From: Myxococcales bacterium 68-20
GTDB taxonomy: Bacteria; Myxococcota_A; Polyangia; Polyangiales; Polyangiaceae
Reading direction: 5' to 3'
Assembly (NCBI GenBank): GCA_001899635.1
Contig: MKVQ01000038.1
Location: forward strand, 1-64,000
DNA: 64,000 bases
Made by a program: the position numbers and the translations under genes. Positions 1-64,000 of the stretch are shown here, piece after piece. How positions within the stretch are numbered: the stretch's first letter is position 1; each line of letters opens with the position of its first letter. The notes under the pieces are model-generated. The model made no database searches. It was not told the origin of the DNA and worked only from the letters and a program-made list of their open reading frames with translations.

Positions 1-1
1 C

Positions 2-352
2 GAGGGGATTCGGCGCATCCGTCAGGCGTTCGGCGTCGCGTTCAGCGAGATGATGCCGCTGCCACGCGATGCGCCCGCCGCCGAGGATGTGCCGCGCTAT
101 TGGAGACGGCCCGAGCTCGCTGACGCTCGACGCGGGCGCGCCGGCGAGGTGATCCTGCCGGACAAGGTCGGGCGCGAGGTGGCGAAGATCTACACGTCGT
201 TTGCCTGGAATCGCGCTGGCAAGACGCGGCGTCAGAAGCGGCGTCGGTATCTCGATGACCTCGACCGGATGATGCACTTCGCGAGAGACCTCGCAGACGC
301 GCTCGGGGACAGTGCTGCGATGATCTATCCCATCTTGGAACGCGATCATTGA
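2..352 (+). CDS. Hypothetical protein, 5'-truncated by the window edge
   Basis: The reading frame is open from the first bases of the window, so this is probably the C-terminal 116 codons of a longer gene. An ATG at position 50 is only the first visible start. The product is charged, and its last part (around YLDDLDRMMHFARDLADALG) is predicted by eye to be helical. It has no signal peptide, membrane segment or motif I recognise. The stretch RRQKRRRYLDDL is strongly basic. Function is unknown. The frame shows the high third-position GC of real genes here, which supports it being coding. Confidence 0.5.
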   Translation, partial: EGIRRIRQAFGVAFSEMMPLPRDAPAAEDVPRYWRRPELADARRGRAGEVILPDKVGREVAKIYTSFAWNRAGKTRRQKRRRYLDDLDRMMHFARDLADALGDSAAMIYPILERDH

Positions 353-856
353 CGCGGTCGCGCGTGCGGGAACGACCGCATCTACTTCGCTCGTCCTTGG
401 TTGCGACGATCGTCATGACCTCCGGCGGCGTGCTGGTCCCGGGCGGGTGGTGGTAGAGGCGTGCTGCCGCCGCCGAGGAGCGGGAGCGCATGGTGCAGTG
501 CAGTGGGAGCGCTTGTCGAGGGACGCACTGTGACGCCGTTGCTCGGTTCAAGGGGGCGATGCGAGCGGGGGAGCGCGTACTCAAAGCGCTCGCCGGTGGC
601 GTCGCAGCCGGTGAGCGTTCCGACGGCGCAGTCGACGACGGACATCGGGGCCGCCACGCGGGCGCACGCGGGCGCACGCGGGCGACGCCGTGTTCGGGAA
701 GCTCATCGAGAAGAACGATTGCTCGGGGATCTGGTGAGTGGAGCAGCGACGCGATTGCCGATGTGCAACGCAATTCGCGTGCTGGGAGGGGCGTCGTGAG
801 AGGCGGCGCGCTGTCGCTTTCGGGGGCTGCGAGGGCCGTGCTAGCTCGTATTTGCC
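353..856. other. Intergenic region with no convincing gene
   Basis: About 500 bases between the partial first gene and hpd. Short overlapping frames exist on both strands, but none has consistent codon use or a recognisable product. A perfect short tandem repeat is present at 656-685: three 10-base units reading acgcgggcgc, the last differing in one base. The region just before 857 presumably holds the hpd promoter, but I cannot place it. Confidence 0.5.
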
Positions 857-2023
857 ATGGCGGGCGAGCATACCGGGATTACGGGCTACGATAGCTTCCA
901 CTTCGTCGTCGAGAACCTCGAGCGGAGTCGCAAGTTCTACACGGAGCGCTTCGACTTCAAGGAGGTCGCGCGCGCAGGCGACGAGCTCGTGTCGCGCGGC
1001 GGCCAGCAAGCGACCGTGTTCGGCGCCGGCGATGTCCGCGTCTGCGTGTCGACACCGCTGCGCCAGCAGTCGAAGGCCGCGCGCTTCCTGAAGAGGCATC
1101 CGGCGGGCGTCATGAGCCTCAGCTTTCGGGTGGAGGACCTCGACGCGACGATGGCGTTCCTCGAGAAGCGCGGAGGCACCTTTCTCGCCGACCCAGTCGA
1201 GGACGAGGACCGATCCGGTGGAACGTATCGCGGTGTCGAGATCGCCACCCCGCTCGGGGATCTCGCGTTCCGTTTCGTCGAGCGGCGTGGGTACAAGCCG
1301 TTCGCGCCCGGCTTCGTCGACGTTGGTGCCGGTCATGCGTCGAATCCGGTCAACATGTACGGCATTCGCCAGATCGATCACGTCACCTCGAACGGCCTGA
1401 CGATGCAGCCGATCATCGGGTGGTATCGCGAGGTGCTCGGGATGGAGCCGTTCTGGGACATCAGCTTCCACACCCAGGACGTCGCGGAGCAGCGCGCATC
1501 TGGGTCGGGCCTGCGCTCGATCGTGATGTGGGATCCGAAGAGTGGTGTGAAGTTCGCGACGAACGAGCCGCTTCGCCCTCACTTTCGCGACTCACAGATC
1601 GCGAAGTTCGTCGATGACAACGGTGGCCCCGGCGTGCAGCACATCGCTTTCGCGGTCGACAACATCGTGTGGTCGGTCGAGGAGCTGAAGCGCCGCGGTG
1701 TCGACTTCATGGAGACCCCGAAGGCCTACTACCTCGCGCTCCCCGAGCGCCTCGCCGCGCTCGGCATCACGAACGTGAAAGAGGAGATCGCCGAGCTCGA
1801 GCGCCTCCAGATCCTCGTCGATGGCGCGCAGCAGAAGTACATGCTCCAGATCTTCCTTCGCGAGGCCGCCGCGATGTACGACGAAGTCCGTGCCGGTCCG
1901 TTCTTCTACGAGGTGATCCAGCGTTGCGGTGACGAGGGCTTCGGCTACGGCAACTTCCGGGCACTCTTCGAGAGCATCGAGCGGTTTCAGAAGACCGGAG
2001 TCGCCGGGAAGCCGCGCGTGTGA
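857..2023 (+). CDS. hpd: 4-hydroxyphenylpyruvate dioxygenase
   Basis: A cytoplasmic non-haem iron enzyme that converts 4-hydroxyphenylpyruvate and O2 to homogentisate and CO2 in tyrosine degradation. At 388 residues it has the normal family length. Two vicinal-oxygen-chelate halves are visible, roughly residues 8-150 and 168-375. The expected Fe(II) ligands are present: H175 in IDHVT, H262 in GVQHIAF and E352 in FFYEVIQR. The C-terminal signature ALFESIE (369-375) is also present. The ATG at 857 starts directly before the conserved YDSFHFVVEN segment. No homogentisate dioxygenase or other tyrosine-pathway gene lies nearby, so it appears to be a single-gene unit. The related enzyme hydroxymandelate synthase shares the fold. 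The length and C-terminus favour the dioxygenase. Confidence 0.95.
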   Translation: MAGEHTGITGYDSFHFVVENLERSRKFYTERFDFKEVARAGDELVSRGGQQATVFGAGDVRVCVSTPLRQQSKAARFLKRHPAGVMSLSFRVEDLDATMAFLEKRGGTFLADPVEDEDRSGGTYRGVEIATPLGDLAFRFVERRGYKPFAPGFVDVGAGHASNPVNMYGIRQIDHVTSNGLTMQPIIGWYREVLGMEPFWDISFHTQDVAEQRASGSGLRSIVMWDPKSGVKFATNEPLRPHFRDSQIAKFVDDNGGPGVQHIAFAVDNIVWSVEELKRRGVDFMETPKAYYLALPERLAALGITNVKEEIAELERLQILVDGAQQKYMLQIFLREAAAMYDEVRAGPFFYEVIQRCGDEGFGYGNFRALFESIERFQKTGVAGKPRV

Positions 2024-2092
2024 GCGATGGTCGAGCTCTGCGCCGCCGAGAGGTTGGCATCGGCGTCGACGGCGCGCTCCGCGGGAGGAGCG

Positions 2093-2118
2093 GGCGCGTC
2101 TGGAAGACCGGACGCGCC
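2093..2118 (+). terminator. Hairpin downstream of hpd
   Basis: An 11-bp stem (ggcgcgtctgg against ccggacgcgcc, with one T-G wobble) closes a 4-base aaga loop, 70 bases after the hpd stop codon. No T-run follows, so it may be a weak or Rho-assisted terminator. Confidence 0.4.
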
Positions 2119-2244
2119 TGCTACCGCCGTGGGACTGACGTGACACATGACACCTGGCGTTCGCGGAGGGCGAGCGCGTAAGCTGTCCCTCCGGAAGCGA
2201 AGCGGCGATGGCCGCCTTCGCTCGATCGAACCCCATCGAGATCG

Positions 2245-2721
2245 ATGACTCGCGCCGCCTTCCTCGTTGCCGTGCTCGCCGTTGCTCCCTCGCTCCCGGA
2301 GGGGTGCGCCAAGGCCCTTGGCAAGGGCAAGGCATCTCAGCCAGCCGCATCGGCGGACGCGTCGACGCCGTCCGTCCCCGTCGCGACGGCGACTGCGACC
2401 GCGGCCGCGACTGGAACGGCGACCGCAACCGCGACCGCGGTGGCGACTCCGACCGCGCCGCCGGTCTGGGCTCCTCCGGACACGGGCGGCCCACTCCCGA
2501 CGCCTCCTCCTCCGGCGCCCTCCGTCAGCCCGGACGCGGTGAAGGCGCGCGCGCTCGCGGATGCGGGCGAGCACAAGAAGGTCCGCACGCTCCTCGAGAA
2601 GAAGGTGAAGGCGGGCAAGGGAACGGACGACGAGGCCACTGTCCTCATGGAGTCTTGCATCGCGCTGCGCGACAAGGCGTGCATCGACACCGTCAAGGCA
2701 AAGCACCCGGCTGTCGAATAG
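2245..2721 (+). CDS. Putative lipoprotein with Ala/Thr-rich linker
   Basis: A 158-residue product with a hydrophobic N-terminus (residues 4-15) followed by LPEGC, a marginal lipobox with the cysteine at 21. Residues about 30-75 are a low-complexity ATATAT stretch, and about 75-95 are Pro-rich. This looks like an extended cell-wall-spanning linker. The last 60 residues are helical, containing DAVKARALADAGEHKKVRTLL, and could form one or two TPR-like hairpins. Two cysteines (in ESCIALRDKACIDT) might form a disulfide. No specific family was recognised. It is probably anchored to a membrane on the periplasmic side. Confidence 0.6.
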   Translation: MTRAAFLVAVLAVAPSLPEGCAKALGKGKASQPAASADASTPSVPVATATATAAATGTATATATAVATPTAPPVWAPPDTGGPLPTPPPPAPSVSPDAVKARALADAGEHKKVRTLLEKKVKAGKGTDDEATVLMESCIALRDKACIDTVKAKHPAVE

Positions 2722-2765
2722 GGCACGTGCAACGCCGCACGGCGCCGGCGGCTCTCCCACACGGC

Positions 2766-2995
2766 GTGTGACGGTCGTCGGCGTGGTCATCGGTCGCGAC
2801 GAGCGGCCTCGAACAGGTGACGAGCAGCGCTGCGCAGCCGGCGTGGCTGCGTGTGATGGTCGTCGGCGTGGTCATCGGTCGCAACGAGCGGACTCGAAGA
2901 GGGCACGAGCAGCGCGGCACGGAGGACGTGGCTCGTCGCCACTGCGTGTAATCGTCGTCGGCGTGGTCGTCGGTCGCACGAGCGGGAACGATGCT
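2766..2995. repeat. Degenerate intergenic tandem repeat, three copies
   Basis: Three similar units begin at 2766, 2851 and 2946 (spacing 85 and 95 bases). Each starts gtgtgayggtcgtcggcgtg and continues gtcrtcggtcgc.acgagcgg. The first two match over about 65 bases with few changes; the third is shortened after about 45 bases. The copies lie in the non-coding gap 2722-3293, which otherwise shows no gene. Frames through the repeats have no start or codon pattern that would suggest protein. Confidence 0.6.
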
Positions 2996-3293
2996 GCGCC
3001 GCGTTTGCGCATCCTCTTGCACCGACGTGCTCCGCAGAGGAAGCCCCAACGATCCGAGAAGAGGCCCCAACGATCCGAGGAAGAAGAGGAACCCTGACCG
3101 TCCGCGACGTGTGGCCCAGTCATCCGCGGTGGAGCCCCACGACCCGCAGGGGTGGATGCTCGTTCTGCGTCGCATCCGGTCGCATCGACTCGACGAGCGC
3201 CGGAGGCGCACCACCGCGGTTCGACCCCCAAAATCGTCCCGCAAGCTGGGCTTCGGTCAATGCGGTTCACCACTTGCACCGAGGGGCCGCACG

Positions 3294-4241
3294 ATGTCCC
3301 GCCCCCACGCAGAACGCTCATGGAAAGACGTCCGCCCCATCGCGACGTCGTGCTGCATCGTGCTTGCGGTCCTGCTCGCTGCATGTGGCGGCAGCACCCG
3401 TCGCGCGTCGACGCCACACGGCAAGACGACGATCACCGGCGCGACCATGGCCCCGCGCGTCGAGCGGCTCGTCGTGGCGGACCGTGGCTCCGTATCGATG
3501 GTCGCGCGAGGCGGATGCGTGGCGACGGTGAAGACCGCGGAGAGTGAAGGGGGCACATACGACGAGCTTGGTGTCCGATGCCCGAAGCCGGAGCGTATCA
3601 AGGGATGGTTCGAAGGCGCGGAGCGCGTTATCGCGACCCTCGCGCTAGAGCCTGTGCGCGAGGAGCTGGAGGACGTCGAGGACACGAAGCTGCCGCTTGC
3701 CAAGCTCCTCACCACGTCAGGCAAGACGCTCCGGGTCGTGAGGACGGACGACATCGAGCGGCTCGCCGCCGAGGTCCGCGCCTTGGCGACGGAGCTCGCC
3801 GCGGCCGAAGCGGTCTCTCCCGGTCCCGCATCCGCGGAGGGCTGGGAGATGTTGCACGTCCAGGGGCCCGCGCATGTCCTGCTCGCCGGCACTCCGGCTC
3901 ACGGGGTCCTCGAGGCGCGCATGTCCACGAACGGGCAGTACATGTGCGAGTTCATCACGAACGTCGGCGACGGGCCGATGCGCGTGACGAAGAGCGGGTG
4001 GCTCTCGCCGAAGACCGCGAGCCACGCGATCGACGAGGTGCTCGGACCGTTCGACGCGATCGCCGCGAACGAGAAACCGCAGTCGACCTTCGCCGCCGGG
4101 ATGAAAAGCGGAACGGAACAGAAGTCCAGCGCAGTCTCCACTGCCTCGGTGTTCGAGCTCTTCTCACAAGTGCAGGACGCGCTCGGTGACGCGTGCCTGC
4201 CGGAGCTCGAGCCGCCCCCGACGACGCCGATCGGTCTCTAA
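3294..4241 (+). CDS. Hypothetical lipoprotein
   Basis: A 315-residue product starting at the ATG at 3294, the first start that gives a signal peptide. The open frame extends about 100 codons upstream, but that part is Arg-rich and unlike real protein. The N-terminus has basic residues, then a hydrophobic run ending LLAACGGS, a good lipobox. The mature part has a segment with YDELGVRCPKPERIKGW, and mixed alpha/beta character around residues 60-230. It ends in a helical, Pro-terminated tail. Nothing identifies a family. It stands alone, convergent with the solute-binding protein gene that follows. Confidence 0.65.
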   Translation: MSRPHAERSWKDVRPIATSCCIVLAVLLAACGGSTRRASTPHGKTTITGATMAPRVERLVVADRGSVSMVARGGCVATVKTAESEGGTYDELGVRCPKPERIKGWFEGAERVIATLALEPVREELEDVEDTKLPLAKLLTTSGKTLRVVRTDDIERLAAEVRALATELAAAEAVSPGPASAEGWEMLHVQGPAHVLLAGTPAHGVLEARMSTNGQYMCEFITNVGDGPMRVTKSGWLSPKTASHAIDEVLGPFDAIAANEKPQSTFAAGMKSGTEQKSSAVSTASVFELFSQVQDALGDACLPELEPPPTTPIGL

Positions 4242-4356
4242 GCGGGAGCGCGCCGTATCGACGGCGACCGCGCACGACGCGCCGTTCGTCGACGCGAGCG
4301 CGCGCGTCAGCGAGACGCTACGCACGTAGCCGGCGGGGTCCGTCACGGACTGACGT

Positions 4357-5868
4357 TCAGCGGAGCGTCGCCAGATCGAGCCAACGCCCCTCGGCGCTCG
4401 GCCGGAACGCGGCCGCGCGGGTGCTCGCGACCGCAATGTGGTCCTCGTGCCAGAGCGGGATGAGGAGCGCCCGATCGCGGACGAGCCGCTCGAGCGACGC
4501 GTAGATCGCGCGGCGTGCCTCCGGGGCGCGCTCCTCCGCACCGTTGTCGAGCAGACGATCAAGGTCCGCGTCGCGCACACGCCCGCGATTCACCCCGGCG
4601 GGGGGGACCGACGACGAATGAAGGAACACCCGAAGGACGTTGGGCTCCGTCACCTCCGGCATCTGCAGCGTTGCGAGCTCGAAGTCGCCGGCGCCCAGGC
4701 GCGCGATCATCGTCCCGAGCTCGAGAGGAATCACCTCGAGGAAGACGCCGATGCCGGAGAGGTCCTGCGCGATCTGGCGCGCGATTGTCCCGCGGAGGCG
4801 ATCGGTCGACGTGAGGAGCGTGAGGCGGAGCGGCAACACCCCCGCCTCTGCGAGCGCGCGCTGCGCGGCCGCCGGATCATGCGCGAGCGGCTCGGCATCG
4901 GTATGCGCCCAGTGCGTCGGGGGTAGCAGTGTGCTCGCAGCCGAGGCGTGGCCCGCGAGGAGAGTCTTCGCGATCCGCGCGCGATCGATCGCGAGCGCGA
5001 TCGCCTTCCGGACACGGACGTCCGCCAGCGGTCCTCGATCGGTGCGGGCGAGCATGTACGTCAGGTTCGCGCCCGGCCGCGTCGACACTTCGAGCCCGGG
5101 AGCATCGGCGAGCGCGGGCAACAGCGTGGGCGAGAATCCGTTGACGACGAGGTCAGCGCGTCCAGCGTGCATCCGGAGCGCGCGTGCGTTCTCGTCGTGT
5201 ACGGTGCGGATCGTCACGGAGTGAGCTGGAGACGGGAGCGCGCCGCTCTTCGCCGGCACGAGCCCGATCGCGCCCGGCTCGCGTGATGCGACGACGAACG
5301 GCCCGAGCCCGTCGAGGCTGCCGTCCGGACGCGGCGGCGACGCGGCCTCGTCTGCGCGCAGGATCGGCAGCTCGAGATCGGTGAGGAGCGTCGCGTGAGC
5401 ACGCTGGAGCGTGATGACGACCTCGTGATCGCCGCGAGCAGTCGTCTCACCGATCGCGTCGACGACGCGCGCGTGGCGGGAGCCGACCTCCGGTGACTTG
5501 AACGCGCGGATCGTCGCGACCACGTCGCGTGCATCGAAGCTGGCTCCGGAGTGGAAGCGGACGTCGTCGCGGAGCTCGACGACGAGCGTGCGTTCGTCGC
5601 TCCATCTCCACGCGCGCGCGAGGTACGGAACCGGCTCGAGCGTGCTCGGATCGAGCCGCACGAGCCCGGCATGGACGAGGCGGCTCGCGCGGAGCGCGAC
5701 GGCGTCCGTCGCGTGACGCGGATCGAGCGTCTCGGCGTCCGTCGGGACGAGCAGCTCGATCGGCCGCTCCCCGCCGTCCTTCGCGCGGCTGCTGGGCGTG
5801 CAGGCGGCGCCGAAGAGCGACGCGCCGACCGCGAGCAGAGCCGTCATCCGTGCTGCGCGCAGGACCAC
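4357..5868 (-). CDS. ABC transporter solute-binding lipoprotein, family 5 (peptide/nickel type)
   Basis: A 503-residue periplasmic lipoprotein of the DppA/OppA superfamily (SBP_bac_5), which captures peptides or similar solutes for an ABC importer. The signal ends SLFGAACTPS with the lipid cysteine at 23. The family hallmarks are visible in order: LVPTDAETLDPRHATD near the N-terminus, then YLARAWRWSDERTLVVELRD with DVRFHSGASFDARDVV, then the hinge region with LADVRVRKAIALAIDR. The GTG at 5868 gives Arg residues before the hydrophobic core. The ATG at 5847 is an alternative that loses them. No permease or ATPase gene adjoins it, so the substrate and partner are unknown. It is divergent from dacB. 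Confidence 0.85.
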   Translation of the reverse strand: MVLRAARMTALLAVGASLFGAACTPSSRAKDGGERPIELLVPTDAETLDPRHATDAVALRASRLVHAGLVRLDPSTLEPVPYLARAWRWSDERTLVVELRDDVRFHSGASFDARDVVATIRAFKSPEVGSRHARVVDAIGETTARGDHEVVITLQRAHATLLTDLELPILRADEAASPPRPDGSLDGLGPFVVASREPGAIGLVPAKSGALPSPAHSVTIRTVHDENARALRMHAGRADLVVNGFSPTLLPALADAPGLEVSTRPGANLTYMLARTDRGPLADVRVRKAIALAIDRARIAKTLLAGHASAASTLLPPTHWAHTDAEPLAHDPAAAQRALAEAGVLPLRLTLLTSTDRLRGTIARQIAQDLSGIGVFLEVIPLELGTMIARLGAGDFELATLQMPEVTEPNVLRVFLHSSSVPPAGVNRGRVRDADLDRLLDNGAEERAPEARRAIYASLERLVRDRALLIPLWHEDHIAVASTRAAAFRPSAEGRWLDLATLR

Positions 5869-6014
5869 GAATCACGACTACTAACAGAGGCCGCGAAATC
5901 GGACGAATCGAAAGAAGGCCGCCGGCGTTTCACGTCCGGGCGCGCTTCCCTGGCCGGCGCCCGGTGTCCGCGCGGCTTGTGGTCTCCGACGACCCCGGAG
6001 TAAGAACCTCGTCG

Positions 6015-7526
6015 ATGAAGCGCGCAGTTCGACGTCTCGCCCTTTCGCTGGCCGCCTCGGTCGTCGTCCTCTCGGGGTCGGGAGGGAGCGCGCAATCCCA
6101 GACCACGGCGAACGCGAACGCGAACACGAACCCGAACGGGATTGCAGGTGGGAGCACGTCGGGGCGCGCCCCGGAGATCGAGGCCGCCGTCCGGGCGCTC
6201 GTGCGTGACCGCGCCTTGAAGGACGCGCAGATCGGCGTCGTCGTCATGGACGCCGAGAACGGCGACATCCTCGCCCAGGCGGGCGAGCACACGGTCCTGA
6301 ACCCGGCGTCGAATGCCAAGCTCTACACCGCCGCGGCCGCGCTTGCGATGTTGAAGGCGACGCACAGGTACCAGACCACGCTGAGCGGCTCGGTGAAGAG
6401 CGGCGGCGTCTCGAACCTCGTGCTCCGGGGGCACGGCGATCCGTCGCTGCGCTCGCGCGATCTCTGGCAGATGGTGGCAGAGCTCAAGGCGTACGGCGTG
6501 CGGCGGATCGAGGGCGACATCTTCGTCGACCAGAAGTTCTTCGACGAGCAGACGACGCCGCCAGCGTTCGAGCAGCAGCCGAACGAGTGGGCCGCCTTCC
6601 GCGCCCCGGTGAGCGCCGTCGCGTTGAACGGCAACACGGTGACGCTCGCGGTCCGCCCGACCTCCACCGATCAACCCGCGGTCTCGTGGTTCGATCCGCC
6701 GGGGTTCGTGGATGTGGACGGCTCGGTGAAGACGGGCGACGACGGCGCCGACTCCGTCATCCTCGCGCTCTCGCCGAACGGCAAGCGCCTCTCGGCGAAG
6801 CTCGCGGGCACCGTCGGAGCCGACGCGAAGCTCGTGCGCTACACGCGCCGTGTCGACGATCCGCGACTCCTCGCAGGCTACGCGCTCAAGGCGATCCTCG
6901 AGGAGCAAGGGCTGAAGGTCGCCGGCGACGTGAAGCTCGGCAGCGGCGGCGAAAAGGTCAGCGTGATCGCGCGCCACGAGTCCGAGCCGCTCTCGGCGCT
7001 GCTCTATCCCGTCGGTAAGAATAGCGACAACTTCTACGCGGAGATGGTCTTCAAGTCGATCGCCGCCGAAGGGAAGGCGCGTCCGGCGAAGAGCCAGGAG
7101 TCCGCCGAGATGGTCAGCGCCTGGCTGATGAAGAACGATCTCGGAGACGCGGGGGTCGTCATCAAGAACGGCTCCGGCCTCTTCGACTCGAACCGCACGA
7201 CCGCGTTCAGTACCGCCAAGCTCCTACGACACTGCTGGCAGGACTCCTCGGTGAAAAACGAGTTCGTCGCGCAGCTCGCGATCGGCGGTGTCGACGGTAC
7301 GCTCCACAAGCGCTTCCGCGACACGCGCGCCCGCCGCGCCATCCGCGCGAAGACGGGCACGCTCGACGACGCGATCGCCCTCTCGGGCTACGTGCTCGGC
7401 CCGTCCGGGAAGAACACGATCGCCTTCTCGATCCTCTTCAATCGCGTCGCCGGACACGCCGCGTCGGCACGCATGGCGGCGGACAAGCTCGTGCAGCTGA
7501 TCTACGAGCGTCAGTGGAAGCAGTGA
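6015..7526 (+). CDS. dacB: D-alanyl-D-alanine carboxypeptidase/endopeptidase, PBP4 type (family S13)
   Basis: A periplasmic penicillin-binding protein that trims or cleaves peptidoglycan cross-links. The product of 503 residues has a signal peptide (1-26, ending SGSGGSAQS) and a short Asn/Thr-rich linker. All three S13 active-site motifs are present: SNAK (99-102) with nucleophile S99, SDN (337-339) and KTG (446-448). The long insert between motif one and motif two is typical of the class C low-molecular-mass PBPs. The frame runs far upstream of 6015, but only this ATG yields a signal peptide, so the upstream part is treated as non-coding. It is divergent from the solute-binding protein gene and convergent with the papain-like gene. 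Confidence 0.92.
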   Translation: MKRAVRRLALSLAASVVVLSGSGGSAQSQTTANANANTNPNGIAGGSTSGRAPEIEAAVRALVRDRALKDAQIGVVVMDAENGDILAQAGEHTVLNPASNAKLYTAAAALAMLKATHRYQTTLSGSVKSGGVSNLVLRGHGDPSLRSRDLWQMVAELKAYGVRRIEGDIFVDQKFFDEQTTPPAFEQQPNEWAAFRAPVSAVALNGNTVTLAVRPTSTDQPAVSWFDPPGFVDVDGSVKTGDDGADSVILALSPNGKRLSAKLAGTVGADAKLVRYTRRVDDPRLLAGYALKAILEEQGLKVAGDVKLGSGGEKVSVIARHESEPLSALLYPVGKNSDNFYAEMVFKSIAAEGKARPAKSQESAEMVSAWLMKNDLGDAGVVIKNGSGLFDSNRTTAFSTAKLLRHCWQDSSVKNEFVAQLAIGGVDGTLHKRFRDTRARRAIRAKTGTLDDAIALSGYVLGPSGKNTIAFSILFNRVAGHAASARMAADKLVQLIYERQWKQ

Positions 7527-7560
7527 CCCTCGTAGGGTAGGGCGCTCGATCTCGAGCCCT
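7526..7560. terminator. Probable bidirectional terminator between convergent genes
   Basis: Two adjacent small hairpins fill the 48-base gap between dacB and the papain-like gene: accct-cgt-agggt at 7526-7538, and gctcg-atct-cgagc at 7544-7557 with flanking G-C pairs. Neither has a clear T-run. Confidence 0.35.
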
Positions 7561-7574
7561 CGCTCGCGCGCTCC

Positions 7575-8849
7575 TCAGTAGCCGGGCGGGAGGACGAAGT
7601 CGTTCAGCGGAGTCGCGTCGCGGCAGTCATCGGTGCTGCCGGTATCGTCGTCCTTCTGGACGCACCGCTTGATCGGCCCGTCGAGGTAGCTCATGTAGAG
7701 GTCGTGGTAGCCCGGAAGGACGAACCCACGATCGGGCCGGTACGTGCCCCACGAGTTCTTGATCCGGATGAACTCGATCTTCGCCGAGGATGAGAGCGCC
7801 GCCTGGAGGGCCTCGGAGCGCGTCTCGTTGACGCCCGCCTCGAGCGTGCCGAAGCCGGGCACGTCGTTGATCTGGTAGTCCTCGACCACGACCATGTGCC
7901 CGCCCTGACGGCCCGGCGTCGTCGGCGGAGCGGTGAAGCGGCCCTGCGAGTCGAGCGCGTTGAAGTCGACGTACCAGGACATGATGACGGGCTGCTTGTC
8001 GTGCATTGCCCGCTGGAGGCGCGCGAGCATCGTGCGGCGCGACGACGGCGCGTACGGGTAGCTGGCCATCTGCCACGCGAAGCGGCCGGTGCGGTAGGTG
8101 CTCCACGACGACGAGCGCGTACCGATCGCGTCCTGGAGCGTGGCCGTCACGGGCTCCTTCGTGTCGGGATCGCGGAGGCGCACCTTGATGTCGCTCGCGC
8201 GCTTGATCGACGTGAAGCGGGTGCTGACCGTGCTCTTGTCGAGCGTGCGCGTGACGCTCATGCCGAAGACGCGATTGAGCTGCGTGACGACGTTCGGTGC
8301 CAGCTCGAACGCCTTGTCGAGCTCCTTGCGGACGAGCAGGCGGTCACGGCGCGCTTCCGGGGTGGAGAGCGCGCCCGTCTTGAGCGATGCGTTCATCTTC
8401 GCGAGCGCCGCGCTCTGGCGCAGCGACATCTCGGCGGCTGCCTCCGACGGGATGAAGGAGCCCTCGTTCATGATGCCGTAGCGAGCGATGATCTCCGCGG
8501 CGGTGGCGTACCAGCCGCCCGTCTGGATCTCGTCCGAGGCGGCGCCGTTCGCGATCTGATCGAACCAGTGCCAGTAGGTCCAGTACGACTCGCTCATGTT
8601 CAGCTCGGTCGCGCCGGGGACCTGCTTCGCCAGCGACTCCGCCCAGCTCGCGGTCGCGTACAGCCAGCAGTTGCCGATCGACTGGCGCTTCACCCGCGAG
8701 TTGTCGATGTCGACGATCGCGTCGTCGGTCGCTTCGACCTCCTCGTCCTCGGAGTCCGCATCCGCGGCGAGCGAGCAGCCGGCGACGAAGATGGATCCCG
8801 TGGCAAGGAGAGCAGCGAGGAGCGAGCGACGAGCCAGTTCGAATCGCAT
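7575..8849 (-). CDS. Papain-like (C1 family) cysteine peptidase lipoprotein
   Basis: A 424-residue lipoprotein (signal ending IFVAGCS, lipid cysteine 25) with the catalytic set of clan CA cysteine peptidases. Q56 forms the oxyanion hole and C61 is the nucleophile in QSIGNCWLYA. H318 lies in GGHMVVVEDY and N365 in IKNSWGT. The spacing and the absence of a usual propeptide resemble bleomycin-hydrolase-like C1B members more than plant papains. A 250-residue block between C61 and H318 is mostly helical with many charged residues and replaces the usual loop. The acidic linker (residues 30-45) follows the lipid site. I chose the ATG at 8849. An upstream start would add 15 residues before the signal. 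Confidence 0.85.
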   Translation of the reverse strand: MRFELARRSLLAALLATGSIFVAGCSLAADADSEDEEVEATDDAIVDIDNSRVKRQSIGNCWLYATASWAESLAKQVPGATELNMSESYWTYWHWFDQIANGAASDEIQTGGWYATAAEIIARYGIMNEGSFIPSEAAAEMSLRQSAALAKMNASLKTGALSTPEARRDRLLVRKELDKAFELAPNVVTQLNRVFGMSVTRTLDKSTVSTRFTSIKRASDIKVRLRDPDTKEPVTATLQDAIGTRSSSWSTYRTGRFAWQMASYPYAPSSRRTMLARLQRAMHDKQPVIMSWYVDFNALDSQGRFTAPPTTPGRQGGHMVVVEDYQINDVPGFGTLEAGVNETRSEALQAALSSSAKIEFIRIKNSWGTYRPDRGFVLPGYHDLYMSYLDGPIKRCVQKDDDTGSTDDCRDATPLNDFVLPPGY

Positions 8850-9297
8850 GGAAGGATCTTCCTCTTGGCAGAAGGACGCATGCCGATGGAGCACGCCACG
8901 CGCGCGTGGCTCGATGAGCGACGCGGCGGGCGGCAGGAGTCAGGTGTCTCCGCTGGGCGCGGCGTCTGCTCGGCGGGAGAGCCGAGCGACGACCGGAAAG
9001 GCTAGGAAAGGGAAGGGGGGAGGAGCGCCCGCCGCGGAGACGAGGGCGGTCTAGCATACAGATCCGCACATGCAATGTGAGTGTGCGTTTCTAGTCTGCT
9101 GACGAGAGCGGGGATCCCCATAAGCAAGAAAGCATTCAGGAAAGCGCTCGATGGCAAATCACCACGCCGCGAGGAGAGGCGACGCCGGGGAGCGATGGGC
9201 TTCTACGTCAGGGGATGTGCGCTCCTTCCCATCTTTTCGTTCTGCGCGGTGCGAGCGGAGACGGCTCGCGCGCCCCGGTGATACTTTCGTCGACCCC
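8850..9297. other. Divergent intergenic region
   Basis: About 450 bases between the papain-like gene (leftward) and the TerB-like gene (rightward). No coding frame is convincing. A short inverted repeat, cgcaca and tgtgcg, sits at 9065-9070 and 9082-9087 with an 11-base spacer in a locally AT-richer patch. It could be an operator, but the arms are only six bases long. Confidence 0.4.
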
Positions 9298-9597
9298 ATG
9301 GACCCGAAGCGAAAGCTCAAGGGCATGCTCGCCCGCATCTTCTCGGACGCCGTCGCGGAGGAGTCGGAACGCGAGGAGCTGAAGGCCTATCTGGCGTCGA
9401 GCGCTCTCGCCGACTCGGAGATCAAGGAGGTCTTCGAGGACTTCGTCCAGACGACCTGGAAGATCACGATCGCCGACGGCGTCGTGTCGGATCGCGAGAA
9501 GCAGCGCCTGCGCGAGATCGTGAGCGTCCTCCCGCTCGAGAAGAGCGTGCTGCCCGCGGAGTGGGCGGCGATCGTCGACGACACACACGGAAGCTGA
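9298..9597 (+). CDS. Small TerB-like helical protein
   Basis: A 99-residue soluble, acidic, helical protein with no signal peptide. The segment KITIADGVVSDREKQRLREI has the pattern of the TerB-like fold (A-D-G-x-x-x-x-x-E-x-x-x-x-x-x-I), in which acidic side chains at helix starts may bind metal. Only one such motif is clear, and the protein is shorter than typical TerB (about 150), so this is a fold-level guess. The ATG at 9298 was chosen because the frame upstream of it is Arg-rich and unlike protein. Confidence 0.6.
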   Translation: MDPKRKLKGMLARIFSDAVAEESEREELKAYLASSALADSEIKEVFEDFVQTTWKITIADGVVSDREKQRLREIVSVLPLEKSVLPAEWAAIVDDTHGS

Positions 9598-9769
9598 CGC
9601 GCAGATCGAGGGCTCGACCGTCGAGGCGATGATCGCGAGGTCGGTCTCGCGTGGCGGGTAAGGAGTGCTGTCGACGTCGCCGGATCGCGCGTCGGAAAAC
9701 GAGCTGGCCACGAAGGCGCACGATCCGAGGATCGTCGCGGCCAACGCGGCCAGCCGAGTGTCGAGCGTC

Positions 9770-12700
9770 TTACTGACGGCGCAGGATCATGTACCAGGCA
9801 TCCCAGCTCGTGCCCGTCGGGGGCGTGAGGGTGATCGTCGTCTCGATCGAGGCGGCGAGCGCGAAGCGCAGGTAGCTCGCGCCGCCTCCTCGGGCGAGAT
9901 TGAGCGATACCGGGACGTCACGCGTGAGCGCCGGCGTCTGGAGCGGGAAGCCGCCGAGCCCGCCGTAGACGGAGCGAAAGCTCCAGCTGGAGGTCCGATA
10001 CGGCAGCGTCGCAATGTCCAGGTTCGCGATCGCCGTGTCGTCGATGTAGACGGCGGCGAGGAAGTCGCGCATCCAGAGGCTCGCGCCGCCTCCGATCCGC
10101 TCGTTCAGGTTGGTGAGACCGGTCGTCGATGCGTTCGCGAGCTGGTAGAGGAAGGTCGCCTCCGCAGCCGAGCTCCCGGCGGCGATGCGATCTGCGGAGT
10201 AGCGCACGAAGCTCCACGCCAGGCCTCGCTGGCCGACGTCCGCCGTCGTTCCGTCGACGAAGCCAACGCGTGCCGGCACCTTCATCCACTCGCGCAGTCG
10301 GGTGAATAGCGGGGTCTCGTAGCTGTTGAAGGCATTGACCCGTGTCGAGGCGTTGGGCCCCGTCGTCAGGTCCGTGAGGAGGATGTTCATCCCCGGAGCG
10401 AGCCCGACGCTTGCTCCGTAGAAGGCGCGCTCCTCGGCGATGCCGGCCAGTCCCTCGTCGAGCCAGCTCTCTTCGAACGGCCACCCCGCGCTCATGCGCC
10501 GCGAGTCGATGATCAGATGGCCGAGCTCGTGCGCAATCGGATTGAGGGTCGTGGTCTCCACGGCGCTGACAGTGCGGACGACGGGGCCGCTCGTCGCCGT
10601 CGGGTCGGCCGCCATGACGTAGATGATCTCGCCATGGTTGCTGGTGGGGCATTCGACCTGGCTCGACAGATCGCGCGGGCGGTACTGCGCCCATGCGCTG
10701 GCTGCATTGTCGGTGACGTGCGCGTTGACTGCAGCGGTGAAGAACAGGACCACGCGCCCGTTGCCGTCGACGTCCGTGGGGGCACCGAAGACGCCGCTGA
10801 CGGAGGGGTAGATCACGTTGTCGAACTTCGAGCCGAGCGTCTCGTACTGGGGCGTGGTCAGGCCGCCGGGCGGATTGGCGTTGTCCGTGACGATGATCGC
10901 GTGCGTTCCGACGTACCTCACGGTCCCGGTTCGCGCGGTTCCCGAAGCACACTGGGTACCGAGCTCGCCGTTGAGTGACCAGGTAGCGCCCACGACGGGC
11001 ACGCCGGTCGGGATGCGCGACGTGGGCGAGACAGGCGTCCCCGAGCCCGTGGTTCCAAGGCGTGAAACGACCTCCGCCGTATGCGCCGTGCGCGAAGCCG
11101 TGTGCGTGTCCACGACCGCGGCGGGCGTCGAGGTCGTGCCCGTGAGCGTGGCGAGGTTGTTCGCGACCACCGTGAGTGGATACGAGGCCCCCTGCGTGAG
11201 GTTCATCGGGATCAGCACGTACTCGGCCGTCGAGCCGCTCGGGTTCTCGATGCACACGCTCGACCTCGTATTCGGTCGGGCCATGATGGTGCCGCCCACC
11301 GCGAGGCTCTCGCAGGCAGAGCACGAGACACCGTCACCGTTCAGGCCCGCATTGCAGGCGCAGCTGAAGCTCCCAGCGGTGTTGGTGCAGGCAGCGTCGG
11401 CATGGCAGTCGTCCGTGCCGGTCGCGCACTCGTCGATGTCCGTGCATCCCGTCTCGCCGGTGCCGGAGTAGCCGCTCGGGCACGCACTGCAGGTGAAGCC
11501 GCCCGGCGTGTTCGTGCAGGTGGTGAGCGCGTCGCAGCCGTAGCCGGTTGCGCACTCGTCGATGTCGATGCATCCGGAGGCGCCGGAGCCTGAGTAGCCG
11601 CTCGGGCACGCGCCGCAGGTGAAGCTGCCGGCTGTGTTCGTGCAAGTCGTGAGGGCGTCGCAGCCGCCGTTGCCGGTCGCGCACTCGTCGATGTCGATGC
11701 ATCCGGAGGCGCCGCCGCCGGTGTAGCCGCTCGGGCATGCACCGCAGGTGAAGCCGCCGGGCGTGTTCGTGCAGGTGGTGAGGGCGTCGCAGCCGCCGTT
11801 GCCGGTTGCGCACTCGTCGATGTCCATGCAGCCCGTTGCGCCGGTGCCGGAGTAGCCGCTCGGGCAGTGACCGCAGATGAAGCCGCCGGGTGTGTTCGTG
11901 CAGGTGGTGAGCGCGTCGCAGCCGCCGTTGTTCGACGTGCATTCGTCGACGTCCGTGCATCCCGAGGCGCCGGTGCCGGTGTGGCCGCTCGGGCAAGCGC
12001 CACAGGTAAAGCCGCCGGGGGTATTGGTGCAGGTGGTGAGCGCATCGCAACCGCCGTTGTTGGTCGCGCACTCGTTGATGTCCATGCATCCCGAGGCGCC
12101 GGTGCCGGAGTAGCCGCTCGGGCACGCGCCGCAGGTGAAGCTGCCGGCCGTGTTCGTGCAGGTCGTGAGCGCATCACAGCCGCCGTTCGCGCTCACGCAC
12201 TCGTCGATGTCGATGCAGCCCGTCGCGCCCGTGCCGAGGTAGCCGCTCGGGCATGCTCCGCAGGTGAAGCTGCCGAGAGTGTTCGTGCAGGTCGTGAGCG
12301 CGTCGCAGCCGCCGTTGGCGGTCCCGCACTCGTCGATGTCCGAGCATCCGGTCGCGCCGCCGCCGGAGTAGCCGCTCGGGCATGCGCCGCAGGTGAAGCT
12401 GCCGGCCGTGTTCGTGCAGGTCGTCAGCGCATCGCAGCCGCCGTTGCCGGTCGCGCATTCGTCGATGTCCGTACAGCCTGTCGAGCCGGTGCCCGCGAAG
12501 CCGCTCGGGCAATGGCCGCACGTGAAGCCTCCCACGGTGTTGATGCACGTCGTTAGCACGTCGCAGCCGCCGTTGTTGGTCGCGCACTCGTCGACGTCGA
12601 CGCAGCCCGTCTCGCCGTTGCCCGTGTACCCGCTCGGGCAAGCGCCGCAGGTGAAGCCGCCGACCGTGTTCGTGCACGTCGTTCGCGCGTCGCAGCCGCC

Positions 12701-13762
12701 GTTGTTGGTCGCGCACTCGTCGACATCGACGCATCCGCTCGCGCCGGTGCCCGCGAAGCCGCTCGGGCACGCGCCACAGGCGAAGCTGCCAGCCGTGTTT
12801 GTGCATGTCGCGAGCACGTCGCAGCCGCCGTTGTTGGCCGCGCACTCGTCGACGTCGTCGCATCCCGTCGCGCCGGTGCCCGTGAAGCCGCTCGGGCAAG
12901 CGCCACAGGTGAAGCCGCCGGGGGTGTTCACGCATGTCGTGAGCACGTCGCATCCGCCGTTGGCGGTCCCGCACTCGTTGATGTCCACGCATCCCGTCGA
13001 GCCGTTGCCGATGTAGCCGCTCGGGCAAGCGCCGCAGGTGAAGCTTCCGGCCGTGTTCGTGCAGGTGGTGAGCGCGTCACAGCCGCCGTTGCTCGTCGCG
13101 CACTCGTCGATGTCCGTGCAGCCGGTCGCGCCGCCGCCGGTGTACCCGCTCGGGCAGGAGCCGCAGGTGAAGCCGCCGGGCGTGTTCGTGCACTCTGCGA
13201 CGGGATCGCAGCCGCCGTTGCTCGTCGCGCACTCGTCGATGTCCGTGCAGCCGGTCTTCCCGGTGCCCGCGTACCCGCTCGGGCAATGACCGCAGGTGAA
13301 GCCGCCGGCCGTGTTGAGGCACGTCGTTCGCGCGTCGCAGCCGCCGTTGTCGACCGCGCACTCGTCGATGTCGCGACAGCCCGTGGTGCCGGTCCCCGTG
13401 TAGCCCTTCGGGCACGCACCGCAGGTGAAGCCGCCCGGCGTGTTCGTACAGGTGGTGAGCGCATCGCAGCCGCCATGGTTCTGCGCGCATTCATCGATGT
13501 CGGCGCATTCGGCGCCGCGCGCCTCGAAGCCGGGCGTGCAGGAGAGGTCGAAGCGCCCACCCTCCGGGAGCACCAGCGCATGAGGAGGCTTCGCTTCATT
13601 GTCCCCCGGCCGCATGGTGAGCTCGCTCTTGTTGCTCACCTTTTGCGAGCAGCTCGCCATGCCCGCTACGACGAGGAGCAGCGCGCCGAGAACCTTCGCA
13701 CCCTGGGAATCAGGCGTGGTCGCTCGTCGATGACTGCGCGTTCTCGATAGACCTGTCCACAT
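9770..13762 (-). CDS. EGF-repeat secreted zinc metallopeptidase (M30-like), lipoprotein
   Basis: A 1330-residue surface protein. The ATG at 13762 precedes a signal ending VVAGMASCS, a lipobox. Residues about 87-815 are 17 tandem EGF-like modules. Each starts D-[IV]-[DN]-E-C, the calcium-binding EGF consensus, followed by NGGCDALTTCTNT and CGACPSGY. Module 16 lacks one residue before its second cysteine, and module 17 is divergent. The C-terminal 500 residues hold HELGH (1078-1082), the zinc-binding HExxH motif. WLDEGLA follows about 20 residues later, in which E1103 is the likely third ligand. This arrangement resembles hyicolysin-type M30 peptidases. A beta-sandwich-like tail (last 100 residues) closes the protein. 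The upstream frame to 15433 is antisense to the reductase gene and was not used. Confidence 0.85.
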   Translation of the reverse strand: MWTGLSRTRSHRRATTPDSQGAKVLGALLLVVAGMASCSQKVSNKSELTMRPGDNEAKPPHALVLPEGGRFDLSCTPGFEARGAECADIDECAQNHGGCDALTTCTNTPGGFTCGACPKGYTGTGTTGCRDIDECAVDNGGCDARTTCLNTAGGFTCGHCPSGYAGTGKTGCTDIDECATSNGGCDPVAECTNTPGGFTCGSCPSGYTGGGATGCTDIDECATSNGGCDALTTCTNTAGSFTCGACPSGYIGNGSTGCVDINECGTANGGCDVLTTCVNTPGGFTCGACPSGFTGTGATGCDDVDECAANNGGCDVLATCTNTAGSFACGACPSGFAGTGASGCVDVDECATNNGGCDARTTCTNTVGGFTCGACPSGYTGNGETGCVDVDECATNNGGCDVLTTCINTVGGFTCGHCPSGFAGTGSTGCTDIDECATGNGGCDALTTCTNTAGSFTCGACPSGYSGGGATGCSDIDECGTANGGCDALTTCTNTLGSFTCGACPSGYLGTGATGCIDIDECVSANGGCDALTTCTNTAGSFTCGACPSGYSGTGASGCMDINECATNNGGCDALTTCTNTPGGFTCGACPSGHTGTGASGCTDVDECTSNNGGCDALTTCTNTPGGFICGHCPSGYSGTGATGCMDIDECATGNGGCDALTTCTNTPGGFTCGACPSGYTGGGASGCIDIDECATGNGGCDALTTCTNTAGSFTCGACPSGYSGSGASGCIDIDECATGYGCDALTTCTNTPGGFTCSACPSGYSGTGETGCTDIDECATGTDDCHADAACTNTAGSFSCACNAGLNGDGVSCSACESLAVGGTIMARPNTRSSVCIENPSGSTAEYVLIPMNLTQGASYPLTVVANNLATLTGTTSTPAAVVDTHTASRTAHTAEVVSRLGTTGSGTPVSPTSRIPTGVPVVGATWSLNGELGTQCASGTARTGTVRYVGTHAIIVTDNANPPGGLTTPQYETLGSKFDNVIYPSVSGVFGAPTDVDGNGRVVLFFTAAVNAHVTDNAASAWAQYRPRDLSSQVECPTSNHGEIIYVMAADPTATSGPVVRTVSAVETTTLNPIAHELGHLIIDSRRMSAGWPFEESWLDEGLAGIAEERAFYGASVGLAPGMNILLTDLTTGPNASTRVNAFNSYETPLFTRLREWMKVPARVGFVDGTTADVGQRGLAWSFVRYSADRIAAGSSAAEATFLYQLANASTTGLTNLNERIGGGASLWMRDFLAAVYIDDTAIANLDIATLPYRTSSWSFRSVYGGLGGFPLQTPALTRDVPVSLNLARGGGASYLRFALAASIETTITLTPPTGTSWDAWYMILRRQ
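11318..13502 (-). repeat. 17-unit coding repeat (EGF modules)
   Basis: Seventeen units of about 123-129 bases encode the EGF-like modules of the metallopeptidase. Neighbouring units are highly similar at DNA level, for instance the recurring text gtgttcgtgcaggtcgtgagcgc. This suggests recent duplication or gene conversion and makes the block prone to copy-number change and mis-assembly. Confidence 0.9.
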
Positions 13763-14005
13763 TCGGTGGGTGAACGGCCAGCGCGCGCCGCGCTGAAGGC
13801 CTGGCGTCGAGAAATGTGTCTTTGCCTCGCCGCCCGAGCGCCTCCACATTTCGCGCGCGCTGCCGTCCGACCTCATGCATCGCGCCGATGACGGCTCGGC
13901 TGGCGGCCGGTCATTCGATCCCTGTGGCGCGTTGACGACGTGGCCGGCGCTCGGCGGTTTTCCTCGCGAGCTTGACGCGATGGGCGTGGTTCCTAGGACG
14001 ATCCT

Positions 14006-17000
14006 ATGATCCCGCCGAGCGACGAGGGCCCCGAAACCCAACCGGAGCCGTCGAACGACGCGCTTCTCCAGCGGACGCGCGAGCGTCTGAAGCGTCTGCT
14101 CGCGCACGACCCCGAGCTTGCAGTCTCGCAGCCCGACGCTGAGGCCGTCGCGGCGATCCACGCATCTGCCACCACGATCGAGACCGTAGCAAAGGCGTTC
14201 GAGCTCTACGCCGACCGCCCCTTCGTCGCAGAGCGCGCTTACGAGTGCGAGGCGGATGGAAGCGTTCGTCTCTTGCCGGAGCTTCGCAGGCATCGGTATC
14301 GCGACGTCTGGGCGCGCGTGGAGGCGTTCGCCAGCGGCCTCACGCACCAGAAGCTCGCTGGGCCAGGCAGCTTCATCGGCATCTGCGGCTTCGGCAGCGT
14401 CGACTGGGTCGTCGCCGACCTTGCCGCCATCCGTCTCGCCGCCGTGTCGGTCCCGATGCAGACGAACATGAGCCCGGCCGATCTGCAGCAGATCATCGGC
14501 GAGGCCGAGCTCTCCCTGATCGTCTGCAGCGTCGAGCAGCTCGATTCCATCGAGGCCGTGCTCCCTCGCTGCCCGTCGGTGAAGAGCCTCGTCGTGATGG
14601 ACCTGCGTGAGGGGGACAGCGCCGCCGAGGCGATGTTCGAGCGCCGCAAGCAGGCGGGGCTCGCTGAGAGCGGCGCCGTCGTGCTCACGATGCGTGAGGT
14701 CGAGGAGCGGGGACGCTCCGCAGGGATCGTCCCGATGGTCTTGCCGGCATCGCGCGGCGAGCCCGATCCCCTGATGACCCTCATCTACACCTCGGGCTCC
14801 ACCGGGACCCCGAAGGGCGCGATCGTGACGGAGCGCTTGCTCCGCGAGCAGTGGCAGCGGGGCTTCTTCTACCGGCTCGGTGACGCGCTTCCGGAGCTCC
14901 CGCAGATCACGCTGGGCTACATGCCGCTGAATCACGCTGCCGGTCGGATGAACGTCATGATGACGGTCCTCCGCGGGGGGATGATGGCGTTCGTCGCGAA
15001 GAGCGACATGTCGACGTTGTTCGATGACTTCCGGCTCGCGCGCCCGACGATGGCGATGCTGGTGCCGCGCGTGTCCGCGACGATCTACCAGCACTATCAG
15101 GCGGAGCTCGTTCGACGTACGGAGGACGTGACGGACGAGGGAGAGCGGGCGCGGATCTCGGATCGGATCATGGAAGAGATGCGCGGCTCGTTCCTCGGCG
15201 ACCGCCTCTTGCTCGTGACCACGAGCACCGCGCCGACGCCGCCGGAGGTCGCCGACTTCCTCCGCCGCTGCTTCCTCGTTCCCGTCATCGACCTGTACGG
15301 CTCGACGGAGGCAGGCCTCGTGACGCTCGACGATCGCCTCGTCCCGGCTCCGGGCCTCGAGTGGAAGCTCGTCGACGTTCCCGAGCTCGGCTACCGGACG
15401 ACCGATCGCCCATACCCGCGCGGCGAGCTCCACGTGAAGTCACGCTTCCTCGTCCCGGGCTACTACAAGAACGAGCGTGCGACGCGTGACCTCTTCGACG
15501 ACGAAGGCTTCCTGAACACGGGGGACATCGTCGAGCAGCGAGGGCCCGACCGACTCTTGTGGATCGATCGCGCCAGGAACGTCCTCAAGCTCGCGCAGGG
15601 AGAGTTCGTCGCGACGTCACGCCTCGAGGGCATCTTCAGCGCGCAGAGCCCGTACATCCGGCAGATCTACGTGCATGGGAGCGGCTTTCGCTCGTATCTC
15701 CTCGCCGTCGTCGTTCCCAATCTCCCAGCGGTGACGGCGTACCTCCGCGGTCGAGGGATCGAGCCGGACGACGCCGCGATCAAGGAGCTCGTCCGGAGTG
15801 AGATCCACCGCATCGCCCGCGATGAGCACCTACGCGGCCACGAGGTGCCGCGCGACTTCATCATCGAGCGCGAGCCGTTCACGATCGCGCGCGGCCTGCT
15901 CACCGACAGCAACAAGCAGTCACGGCCTCGCCTGGCGGCGCGTTACGGCAAGGACCTCGCGGCGCGGTACACCGCGATCGAGCGGGCGCAGATCGAGGAG
16001 CTCTACGGCCTCCACAGCAAGGGCGTGACGACTGCGACGATCGCCGAGCGCGTCAAGCGAGCGATGAGCGTCGTGCTCGGTCTCCCGGAGCTCGACGTCC
16101 GTCAGAGCGAACAGAGCTTCATCCAGCTCGGCGGCGATTCGCTCAGCGCCGTCAGCCTCGAGACGCTGATCCACGATCTGACCGGCGTTCGTGTGCCCGT
16201 GGGCTTCCTCCTCGATCCGACGAGCAGCGTCCACTCGCTCGTCGAGTACGTCGAGGGGGCGCTCGCCGGCAAGGTACGCCGCAACGTCACGTTCGCGGAG
16301 GTGCACGGCGCCGGCGCGAAGTCCGTCCGGGCCGAGGACCTCCGGATCGAGAAGTTTCTAGGTCCCGAGGAGATCGAAGCTGCGCGCGCCTCGAAGCCGG
16401 CCAGCGAGCTACCGGCGCGGGCCGAGGTCGCGTTGCTCACGGGGGCGAACGGGTTCCTCGGAAGGTTCCTCACCCTCGAGCTCCTCGAGCGGCTCTCGGG
16501 CGAGCGGAAGAAGGTCTACGCGCTCGTGCGCGCCCCGAGCGACGCGGCTGCGTTCGAGCGTCTCGCCAGCTCGTACCGCATGGATCCGGCGCTCTCACGA
16601 CGCTTCGACGAGCTGTCGGCCGGCGGGCGCCTCACGGTGCTCGCCGGCGATCTGATGAAGCCGCGCCTCGGCCTCGCCGAGGACGTCTACGCTCGTCTCG
16701 CAGAGGAGGTCGACCTCGTCCTCCACAACGGGGCGCTGGTGAACCATGCGCTCGGCTACGCGGCGATGTTCGAGCCGAACGTGCTCGGCACCGTCGAGGT
16801 GATGCGCTTCGCGCTCGCGCGGCGCATCAAGTCGATGTCGTTCATCTCGACCATCGCGGTGCTCTATGGCGTCGACCGGACCGAGCCGGTCCGTGAGGAC
16901 GAGGATGTGCGTACGCTCTTCACCGAGCGTCCCACCGAGGCCGGCTACGCGGCGGGATACGGCGGGACCAAGTGGGCAGGCGAGCTCCTCCTGCGTGACG

Positions 17001-17665
17001 CGCACGAAAAGCTCGGTCTCCCGGTGGCGGTGTTCCGCCCGAGCGAGATCATGGCGCACCGTCGCTATCACGGGCAGGTGAACGTCCCCGACTTCTTCAC
17101 CCGGCTGCTCGCAGGCATCGTCTACACCGGCCTCGCGCCCCGGTCGTTCTATACGGCGGACGCTCCCGAGCGCGCGAAGCACTATGACGGCACGCCGGTC
17201 GACGTCGTCGCCCGGTCGATCGCGACGCTCTCGATCGCGCGCGGCGGAGGCGAGGCTGCGCGTCCCGCCGTCCGTGCGACGTACGATACGTATCACGTGG
17301 TCAATCCCCACCAGGACGACGGGATCTCGCTCGACGTCATCGTCCACTGGGTGAAGACGGCGGGCTACCCGGCGAAGCGGATCGCCGACTACGACACTTG
17401 GTACAAGATGTTCCGCGAGCGTCTCACGTCGCTCGCCGAACCGAAGCGCCAGCACTCGCCGCTCGCGATCCTCCATGCCTGGGAGCACCCGCAGGGGGAT
17501 CACGGGCAGCCCGTGCTCGACACCACTCACATCCTCGAGCGCCTCCGCAGCATCGAGCCGAGCCTGGCCGACTTCCCGCACGTGAGCGAGGCGTTCATCC
17601 ACAAGGAGCTCGACGACATGGCGGTGCTGCACCTCATCGATCGGCCGTTGCGGATGGCGGGCTGA
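14006..17665 (+). CDS. Carboxylic acid reductase (adenylation - carrier - NADPH reductase)
   Basis: A 1219-residue three-domain enzyme that activates a carboxylic acid with ATP, loads it on a phosphopantetheine arm, and reduces the thioester to an aldehyde with NADPH. The adenylation domain (about 60-640) shows YTSGSTGTPKG (261-271) and DLYGSTE. The carrier domain has LGGDSLSA with attachment Ser712. The reductase domain has the nucleotide motif TGANGFLGR (about 811-819) and the catalytic YGGTK with Y985 and K989. Its length matches Nocardia/Mycobacterium CARs. A phosphopantetheinyl transferase is needed but is not nearby. The substrate cannot be read from the sequence: fatty, aromatic or a polyketide-derived acid are all possible. 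It stands alone, with no biosynthetic cluster around it. Confidence 0.9.
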   Translation: MIPPSDEGPETQPEPSNDALLQRTRERLKRLLAHDPELAVSQPDAEAVAAIHASATTIETVAKAFELYADRPFVAERAYECEADGSVRLLPELRRHRYRDVWARVEAFASGLTHQKLAGPGSFIGICGFGSVDWVVADLAAIRLAAVSVPMQTNMSPADLQQIIGEAELSLIVCSVEQLDSIEAVLPRCPSVKSLVVMDLREGDSAAEAMFERRKQAGLAESGAVVLTMREVEERGRSAGIVPMVLPASRGEPDPLMTLIYTSGSTGTPKGAIVTERLLREQWQRGFFYRLGDALPELPQITLGYMPLNHAAGRMNVMMTVLRGGMMAFVAKSDMSTLFDDFRLARPTMAMLVPRVSATIYQHYQAELVRRTEDVTDEGERARISDRIMEEMRGSFLGDRLLLVTTSTAPTPPEVADFLRRCFLVPVIDLYGSTEAGLVTLDDRLVPAPGLEWKLVDVPELGYRTTDRPYPRGELHVKSRFLVPGYYKNERATRDLFDDEGFLNTGDIVEQRGPDRLLWIDRARNVLKLAQGEFVATSRLEGIFSAQSPYIRQIYVHGSGFRSYLLAVVVPNLPAVTAYLRGRGIEPDDAAIKELVRSEIHRIARDEHLRGHEVPRDFIIEREPFTIARGLLTDSNKQSRPRLAARYGKDLAARYTAIERAQIEELYGLHSKGVTTATIAERVKRAMSVVLGLPELDVRQSEQSFIQLGGDSLSAVSLETLIHDLTGVRVPVGFLLDPTSSVHSLVEYVEGALAGKVRRNVTFAEVHGAGAKSVRAEDLRIEKFLGPEEIEAARASKPASELPARAEVALLTGANGFLGRFLTLELLERLSGERKKVYALVRAPSDAAAFERLASSYRMDPALSRRFDELSAGGRLTVLAGDLMKPRLGLAEDVYARLAEEVDLVLHNGALVNHALGYAAMFEPNVLGTVEVMRFALARRIKSMSFISTIAVLYGVDRTEPVREDEDVRTLFTERPTEAGYAAGYGGTKWAGELLLRDAHEKLGLPVAVFRPSEIMAHRRYHGQVNVPDFFTRLLAGIVYTGLAPRSFYTADAPERAKHYDGTPVDVVARSIATLSIARGGGEAARPAVRATYDTYHVVNPHQDDGISLDVIVHWVKTAGYPAKRIADYDTWYKMFRERLTSLAEPKRQHSPLAILHAWEHPQGDHGQPVLDTTHILERLRSIEPSLADFPHVSEAFIHKELDDMAVLHLIDRPLRMAG

Positions 17666-17678
17666 GACGTGGCTTCGC

Positions 17679-18224
17679 TCAGTACGCGCTTCGTAGGATC
17701 GCGAAGACGAGCACCCCCGTAACGGACACGTAGAGCCAGATCGGGAAGAGGATCTTGGTGATCTTCTTGTGCGTGTCGAACCTGCGGCGGAACGCGAAGT
17801 AGAACGCCGCGAGGCACATCGGTACGACCGGGATCGAGAGGATCACGTGGCTCGCGAGGAGCACGAGGTACGCGACGCGTGCGCCACCGGTACCCGGGTA
17901 CTTCGTGTCGCCGTGGACGTAGTGATAGGCGAGGTAGCCGACGAGGAAGAACGCGCTCGACGCGAATGCCGAGAGCATGAGCGCCTGATGGCGCGCCACG
18001 CGCTTCTTCTTGATCGCGACGACCGCGAGGACGAGCAGCACGGCCGCGGTCGCGTTGAAGCCCGCGTTGACGGCGGGCATGAACGAGAGCGCGCCGGGAT
18101 CGCCGCTCCCCTGTCGAAGGAGCAAGAGGTACGCGAGCACCGCCAGGGCGACGACCGAGACGACGCCGTTCACGATCCAGAACGGGCGATCGCCGCTCTG
18201 TGCAGAGGTTGCCGTCGACGACAT
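17679..18224 (-). CDS. DUF420 family membrane protein
   Basis: A polytopic inner-membrane protein of about 181 residues with five predicted membrane segments. It matches the DUF420 pattern. [19 protein letters not shown] comes first, then [27 protein letters not shown] with conserved histidines. [22 protein letters not shown] closes it. Relatives such as Staphylococcus CtaM take part in haem-copper oxidase assembly, so a role in respiration is plausible. No cytochrome oxidase genes are adjacent. The ATG at 18224 (MSSTATSAQ) is preferred; starts up to 18260 would add a few residues. It is convergent with the reductase gene. Confidence 0.8.
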
Positions 18225-18305
18225 GGGCCACCGCATAGGGCAGCCGCAGCCGGGCGCCAAGCGCCGTGCTCGATCAGTCGGGGTCGCGCTCAGTTCGGGT
18301 CGCGC

Positions 18306-19760
18306 TCAGTCACGCATGTGCTTGCGGATCTTGCCGAGGGCCTGCTCCTGGAGCTGGCGGATGCGCTCGCGCGACAGGTTGTACTTGTCGCCGATTTCCT
18401 TGAGCGTGAGCTCGTCTTCGTCGTCGAGGCCGAAGCGCCAGCGGATGATGCGCGACTCGATCGGCGTGAGATGGCCGAGCAGGCGCCGCACCTCTTCGCC
18501 CCACTTCTGCGAGATGAGGGTCTCGTAGGGCGACTGCATGTTCTCGTCCTGGAGGAAGTCGATGAACTTTCGCCCGTCCTCGTCGCCGACCGGGCGATCG
18601 AGCGAGAACGGCGTCTCCGCCCACGCGCCCTTCACCTTGTCGAGCTTCTCCTGGGGGATGCCCGTCTCCTTCTCGAGCTCGTCGAGCGTCGGGTCGCGGC
18701 CCGTGCGCGCGATGACTGCCTGCGTGGCGCGCTGCACCCGGTTGTGCGTGTCGAGCATGTGGACCGGGATGCGGACGGCGCGGCCCTTGTCGGCGAGCGC
18801 ACGGCTGATCGCATGACGGATCCACCACGAGGCGTAGGTCGAGAAGCGGTAGCCGCGCGTGTGATCGAAGCGCTCGACCGCCTTCATCAAGCCGATGTTG
18901 CCCTCCTGGATCAGATCGATGAGCGGAAGGCGGCCCCGGTTGTAGCGACGAGCGATCGAGACGACGAGCCGGAGGTTCGCCTTCACGAACTTGTTCTTCA
19001 CGCGCTTGCTATGGCGCGAAGCCTCCGAGATCGACGTGAGGTACTTCTTGAAGGCCGGCGTGTTCGCGAGGGTCGGAGCGTCGGGGTCCGGCGTTCCGGC
19101 TGCTTGCGCGATCGCGATGCCCTCCTCCTCGACGTCCTCGACCGCCGGCGGGGCGCCGAGCTTCCGGACGGTCTCCTCGGCGTGCGCGATCCAGAGGCGA
19201 TCGGAGTCCGCGAGTCGGATCGCCCGCCCGAGGCTCTCGCTCACCGCGCGGTACTTCTTCTCCTGCTCTTTGGTGAGCTTGTTGCGCTGCTTCTTGTACG
19301 TCTTGCAGAACTTTCGCAGCTCGCCGATCTGCGGGAGGTCGATCGCCTCCTCGTCCTTCGGGAGGTCGGCTTCGAGCGCGTCGAGAGCGTGCTCCACCGC
19401 GGGGAGGAAAGAGAGGATGGCACACCAGTGCTCGATCTCGGCCTTCTCGACGTCGACCGCGGTGCCGAGCTCTTCTTCCTGCCCCATGACGGGGTGGGTC
19501 GCCATCTCGCGGAAGTAGCGCGCGAGCATCGAGTCGCCGCCGCCTTCCTCCACCTTCGCCTTGGTGGTGGATCGCGGACGCTCTTCGCCGCTTTCCTCGG
19601 TTTCGGATGCCTCCTCGAACTCGAACTCGTCTTCGAGGACGACGACCTCGCCTTCGCCCTCCGCGTTCGGGCTCGAGCCTCCGGCGAGGTCCGCGTCGGA
19701 CTCGTCATCGGGCGGGGCGACGACAGGCTCAGCGAGCGCGGCGTTGCTCTTCTTGCTCAT
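18306..19760 (-). CDS. RNA polymerase sigma-70 factor, RpoD-like
   Basis: A 484-residue sigma factor that directs RNA polymerase to promoters. An acidic, low-complexity N-terminus (about 1-75) precedes a region 1.2-like segment ([20 protein letters not shown]). A non-conserved helical insert follows. Region 2 contains [27 protein letters not shown] and the -10 recognition helix [18 protein letters not shown]. Region 3, and region 4 with [24 protein letters not shown], complete it. Region 4 is the -35-binding helix-turn-helix. The protein is shorter than a housekeeping RpoD, so it may be an alternative group-2 factor. The ATG at 19760 has gagg upstream; in-frame starts at 19835 (ATG) and 19865 (TTG) are possible. 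Confidence 0.85.
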
Positions 19761-20117
19761 CGCAGCCTCGTTCTTGGCGGAGCCGCGTGACTCCGTCGCT
19801 CGAGTGGGTTTGGGGGACGACGACCTTCGGGGCATGGATGGGAAGCCGGCGCGGACCTTTGACAACTAGCGGGGTCGGAGTCAGACCGTGACGAGCACAC
19901 GGAACGCTGGGGACATGCAGGACGTCCGTGACTGGATTCGCCATGGTAGCGAGATCCGAACGTCCGTGTGCGCCCGAAAAATTGTGCAAATACCATTCTC
20001 GCGCATCGCTCCTCGTGGCGGGATCTGGCTCTGCTGGTGAAAGGCCCATGAAGATAGGGGCGCCGCGGCCCCCTTCCGTCTTGGTCCTGTGACGGTGGCG
20101 GATGTATGTGATTCTGC

Positions 20118-21965
20118 GTGTCGCGCGGGCCGTTAGAAAGTCGACGCCATTCTTTGTACGCCCACACGTGGTCGGCGGTTCGGTCTCGCTGGTCGCGCGC
20201 CGGAGGCATCGTCCTCGGTTCCTTGATGCACGCGGCCGGCCATGCGTTTCTCGCCGCCGCCGCTGGGGTGCTCGCCCGTGCCCTTGCGTGGGGGGCGGCC
20301 CCGATGGTCGGGGGATCCACGTCAGCGGTTGCACGCCTTCACCTGTCTGGGGCGCCGGACAAGGCGGTATTGGTGCTCGCCGTCGCCGGCGTGTTCGCGG
20401 CGATCGTCAAGTTGGTTGGCGGCGCGCTCTCGTCGTGGGCGGAGGCGCGCGTGGCGGGTGATGTCGCCGCGCGTGTTCGCCTCGCGGTGCTCGATTCCGT
20501 CCTTGCTCTCAACCGCTTGCATACTCCACGACACGTCGATCATGGATCGAGTGCCATCGGCGCGGTTGGCACGCATGCGGATCGGCTCGCCGCTCTGACG
20601 AGCCACGTCGCCGACGTCGAGCGGGGCGTGGCGCACGGCGTGCTTGCCGAGGTGCGCGCGGCGGTGCAGCTCATCCCTCTCGGGGCGCTCCTCGTCGTCC
20701 TCGCTCCGCGGCTGGCCGGCAGCGCGGTCGTCGCCCTCGGCGGATTCGGGGTGCTCGCGTTCGGGCTCCGCCGCGCGTTCAAGCGCGCGCATGCGCGAGC
20801 GACGGCCTCGTCGAGCGCGCTCGTCGAGGCGGCGGACGAGGCGGTCCGGCATGCGGAGCTCTGGGCGACGTATGGAGCGAAGCGGCGCATCCGCGCGCAC
20901 GTCGCCAGCGTGGGCCGCGCGATCGCGCGCGAGGCCGCGCGGATCCGCGTCCGTGCGTCGCTCCTGTCGTCGACGAGCGAGGTCCTCGGCGCTACGGCGC
21001 TCGTGCTCGTCCTCCTGCTCGCGTCGCGCGGCGCGCTGGGCGTGGATCACGGCACGGTGGTGCCGTTCGCGATCGCGTTCTTCATGGCGTATCGGCCGCT
21101 GCGCGATCTCGTCGACGCGCGCCTCGCGCGAGCGCGGGGTGAGGAGGCGCTGCGTGCCGCGCTTGGTGAGACCGCGGAAGCGCCTCCGTCACGTGGGGCG
21201 ACCCCGGCGGCGCCGACGGCCATGTCCTGGACGCTCGACGAGCTCGTCCTCTCCGGCGTGCGCACGCAGCACGGCGAGCACACGCCGCTCTCGATCACCG
21301 TGCCGCCCGGATCGATCGCGGCGGTCGTCGGGCCCACGGGGACGGGGAAGACGTCGTTGCTCCGCGTGCTGCTCGGGCTCGATCCCGTCCGCGAGGGCGA
21401 GATCCGCTACGGGGCGCTCGTCCTCGATGCGTCGTCGTCTCCTGTCGACAGGGCGTCGGCGGTGGAGGAGCGTGCTGGCGTCGGGCCGGGGGCGCGGCCC
21501 TTTGCGTGGGTGCCGCAAGATGCGCCGATCGTCGGCGACACGCTTGCGATCAACGTCGGGCTCGGCCGAGCGGACGACGACGCGGCGATCCCCGATCCGG
21601 CGCCGGTGTTGGCCCAGCTCGGGAACGAAGCGCTCGGCACGGCGCTCGGTGACGAGGTGCTCGGGACCGCGCGTCCGCTCTCCGGCGGAGAGCGCCAGTG
21701 GATCGCCGTCGCACGTGCGCTCGCGACGGGGCTGCCTGTCCTCTTGCTCGACGAGCCGACGAGCGCGCTCGACGGAGCGTCGCAGGCGCGCCTGCTCGAG
21801 GCGATCGCGCGGCTGCGCGGGGAGCGTACGGTGATCCTCGTGACGCACCGCCCGGAGCCGCTCGCGATCGCAGACGTGATCGTTCGGCTCGAGCCGCTCA
21901 CCGACGGAGACGGACTGCCTGGATCTCCGAACCCAACGCATCGGCCGACAGACGTCCGGCGCTGA
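20118..21965 (+). CDS. ABC transporter, fused permease and ATPase
   Basis: A 615-residue half-transporter that would act as a dimer, probably as an exporter. The N-terminal half (about 30-340) has hydrophobic segments such as LAAAAGVLARALAWGA, AVLVLAVAGVFAAIVKLVGG and VLGATALVLVLLLASRG, but is more Arg/Ala-rich than usual. The C-terminal ATPase has Walker A GPTGTGKTS (about 405), signature LSGGERQ (about 520), Walker B LLLDEPTS (about 542) and the switch histidine in THRPE. The substrate is unknown. The GTG at 20118 is the first start. Internal starts near 20226 are possible. Its last 68 bases overlap the convergent lipoprotein gene. Confidence 0.8.
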   Translation: MSRGPLESRRHSLYAHTWSAVRSRWSRAGGIVLGSLMHAAGHAFLAAAAGVLARALAWGAAPMVGGSTSAVARLHLSGAPDKAVLVLAVAGVFAAIVKLVGGALSSWAEARVAGDVAARVRLAVLDSVLALNRLHTPRHVDHGSSAIGAVGTHADRLAALTSHVADVERGVAHGVLAEVRAAVQLIPLGALLVVLAPRLAGSAVVALGGFGVLAFGLRRAFKRAHARATASSSALVEAADEAVRHAELWATYGAKRRIRAHVASVGRAIAREAARIRVRASLLSSTSEVLGATALVLVLLLASRGALGVDHGTVVPFAIAFFMAYRPLRDLVDARLARARGEEALRAALGETAEAPPSRGATPAAPTAMSWTLDELVLSGVRTQHGEHTPLSITVPPGSIAAVVGPTGTGKTSLLRVLLGLDPVREGEIRYGALVLDASSSPVDRASAVEERAGVGPGARPFAWVPQDAPIVGDTLAINVGLGRADDDAAIPDPAPVLAQLGNEALGTALGDEVLGTARPLSGGERQWIAVARALATGLPVLLLDEPTSALDGASQARLLEAIARLRGERTVILVTHRPEPLAIADVIVRLEPLTDGDGLPGSPNPTHRPTDVRR

Positions 21966-22659
21966 AGGACGCGAGCTCCATCGTCGTGGCGTCGATCAGG
22001 GCGATGACCGGCATCTTGGGGTGGGCGCGCTCCTGGAGCTTCCCGAGCTTCGTGAAGCCGCCGTCGAGCGCGCTCCACGCCCAGTAGTGGGGCTCCCACC
22101 AGCTCAAGAGATCGGCGCTGGTGGGGGCCTCGCCGGTGGGGGTCCGTTCGCCGAGGACGGAGAGGACGACCGTTTTTTCCGGCGTGAAACGCAGGTCCTC
22201 GAAGAACTGCTTGCTCTCCGCATCCCATGTCGTGGCGAGCACGAGGACGATGACGTCGTGCTTCCTCTCCTCGGGGTCGAACAGATCGGCGAGCTGGACG
22301 CGGGTGCTCTGGACCAGCGTGGAAGGCACCGGATTGCGGCTGCCGCGGATGGCGGTCTCGAACACGACGTTCGGGATCACGTTGCCGGGTGTCGAGCTCC
22401 CTCGCGCTCGTGGCGTCCAGCCGAGGTTCTCCGTCGGGTAGTCCTCGCCGTACGGATTTTTCGCTGGCGGCGACGCAGGTTCGGTCGTCGCCGCGTCACG
22501 TGCTGGCTTGGCTGCATCCGTTCCCGCGTCGCCCTTCGTCGGGGCTTCACATGTCGCGAGGTCGGCGCAATCGGCCTCCGTGCAGGAGGCGAGGCTCATC
22601 GCGGCGCATCCGAGAACGAATAGGAACGCGGCTGCAGAGTGGAAGGTTCGTCGTCGCAT
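21898..22659 (-). CDS. Lipoprotein with possible thioredoxin-like fold
   Basis: A 253-residue lipoprotein (signal ending AAMSLASC). After an Ala/Asp/Pro-rich linker comes PYGEDYPTENLGWTPRARGS, then a domain with HDVIVLVLATTWDAESKQFFEDL and MPVIALIDATTMELAS. The strand-helix order resembles redoxin or thioredoxin-like domains, with the usual CxxC replaced by a non-cysteine sequence (ATTWDAES). If correct, it is not a classic disulfide enzyme. The ATG at 22659 gives a clean signal; an upstream frame start at 22755 does not. The 3' end overlaps the ABC transporter gene by 68 bases on the other strand. Confidence 0.55.
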   Translation of the reverse strand: MRRRTFHSAAAFLFVLGCAAMSLASCTEADCADLATCEAPTKGDAGTDAAKPARDAATTEPASPPAKNPYGEDYPTENLGWTPRARGSSTPGNVIPNVVFETAIRGSRNPVPSTLVQSTRVQLADLFDPEERKHDVIVLVLATTWDAESKQFFEDLRFTPEKTVVLSVLGERTPTGEAPTSADLLSWWEPHYWAWSALDGGFTKLGKLQERAHPKMPVIALIDATTMELASFSAGRLSADALGSEIQAVRLRR

Positions 22660-22824
22660 CGTGCCCCGGACGGTTCGGCCGTGGCCGAGCGGAGTTGCTC
22701 GGATCCCGCCTGAGCCGAGGAGCCCTCGTGTGACGCCCCCCGGCGTCGACACCATAGCAGAGTCGCGATCTCCACGACCTCCGTGATCTCCGCAGATCGC
22801 GACCCGCGAACGGAGGACGAGCTG

Positions 22825-23802
22825 TCAGCCGAGGACGTCGATCTCCGGTCCGGCCGTCACCGTGATCGTGTCGGCGCGGAAGAGATCGCCGTCGAGGACG
22901 TACGCGCCGGTCGCTTGGGGGAAGCGGAGGACGAGCTCTTTCGCGAGGGCATCGACGCGCGGGCCGAGCAGCGGGCGCGCCGCGAGGACGAGCGGCATCT
23001 GCGGCCCGAGCGCGCGCGGACCGAGCGGTGTGGCCACGACATGAAAGCGATCGTGCTCTTCGCCCGCGCGTCGGGTGAGGCGCATCCCGAGCCCGAGGTC
23101 ACGCACCACGCTCGCGCAGAGGAGGCTCACCCGATCGAACGGTGCGGGCTCGCCGTCGACGCAGATCGCGCACGGGCCGGGGGCGAGCACCGATCGCGCG
23201 AAGCGCGAGCCGACGAAGCTCCCTCCGAAGACCCGCGCGACGATCCTCGCTGCCGCGAGGTTGCCGCCGGCGCCGCGCGCGTCGTAGACCTCGAAGAAGC
23301 GCGCGACCAGGCCGGCGCCGAAGATGAAGCCGACGCGCTCGCGGACGTGTCGATCGTCTCGAGACGAGATGCGGAGCGTCGGGCGACGGGTCGAGCGGAT
23401 CGATCCGTCGGCGATCGCGTCGAGCAGTCGGGCGGCGTAGCGCACCGGGTCGCCGGTCATGCCCCAGTTACGTGCGACGGTGCCCACGGTGCCTCCGGGC
23501 GCGAGCGCGATCGGCGGGAGCGGCTTCTCGCCGAACGTGCGCGTGAGCGCGCTCACGCCGGCCATGTACGAACCGTCGCCGCCAGCAAGGACGACCGCGT
23601 CCGAGCCATCGCCTCGTGCGCGTGACGCCAGCGTGCGCGCGACCTCGTCGAGGTCGTCCTGTGACGTGGTCTCGAACACCTCGATGCCGGGACGGGGGCG
23701 GCGGAGCTCGTCGAGCAGCGCCCCGGCCCGTGCGAGGTGTCGCGCTCCACGCGCGCGCGACAGGCGAGCAGCGTTTCGGTTCACGACGACAGACGCGCGC
23801 AA
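22825..23802 (-). CDS. Diacylglycerol/sphingosine kinase-family lipid kinase
   Basis: A 325-residue cytoplasmic protein with the DAGK catalytic-domain pattern. It begins VVVNRNAARLSR, and the nucleotide-binding GGDGS sits in VVLAGGDGSYMAG, followed by LAPGGTVGTVARNWG (the G-G-T-x-N-type loop, here with V-G-T-V). The C-terminal beta-sandwich typical of the family contains ICVDGEPAPFDRVS and ends AYVLDGDLFRADTITVTAGP. Relatives such as YegS and DgkB phosphorylate membrane lipids. The exact lipid is unknown. It faces the HEAT-like lipoprotein gene with a 52-base divergent gap that must hold both promoters. Confidence 0.8.
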   Translation of the reverse strand: MRASVVVNRNAARLSRARGARHLARAGALLDELRRPRPGIEVFETTSQDDLDEVARTLASRARGDGSDAVVLAGGDGSYMAGVSALTRTFGEKPLPPIALAPGGTVGTVARNWGMTGDPVRYAARLLDAIADGSIRSTRRPTLRISSRDDRHVRERVGFIFGAGLVARFFEVYDARGAGGNLAAARIVARVFGGSFVGSRFARSVLAPGPCAICVDGEPAPFDRVSLLCASVVRDLGLGMRLTRRAGEEHDRFHVVATPLGPRALGPQMPLVLAARPLLGPRVDALAKELVLRFPQATGAYVLDGDLFRADTITVTAGPEIDVLG

Positions 23803-23854
23803 CGCTCGTTGCTCTCCTTGCTACCTGCTGCGAAGGCAGGCTAGCTCTTACACC

Positions 23855-25231
23855 ATGAGGCGGTCTGCTCGCATCCTCTCGTTCTCCCTTCCCGTGCTCG
23901 CGCTCGTCGCGGTTGCTGCTTGCGGGAGCCCTGCCTTGCGGGCGGCAGAGCAGGGCGACAGCGCGAAGCTCCGCGCCGAGATCGCCGAGAAGCACGAGCG
24001 CGGGAAGCTCTCGAACGACGAGGCCGCCGATCTCGCGCGCGCCGTCGCCGAGCGCGAGATCGCCACGGCGACGGACGAGGCCACCGCGCTCGCGCGTCTC
24101 CGCGAGACGCGAGCGTGTGCTGCGGAGCTCGACGACGCGCTCGGCGAGCGGATGAAGAAGCGCGACGGTGCCGGCGCCGAAGCGGCGCTCTCGCGTCTCG
24201 AGGACGGCAAGCTCGGTGACGGCGACGCGCGCGCGTGGCTCGACGACGCGGACGATCGATGGCGTGCGGTCGGAGCACGGACGCTCCATCGCGAGGAGGA
24301 CCGCGCGCGGCGTCAGGCGGCCATCCTCGATCCGAGCGCGCGCGTCCGTCGCAGCGCGATTCGTGCGGCGGCGACCGCGAAGGACGCGAGCGATCTCGAC
24401 CTCCTCTTCGAGACCGCACGGGTCGACCCGGAGCTCATGCTTCGCAACGAGGCGCTCCGATCCATGAGCGCGATCCTTCGCGGGCTCGACGACAAGGCGC
24501 GCGACAAGGCCCGCCCGAAGGCGGCGGAGCTTGCGGTGAAGCTCCGCGATCTCTGGACAGCCGGCGACGACGCGCTCAAGGAAGACGTCGCCGTCGCGTG
24601 GGGGCTCGCGCCGGTGTTCGAGAACGGCGGCCGCGAGGCGCTGCGCGTCGCGGTGGCGAACGAGAAGGGGCCGGGCGCGATCGCCGCGGCGGGCGTGGTG
24701 ATGCGCTCCGCGAGCAAGGACCCGGAGCTGATGACGTCGGCGAGCGCGCTGCTCGCGCGGACGATCGTCGACGGGTCGCGTCGCGATCGGTTGCATGCGC
24801 TCGCGGTCGCGCGCGCGGAGGGCCCGGTGCTCGACGCGATCCGCAAGGCGGCCCAGGACGACGATCGCGAGGTGAAGGTGCCCGTGCTCGCGCGCCTGCT
24901 CGACTCGAAGCCCGATCGCGATGCGGCGAGACGCGAGCTCGTTGCCATCGCGGGCTATGGAGTGCAGGGCTCTTCCGGCAAGGCCGACGACCCGCGCGCG
25001 CTGGAGCACGCCATCCGTGCGCGTCACGCGCTCGCGGCGGCAGGCGAGCTCCGCATCCAGGCGTGGATCGAGCAGGAGCTCGCGGCGTCCGAGGCGCAAC
25101 GAAAGACGTCGGCTGCCTCCGCGCTCGCCGCCCTCGGGCGTCCTGCCCGCGCGGCGCTCCTGCTCGCCGATCCCGATCCGAGCGTCCGCACGCGCGTCGC
25201 CTGCACGCTGATGACGGCATCGCGCCGCTGA
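23855..25231 (+). CDS. Lipoprotein with HEAT-like helical repeats
   Basis: A 458-residue product with signal LVAVAACGS (lipid cysteine about 23). The mature protein is almost all helix and rich in Ala, Asp, Arg and Leu. Recurring patterns resemble HEAT/armadillo repeats: ARVRRSAIRAAATAKDASDLDLL, then DDREVKVPVLARLLDSKPD, then PSVRTRVACTL. Such proteins are usually scaffolds. No enzyme motif is visible. The frame extends upstream to 23459, but the ATG at 23855 is the one that begins a signal peptide. A small gap (93 bases) separates it from the next gene in the same direction. Confidence 0.65.
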   Translation: MRRSARILSFSLPVLALVAVAACGSPALRAAEQGDSAKLRAEIAEKHERGKLSNDEAADLARAVAEREIATATDEATALARLRETRACAAELDDALGERMKKRDGAGAEAALSRLEDGKLGDGDARAWLDDADDRWRAVGARTLHREEDRARRQAAILDPSARVRRSAIRAAATAKDASDLDLLFETARVDPELMLRNEALRSMSAILRGLDDKARDKARPKAAELAVKLRDLWTAGDDALKEDVAVAWGLAPVFENGGREALRVAVANEKGPGAIAAAGVVMRSASKDPELMTSASALLARTIVDGSRRDRLHALAVARAEGPVLDAIRKAAQDDDREVKVPVLARLLDSKPDRDAARRELVAIAGYGVQGSSGKADDPRALEHAIRARHALAAAGELRIQAWIEQELAASEAQRKTSAASALAALGRPARAALLLADPDPSVRTRVACTLMTASRR

Positions 25232-25324
25232 TGCCCCTCGCGGCTGCGGAAGGCGGCGCCTCCGGCGTCGACTGCCCGCGTGTGGCCGAGGTGCGCTGGT
25301 ACGAGGCCTGCTCTCGCGCCACGC

Positions 25325-27475
25325 ATGGACTTCCATCGCCATTTCGCACTGGGACTCGCGGCCACGGCCATCGCATGCGGAACGGCCGCCGGCGTGCCGT
25401 CGTCGAAGCCGATGGGAAACACGCAGCAGCCGCTCGAGGCGCTCGTCCCGTTGCAAGGCTGCGGCGAGGTCGAGGCCTACCTTCGCGAGCGGCTCACCGC
25501 CGACGTGAACCGCTATGTCGATCAGATGGTCGAGCAGATCGAACAGCTCGACAGGAGCGAGGGCGCTGGTGGCTCCAGTGGGAACCTGTCCAACGACGCC
25601 CCGCGGCCGAGCCCGGAATACTCGATGAACGCGGCCAACTCCGCCGGTGCGAGCAACTCCTCCGGGTCGAGTGGCTCCGGCGCGTCGCAGACCTCGAAGA
25701 CGAACAACCAGGTCGCGGGCGTCGACGAGGCGGACTTCGTCAAGAACGACGACAAGTATCTCTACATCGTCGCGAACGGCGCGCTCCGCATCCTCCAGGC
25801 GTGGCCTGCGAACGAGGCCCGCGAAGTCGCAAAGGTCACGCTCGGCGGCGAGCCTCGCAAGCTCTTCGTCGAGGGCGATCGCGCGCTCGTCTATCTGGCC
25901 GTTCCCCCGAGCTCCAACAGGGCCGACTCGTTCGGGGGCAGGTACTACGGCCGCGGCGAGTGCACGTACGGCTACGACTGCGTACCCTCCGGTGACGGGA
26001 CGCAGACGAAGGTCCTCGTCTTCGACATCGCCAACCGCGCGGCGCCGGCGAAGGTGCGCGAGATCGATCTCTCGGGCTCGCTGCTCTCGGCGCGCCGTAT
26101 CGGCAACACCGTCCACACCGTCGTCGTCGACGCTCCGCGCGCGCTCGACGGCCTCGAGAGTTACCCAGCGGACGTCGAGGTGGACTATCGGGCCGACGCG
26201 AGCACGCAGAGAGCGGCCATCAAGGAGGCCTGGGAGGCCCTCCGGAAGCGCAACCTGGCGGCGATCGCGAACGTCGACGCGCTCGCGATGGTGCCGACCG
26301 CGACGGAGTCCGGCGCGCCGCTCGTCCCCGCGTGCACGGGCTACTATCGCCCGAGCGTCGCCGAGGGCAGGACGTTCACGACGCTCTTCTCGATCGACAT
26401 CGCCGGCGGTAGGCCGACCACGGCGACGGTCGTGAGCGATCCCGGTGTCGTCTACGCGTCGGAGACGGGCCTCTACATGAGCGTGCCGCATTCGCGGTCG
26501 CCCGAGGGCAGCTGGTACGACAGCATGCGCTCGGAGGAGCACGCGAGCCTCGTCCACAAGTTCCGAATCGGCGCCACGCCGTCGCTCACGGGCTACGAGG
26601 CGAGCGGCATCGTGAAGGGGCGCGTGCTCAATCAGTTCGCCCTCGACGAGCACGCGGGACACCTCCGCGTCGCGACGACGTCGGGCCACACGCCCGATCC
26701 GAAGGTCCACAGCACGATGAGCGTGCTCGAGCGGCAGGGGAGCGCGCTCGTTCTCGAAGGCAAGATCGACGACATCGCGCCGACGGAGGACATCCGCAGC
26801 GTCCGCTTCGATGGACCGCGCGGCTACGTCGTGACGTTCAAGAAGACCGACCCGCTCTACGTGTTCGATCTCGCTGACCCGAGGGCGCCGAGCATCGCCG
26901 GCGAGCTGAAGATCCCCGGCTTCTCGACCTACATGCACATGATGGATGACCAGCACCTGCTCACCATCGGTTACGACGCGGAGGACCAGGGCACCTTCGC
27001 GTGGTTCAGCGGCGTCATGCTCCAGATCTTCGACGTCTCCGACATGAAGAATCCGAAGCTCGCGCACAAGGAGGTCATCGGGACGCGCGGCTCGAGCTCG
27101 GAGGCGCTCACCAACCACCTCGCGTTCAACTACTTCGCGCCGAAGAACCTCCTCGCGCTCCCCATGACGGTCTGCGAAGGCGGGGCGGGCGGCTCCTCCG
27201 GTACCGAAATGACCTTCAGCGGGCTCATGGTCTACGACGTCACCGCGGAGAGCGGATTCGCGAAGCGCGGCCAGGTGAGCCACCCGAACTCGTCCACCGG
27301 AGCGAACGCCTACGACTCGCGCGCGTGCAGCAACTGGTGGACGAACGCGCGCTCCGAGGTCCGGCGGAGCGTCTTCATGGACGACTTCGTCTATTCGATC
27401 TCCGAGCGTCGCGTGAAGGTGAACGGGCTCGGGAACCTCGCGTCCGACGTCGCGGAAGTTTCCCTCGAGCAGTGA
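25325..27475 (+). CDS. Secreted Beta_propel-domain protein
   Basis: A 716-residue exported protein. The N-terminus (LGLAATAIACGTAAG) is a signal peptide, possibly a lipoprotein one. After an Asn/Ser/Gly-rich linker comes NNQVAGVDEADFVKNDDKYLYI (about residues 126-148), split here by its core GVDEADFVK. This is the hallmark of the bacterial secreted beta-propeller family (Beta_propel, PF09826). Later blades include RSVRFDGPRGYVVTFKKTDP and the conserved LKIPGFSTYMHMMDDQHLLTIG. Family members are extracellular and of unclear role; some have peptidase-inhibitor neighbours. The start at 25325 excludes 15 non-signal codons upstream. Confidence 0.85.
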   Translation: MDFHRHFALGLAATAIACGTAAGVPSSKPMGNTQQPLEALVPLQGCGEVEAYLRERLTADVNRYVDQMVEQIEQLDRSEGAGGSSGNLSNDAPRPSPEYSMNAANSAGASNSSGSSGSGASQTSKTNNQVAGVDEADFVKNDDKYLYIVANGALRILQAWPANEAREVAKVTLGGEPRKLFVEGDRALVYLAVPPSSNRADSFGGRYYGRGECTYGYDCVPSGDGTQTKVLVFDIANRAAPAKVREIDLSGSLLSARRIGNTVHTVVVDAPRALDGLESYPADVEVDYRADASTQRAAIKEAWEALRKRNLAAIANVDALAMVPTATESGAPLVPACTGYYRPSVAEGRTFTTLFSIDIAGGRPTTATVVSDPGVVYASETGLYMSVPHSRSPEGSWYDSMRSEEHASLVHKFRIGATPSLTGYEASGIVKGRVLNQFALDEHAGHLRVATTSGHTPDPKVHSTMSVLERQGSALVLEGKIDDIAPTEDIRSVRFDGPRGYVVTFKKTDPLYVFDLADPRAPSIAGELKIPGFSTYMHMMDDQHLLTIGYDAEDQGTFAWFSGVMLQIFDVSDMKNPKLAHKEVIGTRGSSSEALTNHLAFNYFAPKNLLALPMTVCEGGAGGSSGTEMTFSGLMVYDVTAESGFAKRGQVSHPNSSTGANAYDSRACSNWWTNARSEVRRSVFMDDFVYSISERRVKVNGLGNLASDVAEVSLEQ

Positions 27476-27488
27476 ACGTCTCCAGCGC

Positions 27489-27535
27489 GTACGAGCGCCC
27501 GGCGGCCGTTGACATGGCCGACCGGGCGCCTGTAC
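27489..27535. promoter_or_regulatory. Long imperfect inverted repeat before tatT
   Basis: The arms read gtac-ga-gcgcccgg-c-ggcc and ggcc-ga-ccgggcgc-ct-gtac around an 8-base loop. The hairpin ends 12 bases before the tatT ATG. It could terminate the upstream gene or control tatT translation. No T-run follows. Confidence 0.5.
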
Positions 27536-27547
27536 GACTTTGGCGCG

Positions 27548-28531
27548 ATGCGAAAGAACGTTCTCGGTCTGGCTCTCGTGGCGACACTCGCGCTCGGTTC
27601 GACGGGCTGCGTCAAAAAGATGATCCTCAACGGGCAGATCCGCTCGACACGCATCGGGGCGGGAGCAGCCGACACGATTGGGGACTACGAAGTCGCGCGC
27701 GGCGCGGCAGCCGGTGGTGTCCTCCAGTTCGAGGGCATGCACCGCCTCGCTCCGGACAACGAGGACGCCCTCTTCATGCTCCTCCGCGGCTGGGCCGGGT
27801 GGGGCTACGCATTCGCGCAGGACGACTACGAGGTCGCCACGCTCGCTGGCGACGAGGCGACCGCCGAGTACCACAAGAAGCGGGCGAAGCTCGCCTTCGA
27901 CCGGTCGATCTCCTACGGCCTCGAGCTGATTGGAAAGCGCGACGAGGGGTTCACGAACGCGAAGAAGAACGCCGACACGCTCAAGGCGTGGCTGCAGGAG
28001 CACTTCGACGAGAAGGAAGACGCCGAGACGCTCTTCTGGCTCGGATCGGCGTGGCTCGCCCGCGTCAACATCCTGAAGGACGAGCCGGAGTACGTCGCCG
28101 ACCTCTTCGTCGGGGTCGCGATCCTCGAGCGAAGCCGGGACATCGACCCGGAGCTGATGGCGTGGGGCGCCACCTCGACGCTCGCCGCCTACCACGCGCG
28201 GGCCGCCATGGCTGAGCTCGACGAGGCGAAGAAGCTCCTCGATCTCGCCCTCGAGAAGACGCAGCGGAAATCCCTCGCCATCCTGGTCAATTACGCCAAG
28301 TACGCGTGCATGAAGTCGGACCAGGCGCTCTACGAGAAGGTCCTCAACGAGGTCCTCTCCACCGAGGATCCGGACCCGAACCTGCGGCTCCAAAACACGA
28401 TCGCGAAGCGCCGCGCGAAGCGGGCGCTCCACAAGTCCGCGATGGAAGACTGCGGCTTCGAGGCCCCCGCGCCGGCGAAGCCCGCCGCAGCCGCCCCGGG
28501 CGGCGACGCTCCTGCCATCGCCGCAAAGTGA
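27548..28531 (+). CDS. tatT: TRAP transporter TatT-component lipoprotein
   Basis: A 327-residue periplasmic lipoprotein (signal ending LALGSTGCVKK) of the TRAP transporter T-component family, known from Treponema Tp0956. There it forms a TPR-like helical trimer that associates with the TRAP solute-binding protein. Visible family features are LFMLLRGWAGWGYAFAQDDY, DAETLFWLGSAWLARVN and SLAILVNYAKYACMKSDQ, all helical repeats. It ends in a Pro/Ala tail. dctP follows 206 bases downstream, supporting the assignment. The ATG at 27548 gives the signal peptide. An upstream start at 27509 does not. Confidence 0.88.
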   Translation: MRKNVLGLALVATLALGSTGCVKKMILNGQIRSTRIGAGAADTIGDYEVARGAAAGGVLQFEGMHRLAPDNEDALFMLLRGWAGWGYAFAQDDYEVATLAGDEATAEYHKKRAKLAFDRSISYGLELIGKRDEGFTNAKKNADTLKAWLQEHFDEKEDAETLFWLGSAWLARVNILKDEPEYVADLFVGVAILERSRDIDPELMAWGATSTLAAYHARAAMAELDEAKKLLDLALEKTQRKSLAILVNYAKYACMKSDQALYEKVLNEVLSTEDPDPNLRLQNTIAKRRAKRALHKSAMEDCGFEAPAPAKPAAAAPGGDAPAIAAK

Positions 28532-28737
28532 ACGCGGGCCGAAGGCCCACCGAGACCGAACGAGAGCGAGGTCGAGGGGATCGCGCCTCGTACGAAGGGC
28601 AGCGCCCCTCGTATGAAGATGAGACGCGGCCGCGAATACATTGCTCTTGCGGCTTTTCCGTCCATACGTAGGGTCGACTTGGCGGCCCCGGTCGCTATCC
28701 GAGCGTCTGAATGAGGAAGAGGAAGGAGACGTCTTCC

Positions 28738-29742
28738 ATGCTTCGAAGATTCGTCACGATGGTCGCCGTCATGGCGGCCATGCTTGGCTTCTCCCGGACC
28801 GCACTCGCGGACGCGAAGGAGATCAAGCTGGGAACCCTCGCGCCGAAGGACTCTGCCTGGGGCAAAGTCTTCAACGCGTGGAGCAAGGCTGTCGAAGAGG
28901 AGAGCAGCGGAGCGGTCAAGCTCACGTGGTTCTTCAACGGCAGCAAGGGCGACGAGGTCGCCATGGTCGGCAAGATGCGCAGCAAGGAGCTCGACGGCGC
29001 GGCGATCACCGCGACCGGGCTCACGCAGATCTGGCCGCACATCGGCGCGCTCCAGATGCCGGGCCTCTTCCCCACCTGGGCGAAGCTCGACTCCGTCCGC
29101 GAGAAGGTGTCGCCCAAGTTCGACAAGGAGTTCGCGCAGCAGGGCTTCGTCATCCTCGGCAAGGGTGACGTCGGCATGGCGCACCTCATGTCGCGCGGCA
29201 TGGCGGTTCGCACGCCGGAGGACCTGAAGAAGGCGCACCCGTTCTACATCGCGGGTGATCCCATCGGTCAGAAGTTCCTCGAGACCGTCGGCGTCCCGTC
29301 GCCGAAGGCCCTCGGTGTCCCGGCGATCCTCCCCGCCGTCTCCTCGCGCGGCGAAGGCGCGATCGACGTGATCAACTCGCCGTCGATCGCGGCCGAGCAG
29401 CTCGGGTGGGCGCCGCACATGACGCACATCAACAACCTCCCGAGCGGCATCGGCATCGGCGCGCTCGTCATGTACAAGGAGACCTACGACGGCCTCCCGG
29501 CCGACGCGAAGGCCATCCTCGAGCGCACCGGCAAGAACACCGGCAAGCTCCTCACCGATCGCATCCGCGCGATCGACGAGGCGGCGTTCAACCGCCTGAA
29601 GGCGAGCAAGACGGTCGTCGAGCTGAACGACGCGGAGAAGGCCGCCTGGGCGGCGGTGTTCACGAAGGTCCGCAACGCGCTCAAGGCGGAAGGCAAGATC
29701 CGCGCGGACGTGTTCGACGAGGTCGTCAACGCCGCGAAGTGA
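28738..29742 (+). CDS. dctP: TRAP transporter solute-binding protein
   Basis: A 334-residue periplasmic binding protein with a Sec signal peptide (about 1-24, ending RTALADAKE). It starts with KLGTLAPKDSAWGK, the DctP-family N-terminus, and has VKLTWFFNGSKGDEVAMVGKM plus GLFPTWAKLDSVREKV in the expected order. The usual ligand-binding arginine region appears as AHLMSRGMAVRTPEDLK. Typical DctP proteins bind organic acids, but the ligand here cannot be read off. aaggag lies 9-14 bases before the ATG at 28738. The gene ends just before a strong terminator, so it is not co-transcribed with the permeases 3.3 kb away. Confidence 0.9.
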   Translation: MLRRFVTMVAVMAAMLGFSRTALADAKEIKLGTLAPKDSAWGKVFNAWSKAVEEESSGAVKLTWFFNGSKGDEVAMVGKMRSKELDGAAITATGLTQIWPHIGALQMPGLFPTWAKLDSVREKVSPKFDKEFAQQGFVILGKGDVGMAHLMSRGMAVRTPEDLKKAHPFYIAGDPIGQKFLETVGVPSPKALGVPAILPAVSSRGEGAIDVINSPSIAAEQLGWAPHMTHINNLPSGIGIGALVMYKETYDGLPADAKAILERTGKNTGKLLTDRIRAIDEAAFNRLKASKTVVELNDAEKAAWAAVFTKVRNALKAEGKIRADVFDEVVNAAK

Positions 29743-29795
29743 TGCCTCCTTCGCTGGTCGCCTCGAGCGGCGAGCGAGCGAGAGTGCAAAAGAAG

Positions 29796-29827
29796 AAAGG
29801 CCTCGGAGCTTCGGCTCCGGGGCCTTT
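29796..29827 (+). terminator. Strong intrinsic-type terminator after dctP
   Basis: A 14-bp stem (aaaggcc-t-cggagc against gctccg-g-ggccttt, with one T-G wobble) closes a ttcg tetraloop in the very stable C(TTCG)G context. It ends in ttt followed by ctgttgg. It separates the tatT-dctP unit from the AraC gene. Confidence 0.85.
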
Positions 29828-30048
29828 CTGTTGGTGCGCAGCACGCCGTTTCCCATCCCGAGCGACGTCATCGATGCTTGCAACGTGCACTCGAACGCCG
29901 ACGCCTCGAGGCTCGACGCGCTCTGCAAGCGAGTGAAGGTCAGCGAGCCTTGCGACGCCACTATGGCGGAGGCGGTCATGGATCGGCGTGGCCTCCAACG
30001 AGCTCGCGAATCCTTGTGTGCCCCCGCGATGGCCACCATACTCGCGGG

Positions 30049-31107
30049 GTGCAGAGCCGTCTCCACGCGCCCACGAACCTCGCGCCGGTCGATGACGCGT
30101 CGACGCTCGCCAGGTGGACGATGGCGCTCGTCGAGCGCGAGATCCCCGCGGAGGTCGAGCGCGCGCGCTTCCTCTCGCGCAGCGGCTTGAGCTCGGCGGC
30201 CGATCCCGACGCGAGCATTCCTGCGGAGACTGCGTGGGAGGTTTGGCGCGAGCTCACCGACGCACACGCCGACGAGGTCGTGGGGATTCACTTCGCGAGC
30301 GCTCTCCCCGAATCTGCGATCGGCGTCGTCGGCTATCTCGCCACCACGAGCGAGACCGTGCTCGACGGGCTCCGGCGCGTTGCGAGCTTCTATCGACTCG
30401 TGAAGAGCCCGTCATCGATGTGGATCGAGGAGGATGACCGCGAGGTGCGCGTCTTCGACGGCCCCCCCGCGGGCAGTCCTCCGTGGCCTCGGCACCTCGC
30501 TGAGGCCGTCGTCTTCGCGTACAAGGCCTTCATCGAGCGCGTGACCGGTCGGGCTCTCTTGCCGGTCGCCGTGCGCCTACAGCACGCGGCCCCCGCCTCG
30601 GCCCACCTCGTCCGCGCGAGCTTCGGGGCGGCCGTGCAGTTCGGAGCGACGCACAACATGATCGCGTTCGACGCGGCAGACGTGCGGCGCCGCTCGTTCC
30701 GTCACGATCCGACGCTCCACGCGTACCTCCTTCCCGTCGCCGAGCAGATGCTTCACCGCGCGACTGCGCAGGAAGACGACCCCACGCTGTCGATGCTCGA
30801 GCGCGCCATCACGTCGTCGCTTCCCTCGGGCAACGTGAGCCTCGAGCGAGCGGCGCGATCGCTCGGCGTCGGCGCGCGGACGCTGCAGCGTCGTCTCCGC
30901 GAACGGAGCCTCACGTTCCAAGGGATCGTGGACGACGTCCGCCGACGGCTCGCGAGCCGTCTCCTGGAGGACTCGTCGCGCTCCCTCAAGGAGATCACCT
31001 TCCTCCTCGGCTTCTCCGACCCGCGCGCGCTTCGTCGCGCACAGCGGAGATGGCGCACGCGACGTTCGTCGTCGAGCTCATCGCTCCCCGCGCTCGTCGA
31101 TGACTAG
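30049..31107 (+). CDS. AraC-family transcriptional regulator with AraC-type N-terminal domain
   Basis: A 352-residue regulator. The N-terminal about 190 residues fit the 'Arabinose_bd' domain found in OruR/ArgR-like AraC proteins: RARFLSRSGLSS, then IPAETAWEVWRELTDAHADEVVGIHFA, then VVGYLATTSETVLDGLRR. The C-terminal DNA-binding domain has two helix-turn-helix units, SLERAARSLGVGARTLQRRLRE and SLKEITFLLGFSDPRALRRAQRRW. The tail after RRW is Ser-rich and unlike the family. GTG at 30049 gives the usual N-terminal length; the ATG at 30121 is an alternative. It sits between the two halves of the TRAP system and may regulate it. Confidence 0.85.
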   Translation: MQSRLHAPTNLAPVDDASTLARWTMALVEREIPAEVERARFLSRSGLSSAADPDASIPAETAWEVWRELTDAHADEVVGIHFASALPESAIGVVGYLATTSETVLDGLRRVASFYRLVKSPSSMWIEEDDREVRVFDGPPAGSPPWPRHLAEAVVFAYKAFIERVTGRALLPVAVRLQHAAPASAHLVRASFGAAVQFGATHNMIAFDAADVRRRSFRHDPTLHAYLLPVAEQMLHRATAQEDDPTLSMLERAITSSLPSGNVSLERAARSLGVGARTLQRRLRERSLTFQGIVDDVRRRLASRLLEDSSRSLKEITFLLGFSDPRALRRAQRRWRTRRSSSSSSLPALVDD

Positions 31108-31129
31108 AGCACCGAACTGGTTACGTGTT

Positions 31130-32596
31130 CTAGTCGGTCACCCAGCGCGTGCCGATCACCTCGATCGTGGCGGCGGCGAGCGTACCTGCCGCCTGCGGTC
31201 CTGGACCGCTCAGGACCTCGATGCCTGACTTGTGCGCTTTGACCACTCGGCTCATCGACGCGATATCGCGGAGCACGCTGGTCGAAGCCCCTGCCGCCTC
31301 GAGGACGCGATGGGTGTTCACGTTGTACGTGAACTGGATCTCTTTGCGGTCGGTGAAGCCGACGTAGGCCTCGAACGGTGGGAGCGACGCCGTCGCGATG
31401 CCGCGCGCGAGCGGCTCGTCCGTGTCTGGCATACGAACGGCCGCGAAGAGCGTGGGCCCATGGCAGATGGCGATGACCGGGAGCTTCTCTCGGAGGATCC
31501 GGTCCATCATCGCCGCGACGTCGGGGTGAGCCGTCAGCGTGGTGCCGCCTCTCGCGTCGGGCATCGCGACCGCGACGTCTTCATTGAAGCCGAGCCCGCC
31601 CGCCAGATAGACGGCGCCGTAGAGGCTCGCGTCGAAGCGCTTCGCCGCGACGGCCTTCGAGAGGATCTGCTCGGCCAGCTCACCCGTCTTCCCGGCGGGG
31701 TCGAGCTCCGCTCGACACCCGAAGCCGAGCGGCGCGGTCTTCGTGGAGATGGAGAGACTGTCGCGCTGGAACGAAGCGGGTCGACCGTCGGGCGTGAAGA
31801 CTTGAAGGTGATAGCCGCGCTCGAGCATCGGCCGAGCCCACCCCATGAGCTCCTCCCACTGCGCGCCGTGCGAGGAGACGACGACGGCGATCGACCGGTC
31901 GCGTGTCACCCCGGCTGCGAGCGGCTCCTCGGGGAAGGCGGCCTCGATCGCGCGGAGCGCGACGTCGAGCTCGACGTCGGAGAGCTCGGCCCATCGCGCG
32001 CGGAGGTGGATGCGCTCGACCGCGTCGAGGCTCCGGTCTCCCGGCTCGACGCGAACGGGAACCTCCCAGAGCCCCATGCGAGGGAGCATCGCGAAGTAGG
32101 CCTGCCGGTCGACGAGCGTGAGGGCGCCCTCGCGGCTCCGGCGCAAGAGGTCGTCGAGGACGCGGACGTCGCGCTTCATGTACGCGGCCTGGAGCCTGCT
32201 GATGAGCGCGATCTCTTCCTCCCGCGGGAGGCGAACGAGGTGGTCGAAGAGACCGTCGCTGCGGATGGTGACCTCCGGATCCTCGGCGTACCGCTCGATG
32301 TACGCGACGCGGATCCGCTCGACACCACCGGCGTCGAGATCGTGGACCAGGCGCTCGAGACCATCTTGGCGCCGCTCTCGGTTCCAAGGAGCGCGGCTCG
32401 AGGCGATCGACCGGAGCGCGACCGCCATCCGATCGGGGCTGCCGGAGCGCCGTGCGTCGTCGATGCTTCCCTCCGAGACGATGGCCTCGCTCTGATCGTC
32501 GGTCGCCTCGACGTCGGGCGCGCAGCCCGAGCTCGCAGCGACGGTGCCGAAGAAGAGAGACGCGAGCAGGAGGTACTTCGTCTTACGTTGGAGCAT
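31130..32596 (-). CDS. DJ-1/PfpI-family lipoprotein
   Basis: A 488-residue lipoprotein (signal VAASSGCAPD). The C-terminal 230 residues are a class I glutamine amidotransferase-like domain. SIAVVVSSHGAQWEELMGW begins it. LYGAVYLAGGLGF and VIAICHGPTLFAAV follow, the latter with the nucleophile-elbow cysteine (A-I-C-H-G-P) as in Hsp31 and PfpI. Some relatives are glyoxalases, chaperones or deglycases. The N-terminal 240 residues are helical, highly charged, and of no known family. The export of such a domain is unusual. The ATG at 32596 was chosen because it starts the signal peptide. Confidence 0.8.
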   Translation of the reverse strand: MLQRKTKYLLLASLFFGTVAASSGCAPDVEATDDQSEAIVSEGSIDDARRSGSPDRMAVALRSIASSRAPWNRERRQDGLERLVHDLDAGGVERIRVAYIERYAEDPEVTIRSDGLFDHLVRLPREEEIALISRLQAAYMKRDVRVLDDLLRRSREGALTLVDRQAYFAMLPRMGLWEVPVRVEPGDRSLDAVERIHLRARWAELSDVELDVALRAIEAAFPEEPLAAGVTRDRSIAVVVSSHGAQWEELMGWARPMLERGYHLQVFTPDGRPASFQRDSLSISTKTAPLGFGCRAELDPAGKTGELAEQILSKAVAAKRFDASLYGAVYLAGGLGFNEDVAVAMPDARGGTTLTAHPDVAAMMDRILREKLPVIAICHGPTLFAAVRMPDTDEPLARGIATASLPPFEAYVGFTDRKEIQFTYNVNTHRVLEAAGASTSVLRDIASMSRVVKAHKSGIEVLSGPGPQAAGTLAAATIEVIGTRWVTD

Positions 32597-33032
32597 GGTG
32601 CAGTATGAAAACGGGACCCCGGTATCGGCCAGCGACCCGAGTCGTCCGAACGCGACAAAAGCGTGACCGAGCACGTCACGAAGCGCAGGAATCAGCGACT
32701 TCGTCGATCCGGAAAGCATTCGCCGCGTTCGGGCATGGATCGCGACGCTTCCGCCACGCGACGCGGGCGGGGATTGACGGGATGTTCGCGAGCATCGCCG
32801 AAGCACTCGAGCATCCTCGCGAGCGCAGGTGAGACTGAATCGGGACGCATCGACTCCCGCGTGAGCGAGCTGGGCGCGAGCACCGATCGATCGTGGGCGG
32901 ACTCTCGCGCTCCACCCGTTGAATCTTGCAGCAAAGGGGCACGAGCTCGGGGCGGACGCGAGCTCGCGTGCTCGCGTCTTACCTCTGCTTTCTGCGTGAC
33001 TCCCGTCCAGCTCGTGTACGCTCGCGTGTGCA
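32597..33032. other. Divergent intergenic region
   Basis: About 435 bases between the DJ-1-like gene (leftward) and dctQ (rightward). No coding frame is convincing. It should hold promoters for both genes. The dctQ ATG at 33033 has no clear ribosome-binding site. Confidence 0.4.
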
Positions 33033-34442
33033 ATGGCAGACGAGGAAAAGGCGGAGAGCCGAGAGGCCGGAGCCGACGAGAAGCGCGACGAACGCGGCTC
33101 GGAGAAGACCGCGGCCGACGCGCCCGGCGATGGGGAGAGCAAGAGCGGCAAGGCCGACGACGGGGATGCGGAGTCGGAGGGCGAGAAGGACGACGCGAGC
33201 GAGAAGAAGCGCGCCTCGTCGCCGTGGCCGAGCGCTCGAAAGAGCGAGCAGCCGCCGGCTGCGGCCAAGCCTGCGCCGAAGCCCGAAGAATCGGGCAAGG
33301 CAGCATGGGGCGCGCCGCTCGCGAAGCTCGATCGCGCCTGGACGACGCTCGAGTCGCGTCTCTGCGCGGGCGTGCTCGTCGCCGAGGTGCTGACGCTCGT
33401 CTTCTGGATCAGCATCCGCGCGCTCTCGGCGACCGGGCGCGCGGGCCCGGGCATGATCTTCCGTGCGCTCCTCACGGCGCTCGTCCTCGGCGCGATCGCG
33501 CATCGTGTGACGCGAACGCACGCGCGCCGCGAGGTCATCACCACCGCCGCCGTCCTGTCCGGTCTGGTCCTTGGCACCCAGTGGGGCGAGGCCGGCGTGA
33601 TGTACTTCTCGAACCTCTTCGCCTGGCTCCAGAACGCGTCGATCCTCGTCTTCTTCGGCGGCGTGAGCGACCTCGCGAAGCGCTTCACGCTGTGGCTCGC
33701 GCTCCTCGGTGCGTCGCTCGCCACCGCGCAGGGAAAGCACATCAACGTCGACGTCGTGATGCGCTTCCTCTCGCCGCGCGCGCGGGTGCCGGTGGCGGTG
33801 CTCGGCTGGCTCGCCGCCGCTGTGGTGTCGATCTCGGCGTCGTGGGGCTTCTTCGATTACGTCGCCGTCGAGGAGATGCGCGCGCCGCCGACGATCGTCT
33901 GCCCGGGGGAAGAGGCCTCGGAGACGCCGAAGCGCTGTCCGGCGCCGCCGATGTCGAAGGTCGACAAGGTGATGTCGTCGGCGGGCCGCAACTTCTTCCT
34001 CGCCGGCCGGCAGATCTCGCTCGACCTCCGGTCGTTGCCAAAGGTCCTCGCCGGCACGCCCTACAACCAGTGGATGACGCCCCGCGAGTGGAACGAATGG
34101 CTCCGCGGCGGCAACTGGGAGAGCCGCTTCGCCGCCGAGGACGTGAAGGCCTTCGAGCTCCCCGAGGATGGCTCGGTCGAGTTCCGCAATCCGTCCGTCA
34201 CCGCGATCCCCGGAGGTACGGAGGCGATCCCGAAGCTCCTCGTGCCGCTGATGAACCTCGTGTTCTCGTTCGGCCTGCTGGTGATCGGCATCCGCTTCAT
34301 CCTGCGTTCGCTCCTGGCGATCTCGGGATGGGTGAAGGTCGATCCCGCCGCGGCTCACGGCGACGACGAGCTCGCGCACGCACATGACCAGTCGCCGGAG
34401 GCCGATCGGGCCGAGGCCAAGATGCAGGAGACGCACTCGTGA
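33033..34442 (+). CDS. dctQ: TRAP transporter small permease, extended
   Basis: The inner-membrane small subunit of a TRAP transporter, at 469 residues more than twice the usual 160-200. Residues 1-92 are a highly charged Glu/Lys/Asp/Ala tail with no fold visible. The membrane part begins at about 108, and the family's loop motif GKHINVDVVMRFLS follows the third or fourth hydrophobic segment. A soluble insert of about 130 residues (290-420), rich in Trp and Pro and with two cysteines in IVCPGEEASETPKRCPAP, separates the last segments. It probably lies in the periplasm, where it could contact DctP or TatT. Its stop overlaps the dctM GTG by four bases. Confidence 0.82.
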   Translation: MADEEKAESREAGADEKRDERGSEKTAADAPGDGESKSGKADDGDAESEGEKDDASEKKRASSPWPSARKSEQPPAAAKPAPKPEESGKAAWGAPLAKLDRAWTTLESRLCAGVLVAEVLTLVFWISIRALSATGRAGPGMIFRALLTALVLGAIAHRVTRTHARREVITTAAVLSGLVLGTQWGEAGVMYFSNLFAWLQNASILVFFGGVSDLAKRFTLWLALLGASLATAQGKHINVDVVMRFLSPRARVPVAVLGWLAAAVVSISASWGFFDYVAVEEMRAPPTIVCPGEEASETPKRCPAPPMSKVDKVMSSAGRNFFLAGRQISLDLRSLPKVLAGTPYNQWMTPREWNEWLRGGNWESRFAAEDVKAFELPEDGSVEFRNPSVTAIPGGTEAIPKLLVPLMNLVFSFGLLVIGIRFILRSLLAISGWVKVDPAAAHGDDELAHAHDQSPEADRAEAKMQETHS

Positions 34443-36250
34443 GCGCCGGCGTGAAGGATCAGGACGTCGTCAGCCCGAAGGCTGCGCGGACCGCATTCGG
34501 CGCGATCGGCGGTGTCGTCGCGCTGCTCGGTGCCCTCGGCGGAGCGCTTGCTGCGCTTATGGGGGCGCTTGCGCTCCTCGGCGCACCGCTGTTCGCCATC
34601 ATGGGTGGCGCGGCGGAGCTCGCGTGGCTCACCCATCCGAACCCGGATCAGCAGGTCCTCCGGCGCCTCGCGTCGGACGTCTTCGGTCCGTACTTCGCCG
34701 GATCGCCGATCATCACGACGATCCCGCTGTTCACGTTCGTCGGCTACCTGATGGCCGAGTCGAAGACGCCCGAGCGTCTCGTCCGCGCGGCGACGGCGTG
34801 GCTCGGCTGGATGCCGGGCGGCCTCGCGATCGTGTGCGTGATCGCGAGCGCGATCTTCACCCTCTTCACCGGCGGCAGCGGTGTCACGATCATCGCGGTC
34901 GGCGGTCTGCTCCTCCCGGCGCTGCGCAAGAGCGGCTACTCGGAGAAGTTCTCGCTCGGCCTCGTGACGACGGGCGGCTCGCTCGGCCTTCTCTTGCCGT
35001 GGGCGCTGCCGCTGCTCGTCTACGCGATGATCACGGGCCTCGACTTCCAGCTCGTGAACAAGGCCGTCCTCCTGCCGGGCGGCTTCGTCCTCGCGCTCCT
35101 CTCCGCCTACTGCGTGTACGTCGGCGTGAAGGAGAACATCCCGCGCCAGAAGTTCGACGTCAAAGAGGCGCTCGCCGCGACCTGGGCGTTCAAGTGGGAG
35201 ATGGGCGTCTTCGTGCTGCTCATCGTCAGCATCAAGACGCAGCTCGCGGGGATCGACGAGGCCGCCGGTCTCATCGCGGCGTACACGCTCGCCATCGAGG
35301 TCTGGGTCTACAAGGACCTCACGTTCAAGAAGGACCTCGTCCGGATCGCCCGTGGATCGATGGCGCTCGCGGGCGCAGTCATCCTCATCCTCGCCATGGC
35401 GAACGCCCTCGTCAGCTACGTCGGTGACGAGCACCTGCCGAACAAGGTGCTCGACGCGATGCTGAACCTCGGCTTCGACAAGACGTGGCAGTTCCTCATC
35501 GTGATGAACGTCTTCCTGCTCGTCCTCGGGATGATCATGGATGGCTTCAGCGCGATCCTCGTCGCCGTCCCGCTCGTCCTCCCGTTCGCGTCGTACTTCG
35601 GCCTCGGGCCGTTCCACGTCGCGATCATGTTCGTCCTGAACCTCGAGCTCGCGTTCTCGTGCCCGCCGCTGGGCCTGAACCTCTTCATCTCGAGCTTCCG
35701 GTTCAACCGGCCCGTCATCAGCCTCTATCGCGTGGTGATGCCGTTCGTGGGGCTCCTCACGTTCGCGCTGCTCGTCGTCACGTACGTGCCGCGGATCTCG
35801 AGCCAGCTCGTGCGGGGCGACATCCAAAAGTGGCGTCAGCAGGCCGAGAAGGAGAACCGCGTCCCGAGCGAGGCGTGGTTCCTCGAGTGCGTGCAGCTCG
35901 ATCGGAACAACCCGAAGCCCTGCACCGAAGAGGACAAGCAGAAGTACCCCAACGGTCAGATGCCCGAGGTGGCGGTCCCCGACGACGCGCAGAAGACCGA
36001 CGCGCCGCCGGTTCCCGGAGCCGAGGACGAGGACGATCTCGACGCGCTCATCCGAGGGAACGGCGCGCCCGAGGCCGGTGCCAAGCCGGTCGGATCGGAG
36101 TCGGAGGACGACCTCCTCGACGCGATCAAGGGCGCAGGCGGCGCGGCGACGGCCGACGCCGACGCCGACGCCGGTGAGGCACCGAAGCCGAAGGCGAAGG
36201 TGGGCCAGGAGACGGAAGACGACCTCATGGACCTGATCAAGGGCAACTGA
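34439..36250 (+). CDS. dctM: TRAP transporter large permease, extended
   Basis: A 603-residue transport channel subunit; DctM proteins are usually about 425. It starts at a GTG that overlaps the dctQ stop (gtga). Family features include GWMPGGLAIVCVIASAIFTLFTGGSGVTI and GYSEKFSLGLVTTGGSLGLLLPWALPL. The latter half contains AFSCPPLGLNLFISSFRF, the canonical C-terminal DctM segment. An Ala/Gly-rich hydrophobic N-terminal extension precedes the usual start. The C-terminal 140 residues are a hydrophilic, probably cytoplasmic tail with three copies of E-x-E-D-D-L-x-x-x-I-[KR]-G at 529-540, 554-565 and 591-602, the last at the very end. Confidence 0.87.
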   Translation: MSAGVKDQDVVSPKAARTAFGAIGGVVALLGALGGALAALMGALALLGAPLFAIMGGAAELAWLTHPNPDQQVLRRLASDVFGPYFAGSPIITTIPLFTFVGYLMAESKTPERLVRAATAWLGWMPGGLAIVCVIASAIFTLFTGGSGVTIIAVGGLLLPALRKSGYSEKFSLGLVTTGGSLGLLLPWALPLLVYAMITGLDFQLVNKAVLLPGGFVLALLSAYCVYVGVKENIPRQKFDVKEALAATWAFKWEMGVFVLLIVSIKTQLAGIDEAAGLIAAYTLAIEVWVYKDLTFKKDLVRIARGSMALAGAVILILAMANALVSYVGDEHLPNKVLDAMLNLGFDKTWQFLIVMNVFLLVLGMIMDGFSAILVAVPLVLPFASYFGLGPFHVAIMFVLNLELAFSCPPLGLNLFISSFRFNRPVISLYRVVMPFVGLLTFALLVVTYVPRISSQLVRGDIQKWRQQAEKENRVPSEAWFLECVQLDRNNPKPCTEEDKQKYPNGQMPEVAVPDDAQKTDAPPVPGAEDEDDLDALIRGNGAPEAGAKPVGSESEDDLLDAIKGAGGAATADADADAGEAPKPKAKVGQETEDDLMDLIKGN

Positions 36251-36270
36251 GGGACGGACGGGCTCGAACC

Positions 36271-36296
36271 GCCTCGAGGTGCCCGTGCCTCGGGGC
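36271..36296. terminator. Hairpin between convergent dctM and lipoprotein gene
   Basis: A 9-bp stem (gcctcgagg against cctcggggc, with one T-G wobble) with an 8-base loop, 20 bases after dctM. It lies between two convergent genes and could serve both. Confidence 0.4.
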
Positions 36297-36499
36297 CGAG
36301 CGATTTCGCTCCGGGACCGCGCGCCACATCAACGCAGCGCGAACGCCCGTGGAGCGAACTGCAGAACCGCCCTCGGAGGACGTGACCCCTCGGGGCGATT
36401 TGAGGAGCCGCTCTCGCGAGCATGCGAACAGTCTGGGAGGCGTTGCATCCACAGGCCCCGGTGACACGCCCCCCAACGTTCGCCAGGAGGCGGGCGGGC

Positions 36500-37240
36500 T
36501 CAGTGCGAGCACTGGATGTCGAAATAGATCGTCGGCGCGCTCGTGAGATTGCAGTCCGTGCCGTTGCAGTCGGGGTGCCACCACAACTTGCCTGCCGCGT
36601 CGCATTGGATCTCGACGCGCAGGCGGAACTCGCGCACCGAATCGTCGTTCGGGAACGGCTCGCTCTCCGGGGCGACGATCGCCCTGCATGGCGACGGCCC
36701 GCACGCCATCGTGGCTGCTACCGCCGAGCGTTCATCCGCTTGGCTGCCGCCGGCGGCGCCTTGGAGCTCGAACCCGTGGCCGCTGCCTTCGTCGGCGGAG
36801 CGCGCGAGCTCGTACGTTCCTCCGCCCGTGTAGTTCCGCAACCGGAAGCGAATGGAGTGCGTGTTGTACGCCTCCGTGTCGGCCTGCGGCGGTCCGACAA
36901 TGAGCGCCAGGTCTCGCTCGTCGACCGCGCATGAGACGTTGTCGGTCTTTCCCGAGAACGTCGTCGTGATCGTGTACGGCTTTCCATCGACGTCTTTGCA
37001 GGAGAGGTTCGCGTAGGCGTGTCCCTGGGCGCACCACGCGAGCGCTTCGGTGCAGTCCGGAGCGATCGGGCCGGTTCTCGGACCTCCCTCGCCGCTGCCG
37101 CCGTCGTCTTGCCGTGGCGGTGCAGACGCGTCGCCGGAGGCCTGGTCATCGGGGGCCGGCGCGGAGCTGTTGCTGCTGCTGCAAGCCGATGAAACGACCG
37201 CGGCGAGGGGGAAGAGCCACGAAACGAGGAGCACACGCAT
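36500..37240 (-). CDS. Hypothetical lipoprotein with Cys-rich secreted domain
   Basis: About 246 residues. The signal ends AVVSSACSSSN (lipobox). A Ser/Pro/Asp/Gly-rich linker (about 25-60) leads to a domain with ten or so cysteines. It includes CTEALAWCAQGHAYANLSCKD and, at the C-terminus, HPDCNGTDCNLTSAP and IYFDIQCSH. The beta-rich pattern and paired cysteines suggest a disulfide-stabilised extracellular domain. No family was recognised. The ATG at 37240 (MRVLL) was preferred to the one at 37252. Confidence 0.6.
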   Translation of the reverse strand: MRVLLVSWLFPLAAVVSSACSSSNSSAPAPDDQASGDASAPPRQDDGGSGEGGPRTGPIAPDCTEALAWCAQGHAYANLSCKDVDGKPYTITTTFSGKTDNVSCAVDERDLALIVGPPQADTEAYNTHSIRFRLRNYTGGGTYELARSADEGSGHGFELQGAAGGSQADERSAVAATMACGPSPCRAIVAPESEPFPNDDSVREFRLRVEIQCDAAGKLWWHPDCNGTDCNLTSAPTIYFDIQCSH

Positions 37241-37283
37241 GTTCTTCAGCACATCGCGAGAATGCCCTCCCGTCGGACCTTGG

Positions 37284-37821
37284 TCATTCGCACGTACGCG
37301 TTAATTCGAGTGCGATCGCCGCCGGCTCGGTGAGCCTCGCGGCTGTCTTCGAGATTCGCCAGCCGAACGGCGAGCTCGATGCGACAGGCAATCGCCCGGC
37401 ACGACGAGAACGGCGTTGAGGAATCCGTCGATCCTCTCGGAGCCAGCACCTCGCGTCGCAGCTTCGCGGCGAGCGCACGACTTCGCGTCTCGGCGAGCGG
37501 CGCGTACGCCTTCGACCCGGCCGCGGACGCGGACTTGATCCTGCCGTCCGAGCGCTCGATGCGCGCGAGAAACGTGTAGTGTACCTCTTCGACGATCCCA
37601 TGAGCGGAGGGCGGGGCCGACCTCGGCCTGCGCGTGGAAGGGCTCCGAAGGGGGACACGTGAACACGGCGGCGAACTGCGCCTCCGCCGCCGAGCAGATC
37701 TCTCGCGCCAGCCGCCGACGCCATTGCGCGGCGGCGTGAGCGACCGCGCAGCTTCGAGCGCACCGATCCATCGCTCGTCGATCGCCGCGCGAGTGGCGGC
37801 GGGGTACCTTCCTGTGAGCAC
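37284..37821 (-). pseudogene. Frameshifted gene of unknown function
   Basis: Coding-like sequence with high third-position GC moves between frames. From the GTG at 37821 one frame reads LTGRYPAATRAAIDERWIGALEAARS to about 37710. A second frame then reads EICSAAEAQFAAVFTCPPSEPF and HAQAEVGPAL to about 37600. The first frame resumes with IVEEVHYTFLARIERSDGR and KSASAAGSKAYAPLAE to about 37430, and another shift gives DGFLNAVLVVPGD. Each piece looks like ordinary protein, and the joins fall in Arg-rich nonsense. This fits a decayed gene or sequencing indels. No family was recognised. Confidence 0.45.
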
Positions 37822-37916
37822 CCACAATCTACCAGTATCGTGCTGCGCGTTTCGGGACGACGACCCGCCCGTCGTCGGGCTGTACGGCCGGCGGTACGGA
37901 AGGCACGCAGTAGTCG

Positions 37917-38645
37917 TCAGCGCTGCACGCCCGAGAAGCCCTTTCGTCCCGGCGCCCAGTAGGCGACGTTGGTGATCTGCTTCCCCGATATGCCTTCGCG
38001 GCGTGCGGCCTTGTAGAGGCGCGCGATCGACGCGGCTTTTCCGGTGAAGACCGCGCGCATCGACGGTTGGAACGCTCCAAGCACGTGACGTTCGAGGGCA
38101 TCGAGATGACGATCGTCTGCCTCGCGGCGGAACAACGTGGCTTCGTCGAGGCCCAGTCGATCGAGGACCGGCGCGCAATTCTCCGGCGATGTGACCTCGA
38201 ACACGAACGACACAGCGCGATATCCGTGCAACGTCGCGCGCATCGCGGCGGCCGTGCTGAACGATGTCTCGTCGCCGAAGAACATCGCTGGACGCGTGAC
38301 GACATCGAGATTCACGGCCGTGCGCGGCCCGACGAGCACGCAGGGATCGCCGATTCTCAGCGACTCGAGCCACGCGGAGCCGATTCCGTTGCCATGCATG
38401 TATCCGAGGAATTCGAGCGATCCGCGAGCCGCATCGTACGAGAGCGGCGTGTACGCACGGCTCTCCCAGCCGCCGAAGCTGAATTGGGTCATGTCGCCCA
38501 CGGTCCATGCGCGGTCGACGAGATCGTTACCGCCAATCGTGATGAGCCGAAAGTGCTCGCCGACGCGCTCCACCTGTTGCACCTCGCCGCGGCGGCCGAA
38601 GAGTCGGAGGATGGTGGATTCCAGAGCGCCTGTTCGCTGATTCAT
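37917..38645 (-). CDS. Siderophore-interacting protein-like FAD reductase
   Basis: A 242-residue soluble flavoreductase of the SIP/ViuB family, which reduces ferric siderophores to release iron or passes electrons from NAD(P)H. The FAD-binding motif RAYTPL (63-68) is the family's R-x-Y-T signature. The C-terminal part has MRAVFTGKAASIARLYK and ends KQITNVAYWAPGRKGF, the lid seen in SIPs. Its ATG overlaps the TGA of the upstream frameshifted ferredoxin-like gene (atga), indicating translational coupling. The AraC gene divergent from that unit probably controls both. The electron donor or partner is not visible. Confidence 0.85.
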   Translation of the reverse strand: MNQRTGALESTILRLFGRRGEVQQVERVGEHFRLITIGGNDLVDRAWTVGDMTQFSFGGWESRAYTPLSYDAARGSLEFLGYMHGNGIGSAWLESLRIGDPCVLVGPRTAVNLDVVTRPAMFFGDETSFSTAAAMRATLHGYRAVSFVFEVTSPENCAPVLDRLGLDEATLFRREADDRHLDALERHVLGAFQPSMRAVFTGKAASIARLYKAARREGISGKQITNVAYWAPGRKGFSGVQR

Positions 38646-39098
38646 TCGAGCTCCTCTTCTTCGATTTCGATCGTCGTCGGCGAGAGCGGGCGCGCGACAC
38701 ATGCCAGCACGTAGCCCTGCGCGCGCGCCTCCGGCGTGAGGCTGTTCGGCTCGTCGAGCTCGACCTCGCCGCCCATGAGCGCCGGGCAGCATGAACCCGA
38801 ACGACACGCCGCAGCGGAGCTTCGGTGTCACATCGCGACCGATCTCGATCGTGATTCGCTTCGGCGACTCGACCTGAACGAAGCCCGGGCGACCGCCGAC
38901 GAACGTACGGTATGGAGTTCCCTGCGCGTCGCGATAGCCGAAGCCCGCAATCGGCGAGCGCATCAGCACGCGGCGGCAACCTTCGTCGAGCGTGTCGATC
39001 TGTTTCATCAGCACGGCCGACATCGGTTTGCCGATGACCGTTTCGATCTCCGCGACACCCAGCCGACGCATCGAGGAGAAAGATACCGAGCGGCGCAC
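38642..39098 (-). pseudogene. PPOX-like and 2Fe-2S ferredoxin-like gene with an internal frameshift
   Basis: The first frame (from GTG 39098 or ATG 39071) encodes LDEGCRRVLMRSPIAGFGYR and TPYRTFVGGRPGFVQVESP, a pattern like the PPOX flavin-binding fold. At about 38805 the coding signal moves to a second frame reading CRSGSCCPALMGGEVEL, then LTPEARAQGYVLACVARPLS and a run of Glu. That fits the C-terminal half of a plant-type ferredoxin domain. Its TGA overlaps the SIP-like ATG. A single extra base near the first cysteine would join the frames. The cysteine motif is short (C-x4-C-C), so it may be dead, mis-sequenced, or a variant. Confidence 0.6.
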
Positions 39099-39143
39099 TT
39101 GACCGCATCACGCAATCAAGACAAAATATTGTTCGATCCAGAC
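39099..39143. promoter_or_regulatory. Divergent promoter region
   Basis: A 45-base AT-rich gap between the ferredoxin-like unit and its AraC regulator. It includes acaaaatattgt (39121-39132), a short inverted repeat with arms acaa and ttgt. It is the likely site of both promoters and AraC binding. No -35/-10 pair is assigned with confidence. Confidence 0.4.
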
Positions 39144-40049
39144 ATGGCTCCAAAACGCGAAAGACAGTTTCGTCATGCGGGTTGGTCGGTGCGCGGTGAA
39201 TTGCGGATCGCGGGCGATCCGAGCGACGCGACCGACGCCGTCACGTCCCTCGCGACGCGCTTCGTGCTCGAAGCGCACGGTCGTTGGAAGGCGGCGGTGG
39301 CACGTCCCGCGAACGCGATCGGAATCAGCATGGAGGCTGGTGGACTCGAGAGCGAGTTCCACACTCACGTCGAATCGCAGCTCTTGTTCCAAGTGCGCGG
39401 CGAGCTCACGTGCGAGGCGTCGAATGCTCTCTGGATCGTGCCGCCGCAATCGGCGCTGTGGGTCCCAGGCGGCGTGAGCCATCGCATCCGTGGTCGTGCG
39501 CCGCTCGAGGGGTACAGTGTTTTCGTCGAGCGTCGCGCGGGAGCGAATCTTCCGCAGGAATGCTGCGCGGTCTCCGTCTCAGCGTTGTTCCGCGAGCTCC
39601 TGTTCCGCCTCGCGACGCGGCCTGCACAATACGACCTCGAGGGGCCCGACGCGCGACTCGTCGGGGTCCTGCTCGACGAGCTCGCGGCCGCAAGAGTCGA
39701 GAATCATCGATTGCCGATGCCAACGGAGCCGCGGCTTCGTCGCCTCGTCGAAGCGATCGTTGCCAATCCCGCCGATGCGTCCACGGCGGATATGTGGGCC
39801 CGACGTGTTGGCATCGGAGAGCGCACGCTCAATCGACTGCTCGTGAAGGAGACCGGGCTCAGCTTCGGCCGGTGGCGTCAGCAGCTGCACATCACGCTCG
39901 CCATCCAACGAATGGCGCGGGGCGCTTCGGTCCAACAGGTCGCGACGGATCTCGGATATGGGAGCGCGAGCAGCTTCGTGACGATGTTCCGCAAAGCGCT
40001 CGGTGCGTCACCCGCTCGCTACATGGCGCATCGGCTCGACGGAGGCTGA
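39144..40049 (+). CDS. AraC-family regulator with cupin N-terminal domain
   Basis: A 301-residue regulator. The N-terminal half has a cupin pattern: EFHTHVESQLLFQVRGELTC followed by ALWVPGGVSHRIRG, typical of AraC proteins in the AraC_binding_2/cupin class. The C-terminal domain has both helix-turn-helices: STADMWARRVGIGERTLNRLL and SVQQVATDLGYGSASSFVTMF, followed by RKALGASPARYM. It diverges from the ferredoxin-like/SIP unit across a 45-base gap, so autoregulation and control of that unit are likely. The ATG at 39144 gives the correct length; the frame upstream is antisense to the redox gene. Confidence 0.88.
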   Translation: MAPKRERQFRHAGWSVRGELRIAGDPSDATDAVTSLATRFVLEAHGRWKAAVARPANAIGISMEAGGLESEFHTHVESQLLFQVRGELTCEASNALWIVPPQSALWVPGGVSHRIRGRAPLEGYSVFVERRAGANLPQECCAVSVSALFRELLFRLATRPAQYDLEGPDARLVGVLLDELAAARVENHRLPMPTEPRLRRLVEAIVANPADASTADMWARRVGIGERTLNRLLVKETGLSFGRWRQQLHITLAIQRMARGASVQQVATDLGYGSASSFVTMFRKALGASPARYMAHRLDGG

Positions 40050-40688
40050 GCCTCTCACGCGCGCTGCGAAGAAAGTCTGCAATCGCGAGGGACGAGAATT
40101 GTCACGGGTAACGTCTCCCACGATTCACGCTCCGTCGAGCGCCCCCCCGCTCGCGCGGCCGAGCCGGCCCCGCTGTAGCGGGCTGGCGGGCGACACGCTC
40201 TGCGAAGGCGGTTCAGCGCGGCCGTCTCTCCTCCCTCGGCTTCGCACCAGCGGGAAGGGCGCGGCGCAAGAGCTCCTCGATCAGTGAACGCGACGAGCGA
40301 TAGGCAGAGCTGACCGGCCGTCTTCGACGGCGGCTGCTCGATGACGCAGAAGGCGCCCGTCAGCGCTGTGGGCGGCGTCCTCGCTCTCGGCCTCGCGGTG
40401 ATGACGTGGGCGCGCCGTCGCTGGGAGAGCGCGTCGGCGTGAGAGCGACACGCGCGTCTACACCACGCACGGTCGCAAGATGGCGGCGCAGATGCAGGAG
40501 GGGCAGGCGTCGCGGCCCGTGCTCACTCGCGCCGAGGTGAAGGCGAGTCACAGCGCCGGTAGGCCCGTCTCGAAGGGCGTCGATGCGCCCTCGGTAGTCC
40601 TCCTCCAATCGGCATCTCTTCCGAGTTGACACAACGTGCGCGAACCGCTTCGCGCCTCGCGTCGTTCCGGGCTACGCTCGACGGTGGG
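40050..40688. other. Gap with possible gene fragments only
   Basis: About 640 bases without a convincing gene. A 33-codon ORF at 40340-40441 encodes a short hydrophobic segment (GGVLALGLAVMTWARRRW). A neighbouring frame at about 40443-40560 reads ESDTRVYTTHGRKMAAQM with coding-like third positions but no start. These look like remnants. The rest shows nothing. Confidence 0.4.
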
Positions 40689-41579
40689 ATGGCGGTTCGG
40701 ACGGGGCGTGCACGGAAGGTCGGTCTCCTCGCTCTCGGCTTCGGAGGTCTGGTCATCGCGACCGAGGCTGCCTGTTCGCTCACCATCGACACCGACGGGC
40801 TCGCGGGGGGCGATGACGATGGGCGCGTCGAAGTCGAGCAGCGCGACGACGGCGGAGACGCGCTGGATTCCGGGCTGGAAGTCGACGCGTCGCCCGGAGA
40901 GGACGCCGCGGACGCCGCCGAAGCCTGCCCCGGGGACGCCGGGCCCGCGAGCGTTCGCGTCGACGGCTTCTGCATCGACTCCACCGAAGTGACGAACGCC
41001 GACTACGCGCGCTTCCTCGAGGCGAGTGTCGGCGTGGCCGGACAGCCCGCCGTGTGCGCGTGGAACCTCGACTACGTCCCGACCGGCTCCTGGCCGCCGT
41101 CCGGAGGTGCGCTGGACAGGCCCGTCGTCAACGTCGACTGGTGTGACGCCCGCGCGTATTGCGCGTGGGCGGGCAAGCGCCTTTGCGGCGCCGTCAGCGG
41201 TGGTGCGACGCCGCCGGGCGCGCTCGCCGACAGCGCGAGGGACCAATGGTACCGCGCGTGCAGCGGTCGCGGAGTGACGCTCCTGCCGTACGGGAACGAG
41301 TACGAGCCTGGCCGGTGCAATGTCGGCTCCAGCGGAGTCACGATCGAACGCGTGAAGAATCGCGCCGAATGTGTCGGCGGCGTCCCAGGGCTCTACGACA
41401 TGGTCGGTAACGTGAACGAGTGGGTCGACAGTTGCAGCGGGGAGGTGGGGGCGGACGACGGTTGCTACGTCCGCGAGTCGTTCTACGCCAGCGACGGCAC
41501 GGTGACGTGTGCGACCGTGGGCTCGCGCATTCGCTCCTCGACGCACGGTGCCCGCGGCTTCCGTTGCTGCGCGCCCTGA
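40689..41579 (+). CDS. Lipoprotein with formylglycine-generating-enzyme-like (SUMF1) domain
   Basis: A 296-residue lipoprotein (signal ending IATEAACSL) with an acidic Asp-rich linker. The C-terminal 190 residues have the FGE-sulfatase fold pattern: VDGFCIDSTEVTNADYARFL, then RPVVNVDWCDARAYCAWAGK, then GLYDMVGNVNEWVDS, ending ARGFRCCAP. Real formylglycine-generating enzymes need a C-x4-C pair in the active site, and I do not see it near the end. It is therefore probably a fold relative, as is common in myxobacteria. Its ligand is unknown. The ATG at 40689 starts the signal peptide. Confidence 0.82.
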   Translation: MAVRTGRARKVGLLALGFGGLVIATEAACSLTIDTDGLAGGDDDGRVEVEQRDDGGDALDSGLEVDASPGEDAADAAEACPGDAGPASVRVDGFCIDSTEVTNADYARFLEASVGVAGQPAVCAWNLDYVPTGSWPPSGGALDRPVVNVDWCDARAYCAWAGKRLCGAVSGGATPPGALADSARDQWYRACSGRGVTLLPYGNEYEPGRCNVGSSGVTIERVKNRAECVGGVPGLYDMVGNVNEWVDSCSGEVGADDGCYVRESFYASDGTVTCATVGSRIRSSTHGARGFRCCAP

Positions 41580-41759
41580 GCCGAGTCCGCCGCCTCCGCG
41601 CGGCCCGCGCCGGCCGGACGCAAAAAAATGTCGAGGCTTGTCGAGGGGCTTGCGGGACTGGCGCGCAGGGCGTCGGACGTCGGGTGAATCGAATCGGGCC
41701 GTTGTCGTCCAACCCGCGCGGATGGGGTTGGAGGCGGGGTGGGACCGAAGAGGAGGGCG

Positions 41760-43346
41760 ATGATGACGTCGCGGAAGTGGTTCTCGCTGTTGGCTTCGTG
41801 CGCGGCCCTAGCTGCGTGCGGCAGTGATGGGACGAACTCGGCGTCGGCCGACGACGATGGCTCGGGGGAGAAGGAGCCTGGCGGCGAAGGCCCGTCGGAC
41901 GATCCCGACGTGAACGACAATCGCTACGACGACGGAGACGACAGGGACGACGGGGCGCTCTGGGATCATGAAGCCGCCTTCGAGAAGCGCCGCCTTCTCG
42001 ACTTTTCCGTGAGCTACTGGCGAGTGATCGATCACCAGCTCGTGGCCGCGATCGGCGGGACGCGCTTCGAAATTTACGACTACGCCGCGATGAAGGTCAT
42101 CGCCCGGACGGAGGCTGCGCCCGAAGACAGGGGGTTCTTCGGGAACCGCGACGCCGTCGTCGTGGCCACCAAGGTGCCCGGCGCGAGCGTGATGTGGACG
42201 CGCGCTGCGGGGAAGTTCCGCGCGCTCGATGCCTGTACATTCAACACCGGTGACGGAAGCATCGTGACGAGCCCCGACGGCCGACGCTCGCTCATCGTGA
42301 GCGGCACGATGGCCAACAGCAACCACGACGACAGCCATCACCTGGACGGTGAGCTCTGTCTGGTCGACAACGAGACGCTCGCCGGTCGGCCGATCGACGG
42401 GCCCAACGGGTTCACCGTCCTAGGGTGCCAACCCGGCGCGGCGCACGACTTCGTTTGCTTCGGTCGCGTCGGAGAGGAAGGAGTCGTCGGAACGATCGAC
42501 GACGGAGTTTTCACGGTCCGCGCGAAGGTCCCGTCCGCGCCACAATCCACGATCCGCGCTGTCGAGACGGTGGGCCCCTACCTCTTCTTCCGGACTCCGT
42601 CGGCGATCTACCGCGCCCCGCGCGACTTGAGCCAGGCGCCGAACAAGTTCGCCGACGCGAAGTTTTTCTTTCCGCTCCGCGGCGGCAAGGTCGTCGTACA
42701 TGGCGCCGATCACGGCATGCTCGAGGTGAGTAACCCGGACGGCAGCGATCGTGTCCGTCTGTCGGACAAGGCATTCGTGCCGGAGTTCATGCTGTCCGCG
42801 ACGACCGACACGCGGCGTCTACGGATGGTGCCGTTCTGCACGCCGGAGGGCAGTGCCACGTCGGGACAGGGGGTCAGCGCGCGAGATTTGCGGATCTACG
42901 ACCTGAAGAGCAAGAAGACGATCCCGGTGGACTCGGGGTGTGGCCTGATGGCGATCACGTACTCGAACCGCTATGCCGCCTACGTCACGAACTTCCGCGG
43001 TCAGCTCATCCCCGTGGGCGACGGCGTCGGCGACTCGCGTGACGTCCTCGATCTCGAGACCGGGGAGGTGCGCAAGGATATCGGCTCGAAGTCGGTCACG
43101 TGGCTTGCGGGCATGGCGATCGGCAAGAGCCGGATGCTCCTCAGTGATGGCGCGGCCTGGCTGAGCTTCTTCGACGGGCATAGCGGTAAAGACGCTGACG
43201 ATTCCCTCCTCGGGCCGAACGAGGCGGCGCTGACCAGCACGACGCAGCGGCTCGCGGGCTGGCTGCACGATGCCACCTTCGTGCTCGGATCGTCCGCGGC
43301 GGACGGCTTCGCGGCGACCCACTACGTGCCGGTGACGAAGAAGTAG
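41760..43346 (+). CDS. Hypothetical lipoprotein, possibly a beta-propeller
   Basis: A 528-residue lipoprotein (signal ASCAALAACGSD). The ribosome-binding site aggaggg precedes the adjacent ATGs at 41760 and 41763. A Asp-rich, acidic linker (about 25-75) follows. The rest is beta-rich with blade-like segments: HQLVAAIGGTRFEIYDYAAM, then GSIVTSPDGRRSLIVSGTM, then GKVVVHGADHGMLEVSNPDG and YAAYVTNFRGQLIPVGDG. This looks like a WD/TolB-type propeller without a defining motif. Paired cysteines (FCTPEG, GCGL) suggest export. Function is unknown. Confidence 0.65.
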   Translation: MMTSRKWFSLLASCAALAACGSDGTNSASADDDGSGEKEPGGEGPSDDPDVNDNRYDDGDDRDDGALWDHEAAFEKRRLLDFSVSYWRVIDHQLVAAIGGTRFEIYDYAAMKVIARTEAAPEDRGFFGNRDAVVVATKVPGASVMWTRAAGKFRALDACTFNTGDGSIVTSPDGRRSLIVSGTMANSNHDDSHHLDGELCLVDNETLAGRPIDGPNGFTVLGCQPGAAHDFVCFGRVGEEGVVGTIDDGVFTVRAKVPSAPQSTIRAVETVGPYLFFRTPSAIYRAPRDLSQAPNKFADAKFFFPLRGGKVVVHGADHGMLEVSNPDGSDRVRLSDKAFVPEFMLSATTDTRRLRMVPFCTPEGSATSGQGVSARDLRIYDLKSKKTIPVDSGCGLMAITYSNRYAAYVTNFRGQLIPVGDGVGDSRDVLDLETGEVRKDIGSKSVTWLAGMAIGKSRMLLSDGAAWLSFFDGHSGKDADDSLLGPNEAALTSTTQRLAGWLHDATFVLGSSAADGFAATHYVPVTKK

Positions 43347-43390
43347 GTCGCGCAGGCCACCGTGCTCGTGCGGGGAGGGGCAAGACCCGT

Positions 43391-43456
43391 CTGAGTTCGT
43401 GGGCGAGCCGTCCTGAGTTCGTGGGCGAGCCGTCCTGAGTTCGTGAGCGAATCCCA
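43391..43456. repeat. 22-base tandem repeat, three copies
   Basis: Units start at 43391, 43413 and 43435 and read ctgagttcgtgggcgagccg; the third has gtgagcgaatc. A further copy, ctgagttcgtgag, lies at 44349-44361 on the other side of the following gene. The shared upstream text agacccrtc appears at both places. Confidence 0.75.
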
Positions 43457-43563
43457 TTCGGTCGTTGGCCGCGGCGCCAAAGGGGGGGCCGACCTCCAGG
43501 CCCGCTTCAACGGGGCAAGGCGGGGCGAACCTCGCGCGCGACGTTCGGCGCAGGGCGCGCCGT

Positions 43564-44253
43564 CTACTTGCAGTCCTTTAGACCCGGCACCGAGGCAAGG
43601 TCCGCCGTCCCCGCGACGATGGCCTCGACGGAGTACTTCGCGCGCAGCTTGGTCCACGCGCACTCGCAGTGCGGGGCGTTGCACTCCTTCATGAAGTCCG
43701 CCTTGGCGAGTTCGGCCGGGAACTTGCCCTTGCATGCGACCACCACCGCCTTCTTCGCTTCTTCGACACGCGGCCCCTCGAAGCTGCCGATGAAGTCGGA
43801 TGCGGCGAGCTTCTTACGCATGGCGGTCCACGCGCATTCGCAATACGGCGCCCTGCGCTGTTCGTCCTCGGTGCACCCCCCGACGAAGCTCTCCTTGATG
43901 CTCTCTTCGGGCAGCTTCGACCCGCACGTGGCGATCGTCTTCTCCTGAAGCGTCGCCAAACGCGGATCGTTCTCGGGCAGCGGCTTGCTCAGGTCCGCGT
44001 CCTTGAACACCTCGCGGAAATTGTCCCAGCCGCACTCGCAGTAGTCGGGCGCATTCACCTTCCGCATGCAGCCCTGCATGAACGGCTCGCGCTGAGACTC
44101 GATCGTCGGCTTGGGAGCCGACGTGTCCTCCTCCGCGGCCGCCGGAGCAGAGGGGCCCGTCGATGCACCGGAGGGACTCGACGCGGGAGGCTGGCTACCG
44201 CCGCAGGCCGCGAGCAGCAGGGCGAAACCGAGGCAGAAGTGGCTGATGCGCAT
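43564..44253 (-). CDS. Lipoprotein with three four-cysteine CECxW modules
   Basis: A 229-residue lipoprotein (signal ALLLAACGGS, lipid cysteine 17; Pro/Ser/Ala linker to about 50). The mature part is three related modules with the pattern F-[MV]-x-x-C ... [YH]-C-E-C-[GA]-W ... C. The cysteines are 62/72/74/110, 127/138/140/174 and 191/196/198/228. The C-E-C-x-W core is nearly invariant and followed by a helical L-R-x-K-type stretch. Twelve paired cysteines suggest disulfides in the periplasm, or metal binding by the CxC pairs. No known family was recognised. The ATG at 44253 starts the signal. Confidence 0.7.
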   Translation of the reverse strand: MRISHFCLGFALLLAACGGSQPPASSPSGASTGPSAPAAAEEDTSAPKPTIESQREPFMQGCMRKVNAPDYCECGWDNFREVFKDADLSKPLPENDPRLATLQEKTIATCGSKLPEESIKESFVGGCTEDEQRRAPYCECAWTAMRKKLAASDFIGSFEGPRVEEAKKAVVVACKGKFPAELAKADFMKECNAPHCECAWTKLRAKYSVEAIVAGTADLASVPGLKDCK

Positions 44254-44352
44254 ATGCGTGCACGCTCTATCACGCGGTGTCGTCGGCGAGCGCGGATTAC
44301 GCATCGGGCGAGACCCCTCCTGCGCATCGGGCGGGGGCGAGACCCATCCTGA

Positions 44353-44565
44353 GTTCGTGAGTGGGCGCGCGTCGATCTCGCGCGCAGCGGCGGCCCGGGC
44401 GAGACGTTCGGCACGAGCGTCTGTCGCAACGGCCTTCAGCGCATGAAGAGCGAGGGCCCGTTCACCGCGACGCTATGGGGATGGGAGGTCTTCGCGAGCT
44501 ACGCGTACCCGGGCGGCCTCGCCTTGCGCAAGCTGGTGGAGACGCCGCTCCCTCCGATTCGCTGA
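44353..44565 (+). pseudogene. 3' remnant of a gene
   Basis: A frame without a usable start from 44353 (just after the stop within the ctgagttcgtgag repeat) to a TGA at 44563. It encodes EWARVDLARSGGPGETFG, then CRNGLQRMKSEGPFTATLW, then GWEVFASYAYPGGLAL, with very high third-position GC. It looks like the end of a real protein truncated by the repeat. A 40-residue ORF from the ATG at 44443 is an alternative reading. Confidence 0.4.
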
Positions 44566-44683
44566 CTTCGGAATACGACTTCTCTCCGGCACGCGGACCT
44601 CGATCGCTTCGGTCATCGGTCCGCGGTTGCCGGCGAGGTCTTCGATCGGAACGGACTCGCCGTACGCCTCGGCGCGCAAATGG

Positions 44684-45193
44684 CTACGGTGCCGGAGAGG
44701 AGCTCGCCGCGTAGCTCGTGACGCTGGACGGGAACGTCATCGACGCCGCCGTGCACTCCGGCTTGCAGTCGGGCCCGTTCGGGTGGACGGTCTCGTAATT
44801 CGCGACGCTCTCCTCGTCGAGGAGAGTCCTCCCCGAACGGTCCTTGATGGCGATCCGATAGCGATCGCCGCCCCGCAGCTCGCGCGCGGACAGGCCGAGA
44901 CGCATCTCGACCACCGAGCGACGATCATTTACGTAAGAGACCGTTCCGGACGCCACGATCTCTCCCTCCAGCGAGAACACTCCGGGTTCGACGAACGCGC
45001 CCGTCGCACAGCGACCGTTTCGGCAGACCTCGATCGTGCCTTCCGGGCTGAGCTCGCCGAGGTTGGCCGCCGTGTACGCGGTGATGTTGACGCCGTCCCT
45101 GCAGGAGGCGTCCGTGCACTCGCTCAGTTTGCACGCCGAAAGCGCGGACGCAGGCACTGCGAGGAACAGGAGAATCGACAGAAGGCGTCGCAT
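44684..45193 (-). CDS. Hypothetical small lipoprotein
   Basis: A 169-residue lipoprotein (signal AVPASALSACKLS). The mature domain is beta-rich with early cysteines (CKLSECTDASCRDG and EVCRNGRCATG), followed by SVVEMRLGLSARELRGGDRY and the strand-rich RIAIKDRSGRTLLDEESV. Late cysteines in PDCKPECTA complete probable disulfides. The pattern resembles a small immunoglobulin-like or secreted cap domain, but no family was recognised. Confidence 0.6.
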   Translation of the reverse strand: MRRLLSILLFLAVPASALSACKLSECTDASCRDGVNITAYTAANLGELSPEGTIEVCRNGRCATGAFVEPGVFSLEGEIVASGTVSYVNDRRSVVEMRLGLSARELRGGDRYRIAIKDRSGRTLLDEESVANYETVHPNGPDCKPECTAASMTFPSSVTSYAASSSPAP

Positions 45194-45387
45194 TGAACCT
45201 CCACGTCATGGTACCGCCGGCAACGCGGCACAGCCAGGCACGAACGTCGCCTTCCGCGCCGCTGAGGGGCCACGCGGCGCTCGGTTGCTCTCCCGATGCA
45301 TTCGCGCGCCCGCGGATGTGGGGGGGGCTCCGGCGGCGCGACGCCGTCGGTCATGGCCTTGCCGGCGCTGCGGGCGCGCGAGGAGAC

Positions 45388-46197
45388 TCAGCGGATCGAG
45401 ACGCCCTGCGCCTCGAGCGACTCGGGCGTCGTGTAGCGGATGCGGCGGAAGCGCTCGGCGAGGCGGGCGGTGACGCTCGACACGACGCGGATCGCGAGCA
45501 CGGCGGCGACGAGGTCGACGACGTCGACGAGGATGTTGCCGTTGTAGACCGCGCTCACGTCGTCCACGGTGGTCGCGGTCTGTCCGCTCGCGTTCATGAT
45601 CCGCGACAGGATGTTGGCTGCCACGTATACGCCCCACCAGACTCCGATGAACCCGTTCGACAGCGGCTTCGGCTCCGGCGGCGTGATCAGGGTGACGCTG
45701 CGGTAGTCGCCGGCGGCGTCGCGATCGACGCGTGCCGTAGGCGGGAGGACGTCTCGCGGGTCGAGCGCCTCGTGCACGTCGCGCAGCACCTGGTACGGGC
45801 GGAAGAGGCTCACGATCGGGAGGAAAAAGCCCCACACCGCGCTGGAGGGTTTCCACGGAAGATAGCCGTCGCCGAACGCACGCGTCAGCGTCACGAGGAG
45901 GTGGACCCAGCGGAGGAAGAGGACGGCCGTGACGGCGAGCACGACGTAGTGGGCGACGAGCCCCGCGTTGACGAGACCGTCGGCCGCTTCGAGGTCCGTC
46001 TGAAGGGCTACCTCCGCGCTCTCATCGCTCGACTCGAGCCCCCCGAGGAGGTCGAGCGACCAGTGCCTCACGCCGGCGTCCCACACGCGGACGGCGATCG
46101 TGGCAGCGAGCGCGAAGACGGCGAGCTTCGCGCGCCCGCCAAGCTCCGTGACCCGGTCGTCGTATCTTGCGGCGGGATGCTCTTGATCGATCGTCAT
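45388..46197 (-). CDS. DUF4328 integral membrane protein
   Basis: A 269-residue protein with five or six predicted membrane segments. The central stretch PWKPSSAVWGFFLPIVSLFR and PYQVLRDVHEALDP matches the DUF4328 signature (P-x-x-x-x-G-x-x-x-P-x-x-x-L-x-x-P-x-x-x-x). Other hydrophobic segments are AKLAVFALAATIAVRVW, LVAHYVVLAVTAVLFLRWV and ILVDVVDLVAAVLAIRVV. Function of the family is unknown. It starts at the ATG at 46197, is not part of an obvious operon, and is separated from the DUF72 gene by 159 bases. Confidence 0.8.
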   Translation of the reverse strand: MTIDQEHPAARYDDRVTELGGRAKLAVFALAATIAVRVWDAGVRHWSLDLLGGLESSDESAEVALQTDLEAADGLVNAGLVAHYVVLAVTAVLFLRWVHLLVTLTRAFGDGYLPWKPSSAVWGFFLPIVSLFRPYQVLRDVHEALDPRDVLPPTARVDRDAAGDYRSVTLITPPEPKPLSNGFIGVWWGVYVAANILSRIMNASGQTATTVDDVSAVYNGNILVDVVDLVAAVLAIRVVSSVTARLAERFRRIRYTTPESLEAQGVSIR

Positions 46198-46356
46198 GTG
46201 GGTCGTCCGTTCGAGAGAGCGGCATCGTAACGGAAGAGCGCCTGACCGTCGCTCTCTCTCCTCCGATCCCGGCTCGGAGCGCGAGAACCGGCTTCGGACT
46301 CGGAGCTCCGGAACGGGCTCTCGACTCCGGCCGTGCTCGAACGAACGGCATTGACC

Positions 46357-47301
46357 CTAGGCCGGTGCACTCGCGGCCGCCTTCGTCGCACGTGGACGAG
46401 CGACGTGCTGCTCGAGGAGCACGGTCATCTCGCGTGCGTTCCGGACGGCGTAGTCCGAATAGCAGTTGTTCATGAGCACGTGGACGGAGGCGGCCTCGTC
46501 GGCCAGGCGCTGGATGGGCGGGACCCACTCGCGGAGCTCGTCGGTCGTGTAGAGGTATCGAAAGCGCTCGCTCGCGGACTCCGTGCGGCGCTTCCAGCGC
46601 GCGGCGCTGCGGCCATGGAAGCGCACGAGCGCGATGTCGCTCGTTGCGACGGCAATCGGTGGGATCGAGGAAGCGAATCCCTGCGGCTCGTCCACGCACG
46701 TGTAGACGAGATCACCCTCGCGGAGCAGCGCGAGGGTGCGGTCCTGATGGCGCTCGTTCATCCAGGTGGCGTTCCGAAACTCGATCGCGACTCGACATCC
46801 TGGAACGAGCTCGCTCGTGTGCAGCACCTTGCGCTCGTTTTCGCGGGAGGCGGTGAACCATACGGGGTACTGGAAGAGGACGAGCCCGAGCCGCAGTCCG
46901 GACCGGAGCGGCTCGATGGATGCCCGGAAGCGCCTTGCTAGCTCATCGACCATCTCCGCCCCGAGATCCTTGGGGTAGACGTGAGGCTCGTCGCGGAGCT
47001 CGTCCGGTAGCAGCGCGCGGAGGTCGACCGGAAGGCGCTTCGCATCGGTGTAGTGCTCCGTCAGTGACGCGAATGCCTTCACGTTCATCGTGAAGCCCGG
47101 CGGCGTTCGCTCGACCCAGAGCTCTGCGCGCTCGGGCGGAGCGAGCGCGTAGTACATCGAGTCGTTCTCCACGATGGGGAACTGCGATGCGTAGTAGCGC
47201 AGCCGCCCTTCGGATGAGCGCGCGCCCTTCGGGTACCAGCCGGATTGGACCAGGGATTTCTCGGTCCAGGACGTGACGCCCGTCTCGATCACGCCAGCCA
47301 T
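46357..47301 (-). CDS. DUF72 (YecE-like) protein
   Basis: A 314-residue soluble protein with the DUF72 TIM-barrel pattern. ETGVTSWTEKSLVQSGWYP starts it. FPIVENDSMYYALAPPERAE carries the family core (V-E-x-x-x-x-Y-x-x). FTMNVKAFASLTEH and RVAIEFRNATWMNERHQD follow, then ALVRFHGR. The family is widespread; its enzymatic role is not established. It shares a 98-base divergent gap with the MutS-like gene. Late starts around 47238 would lose the conserved N-terminus. Confidence 0.88.
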   Translation of the reverse strand: MAGVIETGVTSWTEKSLVQSGWYPKGARSSEGRLRYYASQFPIVENDSMYYALAPPERAELWVERTPPGFTMNVKAFASLTEHYTDAKRLPVDLRALLPDELRDEPHVYPKDLGAEMVDELARRFRASIEPLRSGLRLGLVLFQYPVWFTASRENERKVLHTSELVPGCRVAIEFRNATWMNERHQDRTLALLREGDLVYTCVDEPQGFASSIPPIAVATSDIALVRFHGRSAARWKRRTESASERFRYLYTTDELREWVPPIQRLADEAASVHVLMNNCYSDYAVRNAREMTVLLEQHVARPRATKAAASAPA

Positions 47302-47399
47302 GCCGCTGTCGTTGCAAGCTTCTGGCCCGAGCAGGCCGAGGTGAACGATGGGGAGGCGGTGGGAACATTTCGGGCGTGGTCCTGTCCTGCACGCGCTAG

Positions 47400-49127
47400 A
47401 TGGTGAGCGTGAGCGTCGCCCATCCCGTCTCGACCGGTCTGCGCATGGCCGCGTCCGAGCATCCGCCCTTCACGGACGCGGAGCCGGTGTTCGTGCCCGA
47501 TCTGCTCCACCCGAAGCCGCTCTGCCGCATCGATGTCGAGAGCACGAGGCTCGCGCTCTCCCTCGCGTTTGCCGGTGGAGTTGGTGGCGGCACATTCTCC
47601 GAGGCGCTCGAGAAGGCCACGGTCGCGCATTCGGCATGGGAGCCCGCGTCGTTCTCCGCCGACCTCTTCCTGCAGCAGTTCGTCACGCTCTGCATGAAGA
47701 TCCGCATCGGCTCACAGGAGCCGGTCTTCTGCACGAAGCACCTGATGAAGGTGATCGCGCATCCGCCTTCCGAGCCGGCTGTCGTCGATCATCGTCGGGC
47801 CATTCTCCGAGAGCTCGCCGGATCGCCCGAGCTCCGGAGGGAGCTCGAGCGCCTGTACACGACGCTCTGCGCCTTCCGCTCGCTGCTCGAGGGCGCCGGC
47901 GTCGGCAAGTGGGACGAAAGCCGTCGGCAGCTCGACATCCTTCAGCAGTTGAAGGACATCATCGACTGCGCAGCCGATGGGTTCACGAGCGCGAGGTCCG
48001 GGCTCGCGCGCCTCGGAGCATTCGGACGCCGGATCCGTGAGGGTGAGCCGTATCGCTCGCTCGCCGACCTCCTGCGCTACGACGAGCGGCTCGCGACGCT
48101 GAACCTGAAGATCGGCGTCGGTGCGGACGGACGGATACGCGGCTTCGAGGTCCTCTCGGTCCACGAGGACGAAGCGAATCCCTTCGTCAGCTCGCCGTGG
48201 CGGCGATGGCTCGCGAAGGTCGAGCTGTTCGTACGCGGCTTCAAGTTCAGCGACGGCGAGGTGATGGCGAGGCTCATCGACGCCGTCTTCGAAGGCATCC
48301 AGGACGAGATCGTCCCGCTCGTGCAGCTGCTCGGGGACGTGGAGGTCTACCTCGGCGCCCTCGGCTTCCAGGACGCCGCTCGGGAAGCTGGGCTCTCGGT
48401 GTGCCTGCCCGAGCTCGTCTCGCAGGACGACCCTCGCACGCTGCACGGCCTTTTCAATCCGCTCCTCCTCGCGCACGGCATCAAGCCCGTCCCATGTGAC
48501 CTCGGGACCGATCGCCACGACACGACCGTGCTCGTGACCGGGCCGAACTCCGGCGGCAAGACGCGCCTTCTGCAGTCGATCGGGCTCACCCAGCTCCTCG
48601 CGCAATCGGGGCTATTCGTTCCGGCGCGCTCCGGCTCACTCGCGCTCGCGACCGGGCTCGTCGTCTCACTCATCGAAGAGACGAAGGCGGATCAATCCGA
48701 GGGCCGGCTCGGGACGGAGCTCCTCCGGATCCGCGACCTGTTCGAGCGGCTGCCGCCCGGCGCGATGGTGATCCTCGACGAGCTCTGTTCCGGGACGAAC
48801 CCGTCCGAGGGCGAGGAGATCTTCGAGCTCGTCGTCGGGATGCTCTCGAAGCTCGAGCCGCAGGCATTCATCACGACGCACTTCCTCGCGTTCGCCGCGA
48901 GGCTCGAGCGAGAACGGACGATCGACGCGCTGCGCTTCCTTCAGGTCGAGCTCGGCCCAGGCGATCGGCCGACGTACCAATTCGTCCCCGGAGTGGCGAA
49001 CACGTCGCTCGCGAGCCACGCGGCGGCCCGGCTCGGCGTGACCCGGGAGCAGCTGCTCTCGCTCATCGACCGCAACACGCGGCGTGTCCACTCGCGGGCT
49101 CCGCGGATCGAAGACCAGGACGACTGA
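47400..49127 (+). CDS. MutS-like ATPase without mismatch-recognition domain
   Basis: A 575-residue ATPase. The C-terminal part has the MutS domain V motifs. Walker A is TGPNSGGKTRLLQS (residues about 380-393), Walker B and D-loop are MVILDELCSGTNPSEGEEIF, and FITTHFLAF carries the switch histidine. The N-terminal 380 residues contain a helical core-like segment (LRRELERLYTTLCAFRSLLEG) but no mismatch-binding domain and no Smr endonuclease, so it is neither MutS nor MutS2. The role is probably DNA processing or recombination. It may start at 47400 or at the ATG at 47445. The next gene begins 5 bases after its stop. Confidence 0.8.
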   Translation: MVSVSVAHPVSTGLRMAASEHPPFTDAEPVFVPDLLHPKPLCRIDVESTRLALSLAFAGGVGGGTFSEALEKATVAHSAWEPASFSADLFLQQFVTLCMKIRIGSQEPVFCTKHLMKVIAHPPSEPAVVDHRRAILRELAGSPELRRELERLYTTLCAFRSLLEGAGVGKWDESRRQLDILQQLKDIIDCAADGFTSARSGLARLGAFGRRIREGEPYRSLADLLRYDERLATLNLKIGVGADGRIRGFEVLSVHEDEANPFVSSPWRRWLAKVELFVRGFKFSDGEVMARLIDAVFEGIQDEIVPLVQLLGDVEVYLGALGFQDAAREAGLSVCLPELVSQDDPRTLHGLFNPLLLAHGIKPVPCDLGTDRHDTTVLVTGPNSGGKTRLLQSIGLTQLLAQSGLFVPARSGSLALATGLVVSLIEETKADQSEGRLGTELLRIRDLFERLPPGAMVILDELCSGTNPSEGEEIFELVVGMLSKLEPQAFITTHFLAFAARLERERTIDALRFLQVELGPGDRPTYQFVPGVANTSLASHAAARLGVTREQLLSLIDRNTRRVHSRAPRIEDQDD

Positions 49128-49132
49128 CCTCG

Positions 49133-50146
49133 ATGCCGACATTCCTCACGACATCGAAGATGGATCCTGCGCTCGCGGCGCGGATCGAGGCGAGCGTTTC
49201 AGGGAAGAAGGGGCCTCGCAGATCGGTCATGCGCTCGCGACGCATCGTCCTGCTGCTCCGCCTCGTCGTCGTCCTCACGGTCGCAACCAGCGTCTACGTG
49301 TTCGTGGTCGGTCGTCGTCAGCACAAGCTCGCGCTCGAGCGCACGCGCGCGAGCCTCCTCGAGTCCGTGCGCGAGCAGGGCGCATCGCTCGTGCCCGAGG
49401 ACCATACGGCTGTCGCGCGCGTCGAGGCGTGGCTCCTCCGCCTCGCGGGGGCGTACGAAGGTGATTTCGTCGCGGCCGAGCTGGGGGCTCCGAACGCGCT
49501 CGCGGCGACGCTCGCGCGCCCGATGGTGTACGTCCGCGGCACGTCGGAGGCGTTCGCGGGCTCACCGCAGGTGGCCGCCGTGTCGGCAACGTCGACGAAG
49601 GACGCTCTCGTCCTGTGCCTGCTCGAGCCGCCGGAGGCCCGTAACGAGAAGGCGCTCCTCGACAAGGTGCGCGTGGTGTACTCGGGCGGGTGGAACCTCG
49701 AGAGCCGCACCGCGAACGTCCGCCGGCTGAACGACGCGATCGTCGGCTTGCCGTTCTTGCTCCCCCCGTGGTCCGAGCGCGTGCAGATGGCCGATGACGC
49801 GGCGGAGCTCGCGCGCCTTCGCGCCGAGCTGGAGCGAGCGCCGATCGCGCGGGCGAAGCAAGCCGCGAGGTCCGAGCTGCTCCTCGTCGCCCTCGACGAG
49901 CCCGGCGGCTCCGACGGCCCGACCGAGCTCGACGGCGAGCGTCCGCATCCGGTGCGGGTGGCGCTGGTGGATCTCGTGGCGAACAAGGTGCTGCTCCGGG
50001 CGCGCCACGTGGTCGACCCGAGCGGAATCAGCCCCGCGCGGAGGGCGATCTACGCGATCGGCATCGACAGCTGCGCTCTCGCGCTCGAGGTCCACGAGGA
50101 CGTGCGAAGCGCAGGTGAGTCCGGCGGCGCGAGCCCCCGGAACTAG
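49133..50146 (+). CDS. Membrane-anchored hypothetical protein
   Basis: A 337-residue protein with one membrane segment near residues 38-60 (IVLLLRLVVVLTVATSVYVFVV) and a cluster of basic residues before it, so the C-terminus should be periplasmic. The rest is helical and Ala/Glu/Arg-rich. A region with LDEPGGSDGPTELDGERP is followed by VRVALVDLVANKVLLRARH. No family was recognised. It follows the MutS-like gene by 5 bases and almost surely shares its transcript. Confidence 0.65.
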   Translation: MPTFLTTSKMDPALAARIEASVSGKKGPRRSVMRSRRIVLLLRLVVVLTVATSVYVFVVGRRQHKLALERTRASLLESVREQGASLVPEDHTAVARVEAWLLRLAGAYEGDFVAAELGAPNALAATLARPMVYVRGTSEAFAGSPQVAAVSATSTKDALVLCLLEPPEARNEKALLDKVRVVYSGGWNLESRTANVRRLNDAIVGLPFLLPPWSERVQMADDAAELARLRAELERAPIARAKQAARSELLLVALDEPGGSDGPTELDGERPHPVRVALVDLVANKVLLRARHVVDPSGISPARRAIYAIGIDSCALALEVHEDVRSAGESGGASPRN

Positions 50147-50198
50147 CGCGCCGAAGGCCCTCCTCCGCGGGTGGTCGGAGCGCGAGCCCCGAGCTGCG

Positions 50199-51614
50199 TC
50201 AGATGACGATCTTCTTCCAGCTGCCGCCGCGGAACTTCAGCGTCATCACGATCGCGGCTCCGATCGAGTAGCAGACGGCGGCGACCCACATGCCCTTCAG
50301 GCCGACGCCGGACTGGATCCCGAGCAGCCACGCGAGCGGAACGAGGACGAGGAACACGAGGAAGAACTGCGCCGCGGCGACGAACTTCGTGTTGCCGGCG
50401 CCGAAGAGCGCCTCGCTCAGGATCATCGCGACGGCGATGATCGGCGTCACCACACCCATCATGCGCATCGGCGTCATCGCGGCCTCGCGCACGGCCTCCG
50501 AGTGGGTGATGAAGTTCACGATCTGAGGCGTGAAGATGACGCCTTCGAGCAGGCCGACCACGCCGAAGATGACCAGGCCAAGGCGCACGCTTGCCCAGCC
50601 GAAGCGTTCGGCGTCATGTGGGCGCTTTGCGGCGAGCGATTGCGCGACGAGCGTCGCGGTGGCGGTGCCGAACGCGATGCAGGCGGTGAAGGTCAGCTTG
50701 AGGATCGCGACGATGTTCGTCGTCGCGGCGCCGTTCACGGCCTCGCGTACGCCCGTCGGTGAGGCGGCGGCCTCGGCGGCGTCGAGCTTGCCGGCGACCT
50801 GCGCGAAGAGGCCGAAGCCGATCATCATCACGACGGTGGCGAGCGCGGCCGGGATCGAGAGCTTGAGGATGTCCCAGGTGAGCGACCGCGAGAGGTTCGA
50901 CCAGCGGAGGAACGAGAAGCGCGCGCGCTCCTTCCCCACGAAGAAGAGCATGATCCCGAGGCCGATCCACGTGGCGACGAACGCCGCGAAGCCCGCGCCC
51001 GGAGCGCCCATTCGTGGGGCGCCGAGATTCCCGAAGATGAACATCCAGCAGAAGAGGATGTTGAAGATGTTCATCACGACGGCGGAGACGAGGTGCACCC
51101 ACGTCTTGCCGATGCCGTCGAAGAACGCCTTCAGCGCCATCGTTCCGGCCATCGAGACGATGCCGAGGAGGCGCCATTTCGAGTACGAGTACGCGATCGC
51201 GTGGGCCTCGGGCACCTTGAGGATCATCCCGAGCAGATCGTGGATCGTCCACGCGCCGACGATCCCGAGGAGGATCCCGGCGATGAGGCAGAAGAACGCC
51301 GAGTTCGCGAGGACCGCGCCCGCAGCATCGTAGCGGCGCTCCGCGTACCGCCGCGCCGTGATCGCCTGCGTGCCGACGCTGATCGCGGAGAGCGAGCCGC
51401 CGAAGAGCCAGACGAGGAGGAGCGAGGGGAGGAGTGCCGCCTGCGCGTTCGAGTCCTCGGGGTGAGGCAGCTTGCTGAAGAAGTAGACGTCGATCTCGTT
51501 GACGACGCTCTGGGAGAGCATCGCCACCACCGTCGGCGCTGCGAGCCGCAGGATGGTTCGGTACGGGGGACCGGAGATGAGCTCGAGATCGACGTCTGCT
51601 GTCGCGGTCGCCAT
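50199..51614 (-). CDS. MATE-family multidrug/cation exporter
   Basis: A 471-residue inner-membrane transporter that exchanges drugs or metabolites for Na+ or H+. Twelve hydrophobic segments are discernible, including TILRLAAPTVVAMLSQSVVN and LFGGSLSAISVGTQAITARRYA (the MatE N-terminal pattern). LKAFFDGIGKTWVHLVSAVV and AFGTATATLVAQSLAAKRPH mark the later half. The two halves are separated by a charged loop. Substrate cannot be predicted. The gene stands alone and is convergent with the membrane-anchored gene to its left. Confidence 0.88.
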   Translation of the reverse strand: MATATADVDLELISGPPYRTILRLAAPTVVAMLSQSVVNEIDVYFFSKLPHPEDSNAQAALLPSLLLVWLFGGSLSAISVGTQAITARRYAERRYDAAGAVLANSAFFCLIAGILLGIVGAWTIHDLLGMILKVPEAHAIAYSYSKWRLLGIVSMAGTMALKAFFDGIGKTWVHLVSAVVMNIFNILFCWMFIFGNLGAPRMGAPGAGFAAFVATWIGLGIMLFFVGKERARFSFLRWSNLSRSLTWDILKLSIPAALATVVMMIGFGLFAQVAGKLDAAEAAASPTGVREAVNGAATTNIVAILKLTFTACIAFGTATATLVAQSLAAKRPHDAERFGWASVRLGLVIFGVVGLLEGVIFTPQIVNFITHSEAVREAAMTPMRMMGVVTPIIAVAMILSEALFGAGNTKFVAAAQFFLVFLVLVPLAWLLGIQSGVGLKGMWVAAVCYSIGAAIVMTLKFRGGSWKKIVI

Positions 51615-51881
51615 TCAGTGCGGTTCGGCTTTGCCGATCCTCTTCGACCTGGCGGATGCCGTCCAGCAAAGCTGGCCTTCATCCACTCGGTTCAGTCGCG
51701 CCTCGGAAAAATGCTGGTCCTTCCGTAAGCGAGCGGAGCCCGATTGGCAAGGTACCGCGCGTGAAACGCGCGTGAATGCGGCGGATCGCGCCGCGATTCG
51801 CCACGATGCGCTGCGAGGTGCAACAGGCTCGGTCCCGCTCGCCGCGCTCCGGCCGGGGGCCGCCCGCGCGCCCGGTCGCGC

Positions 51882-51921
51882 TGTTGGGGGCCGCCCGCCG
51901 CCGGCTCCGGCCCCCAACAGA
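51882..51921. repeat. 13-bp perfect inverted repeat upstream of the CpoB-like gene
   Basis: The arms ctgttgggggccg (51882-51894) and cggcccccaacag (51909-51921) are fully complementary around a 14-base loop. It lies 40 bases before the lipoprotein ATG in the 347-base gap 51615-51961, which otherwise holds no gene. A second ccggccgggggccg lies just to the left. Confidence 0.65.
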
Positions 51922-51961
51922 TTGTGGACCTTTCGCGCACCTTTGGCTTTAACCGAGCGTC

Positions 51962-52783
51962 ATGAGCCTGGGCGCACGCACCCCCCTCGTTGCCACCGTC
52001 GTGCTGCTGAGCCTTTCGAGCGCCGGCTGCTTCGTGATGCAGAAGGACCACGAGGCGGTGGCCGCCCGCGCCGACCAAGCCGAGAAGCAGGCTGCCGCCG
52101 CTCGCGCCGAGGTCGTGGCGCTCCGCGGTGACCTCGAGGCCACCCGGCAGCGGCTCGACAACGCGCTCCGCGCGAACGCCGACTCGTCGACCGAGACGAT
52201 GACGACGAAGCAGCGGCTCAACGACCTCGCCGGGCGTGTCGACGAGGCGAACCACGGCGTCGAGGAGCTCCGGCGCGACGTCGCGGCCTCGCGCACGGAG
52301 ATCTACGCCCGGATCGACGATCTCAAGCGCGCCCAGCAGGTGACGCCGGTGCCCGCGCCGCCGCCGGTGCAGGTGCCGCAGGACAAGACCGCGCACTTCA
52401 AGCAGCTCGAGGAGGCGCACGGGAAGAAGGACTGGGCCACGGTCCGAGCGCTCGCGCCCGAGTACGTCAATCGCTATCCGACCGACGACAAGGCGGACGA
52501 GGCGCTGTTCTACGCCGGTGAGGCCGATCTCTCCGACGGCCGCCCCAGCTCCGCGCTCGGCAATTTCAACCGGCTCCTCAAGCTCTTTCCGCGCTCGAAC
52601 GTGCTCGATCGCACGCTCTACGGAATGGGTGAGGCCTACATGACGATGCACGACTGCGCGAACGCGAAGCTCGCGTACGAGGCGTGCGATCGTCGCTTCG
52701 CGAAGGAGAAGGTCGGCGCCGACTCGCGTGCGAAGCTCCAGGTGATCGCGAAGAACGCGCCTGGCACGTGCGCCCCGCAGTGA
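51962..52783 (+). CDS. CpoB/YbgF-like lipoprotein with coiled coil and TPRs
   Basis: A 273-residue lipoprotein (signal LSLSSAGCFVM). Residues about 30-120 form a coiled coil: ADQAEKQAAAARAEVVALRG and LNDLAGRVDEANHGVEELRR. A Pro-rich linker (VPAPPPVQVP) follows. Residues about 145-265 form TPR-like repeats: LFYAGEADLSDGRPSSALGN and LLKLFPRSNVLDRTLYGMGE. This order matches CpoB, which coordinates peptidoglycan synthesis with outer-membrane constriction, but Tol-Pal genes are absent here. A generic TPR lipoprotein is the alternative. Confidence 0.75.
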   Translation: MSLGARTPLVATVVLLSLSSAGCFVMQKDHEAVAARADQAEKQAAAARAEVVALRGDLEATRQRLDNALRANADSSTETMTTKQRLNDLAGRVDEANHGVEELRRDVAASRTEIYARIDDLKRAQQVTPVPAPPPVQVPQDKTAHFKQLEEAHGKKDWATVRALAPEYVNRYPTDDKADEALFYAGEADLSDGRPSSALGNFNRLLKLFPRSNVLDRTLYGMGEAYMTMHDCANAKLAYEACDRRFAKEKVGADSRAKLQVIAKNAPGTCAPQ

Positions 52784-52819
52784 TCCGGCGCTCTGGCCGC
52801 GCTCGGTTGAACTGACGTC

Positions 52820-52858
52820 GCATTGCGCTCGCCCTGACGGGCGCGGCGAGCGCAATGC
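52820..52858. terminator. Bidirectional hairpin between convergent genes
   Basis: The arms gcattgcgctcgcc and ggcgagcgcaatgc form a perfect 14-bp stem with an 11-base loop. It lies 36 bases after the CpoB-like gene and 90 bases after the end of the convergent Cys-rich lipoprotein gene. Confidence 0.75.
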
Positions 52859-52947
52859 TCGGTCTTTGCCACCGATCGGACCTCGGCCATTCGGTTTCAG
52901 GATCGGCGCAACTGAGTTGCGCCTTGGCGCTTCGAGCTCCGGCGCGC

Positions 52948-53295
52948 CTACTTCGTCTTCGGCGCTGCGGATGCGCCGGGGCAGGGGGCGAACGCGCAGC
53001 TCGGGGGCGTGCGCGAGACGGTCGACCCGTCCGGGCATTCCTTCACGTCGGCCGCGCACATGACCTCGCCGGCGGGCGGGGTCGTGCCGCCGCCGTGCTC
53101 GGGGCATGCGGCGAACTCGCAGTTCGGTCCCGTCCGCGAGACCGCGGAGCCGTCCGGGCAGATCTTCGCTTCCTGCGTGCAGGCCTTCGGCTCGGTGACG
53201 GCGGGGCCGTCCTGAGCGGGCGCCTTGGGGGGCTCGGCCGGCCCGCAGGCGACGAGGACCGAGGCGAGGGCGGCGAAGGAGATCCGGGTGAGCAT
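52948..53295 (-). CDS. Cys-rich lipoprotein with two CPDGS repeats
   Basis: A 115-residue lipoprotein (signal LASVLVACGPAE). Two copies of a Kazal-like small disulfide module follow: C-x6-CPDGSAVSRTGPNCEFAACP and C-x6-CPDGSTVSRTPPSCAFAPCP. Each has four cysteines. The short C-P-D-G-S-x-V-x-R-T motif is common in exported proteins of bacteria and archaea with unknown role. Its Pro-rich linker and small size suggest a surface cap or inhibitor. It is divergent from the tandem kinase gene across a 78-base gap. Confidence 0.7.
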   Translation of the reverse strand: MLTRISFAALASVLVACGPAEPPKAPAQDGPAVTEPKACTQEAKICPDGSAVSRTGPNCEFAACPEHGGGTTPPAGEVMCAADVKECPDGSTVSRTPPSCAFAPCPGASAAPKTK

Positions 53296-53373
53296 CGCCG
53301 GACCATAGCGCCGTGGCTCATCGAGATGGTGCGAAAGTTGGCCCGAAGCCAGCCGACTTCATATGCAAAGCTC

Positions 53374-56337
53374 ATGAGCGAGCCTTCGCGACGAGAGAAG
53401 GAAGCGGCGCCGAAACCCGAAGGGATGTCGTCGGCGGTCGTCAGCATTCCGTTGCCCCGCGTCTTCGGGCGGCTGCTCCTCCTCAAGCTCCTCGCTCGCG
53501 GGGGCATGGGCGACGTCTACCTCGCGGCGACGACCGGCATCGAAGGCGCCGAGCGTCCGATCGTCGTGAAGACGGTGCGTCGCGATCACATCCACGACGG
53601 CTCCTTTCTCGCGCGGTTTCTCGACGAGGCTCGCGTCCAGTCGCAGCTCAATCACCCTGGGGTCGCGCAGATCCTCGAGGCTTCGACGGACGAGAACGGC
53701 GAGCCGTACACCGTCGTCGAGTACGTCGAGGGTCGCTCGCTCGCGGACGTCCGCCATCGTGCGGTGCAGGTCGGTGCTCGCATCGGCTGGCCCGAGGCGA
53801 TCGCGATCGCGATCGAGATGGGCCAGGCGCTCGCTCACGTCCACGAGCGTGCGGGCGCGGACGGCACTCCCCTCGGGATCGTCCATCGTGACCTCTCTCC
53901 CCAGAACGTGATGGTCGGCTATGCCGGCGAGCTCAAGCTGATCGACTTCGGCACCGCGCGCGGGCACAACCGCCGCTGCCACACCGTCGCCGGCGTCGTG
54001 TTTGCCAAGCCCGGCTACGTCGCTCCCGAGGTCGCGCGCCAGCAGGTCGGCGACGGTCGGATCGACGTGTACGCGATGGGCGTCATGCTCTGGGAGCTCT
54101 GCGCGGGGAAGCGCCTCCTCTCCGGCGACGCGCAGAAGCACCTCGAGGAGGTCGCCGCCGGCAAGTTCGAGGTGCCGCTCCTCGCCGGGACGCGCGGCAT
54201 CCCGAAGGAGCTCGACGGCATCATCCAGAAGCTGTGCCGGAACGATCCCGACGATCGCTACTCCAGCGCCGCGCAGGCCTCGACCGAGCTCGCGCGCGTC
54301 CTCGCGCAGGCGCCGGCGGGCAAGGGTGGAGAGCGCAGCGTGCGCTCGCGAATCGGGTCCCTGATGCGCACGCTTTGGCCGCACGAGCCCGCGCGTTCTC
54401 GGGCGGAGTTCGCCAAGCTCCTCAAGCAGGCGAGGGCGCTCGGTCCGGTCAACCAGGAGACGCCGGCATCCGAGCGCTCGATGCAGATCGCGGCCGCGAC
54501 GCAGACGGCCGACCCTTCGATCCTCGCCGGCACCTCCTACCGCCTCGTCAAGAAGATCGGTGAGGGGGCGAGCGGCGAGGTGTTCGAGGCCGAGCACATC
54601 GAGCTCGGTCGCAAGTACGCCGTGAAGGTCCTCTCCGCGGCGCACGCGGCGGCGAGCGACTCGGTGGAGCGCTTCCGCCGCGAGGCGCGCGCGATCGCGT
54701 CGCTTTCGCATCCGAACCTCGTGCGCCTGCACGATTTCGGCAAGTCGCTCGACGGGCGCGTCTTCCTCGTGATGGAGCTGCTCGACGGAAAGACGCTCGA
54801 CGTCCACGCCGAGCGGTCCGGAGACACCGAGGAGCGGCGCGGAGGGTTGCCCTGGCGCGAGGCGACGAGGCTCGCCATTCAGGTGGCGCACGCGCTGGAG
54901 GCCGCGCACCTGGCGGGGCTCGTGCATCGAGATCTGAAGCCCCAGAACCTCTTCCTCACCTCGGACGGCGAGCTCAAGCTCCTCGACTTCGGCGTCGCGA
55001 TGGCGCTCGCCGACACGGCCGACTCCGAGAAGCGCCAGAAGGGCTTCGCCGTGTTCGGCACGCCCGAGTACATGGCGCCGGAGCAGGTCGCGGGCGAGCC
55101 CGTCGATGCGCGCTGCGATCTCTACGCGCTCGGCTGCGTCCTCTACGAGCTCGTCACGGGCTCGCGCCCATTCGAGGGGTCGCCCGTCGTGGTGATGGGC
55201 AAGCAGCTCCGCGAGGAGCCCACGAGCCCGCGCGTTCGTGCGCCCGAGCGCGGGCTCCCCGCCGACATCGAGAGCGTCATCATGAAGGCGCTCGCGAAGT
55301 CGAAGGATGACCGCTATCCCACGGCGCGTGCGATGCGCGAGGCGCTCGAGCATGCGCTCGTCGCTCCGGATCGCCGCCGGTCGCGTGCGAAGAAGCTCAT
55401 GTCGTTCGCGGTCCTCGCGTCTCTCGGCGTGATCGCGGCCGCGGCGTTCAAGGATCACTCGCAAGCGATCAAGGACCTCGTCTTCTCGAAGCCCGCGCAG
55501 CTGGCCGTCGTCCCGGTGGAAGCGCTCCCGGCGGCGCCTCCGGTCGAGCCGGCGCCCGCCGAGCCGACCCAGCCCGTGCCGGCGGAGGCCGCCCTTGCCA
55601 ATGCCGAGCCCGAGTCCGCGCCCGAGCCCGCGTCCGCGCCCGTCGATGCTCCCATCGCGGAGGCTTCTTCGGCGAGCTCGACACCTGCGACGCATGCGGC
55701 ACCGGCTCCGCTGAAGGCCTTGCCTTCGCCCGAGTCCGCGCCGGTGCAGTCGTCGACGTCGCGTTCGCGTGGCGAGACGAACGAGGCCGCCGCGCGCACG
55801 GCGTCTTCCTCCGACGACCGGAGCGACGATCCCGCGAAGGCGCGTCGCGAGGTCCGTCCGTCCTCGCTCCTCGTCCGTGCGTCGGCGAGGCACGAGAGCA
55901 CGGATGCGAAGGAGAAGCTCTCCGAGGCGCGTGCGCGCGCGAAGGACCGCGCGACCGATCCGCGCGCGCTGCGCGCTTGGGCGACGGCGGCCATCCAGGC
56001 CGGCGAGGTCCGTGAGGCACGTCGCGCCGCCGAGGCGTGGGCCGTGCACGACGGGGGCGCCGAGCCGCGGCTCTTCCTCGCCGCTGCACTCGAGGCGAGT
56101 GGTCGCCGCCGTGAGGCGCGCTCGGTGCTCGAGGAGTGGCTCGCGAACCATCCGGACACGCCGGAGGCCCGCAAGATGCTCCAGCGCCTCGGCGCATCGC
56201 CGGAGCCGGCGATCAAGCGCAATGGGCGAGCGCGTTCGTCGTCGTCCTCGCCGTCGTCGTCGTCGTCGTCGTCGTCCGCGCGTGCGTCGGGTCGCACCTC
56301 GCTCCATCCGCCCGATCCGGTGGCGGACGGCGAGTAG
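53374..56337 (+). CDS. Ser/Thr protein kinase with two kinase domains, TM anchor and TPR-like tail
   Basis: A 987-residue membrane protein with two complete kinase domains facing the cytoplasm. Kinase 1 has the Gly-rich loop ARGGMGDVY (41-49), lysine K66, HRD at 171-173, DFG at 191-193 and an APE motif. Kinase 2 has GEGASGEVF (396-404), lysine K418, HRD at 518-520, DFG at 538-540 and APE. A membrane segment lies at about 676-691, followed by a Pro/Ala/Ser-rich stalk and a helical segment (about 895-965). The tail ends in Ser-rich low complexity. Both kinases have all catalytic residues. The ATG at 53374 starts just before kinase 1; 53326 is an alternative. Two-domain kinases are rare even in myxobacteria. 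Confidence 0.88.
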   Translation: MSEPSRREKEAAPKPEGMSSAVVSIPLPRVFGRLLLLKLLARGGMGDVYLAATTGIEGAERPIVVKTVRRDHIHDGSFLARFLDEARVQSQLNHPGVAQILEASTDENGEPYTVVEYVEGRSLADVRHRAVQVGARIGWPEAIAIAIEMGQALAHVHERAGADGTPLGIVHRDLSPQNVMVGYAGELKLIDFGTARGHNRRCHTVAGVVFAKPGYVAPEVARQQVGDGRIDVYAMGVMLWELCAGKRLLSGDAQKHLEEVAAGKFEVPLLAGTRGIPKELDGIIQKLCRNDPDDRYSSAAQASTELARVLAQAPAGKGGERSVRSRIGSLMRTLWPHEPARSRAEFAKLLKQARALGPVNQETPASERSMQIAAATQTADPSILAGTSYRLVKKIGEGASGEVFEAEHIELGRKYAVKVLSAAHAAASDSVERFRREARAIASLSHPNLVRLHDFGKSLDGRVFLVMELLDGKTLDVHAERSGDTEERRGGLPWREATRLAIQVAHALEAAHLAGLVHRDLKPQNLFLTSDGELKLLDFGVAMALADTADSEKRQKGFAVFGTPEYMAPEQVAGEPVDARCDLYALGCVLYELVTGSRPFEGSPVVVMGKQLREEPTSPRVRAPERGLPADIESVIMKALAKSKDDRYPTARAMREALEHALVAPDRRRSRAKKLMSFAVLASLGVIAAAAFKDHSQAIKDLVFSKPAQLAVVPVEALPAAPPVEPAPAEPTQPVPAEAALANAEPESAPEPASAPVDAPIAEASSASSTPATHAAPAPLKALPSPESAPVQSSTSRSRGETNEAAARTASSSDDRSDDPAKARREVRPSSLLVRASARHESTDAKEKLSEARARAKDRATDPRALRAWATAAIQAGEVREARRAAEAWAVHDGGAEPRLFLAAALEASGRRREARSVLEEWLANHPDTPEARKMLQRLGASPEPAIKRNGRARSSSSSPSSSSSSSSARASGRTSLHPPDPVADGE

Positions 56338-56678
56338 CAGGGCGCCTCTCGATTGCGGCATCGCGACGTGTTGGTCGCTCGAGCGATCGCCGTTCTGGAT
56401 TCTACCGCGCCTCGCCCAGCGACTTTCCGCACGTGTCGAGCTCGGTGTCGCGAGCACGGGGAGGACCGGTGCCGCTCGCCCATGCGCCGACTGCGCCCAT
56501 CGGCGCGGTGACGAATCGCCGCTTGCTCGGCGTGCATCGAGGCGCCCTCGTCGCGACGTCGCGGTTCGCTACGGGGTATCGCCGTGTCTCGCCGGTCACG
56601 TATTGGCTCGAAGCTCGGCAATGAGGGCTCGGCATGTCCGATGCTCGGGGCGCCGCTCCACTCGAAAGGAGCAGGTCA
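56338..56678. other. Intergenic region without a gene
   Basis: About 340 bases between the tandem kinase and the DUF6184-like gene. No frame has consistent coding character. The ribosome-binding site aaagga (56665-56670) of the next gene is at its end. Confidence 0.4.
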
Positions 56679-57080
56679 ATGGAACGCAATTCCTGGCTAC
56701 TCGCGTGCGGCGTCGTCGTCTCGGTGACGGTCATCGGCTGTGACAAGCAGCGAGGGGAGCCCGCGATGACGACGACCACCACCGGCGCGCTCTCGCATGA
56801 CGACGCGATCATGCGGCTGGCTACGGCTAGATGCGACCGCGAGGCGGCGTGCAACGAAATCGGTGCCGGCAAGAAGTACGCGGACCGCGACGAGTGCACG
56901 CGTGAGGCCGGACAGAACGCGCGCGGTACGCTGCGCGCGGACCAGTGCGCGACGATCGATCAGGCGAAGCTCTCCGACTGTCTGAACGACATCAAGAACG
57001 AGCGCTGCAACAACCCGCTCGACACTCTCGATACGGTGACGTCGTGTACTCGAAGCAAGATGTGCGTCGAGCCGAAGTAG
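56679..57080 (+). CDS. DUF6184-like Cys-rich lipoprotein
   Basis: A 133-residue lipoprotein (signal VVVSVTVIGCDKQ). Aaaggagc precedes the ATG at 56679. The mature part has eight cysteines spaced as CDREAACNEIGAGKKY ... RDECTREAG ... ADQCATID ... LSDCLNDIKNERCNNPL ... TSCTRSKMC, with the ARCDREAACNEIG start typical of the DUF6184 lipoproteins of myxobacteria. That family is annotated with natural-product clusters, though none is visible here. Alternatively a generic disulfide-rich lipoprotein. Confidence 0.65.
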   Translation: MERNSWLLACGVVVSVTVIGCDKQRGEPAMTTTTTGALSHDDAIMRLATARCDREAACNEIGAGKKYADRDECTREAGQNARGTLRADQCATIDQAKLSDCLNDIKNERCNNPLDTLDTVTSCTRSKMCVEPK

Positions 57081-57430
57081 GGACCCGAGAGCCGCGCGTC
57101 GATGACGACGCGCATCGATGATGCGCCCCTCACGCGAGCTCGGCGCGATCGAGACGGCCAGGGGAGCGACGCCGCGATTCGCGCGATCTGCGCGATCGCG
57201 GCGATCTCTTGTTGCGGTCGCTACGTCGCTGCGGGCCGCGTGGTGGGCTTCGCCCGGCCCGAGGCAACGGTGAGCGGAAGGTCCCGCGAAGTCGCGTCGC
57301 TCGCCGCCGCAACGACCGACGCTGTTCGCGAAGACGACCGAAGCTCGCGACTCCGCTGAGCTCCTGGCAACGACACATCCGTGCGAGTGGTCTTCCGGGT
57401 GCAGAGCGGACCCGCGGGAGGTAGCTCGAC
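57081..57430. other. Intergenic region without a gene
   Basis: About 350 bases with no convincing coding frame. The ribosome-binding site gggaggtagc of the Asn-rich lipoprotein gene is at its right end. Confidence 0.4.
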
Positions 57431-58423
57431 ATGTTCAAGCTCCATCGTGTTTCGCAAGGTCGTGTTCCATTGCTCTCTGTTGCGTTCGTTGCGCTCGGGC
57501 TCGCACTCGGCGGCTGCTCGAGCCCTAGCGGAGAGAGCTCCCCGCTGGTCGCGGGCGCGCCGGCGGAGAAACCCGGACCCGAGAGTGCACCGCCGCCCGG
57601 GAGTGAGGCTCCACCTCCGCCCGCTTCGGACACCATCGCCGGCGACGTCGGATCGACCACGCCGGAGGGCGACCCGGGCGCCGCGGACAAGCCGGCGGGC
57701 GACGATCCGGCGGGCGACAAGCCGGCGGGCGACAAGCCGGCGGGCGACAAGCCGGCGGGCGACAAGCCAGCGGGCGACAAGCCAGCGGGCGACAAGCCAG
57801 CGGGCGACAAGCCGGCGGGCGACGAGCCGGTGCAGGATCCGCCCGAGGATCCCTTCGCGAACATGCCCGGGTTCGACAATCCGTTCGGGAACCAGAACCA
57901 GGATCCGTTCGGGAACAACAACAACAACAACAACCCGTTCGGGAACCAGAACCAGGATCCGTTCGGGAACAACAACAACAACAACAACCCGTTCGGGAAC
58001 AACAACAACAACAACAACCCGTTCGGGAACAACAACAACAACCCGTTCGGGAACAACAACAACAACAACCCGTTCGGGAACAACAACAACAACAACAACC
58101 CGTTCGGGAACAACAACAACAACAACCCGTTCGGCGGGAATCAGAACGATCCGTTCAACCAGAACAACCCGTTCAACCAGAACAACCCGTTCGGCGGGAA
58201 CCAGAACAACCCGTTCAACAACCCGTTCAACGCGAACAACCCCAACAGTCCGTTCAACGCGACCAACCCGAACAGCCCGTTCAGCCCCTTCAACAACCCA
58301 GCCCTCAACCCGGCTGCGAATCCGATGGGCGGCCTCGGAGGCTTTGGTGGTCTCGGCGGTCTCGGAGGCTTCGGCGGTCTCGGAGGCTTCGGCGGCGGGT
58401 GTGGTGGCATGGGCTGCCTTTGA
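57431..58423 (+). CDS. Asn-rich low-complexity lipoprotein
   Basis: A 330-residue lipoprotein (signal LGLALGGCSSP). A strong gggagg lies 10-15 bases before the ATG. The mature chain is entirely low complexity. Residues about 25-85 are Pro/Glu/Ala-rich. Residues about 87-132 are nine copies of P-A-G-D-[KDE]. Residues about 150-290 alternate runs of 4-7 Asn with N-P-F-G, plus N-Q-N-Q-D-P-F and N-P-F-N. The C-terminus is GGFGGLGG repeats ending CGGMGCL. No enzyme motif exists. Asn-rich stretches like these are prion-like in composition. It could form a surface coat or adhesive. The antisense frame is a Leu/Pro shadow. Confidence 0.75.
   Translation: MFKLHRVSQGRVPLLSVAFVALGLALGGCSSPSGESSPLVAGAPAEKPGPESAPPPGSEAPPPPASDTIAGDVGSTTPEGDPGAADKPAGDDPAGDKPAGDKPAGDKPAGDKPAGDKPAGDKPAGDKPAGDEPVQDPPEDPFANMPGFDNPFGNQNQDPFGNNNNNNNPFGNQNQDPFGNNNNNNNPFGNNNNNNNPFGNNNNNPFGNNNNNNPFGNNNNNNNPFGNNNNNNPFGGNQNDPFNQNNPFNQNNPFGGNQNNPFNNPFNANNPNSPFNATNPNSPFSPFNNPALNPAANPMGGLGGFGGLGGLGGFGGLGGFGGGCGGMGCL
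57692..57828 (+). repeat. Nine-unit 15-bp coding repeat (PAGDK)
   Basis: Nearly identical units ccggcgggcgacaag repeat in tandem; two or three have ccagcg instead of ccggcg. Such short perfect units are prone to slippage, so unit number may vary between strains. Confidence 0.85.
57878..58270 (+). repeat. Asn-run coding repeat (aac triplets with ccgttcggg)
   Basis: Runs of four to seven aac triplets alternate with ccgttcggg (N-P-F-G). The aac runs are AT-richer than anything else nearby. Slippage could change their length without a frameshift. Confidence 0.8.
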
Positions 58424-58448
58424 CGTGTGCTCGGCCGCCTCGTGCGTG

Positions 58449-58492
58449 GGGCGAGCTCGAGACGAAGCCATCGCTCCGCCTCGAGCTCGCCC
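58449..58492 (+). terminator. Hairpin after the Asn-rich lipoprotein gene
   Basis: The arms gggcgagctcgag (58449-58461) and ctcgagctcgccc (58480-58492) form a perfect 13-bp stem with an 18-base loop, 26 bases after the stop. The surrounding gap 58424-58758 otherwise shows no gene and should hold the carB promoter. Confidence 0.6.
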
Positions 58493-58758
58493 GGCCGCGA
58501 GCCAGTCTCGATGTGCGTGACACTTGCTCTCGCGGTTCCGCTTCGCGCCGCGCGGACGAGCTAGACCGGACGGAGGAAGCGCGCGCCGCGCGGCCGCCCG
58601 ACGAAGCCACACGTTCGCTCGACGAAGATCGCGGCGATACGAACGCCAGCGACGGCGAAGCTCTACAGCACTTCGCCGAGCGGTTTCGCGATCGATCGGA
58701 GTGACCCTTTCAACCCGTCCGCGAGCCTGCTAGGAGCGGCGCTCGGAAGAATAATCCG

Positions 58759-62103
<3,345 letters not shown>

Positions 62104-62171
62104 GCCCGACCGACTCGGCGTCCGAGCCCGCGTCGGGCTCACGCAACCGATCCGACGAAGCCTCACCGCGT

Positions 62172-62188
62172 GAAGCGACGAGCGCTTC
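62172..62188. terminator. Weak hairpin between carB and the NlpC/P60 gene
   Basis: A 6-bp stem (gaagcg against cgcttc) with a 5-base loop lies between the convergent genes. It is weak and lacks a T-run. Confidence 0.25.
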
Positions 62189-62208
62189 GCCGGAGGGTGA
62201 CCCTCGCG

Positions 62209-63213
62209 TCAGAGCCGGCGTGCGCCCCGGAAGTGCGTCGCCCAGAAGCTCGTCCCGTCGAGGACGAACTTCGTCATCATCGTCGGCCCCGTCATCTTCC
62301 CGTTGTTCGGCGTCGAATTGAGGAAGCGCATGTGCCCAGCGCTGTCTTTGCCGACGTAGAAGCCGACGTGATCGATCCCGCCGGTGTCGTCGTTGCGTGC
62401 GGACACGTCGAAGAAGACGAGGTCCCCGATGCGGAGGCGCTGGAGCTCGGTGGTGGTCGGTTGCTTGCCGTCGTTCGCGACCGTCAATACCCCGGTGCCG
62501 TTGGCGAGCTGGTTCTTGGAGACGCGTGGAAGGAGCCCGCCGGTGAGGAGCGCCGGCAACGTGCGGTGCCCGTACACGAGGCGGATGAAGCCCGAGCAGT
62601 CGATGCCTCGCCGGGCCGGGTTCTTCTCCGCTAGGTAGTCGTCGTAGTCGTTGCCGAAGACGTACTTCGGATCGAGCGCGGTCCCGTCGAGGTATTCCAT
62701 CCCGCTCGCCAGCACGTCGGGGCTCGTGTCCGCACGCCGAGCCGTGAGCCACGTCCTTTCGGGATCGCCGAAGCTGCCGAAGGGCTTCGAAAGGAGCCGG
62801 ACGTACTGGTCGTGCGAGACGCCGCCGCTCGCTCCTTCGGTGGGATCGCGGAACGTCCGCGGGCTCCCCGCGATGCGGACGGTGCGCGTGCCCTTGGTGA
62901 AGGACGCGATCCAGCCTCCGTCCTCGTAGACCGCCACGATGCCGTTCGGGAGCACCTTCGTCGAGATCGTCTTCGGTCCCCCGCTCACGGCGGGCGGCGC
63001 CGTTTGTTCCTCGCTCTCGGAGATCGCGGGTGGGAGCTCTTCGCTCGAAGAGCCTGCGAGCGGCCCATCGACGGGCTCGTCCCCCTCGATCTCGCCGGGC
63101 TCCTCGGTTTCCTGGGCGGTGCCGCCGGTGAGGGGGGCGCTGTCGGCGGCGCAGGCCATCACGGTCAGGGCCGAGAGCAGAGCTAGGATGGTGAGGTTGG
63201 TGGTCGTGTGCAT
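62209..63213 (-). CDS. NlpC/P60-family peptidase lipoprotein
   Basis: A 334-residue lipoprotein (signal SALTVMACAAD, lipid cysteine 21) with an acidic linker (35-80). The C-terminal domain holds the NlpC/P60 catalytic set: C206 in RRGIDCSGFIRLVYG and H282 in GGIDHVGFYVG, with H294 or N299 as possible third polar residue. These enzymes cleave gamma-D-Glu-mDAP bonds in peptidoglycan or related amide bonds. A SH3b-like or beta-rich segment (80-150) may bind cell wall. The ATG at 63213 starts the signal; the frame upstream is unlike protein. Confidence 0.88.
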   Translation of the reverse strand: MHTTTNLTILALLSALTVMACAADSAPLTGGTAQETEEPGEIEGDEPVDGPLAGSSSEELPPAISESEEQTAPPAVSGGPKTISTKVLPNGIVAVYEDGGWIASFTKGTRTVRIAGSPRTFRDPTEGASGGVSHDQYVRLLSKPFGSFGDPERTWLTARRADTSPDVLASGMEYLDGTALDPKYVFGNDYDDYLAEKNPARRGIDCSGFIRLVYGHRTLPALLTGGLLPRVSKNQLANGTGVLTVANDGKQPTTTELQRLRIGDLVFFDVSARNDDTGGIDHVGFYVGKDSAGHMRFLNSTPNNGKMTGPTMMTKFVLDGTSFWATHFRGARRL

Positions 63214-63328
63214 GGCGTCTCCGGCGAGAGCTGGAGCACCGGCCGTGCCGCCCGTTCTCGCGGCGGGTTGTGCACGATCCTCACAGTTCGTACCGGGAAG
63301 GAGCGACGCGCTGTGCGTTCGGGGATCG

Positions 63329-64000
63329 TCAGCGGCCTGGGATTGGTCGCCCGTACGGGTCGACCTGCATCCTGGCGGAGGGCTGTCGCTCCGTCGCGTC
63401 GAGGTACGCGAGCTCCTGGCTGGCGCCGTCGAGGTCGTCCCGGATCGCGATGCGGAGCCGGCGGCTCGTGGACTCGTCACGGACCGCGGCGAGCGCGGCG
63501 TCGATCCGCACGCGCGTCTCGGGCACGGGGGAGTGACGGAGCACGCGTGCGGCGGCGGCCCGGAGATCGGCCTCCGCCTCCGGGTCTTCGAGGATCGCCC
63601 AGAGGTCCTCGACGTCGAGCGAGTTGCCGCGATAGCCCGACCCGGCCGAGAGCATCTGGCCGGCCATGTCGAGGCGCACGAGCCAGTCGCGCGGGCTCTC
63701 TCCGTTGCGGCGAAGGACGTCGATCCGTCCGCTGACGTCGTTCTTCTGCGGCCCCATCCCGCGAGCGCGCTGTGCCGCTGCCGTGATCTGCGAGACCATC
63801 ATGCGCCGCTCGCTCTCCGACGGCCCGCCCATCCAGGGACGAACCTGCTCGACGATCACCGAGCGGTAGGGCTCCGGGACGACGAAGAAGAGGCTCTTGG
63901 TGTGGTCCTCGACGTGATGGATCGCCTCGTAGGGCAGCGCGAACCAGCCACGTGGAGTCTTGAGGCGAAGGCCGTCCGCGCCCATCACGACGCTCGGTTC
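63329..64000 (-). CDS. Hypothetical protein, 5'-truncated by the window edge
   Basis: The frame is open at the right edge; at least 223 codons are present. A GTG at 63988 is the first visible start but may be internal. The N-terminal part (LKTPRGWFALPYEAIHHVED, then SLFFVVPEPYRSVIVEQVRPW) resembles a PH-like beta domain. It is followed by helical segments, including DLRAAAARVLRHSPVPETRVRIDAAL. No catalytic motif or signal peptide is visible. Confidence 0.6.
   Translation of the reverse strand, partial: EPSVVMGADGLRLKTPRGWFALPYEAIHHVEDHTKSLFFVVPEPYRSVIVEQVRPWMGGPSESERRMMVSQITAAAQRARGMGPQKNDVSGRIDVLRRNGESPRDWLVRLDMAGQMLSAGSGYRGNSLDVEDLWAILEDPEAEADLRAAAARVLRHSPVPETRVRIDAALAAVRDESTSRRLRIAIRDDLDGASQELAYLDATERQPSARMQVDPYGRPIPGR

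Follow-up and report, generated by a model that had tools for sequence, protein, structure and literature searches.

A minus-strand gene of Myxococcales bacterium 68-20 starts at an ATG at position 13762 of the 64,000-nucleotide stretch of contig MKVQ01000038.1 that was analyzed (the window), ends with a stop codon at 9770-9772, and encodes a protein of 1330 amino acids. From N to C terminus, the protein contains a signal peptide and a cysteine of the lipoprotein type, then 17 calcium-type EGF (EGF_CA) modules and a region of ~515 residues that includes HELGH. These coding coordinates are exact, and the observation, made in a sequence-only reading of the locus, of a gene for a probable protease on a cbEGF stalk is confirmed. 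The union of an EGF stalk and a lugdulysin-like head is a new domain architecture assembled from parts that were already known. Its features are as follows:

9770..13762, minus strand: whole coding sequence (1330 amino acids plus stop; 17 EGF_CA matches in frame)
13652..13762, minus strand: predicted signal peptide, residues 1-37, with the hydrophobic stretch VLGALLLVVAGMAS (from the sequence and a lax lipobox pattern)
13502..13651, minus strand: predicted lipidated Cys38, linker and half EGF-like motif CTPGFEARGAEC, residues 38-87 (from the sequence)
11321..13501, minus strand: 17 EGF_CA modules, residues 88-814 (from PF07645 matches and motif counts)
9773..11320, minus strand: C-terminal lugdulysin-like metallopeptidase region, residues 815-1330 (from homology to PDB 7bb8)
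10517..10531, minus strand: HELGH, predicted zinc-binding and catalytic motif, residues 1078-1082 (from sequence and alignment)
10454..10456, minus strand: Glu1103 in WLDEGLA, predicted third zinc ligand (invariant in 16/16 alignment rows)

The C-terminal region has no match in NCBIfam, and no RNA families were found between window positions 8500 and 15000.

The combination of EGF stalk and head was found in three genomes of a single genus: that of the window and two Labilithrix metagenome-assembled genomes, which belong to the same genus as the source organism. One orthologue (G006) is complete and has 18 modules, while the other (G003) has at least 13, as 13 are complete before the contig ends inside the gene. 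When cut at the calcium motif itself, the 31 orthologue modules are contiguous at 42-44 residues, and therefore none lacks the motif.

The mean hydrophobicity of the signal-peptide stretch is 2.64. The predicted lipobox of the window's protein, MAS before Cys38, is non-canonical, with Met at -3, and fits the lax lipoprotein pattern that we used for lipobox calls. The lipid anchor proposed earlier is thus a predicted feature, more clearly so in G006, which has an LSGC lipobox, and the protein may be both lipidated and exposed at the surface. The half EGF-like motif CTPGFEARGAEC precedes module 1, and a comparable motif is present in G006.

The earlier count of 17 calcium-type EGF modules was borne out. 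Scanning the source genome with PF07645 gave 17 separate matches above the curated cut-off within the frame, and hmmscan of the protein assigned 17 stretches to EGF_CA (E 9.6e-138). The D-x-[DN]-E-C calcium consensus occurs in 17/17 modules; as its count in 1000 shuffles of the protein averaged 0.03 and never exceeded 1, a chance origin of the array is excluded. Each module also has six cysteines and contains C-x-N-x4-F, within the wider pattern C-x-[DN]-x4-[FY]-x-C. Modules 1-16 have C4-x-x-C5, a deviation from the usual C4-x-C5, which is found in module 17. Thrombospondin and COMP also have C4-x-x-C5. At each of the 16 junctions, five residues separate C6 from the following C1. Of the 16 modules with a successor, 15 have a packing aromatic four residues past C5, and module 12 has His at this position. 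Modules 1-16 share a mean amino acid identity of 77%, and only the last two modules are outliers in length or cysteine spacing. At the DNA level, TRF detects 16.0 copies of a 129-bp repeat at 11416-13474, with 82% matches. Some orthologue modules lack the F/Y between C3 and C4 (6/13 in G003 and 9/18 in G006).

The consensus in 17/17 modules and the packing aromatic at 15/16 junctions together suggest a calcium-stiffened rod, with calcium loading, rod shape and rod length as predicted features. The solved chains nearest to the array are EGF tandems, from CD97 (ADGRE5), NELL2 and Notch1. Fibrillin rods have five-residue linkers. In two studies, the calcium consensus and packing aromatic are tied to calcium-dependent, rod-like tandem cbEGFs (PMC4826273, PMC7545174), and in the Notch1 region described in the first of these, rigid linkers have six residues whereas the five-residue linker of EGF9-10 is flexible (PMC4826273). 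An AlphaFold2 model of four modules reached a pLDDT of 53 (34-38 for the other four models), which is weak and makes its rod geometry unreliable.

If the modules are as similar in DNA as was first thought, was the array expanded recently? Fourfold silent identity among the fifteen 43-residue modules of the window is 0.671 (67%), compared with 0.560 (56%; sd 0.010) in codon shuffles. As silent sites are thus only modestly above the expectation from codon usage, recent expansion of the array as a whole, the earlier explanation, is not supported. Corresponding values are 0.672 versus 0.633 for G003 and 0.674 versus 0.643 for G006. All 16 window modules compared have their nearest neighbor inside the window, with module 3 tying (0.84) with a G003 module, while 9/12 G003 modules are nearest to one in G006; this points to either lineage-specific homogenization or an old expansion. 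Close module pairs are 7/8 in G003 (95%), 12/13 in G006 (96%) and 14/15 in the window (91%).

For the C-terminal region, the proposal of an HExxH metallopeptidase stood in part. The region is homologous to lugdulysin of Staphylococcus lugdunensis (PDB 7bb8), with an E value of 1.2e-8 as a single sequence and 1.1e-20 with profile A1, to which L022 and L028, below the phmmer filter, were added by hand and from which L021, L025, L026 and L027 were left out. Both His of HExxH and the downstream Glu are present in 16/16 rows of the alignment and the Glu of HExxH in 15/16. The distance from HELGH to the predicted third ligand, where a wrong spacing would have counted against a zinc protease, is 20 residues (HELGH-x20-E), within the 20-26 found across the 16 rows and close to the 22 of lugdulysin. 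The assignment to Pfam family M30 did not stand: searching the head against Pfam returned no families, PF10460 (Peptidase_M30) included, and PF10460 matched only 1/16 rows of A1 (E 0.079). We therefore call the head lugdulysin-like rather than a member of M30. Lugdulysin is placed in MEROPS family M30, and M30 membership of the head would follow only through this homology. HExxH alone is weak evidence, as a degenerate DNA pattern for it occurs at 109 places in the genome compared with 66 for the reversed pattern, and the case for a peptidase therefore rests on homology. The counterpart of lugdulysin Tyr315, catalytic according to the title of PDB 7bb9, seems to be Arg364 (numbered within the region), which is invariant; the alignment is weak at this edge. 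AlphaFold2 modeling of the head from a three-row alignment gave an unusable model (pLDDT 31, pTM 0.22). The source genome contains no paralogues of the head at E 0.01.

Across the phylum the head is common, and the EGF stalk was found in one genus. Profile A1 matched at least 70 of 377 genomes of the phylum Myxococcota, a lower bound since few candidates were scored per genome. Among 16 distant homologues, a hydrophobic stretch is followed by a lipobox in 12, and none has the EGF calcium motif. Likewise, among 45 distinct head-bearing frames (50 rows minus 5 repeated genes, the window's own included, covering part of the phylum matches), only the window's own contains this motif, and so no second EGF fusion was found in this set; the 18 stretches among the phylum matches were mostly chosen for long frames, and at least seven of the 16 distant homologues recur among the 45. 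A different, unnamed Cys-rich repeat precedes the head in L021, L026, L097, L098 and L099, and because of this the stalk site before the head seems to accept different spacers.

EGF modules of the calcium type are, as such, not unusual in related genomes, with EGF_CA matches in 52/116. Like the protein described here, L057 joins a protease to a cbEGF array followed by RCC1, but the protease is a subtilase (a serine protease) and lies on the N-terminal side of the array. Other cbEGF proteins have different head domains: RCC1 in L041 and L054, fibrinogen C in L049 and TSP_3 in L042. Titles and abstracts on bacterial or myxobacterial EGF domains, a scope outside which most subscription journals fall, contained no bacterial cbEGF-peptidase fusion. 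Compared with lugdulysin (PDB 7bb8, 7bb9), the head is alike over ~170-240 residues, including HExxH and the Glu, but lugdulysin was solved as a 410-residue chain and has Tyr315 where the window seems to have Arg. To our knowledge, full-length lugdulysin has no EGF modules. The array shares with animal tandem cbEGFs (fibrillin, Notch, NELL2, CD97) the calcium consensus, the packing aromatic four residues past C5 and a short linker (five residues, versus six in Notch1), but differs in being bacterial and peptidase-fused, in having C4-x-x-C5 in 16/17 modules and in its far more similar modules.

What might such a protein do? We favor, with a probability of about 0.55, a lipid-anchored, stalked metalloprotease. 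The chain would be exported and lipidated at Cys38; the 17 modules, with three disulfides each, paired C1-C3, C2-C4 and C5-C6, and calcium bound at their junctions, would stack into an extended rod, perhaps bent after module 12, where His occupies the packing position. As a cbEGF module spans ~2.7 nm, this rod would be very roughly 45 nm long. It would hold the zinc peptidase past the surface glycans, where the head would cut extracellular proteins. The head may be proteolytic, with prey, matrix or self as its putative substrate, and predation or matrix remodelling, as first proposed, would be a possible role. Several features weigh against this reading: the C4-x-x-C5 spacing of 16/17 modules, the five-residue junctions, the missing F/Y in some orthologue modules, the non-canonical lipobox, the poor models of head and modules, the apparent Arg in place of Tyr315, and the homologues whose HExxH is absent or altered. 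The flanks compared with the window by blastp covered 5.4 kb before and 1.1 kb after the gene in G006 and 8 kb downstream of it in G003. No conserved neighborhood emerged: apart from frames belonging to this same gene, the search gave a single match, at 35%, which lies far away in the window; with no shared genes in these flanks, there is no partner pointing to a role.

It is also conceivable, at rather long odds, that the protein is an adhesin first, in which the array binds prey cells, kin cells or a glycan or protein of the matrix, while the peptidase plays an accessory part by freeing the contact or processing the partner. CD97, NELL2 and Notch1 are adhesion and ligand-binding proteins, and other cbEGF proteins in related genomes bear RCC1-like or fibrinogen-C-like domains. 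However, the close likeness of modules 1-16, with only the last two as outliers, is what would be expected of a spacer, and homologous heads have an unrelated Cys-rich repeat where the array lies. Somewhat less probable is a head that retains the fold as a binding module without catalysis. The apparent Arg at the position of Tyr315 would fit this, as would the absence of HExxH from the matched region in 12/45 distinct homologous frames (long and distant, and picked for length) and the variants HEVAQ and HDLGH, each in one relative. Against it, the window's protein and its two orthologues all retain HExxH and the Glu in full, even though the window's gene is ~60% identical to theirs and silent sites between them lie close to expectation. 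We consider least probable an envelope housekeeping lipoprotein that matures envelope proteins in the periplasm, away from the surface. The predicted anchor, and compared flanks in which nothing indicates an export system of its own, are compatible with such a role, but a ~45 nm rod would exceed the usual, narrower periplasm, and the EGF-less form is the common one among the homologues examined, so that the head needs no stalk.

Returning to the stalked metalloprotease, a more specific and distinctly speculative version is that a calcium-locked rod determines how far it can reach: calcium would both stiffen and protect the stalk, and loss of calcium would collapse the rod or leave it open to cleavage, releasing the head. 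In that case, members of the lugdulysin-like family would swap Cys-rich stalks at a fixed site, with cbEGF here and a different repeat in other proteins. Arrays of cbEGFs are a classic animal device for building calcium-stiffened rods, and if this version is true, it would be a prokaryotic parallel to the stalked ectoenzymes of animals. With the consensus in every module and packing aromatics at nearly every junction, the bacterial array, fused to a homologue of a solved peptidase, offers a clean test of whether bacteria use the same rod device and of its use in spacing an enzyme from its anchor. These findings also point to an unannotated family of peptidase-like proteins in Myxococcota with exchangeable stalks.

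The minus-strand gene encodes, in order, a signal peptide-like segment, an array of calcium-type EGF modules and a lugdulysin-like head.

Features of the gene:
13762 to 9770, minus strand: coding frame of 1330 residues (sequence)
Residues 1–37, minus strand: signal peptide-like segment ending MAS just before Cys38 (sequence)
Between Cys38 and module 1, minus strand: linker with half an EGF-like motif (sequence)
Residues 88–814, minus strand: seventeen EGF_CA modules (Pfam, genome scan)
After the modules, minus strand: C-terminal head of about 515 residues
Residues 1078–1082, minus strand: HELGH
Within the head, minus strand: WLDEGLA with Glu1103

The identity of the modules as EGF is certain, since a profile scan of the window's genome gives 17 matches above the curated cut-off in this frame, the encoded protein matches Pfam EGF_CA at E 9.6e-138 and its calcium-motif count far exceeds that of shuffled versions. 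The seventeen modules described in the sequence-only reading are therefore real; overall, what that reading observed holds, and its interpretation holds only in part. The most likely reading, to which we give a probability of roughly 0.55, is that a calcium-stiffened tether with a predicted lipid anchor would hold a zinc peptidase outside the cell. The order of domains, the consensus residues and the homology of the head are established; lipidation, exposure, calcium loading, the shape of the stalk, activity and substrate are predictions.

The head has no Pfam or NCBIfam match, and no head paralogues were found in the window's genome. It is homologous to lugdulysin, a solved metalloprotease of Staphylococcus lugdunensis: phmmer matches it to 7bb8 (residues 130–301, 1.2e-8), and the profile of A1, an alignment of 16 rows (the window's head, two orthologues and 13 distant homologues), matches 7bb8 at 1.1e-20. 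Every row of A1 has both HExxH histidines as well as the downstream Glu, and 15 of the 16 have the Glu of HExxH. The proposed HExxH metallopeptidase is thus upheld as homology to lugdulysin, and we infer that the head would be active on a substrate. HExxH and the downstream Glu are separated by 20 residues in the window and its orthologues, compared with 22 in lugdulysin; the separation is 23 in twelve distant rows and 26 in one. The entry title of 7bb9 gives E242Q Y315F; counted along the printed alignment, at a weak alignment edge, Tyr315 would correspond to invariant Arg364 of the head region. Structure prediction of the head from a three-row alignment gave no usable model (pLDDT 31). Lugdulysin is placed in peptidase family M30. 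The excerpt of PMC6429511 calls it a novel metalloprotease, nothing more. L019 and L018 (G031, G064) are two adjoining lugdulysin-like frames; in the second, the motif reads HELVH and its Glu follows after fewer residues.

How stiff might the stalk be? All 17 modules carry D-x-[DN]-E-C and C-x-N-x4-F, and calcium binding is predicted. C6 and the next C1 are five residues apart at 16 of 16 junctions. Fibrillin has five-residue linkers. In the portion of PMC4826273 consulted, Notch1 linkers are mostly six residues long and the single five-residue linker is flexible, which counts against reading the array as a simple rod. The same portion identifies the aromatic four residues past C5 as the packing residue and reports that His there accompanies a bent junction. 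Of the 17 window modules, 15 have Y or F there, the exceptions being His in module 12, so that a bend after this module is possible by analogy, and Leu in module 17, which precedes no EGF. The orthologues keep the packing aromatic in 12 of 13 (G003) and 17 of 18 (G006) modules, the last module being the exception in each; the F/Y that precedes C4 is less constant in them (7 of 13 and 9 of 18 modules). According to PMC7545174, tandem cbEGFs become extended, rigid and rod-like when calcium is bound, a view challenged by newer observations that it also mentions.

The solved proteins nearest in sequence to the array are ADGRE5/CD97 (1.9e-34), NELL2 and Notch1. An AlphaFold2 model of modules 9–12 (pLDDT 53) repeats a helix turn and hairpin in each module; its Foldseek matches, none better than E 7e-9, are NELL2, Notch1 and uromodulin. 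Since the query TM-scores are 0.2–0.3 and the rmsd is large, the model supports the module type and not a rod.

Modules 1–16 share a mean nucleotide identity of 81% (best pair, 91%), which had been taken to imply recent expansion. This is not borne out: silent-site identity is only 0.671, compared with 0.560 expected, so protein constraint and codon bias account for most of the likeness. Between the G003 and G006 heads, silent identity is 0.859 (0.532 expected), and between the window's head and those of G003 and G006 it is 0.508 and 0.591 (0.453 and 0.475 expected); by this comparison, the modules have on average diverged at silent sites about as much as the window has from its relatives. Module number varies (17 in the window, 18 in the complete G006 orthologue), and close neighboring pairs occur in relatives. 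The G003 orthologue is cut off by a contig end after 13 complete modules.

The heads of these two Labilithrix orthologues, whose genomes belong to the window's genus, are about 60% identical to the window's, and where flanks could be compared no genes were shared. In the window, the divergent neighbor (14006–17665, plus strand) is one frame with AMP-binding, carrier and NAD-binding (male sterility type) domains, resembling carboxylic acid reductase. Elsewhere, 57431–58423 (plus strand) encodes a predicted 330-aa lipoprotein with a lipobox-like LGGC, GDKPA repeats, a long NPFGNNNNN repeat tract, a Gly-rich end and, by eye, prion-like composition; an 85-bp unit lies in two tandem copies at 2764–2933 (85% matches).

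Within the genus, the gene is present in 3 of 12 genomes; absence from the other nine is not certain because some are incomplete (two at 72% and 88%). The orthologue profile matches 15 of 183 genomes of the order at 1e-5: the window's (11.9 Mb in 52 contigs), G003, G006 and 12 with distant heads. With the A1 profile, heads occur in at least 70 of 377 phylum genomes. Of 45 distinct head frames examined, the window's own included, none but that one carries the EGF calcium motif; the motif is also absent from all 16 distant homologues checked. In five frames (L021, L026, L097, L098 and L099), the head follows another Cys-rich repeat that lacks a Pfam match, by eye about 45 residues with six Cys. 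In 12 of the 16 distant homologues a lipobox follows a hydrophobic stretch, so the ancestor was likely a stalkless lipoprotein, into which different stalks would have been inserted. HExxH is absent from the matched region of 12 of the 45 frames, all long and weakly matching (L109–L112 and L115–L122, 931–1686 aa), which are perhaps inactive or differently liganded relatives.

EGF_CA is common among relatives (52 of 116 genomes); it is seen together with matches to subtilase plus RCC1, RCC1 alone, fibrinogen-C or TSP_3. The single frame L057 (G023:C134) runs from the end of a subtilase through 19 EGF_CA stretches to RCC1 repeats; it joins a protease, there a subtilase, to a cbEGF array, as the window's gene is predicted to do. 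The window's genome encodes two further cbEGF proteins (L031 and L032, G000:C24:47699-48832 and G000:C15:81293-81694), of which the first, a frame of 1345 aa, has 9 EGF_CA stretches and then a Gly-rich region, and the second combines 3 EGF_CA modules with a weak match to DUF4394.

Since heads and EGF_CA each recur among relatives, the gene, judged from these comparisons, is a new combination of two parts recurring in this group. Its novelty is the domain architecture, not a new kind of system, and predation is a candidate role that is plausible for this group.
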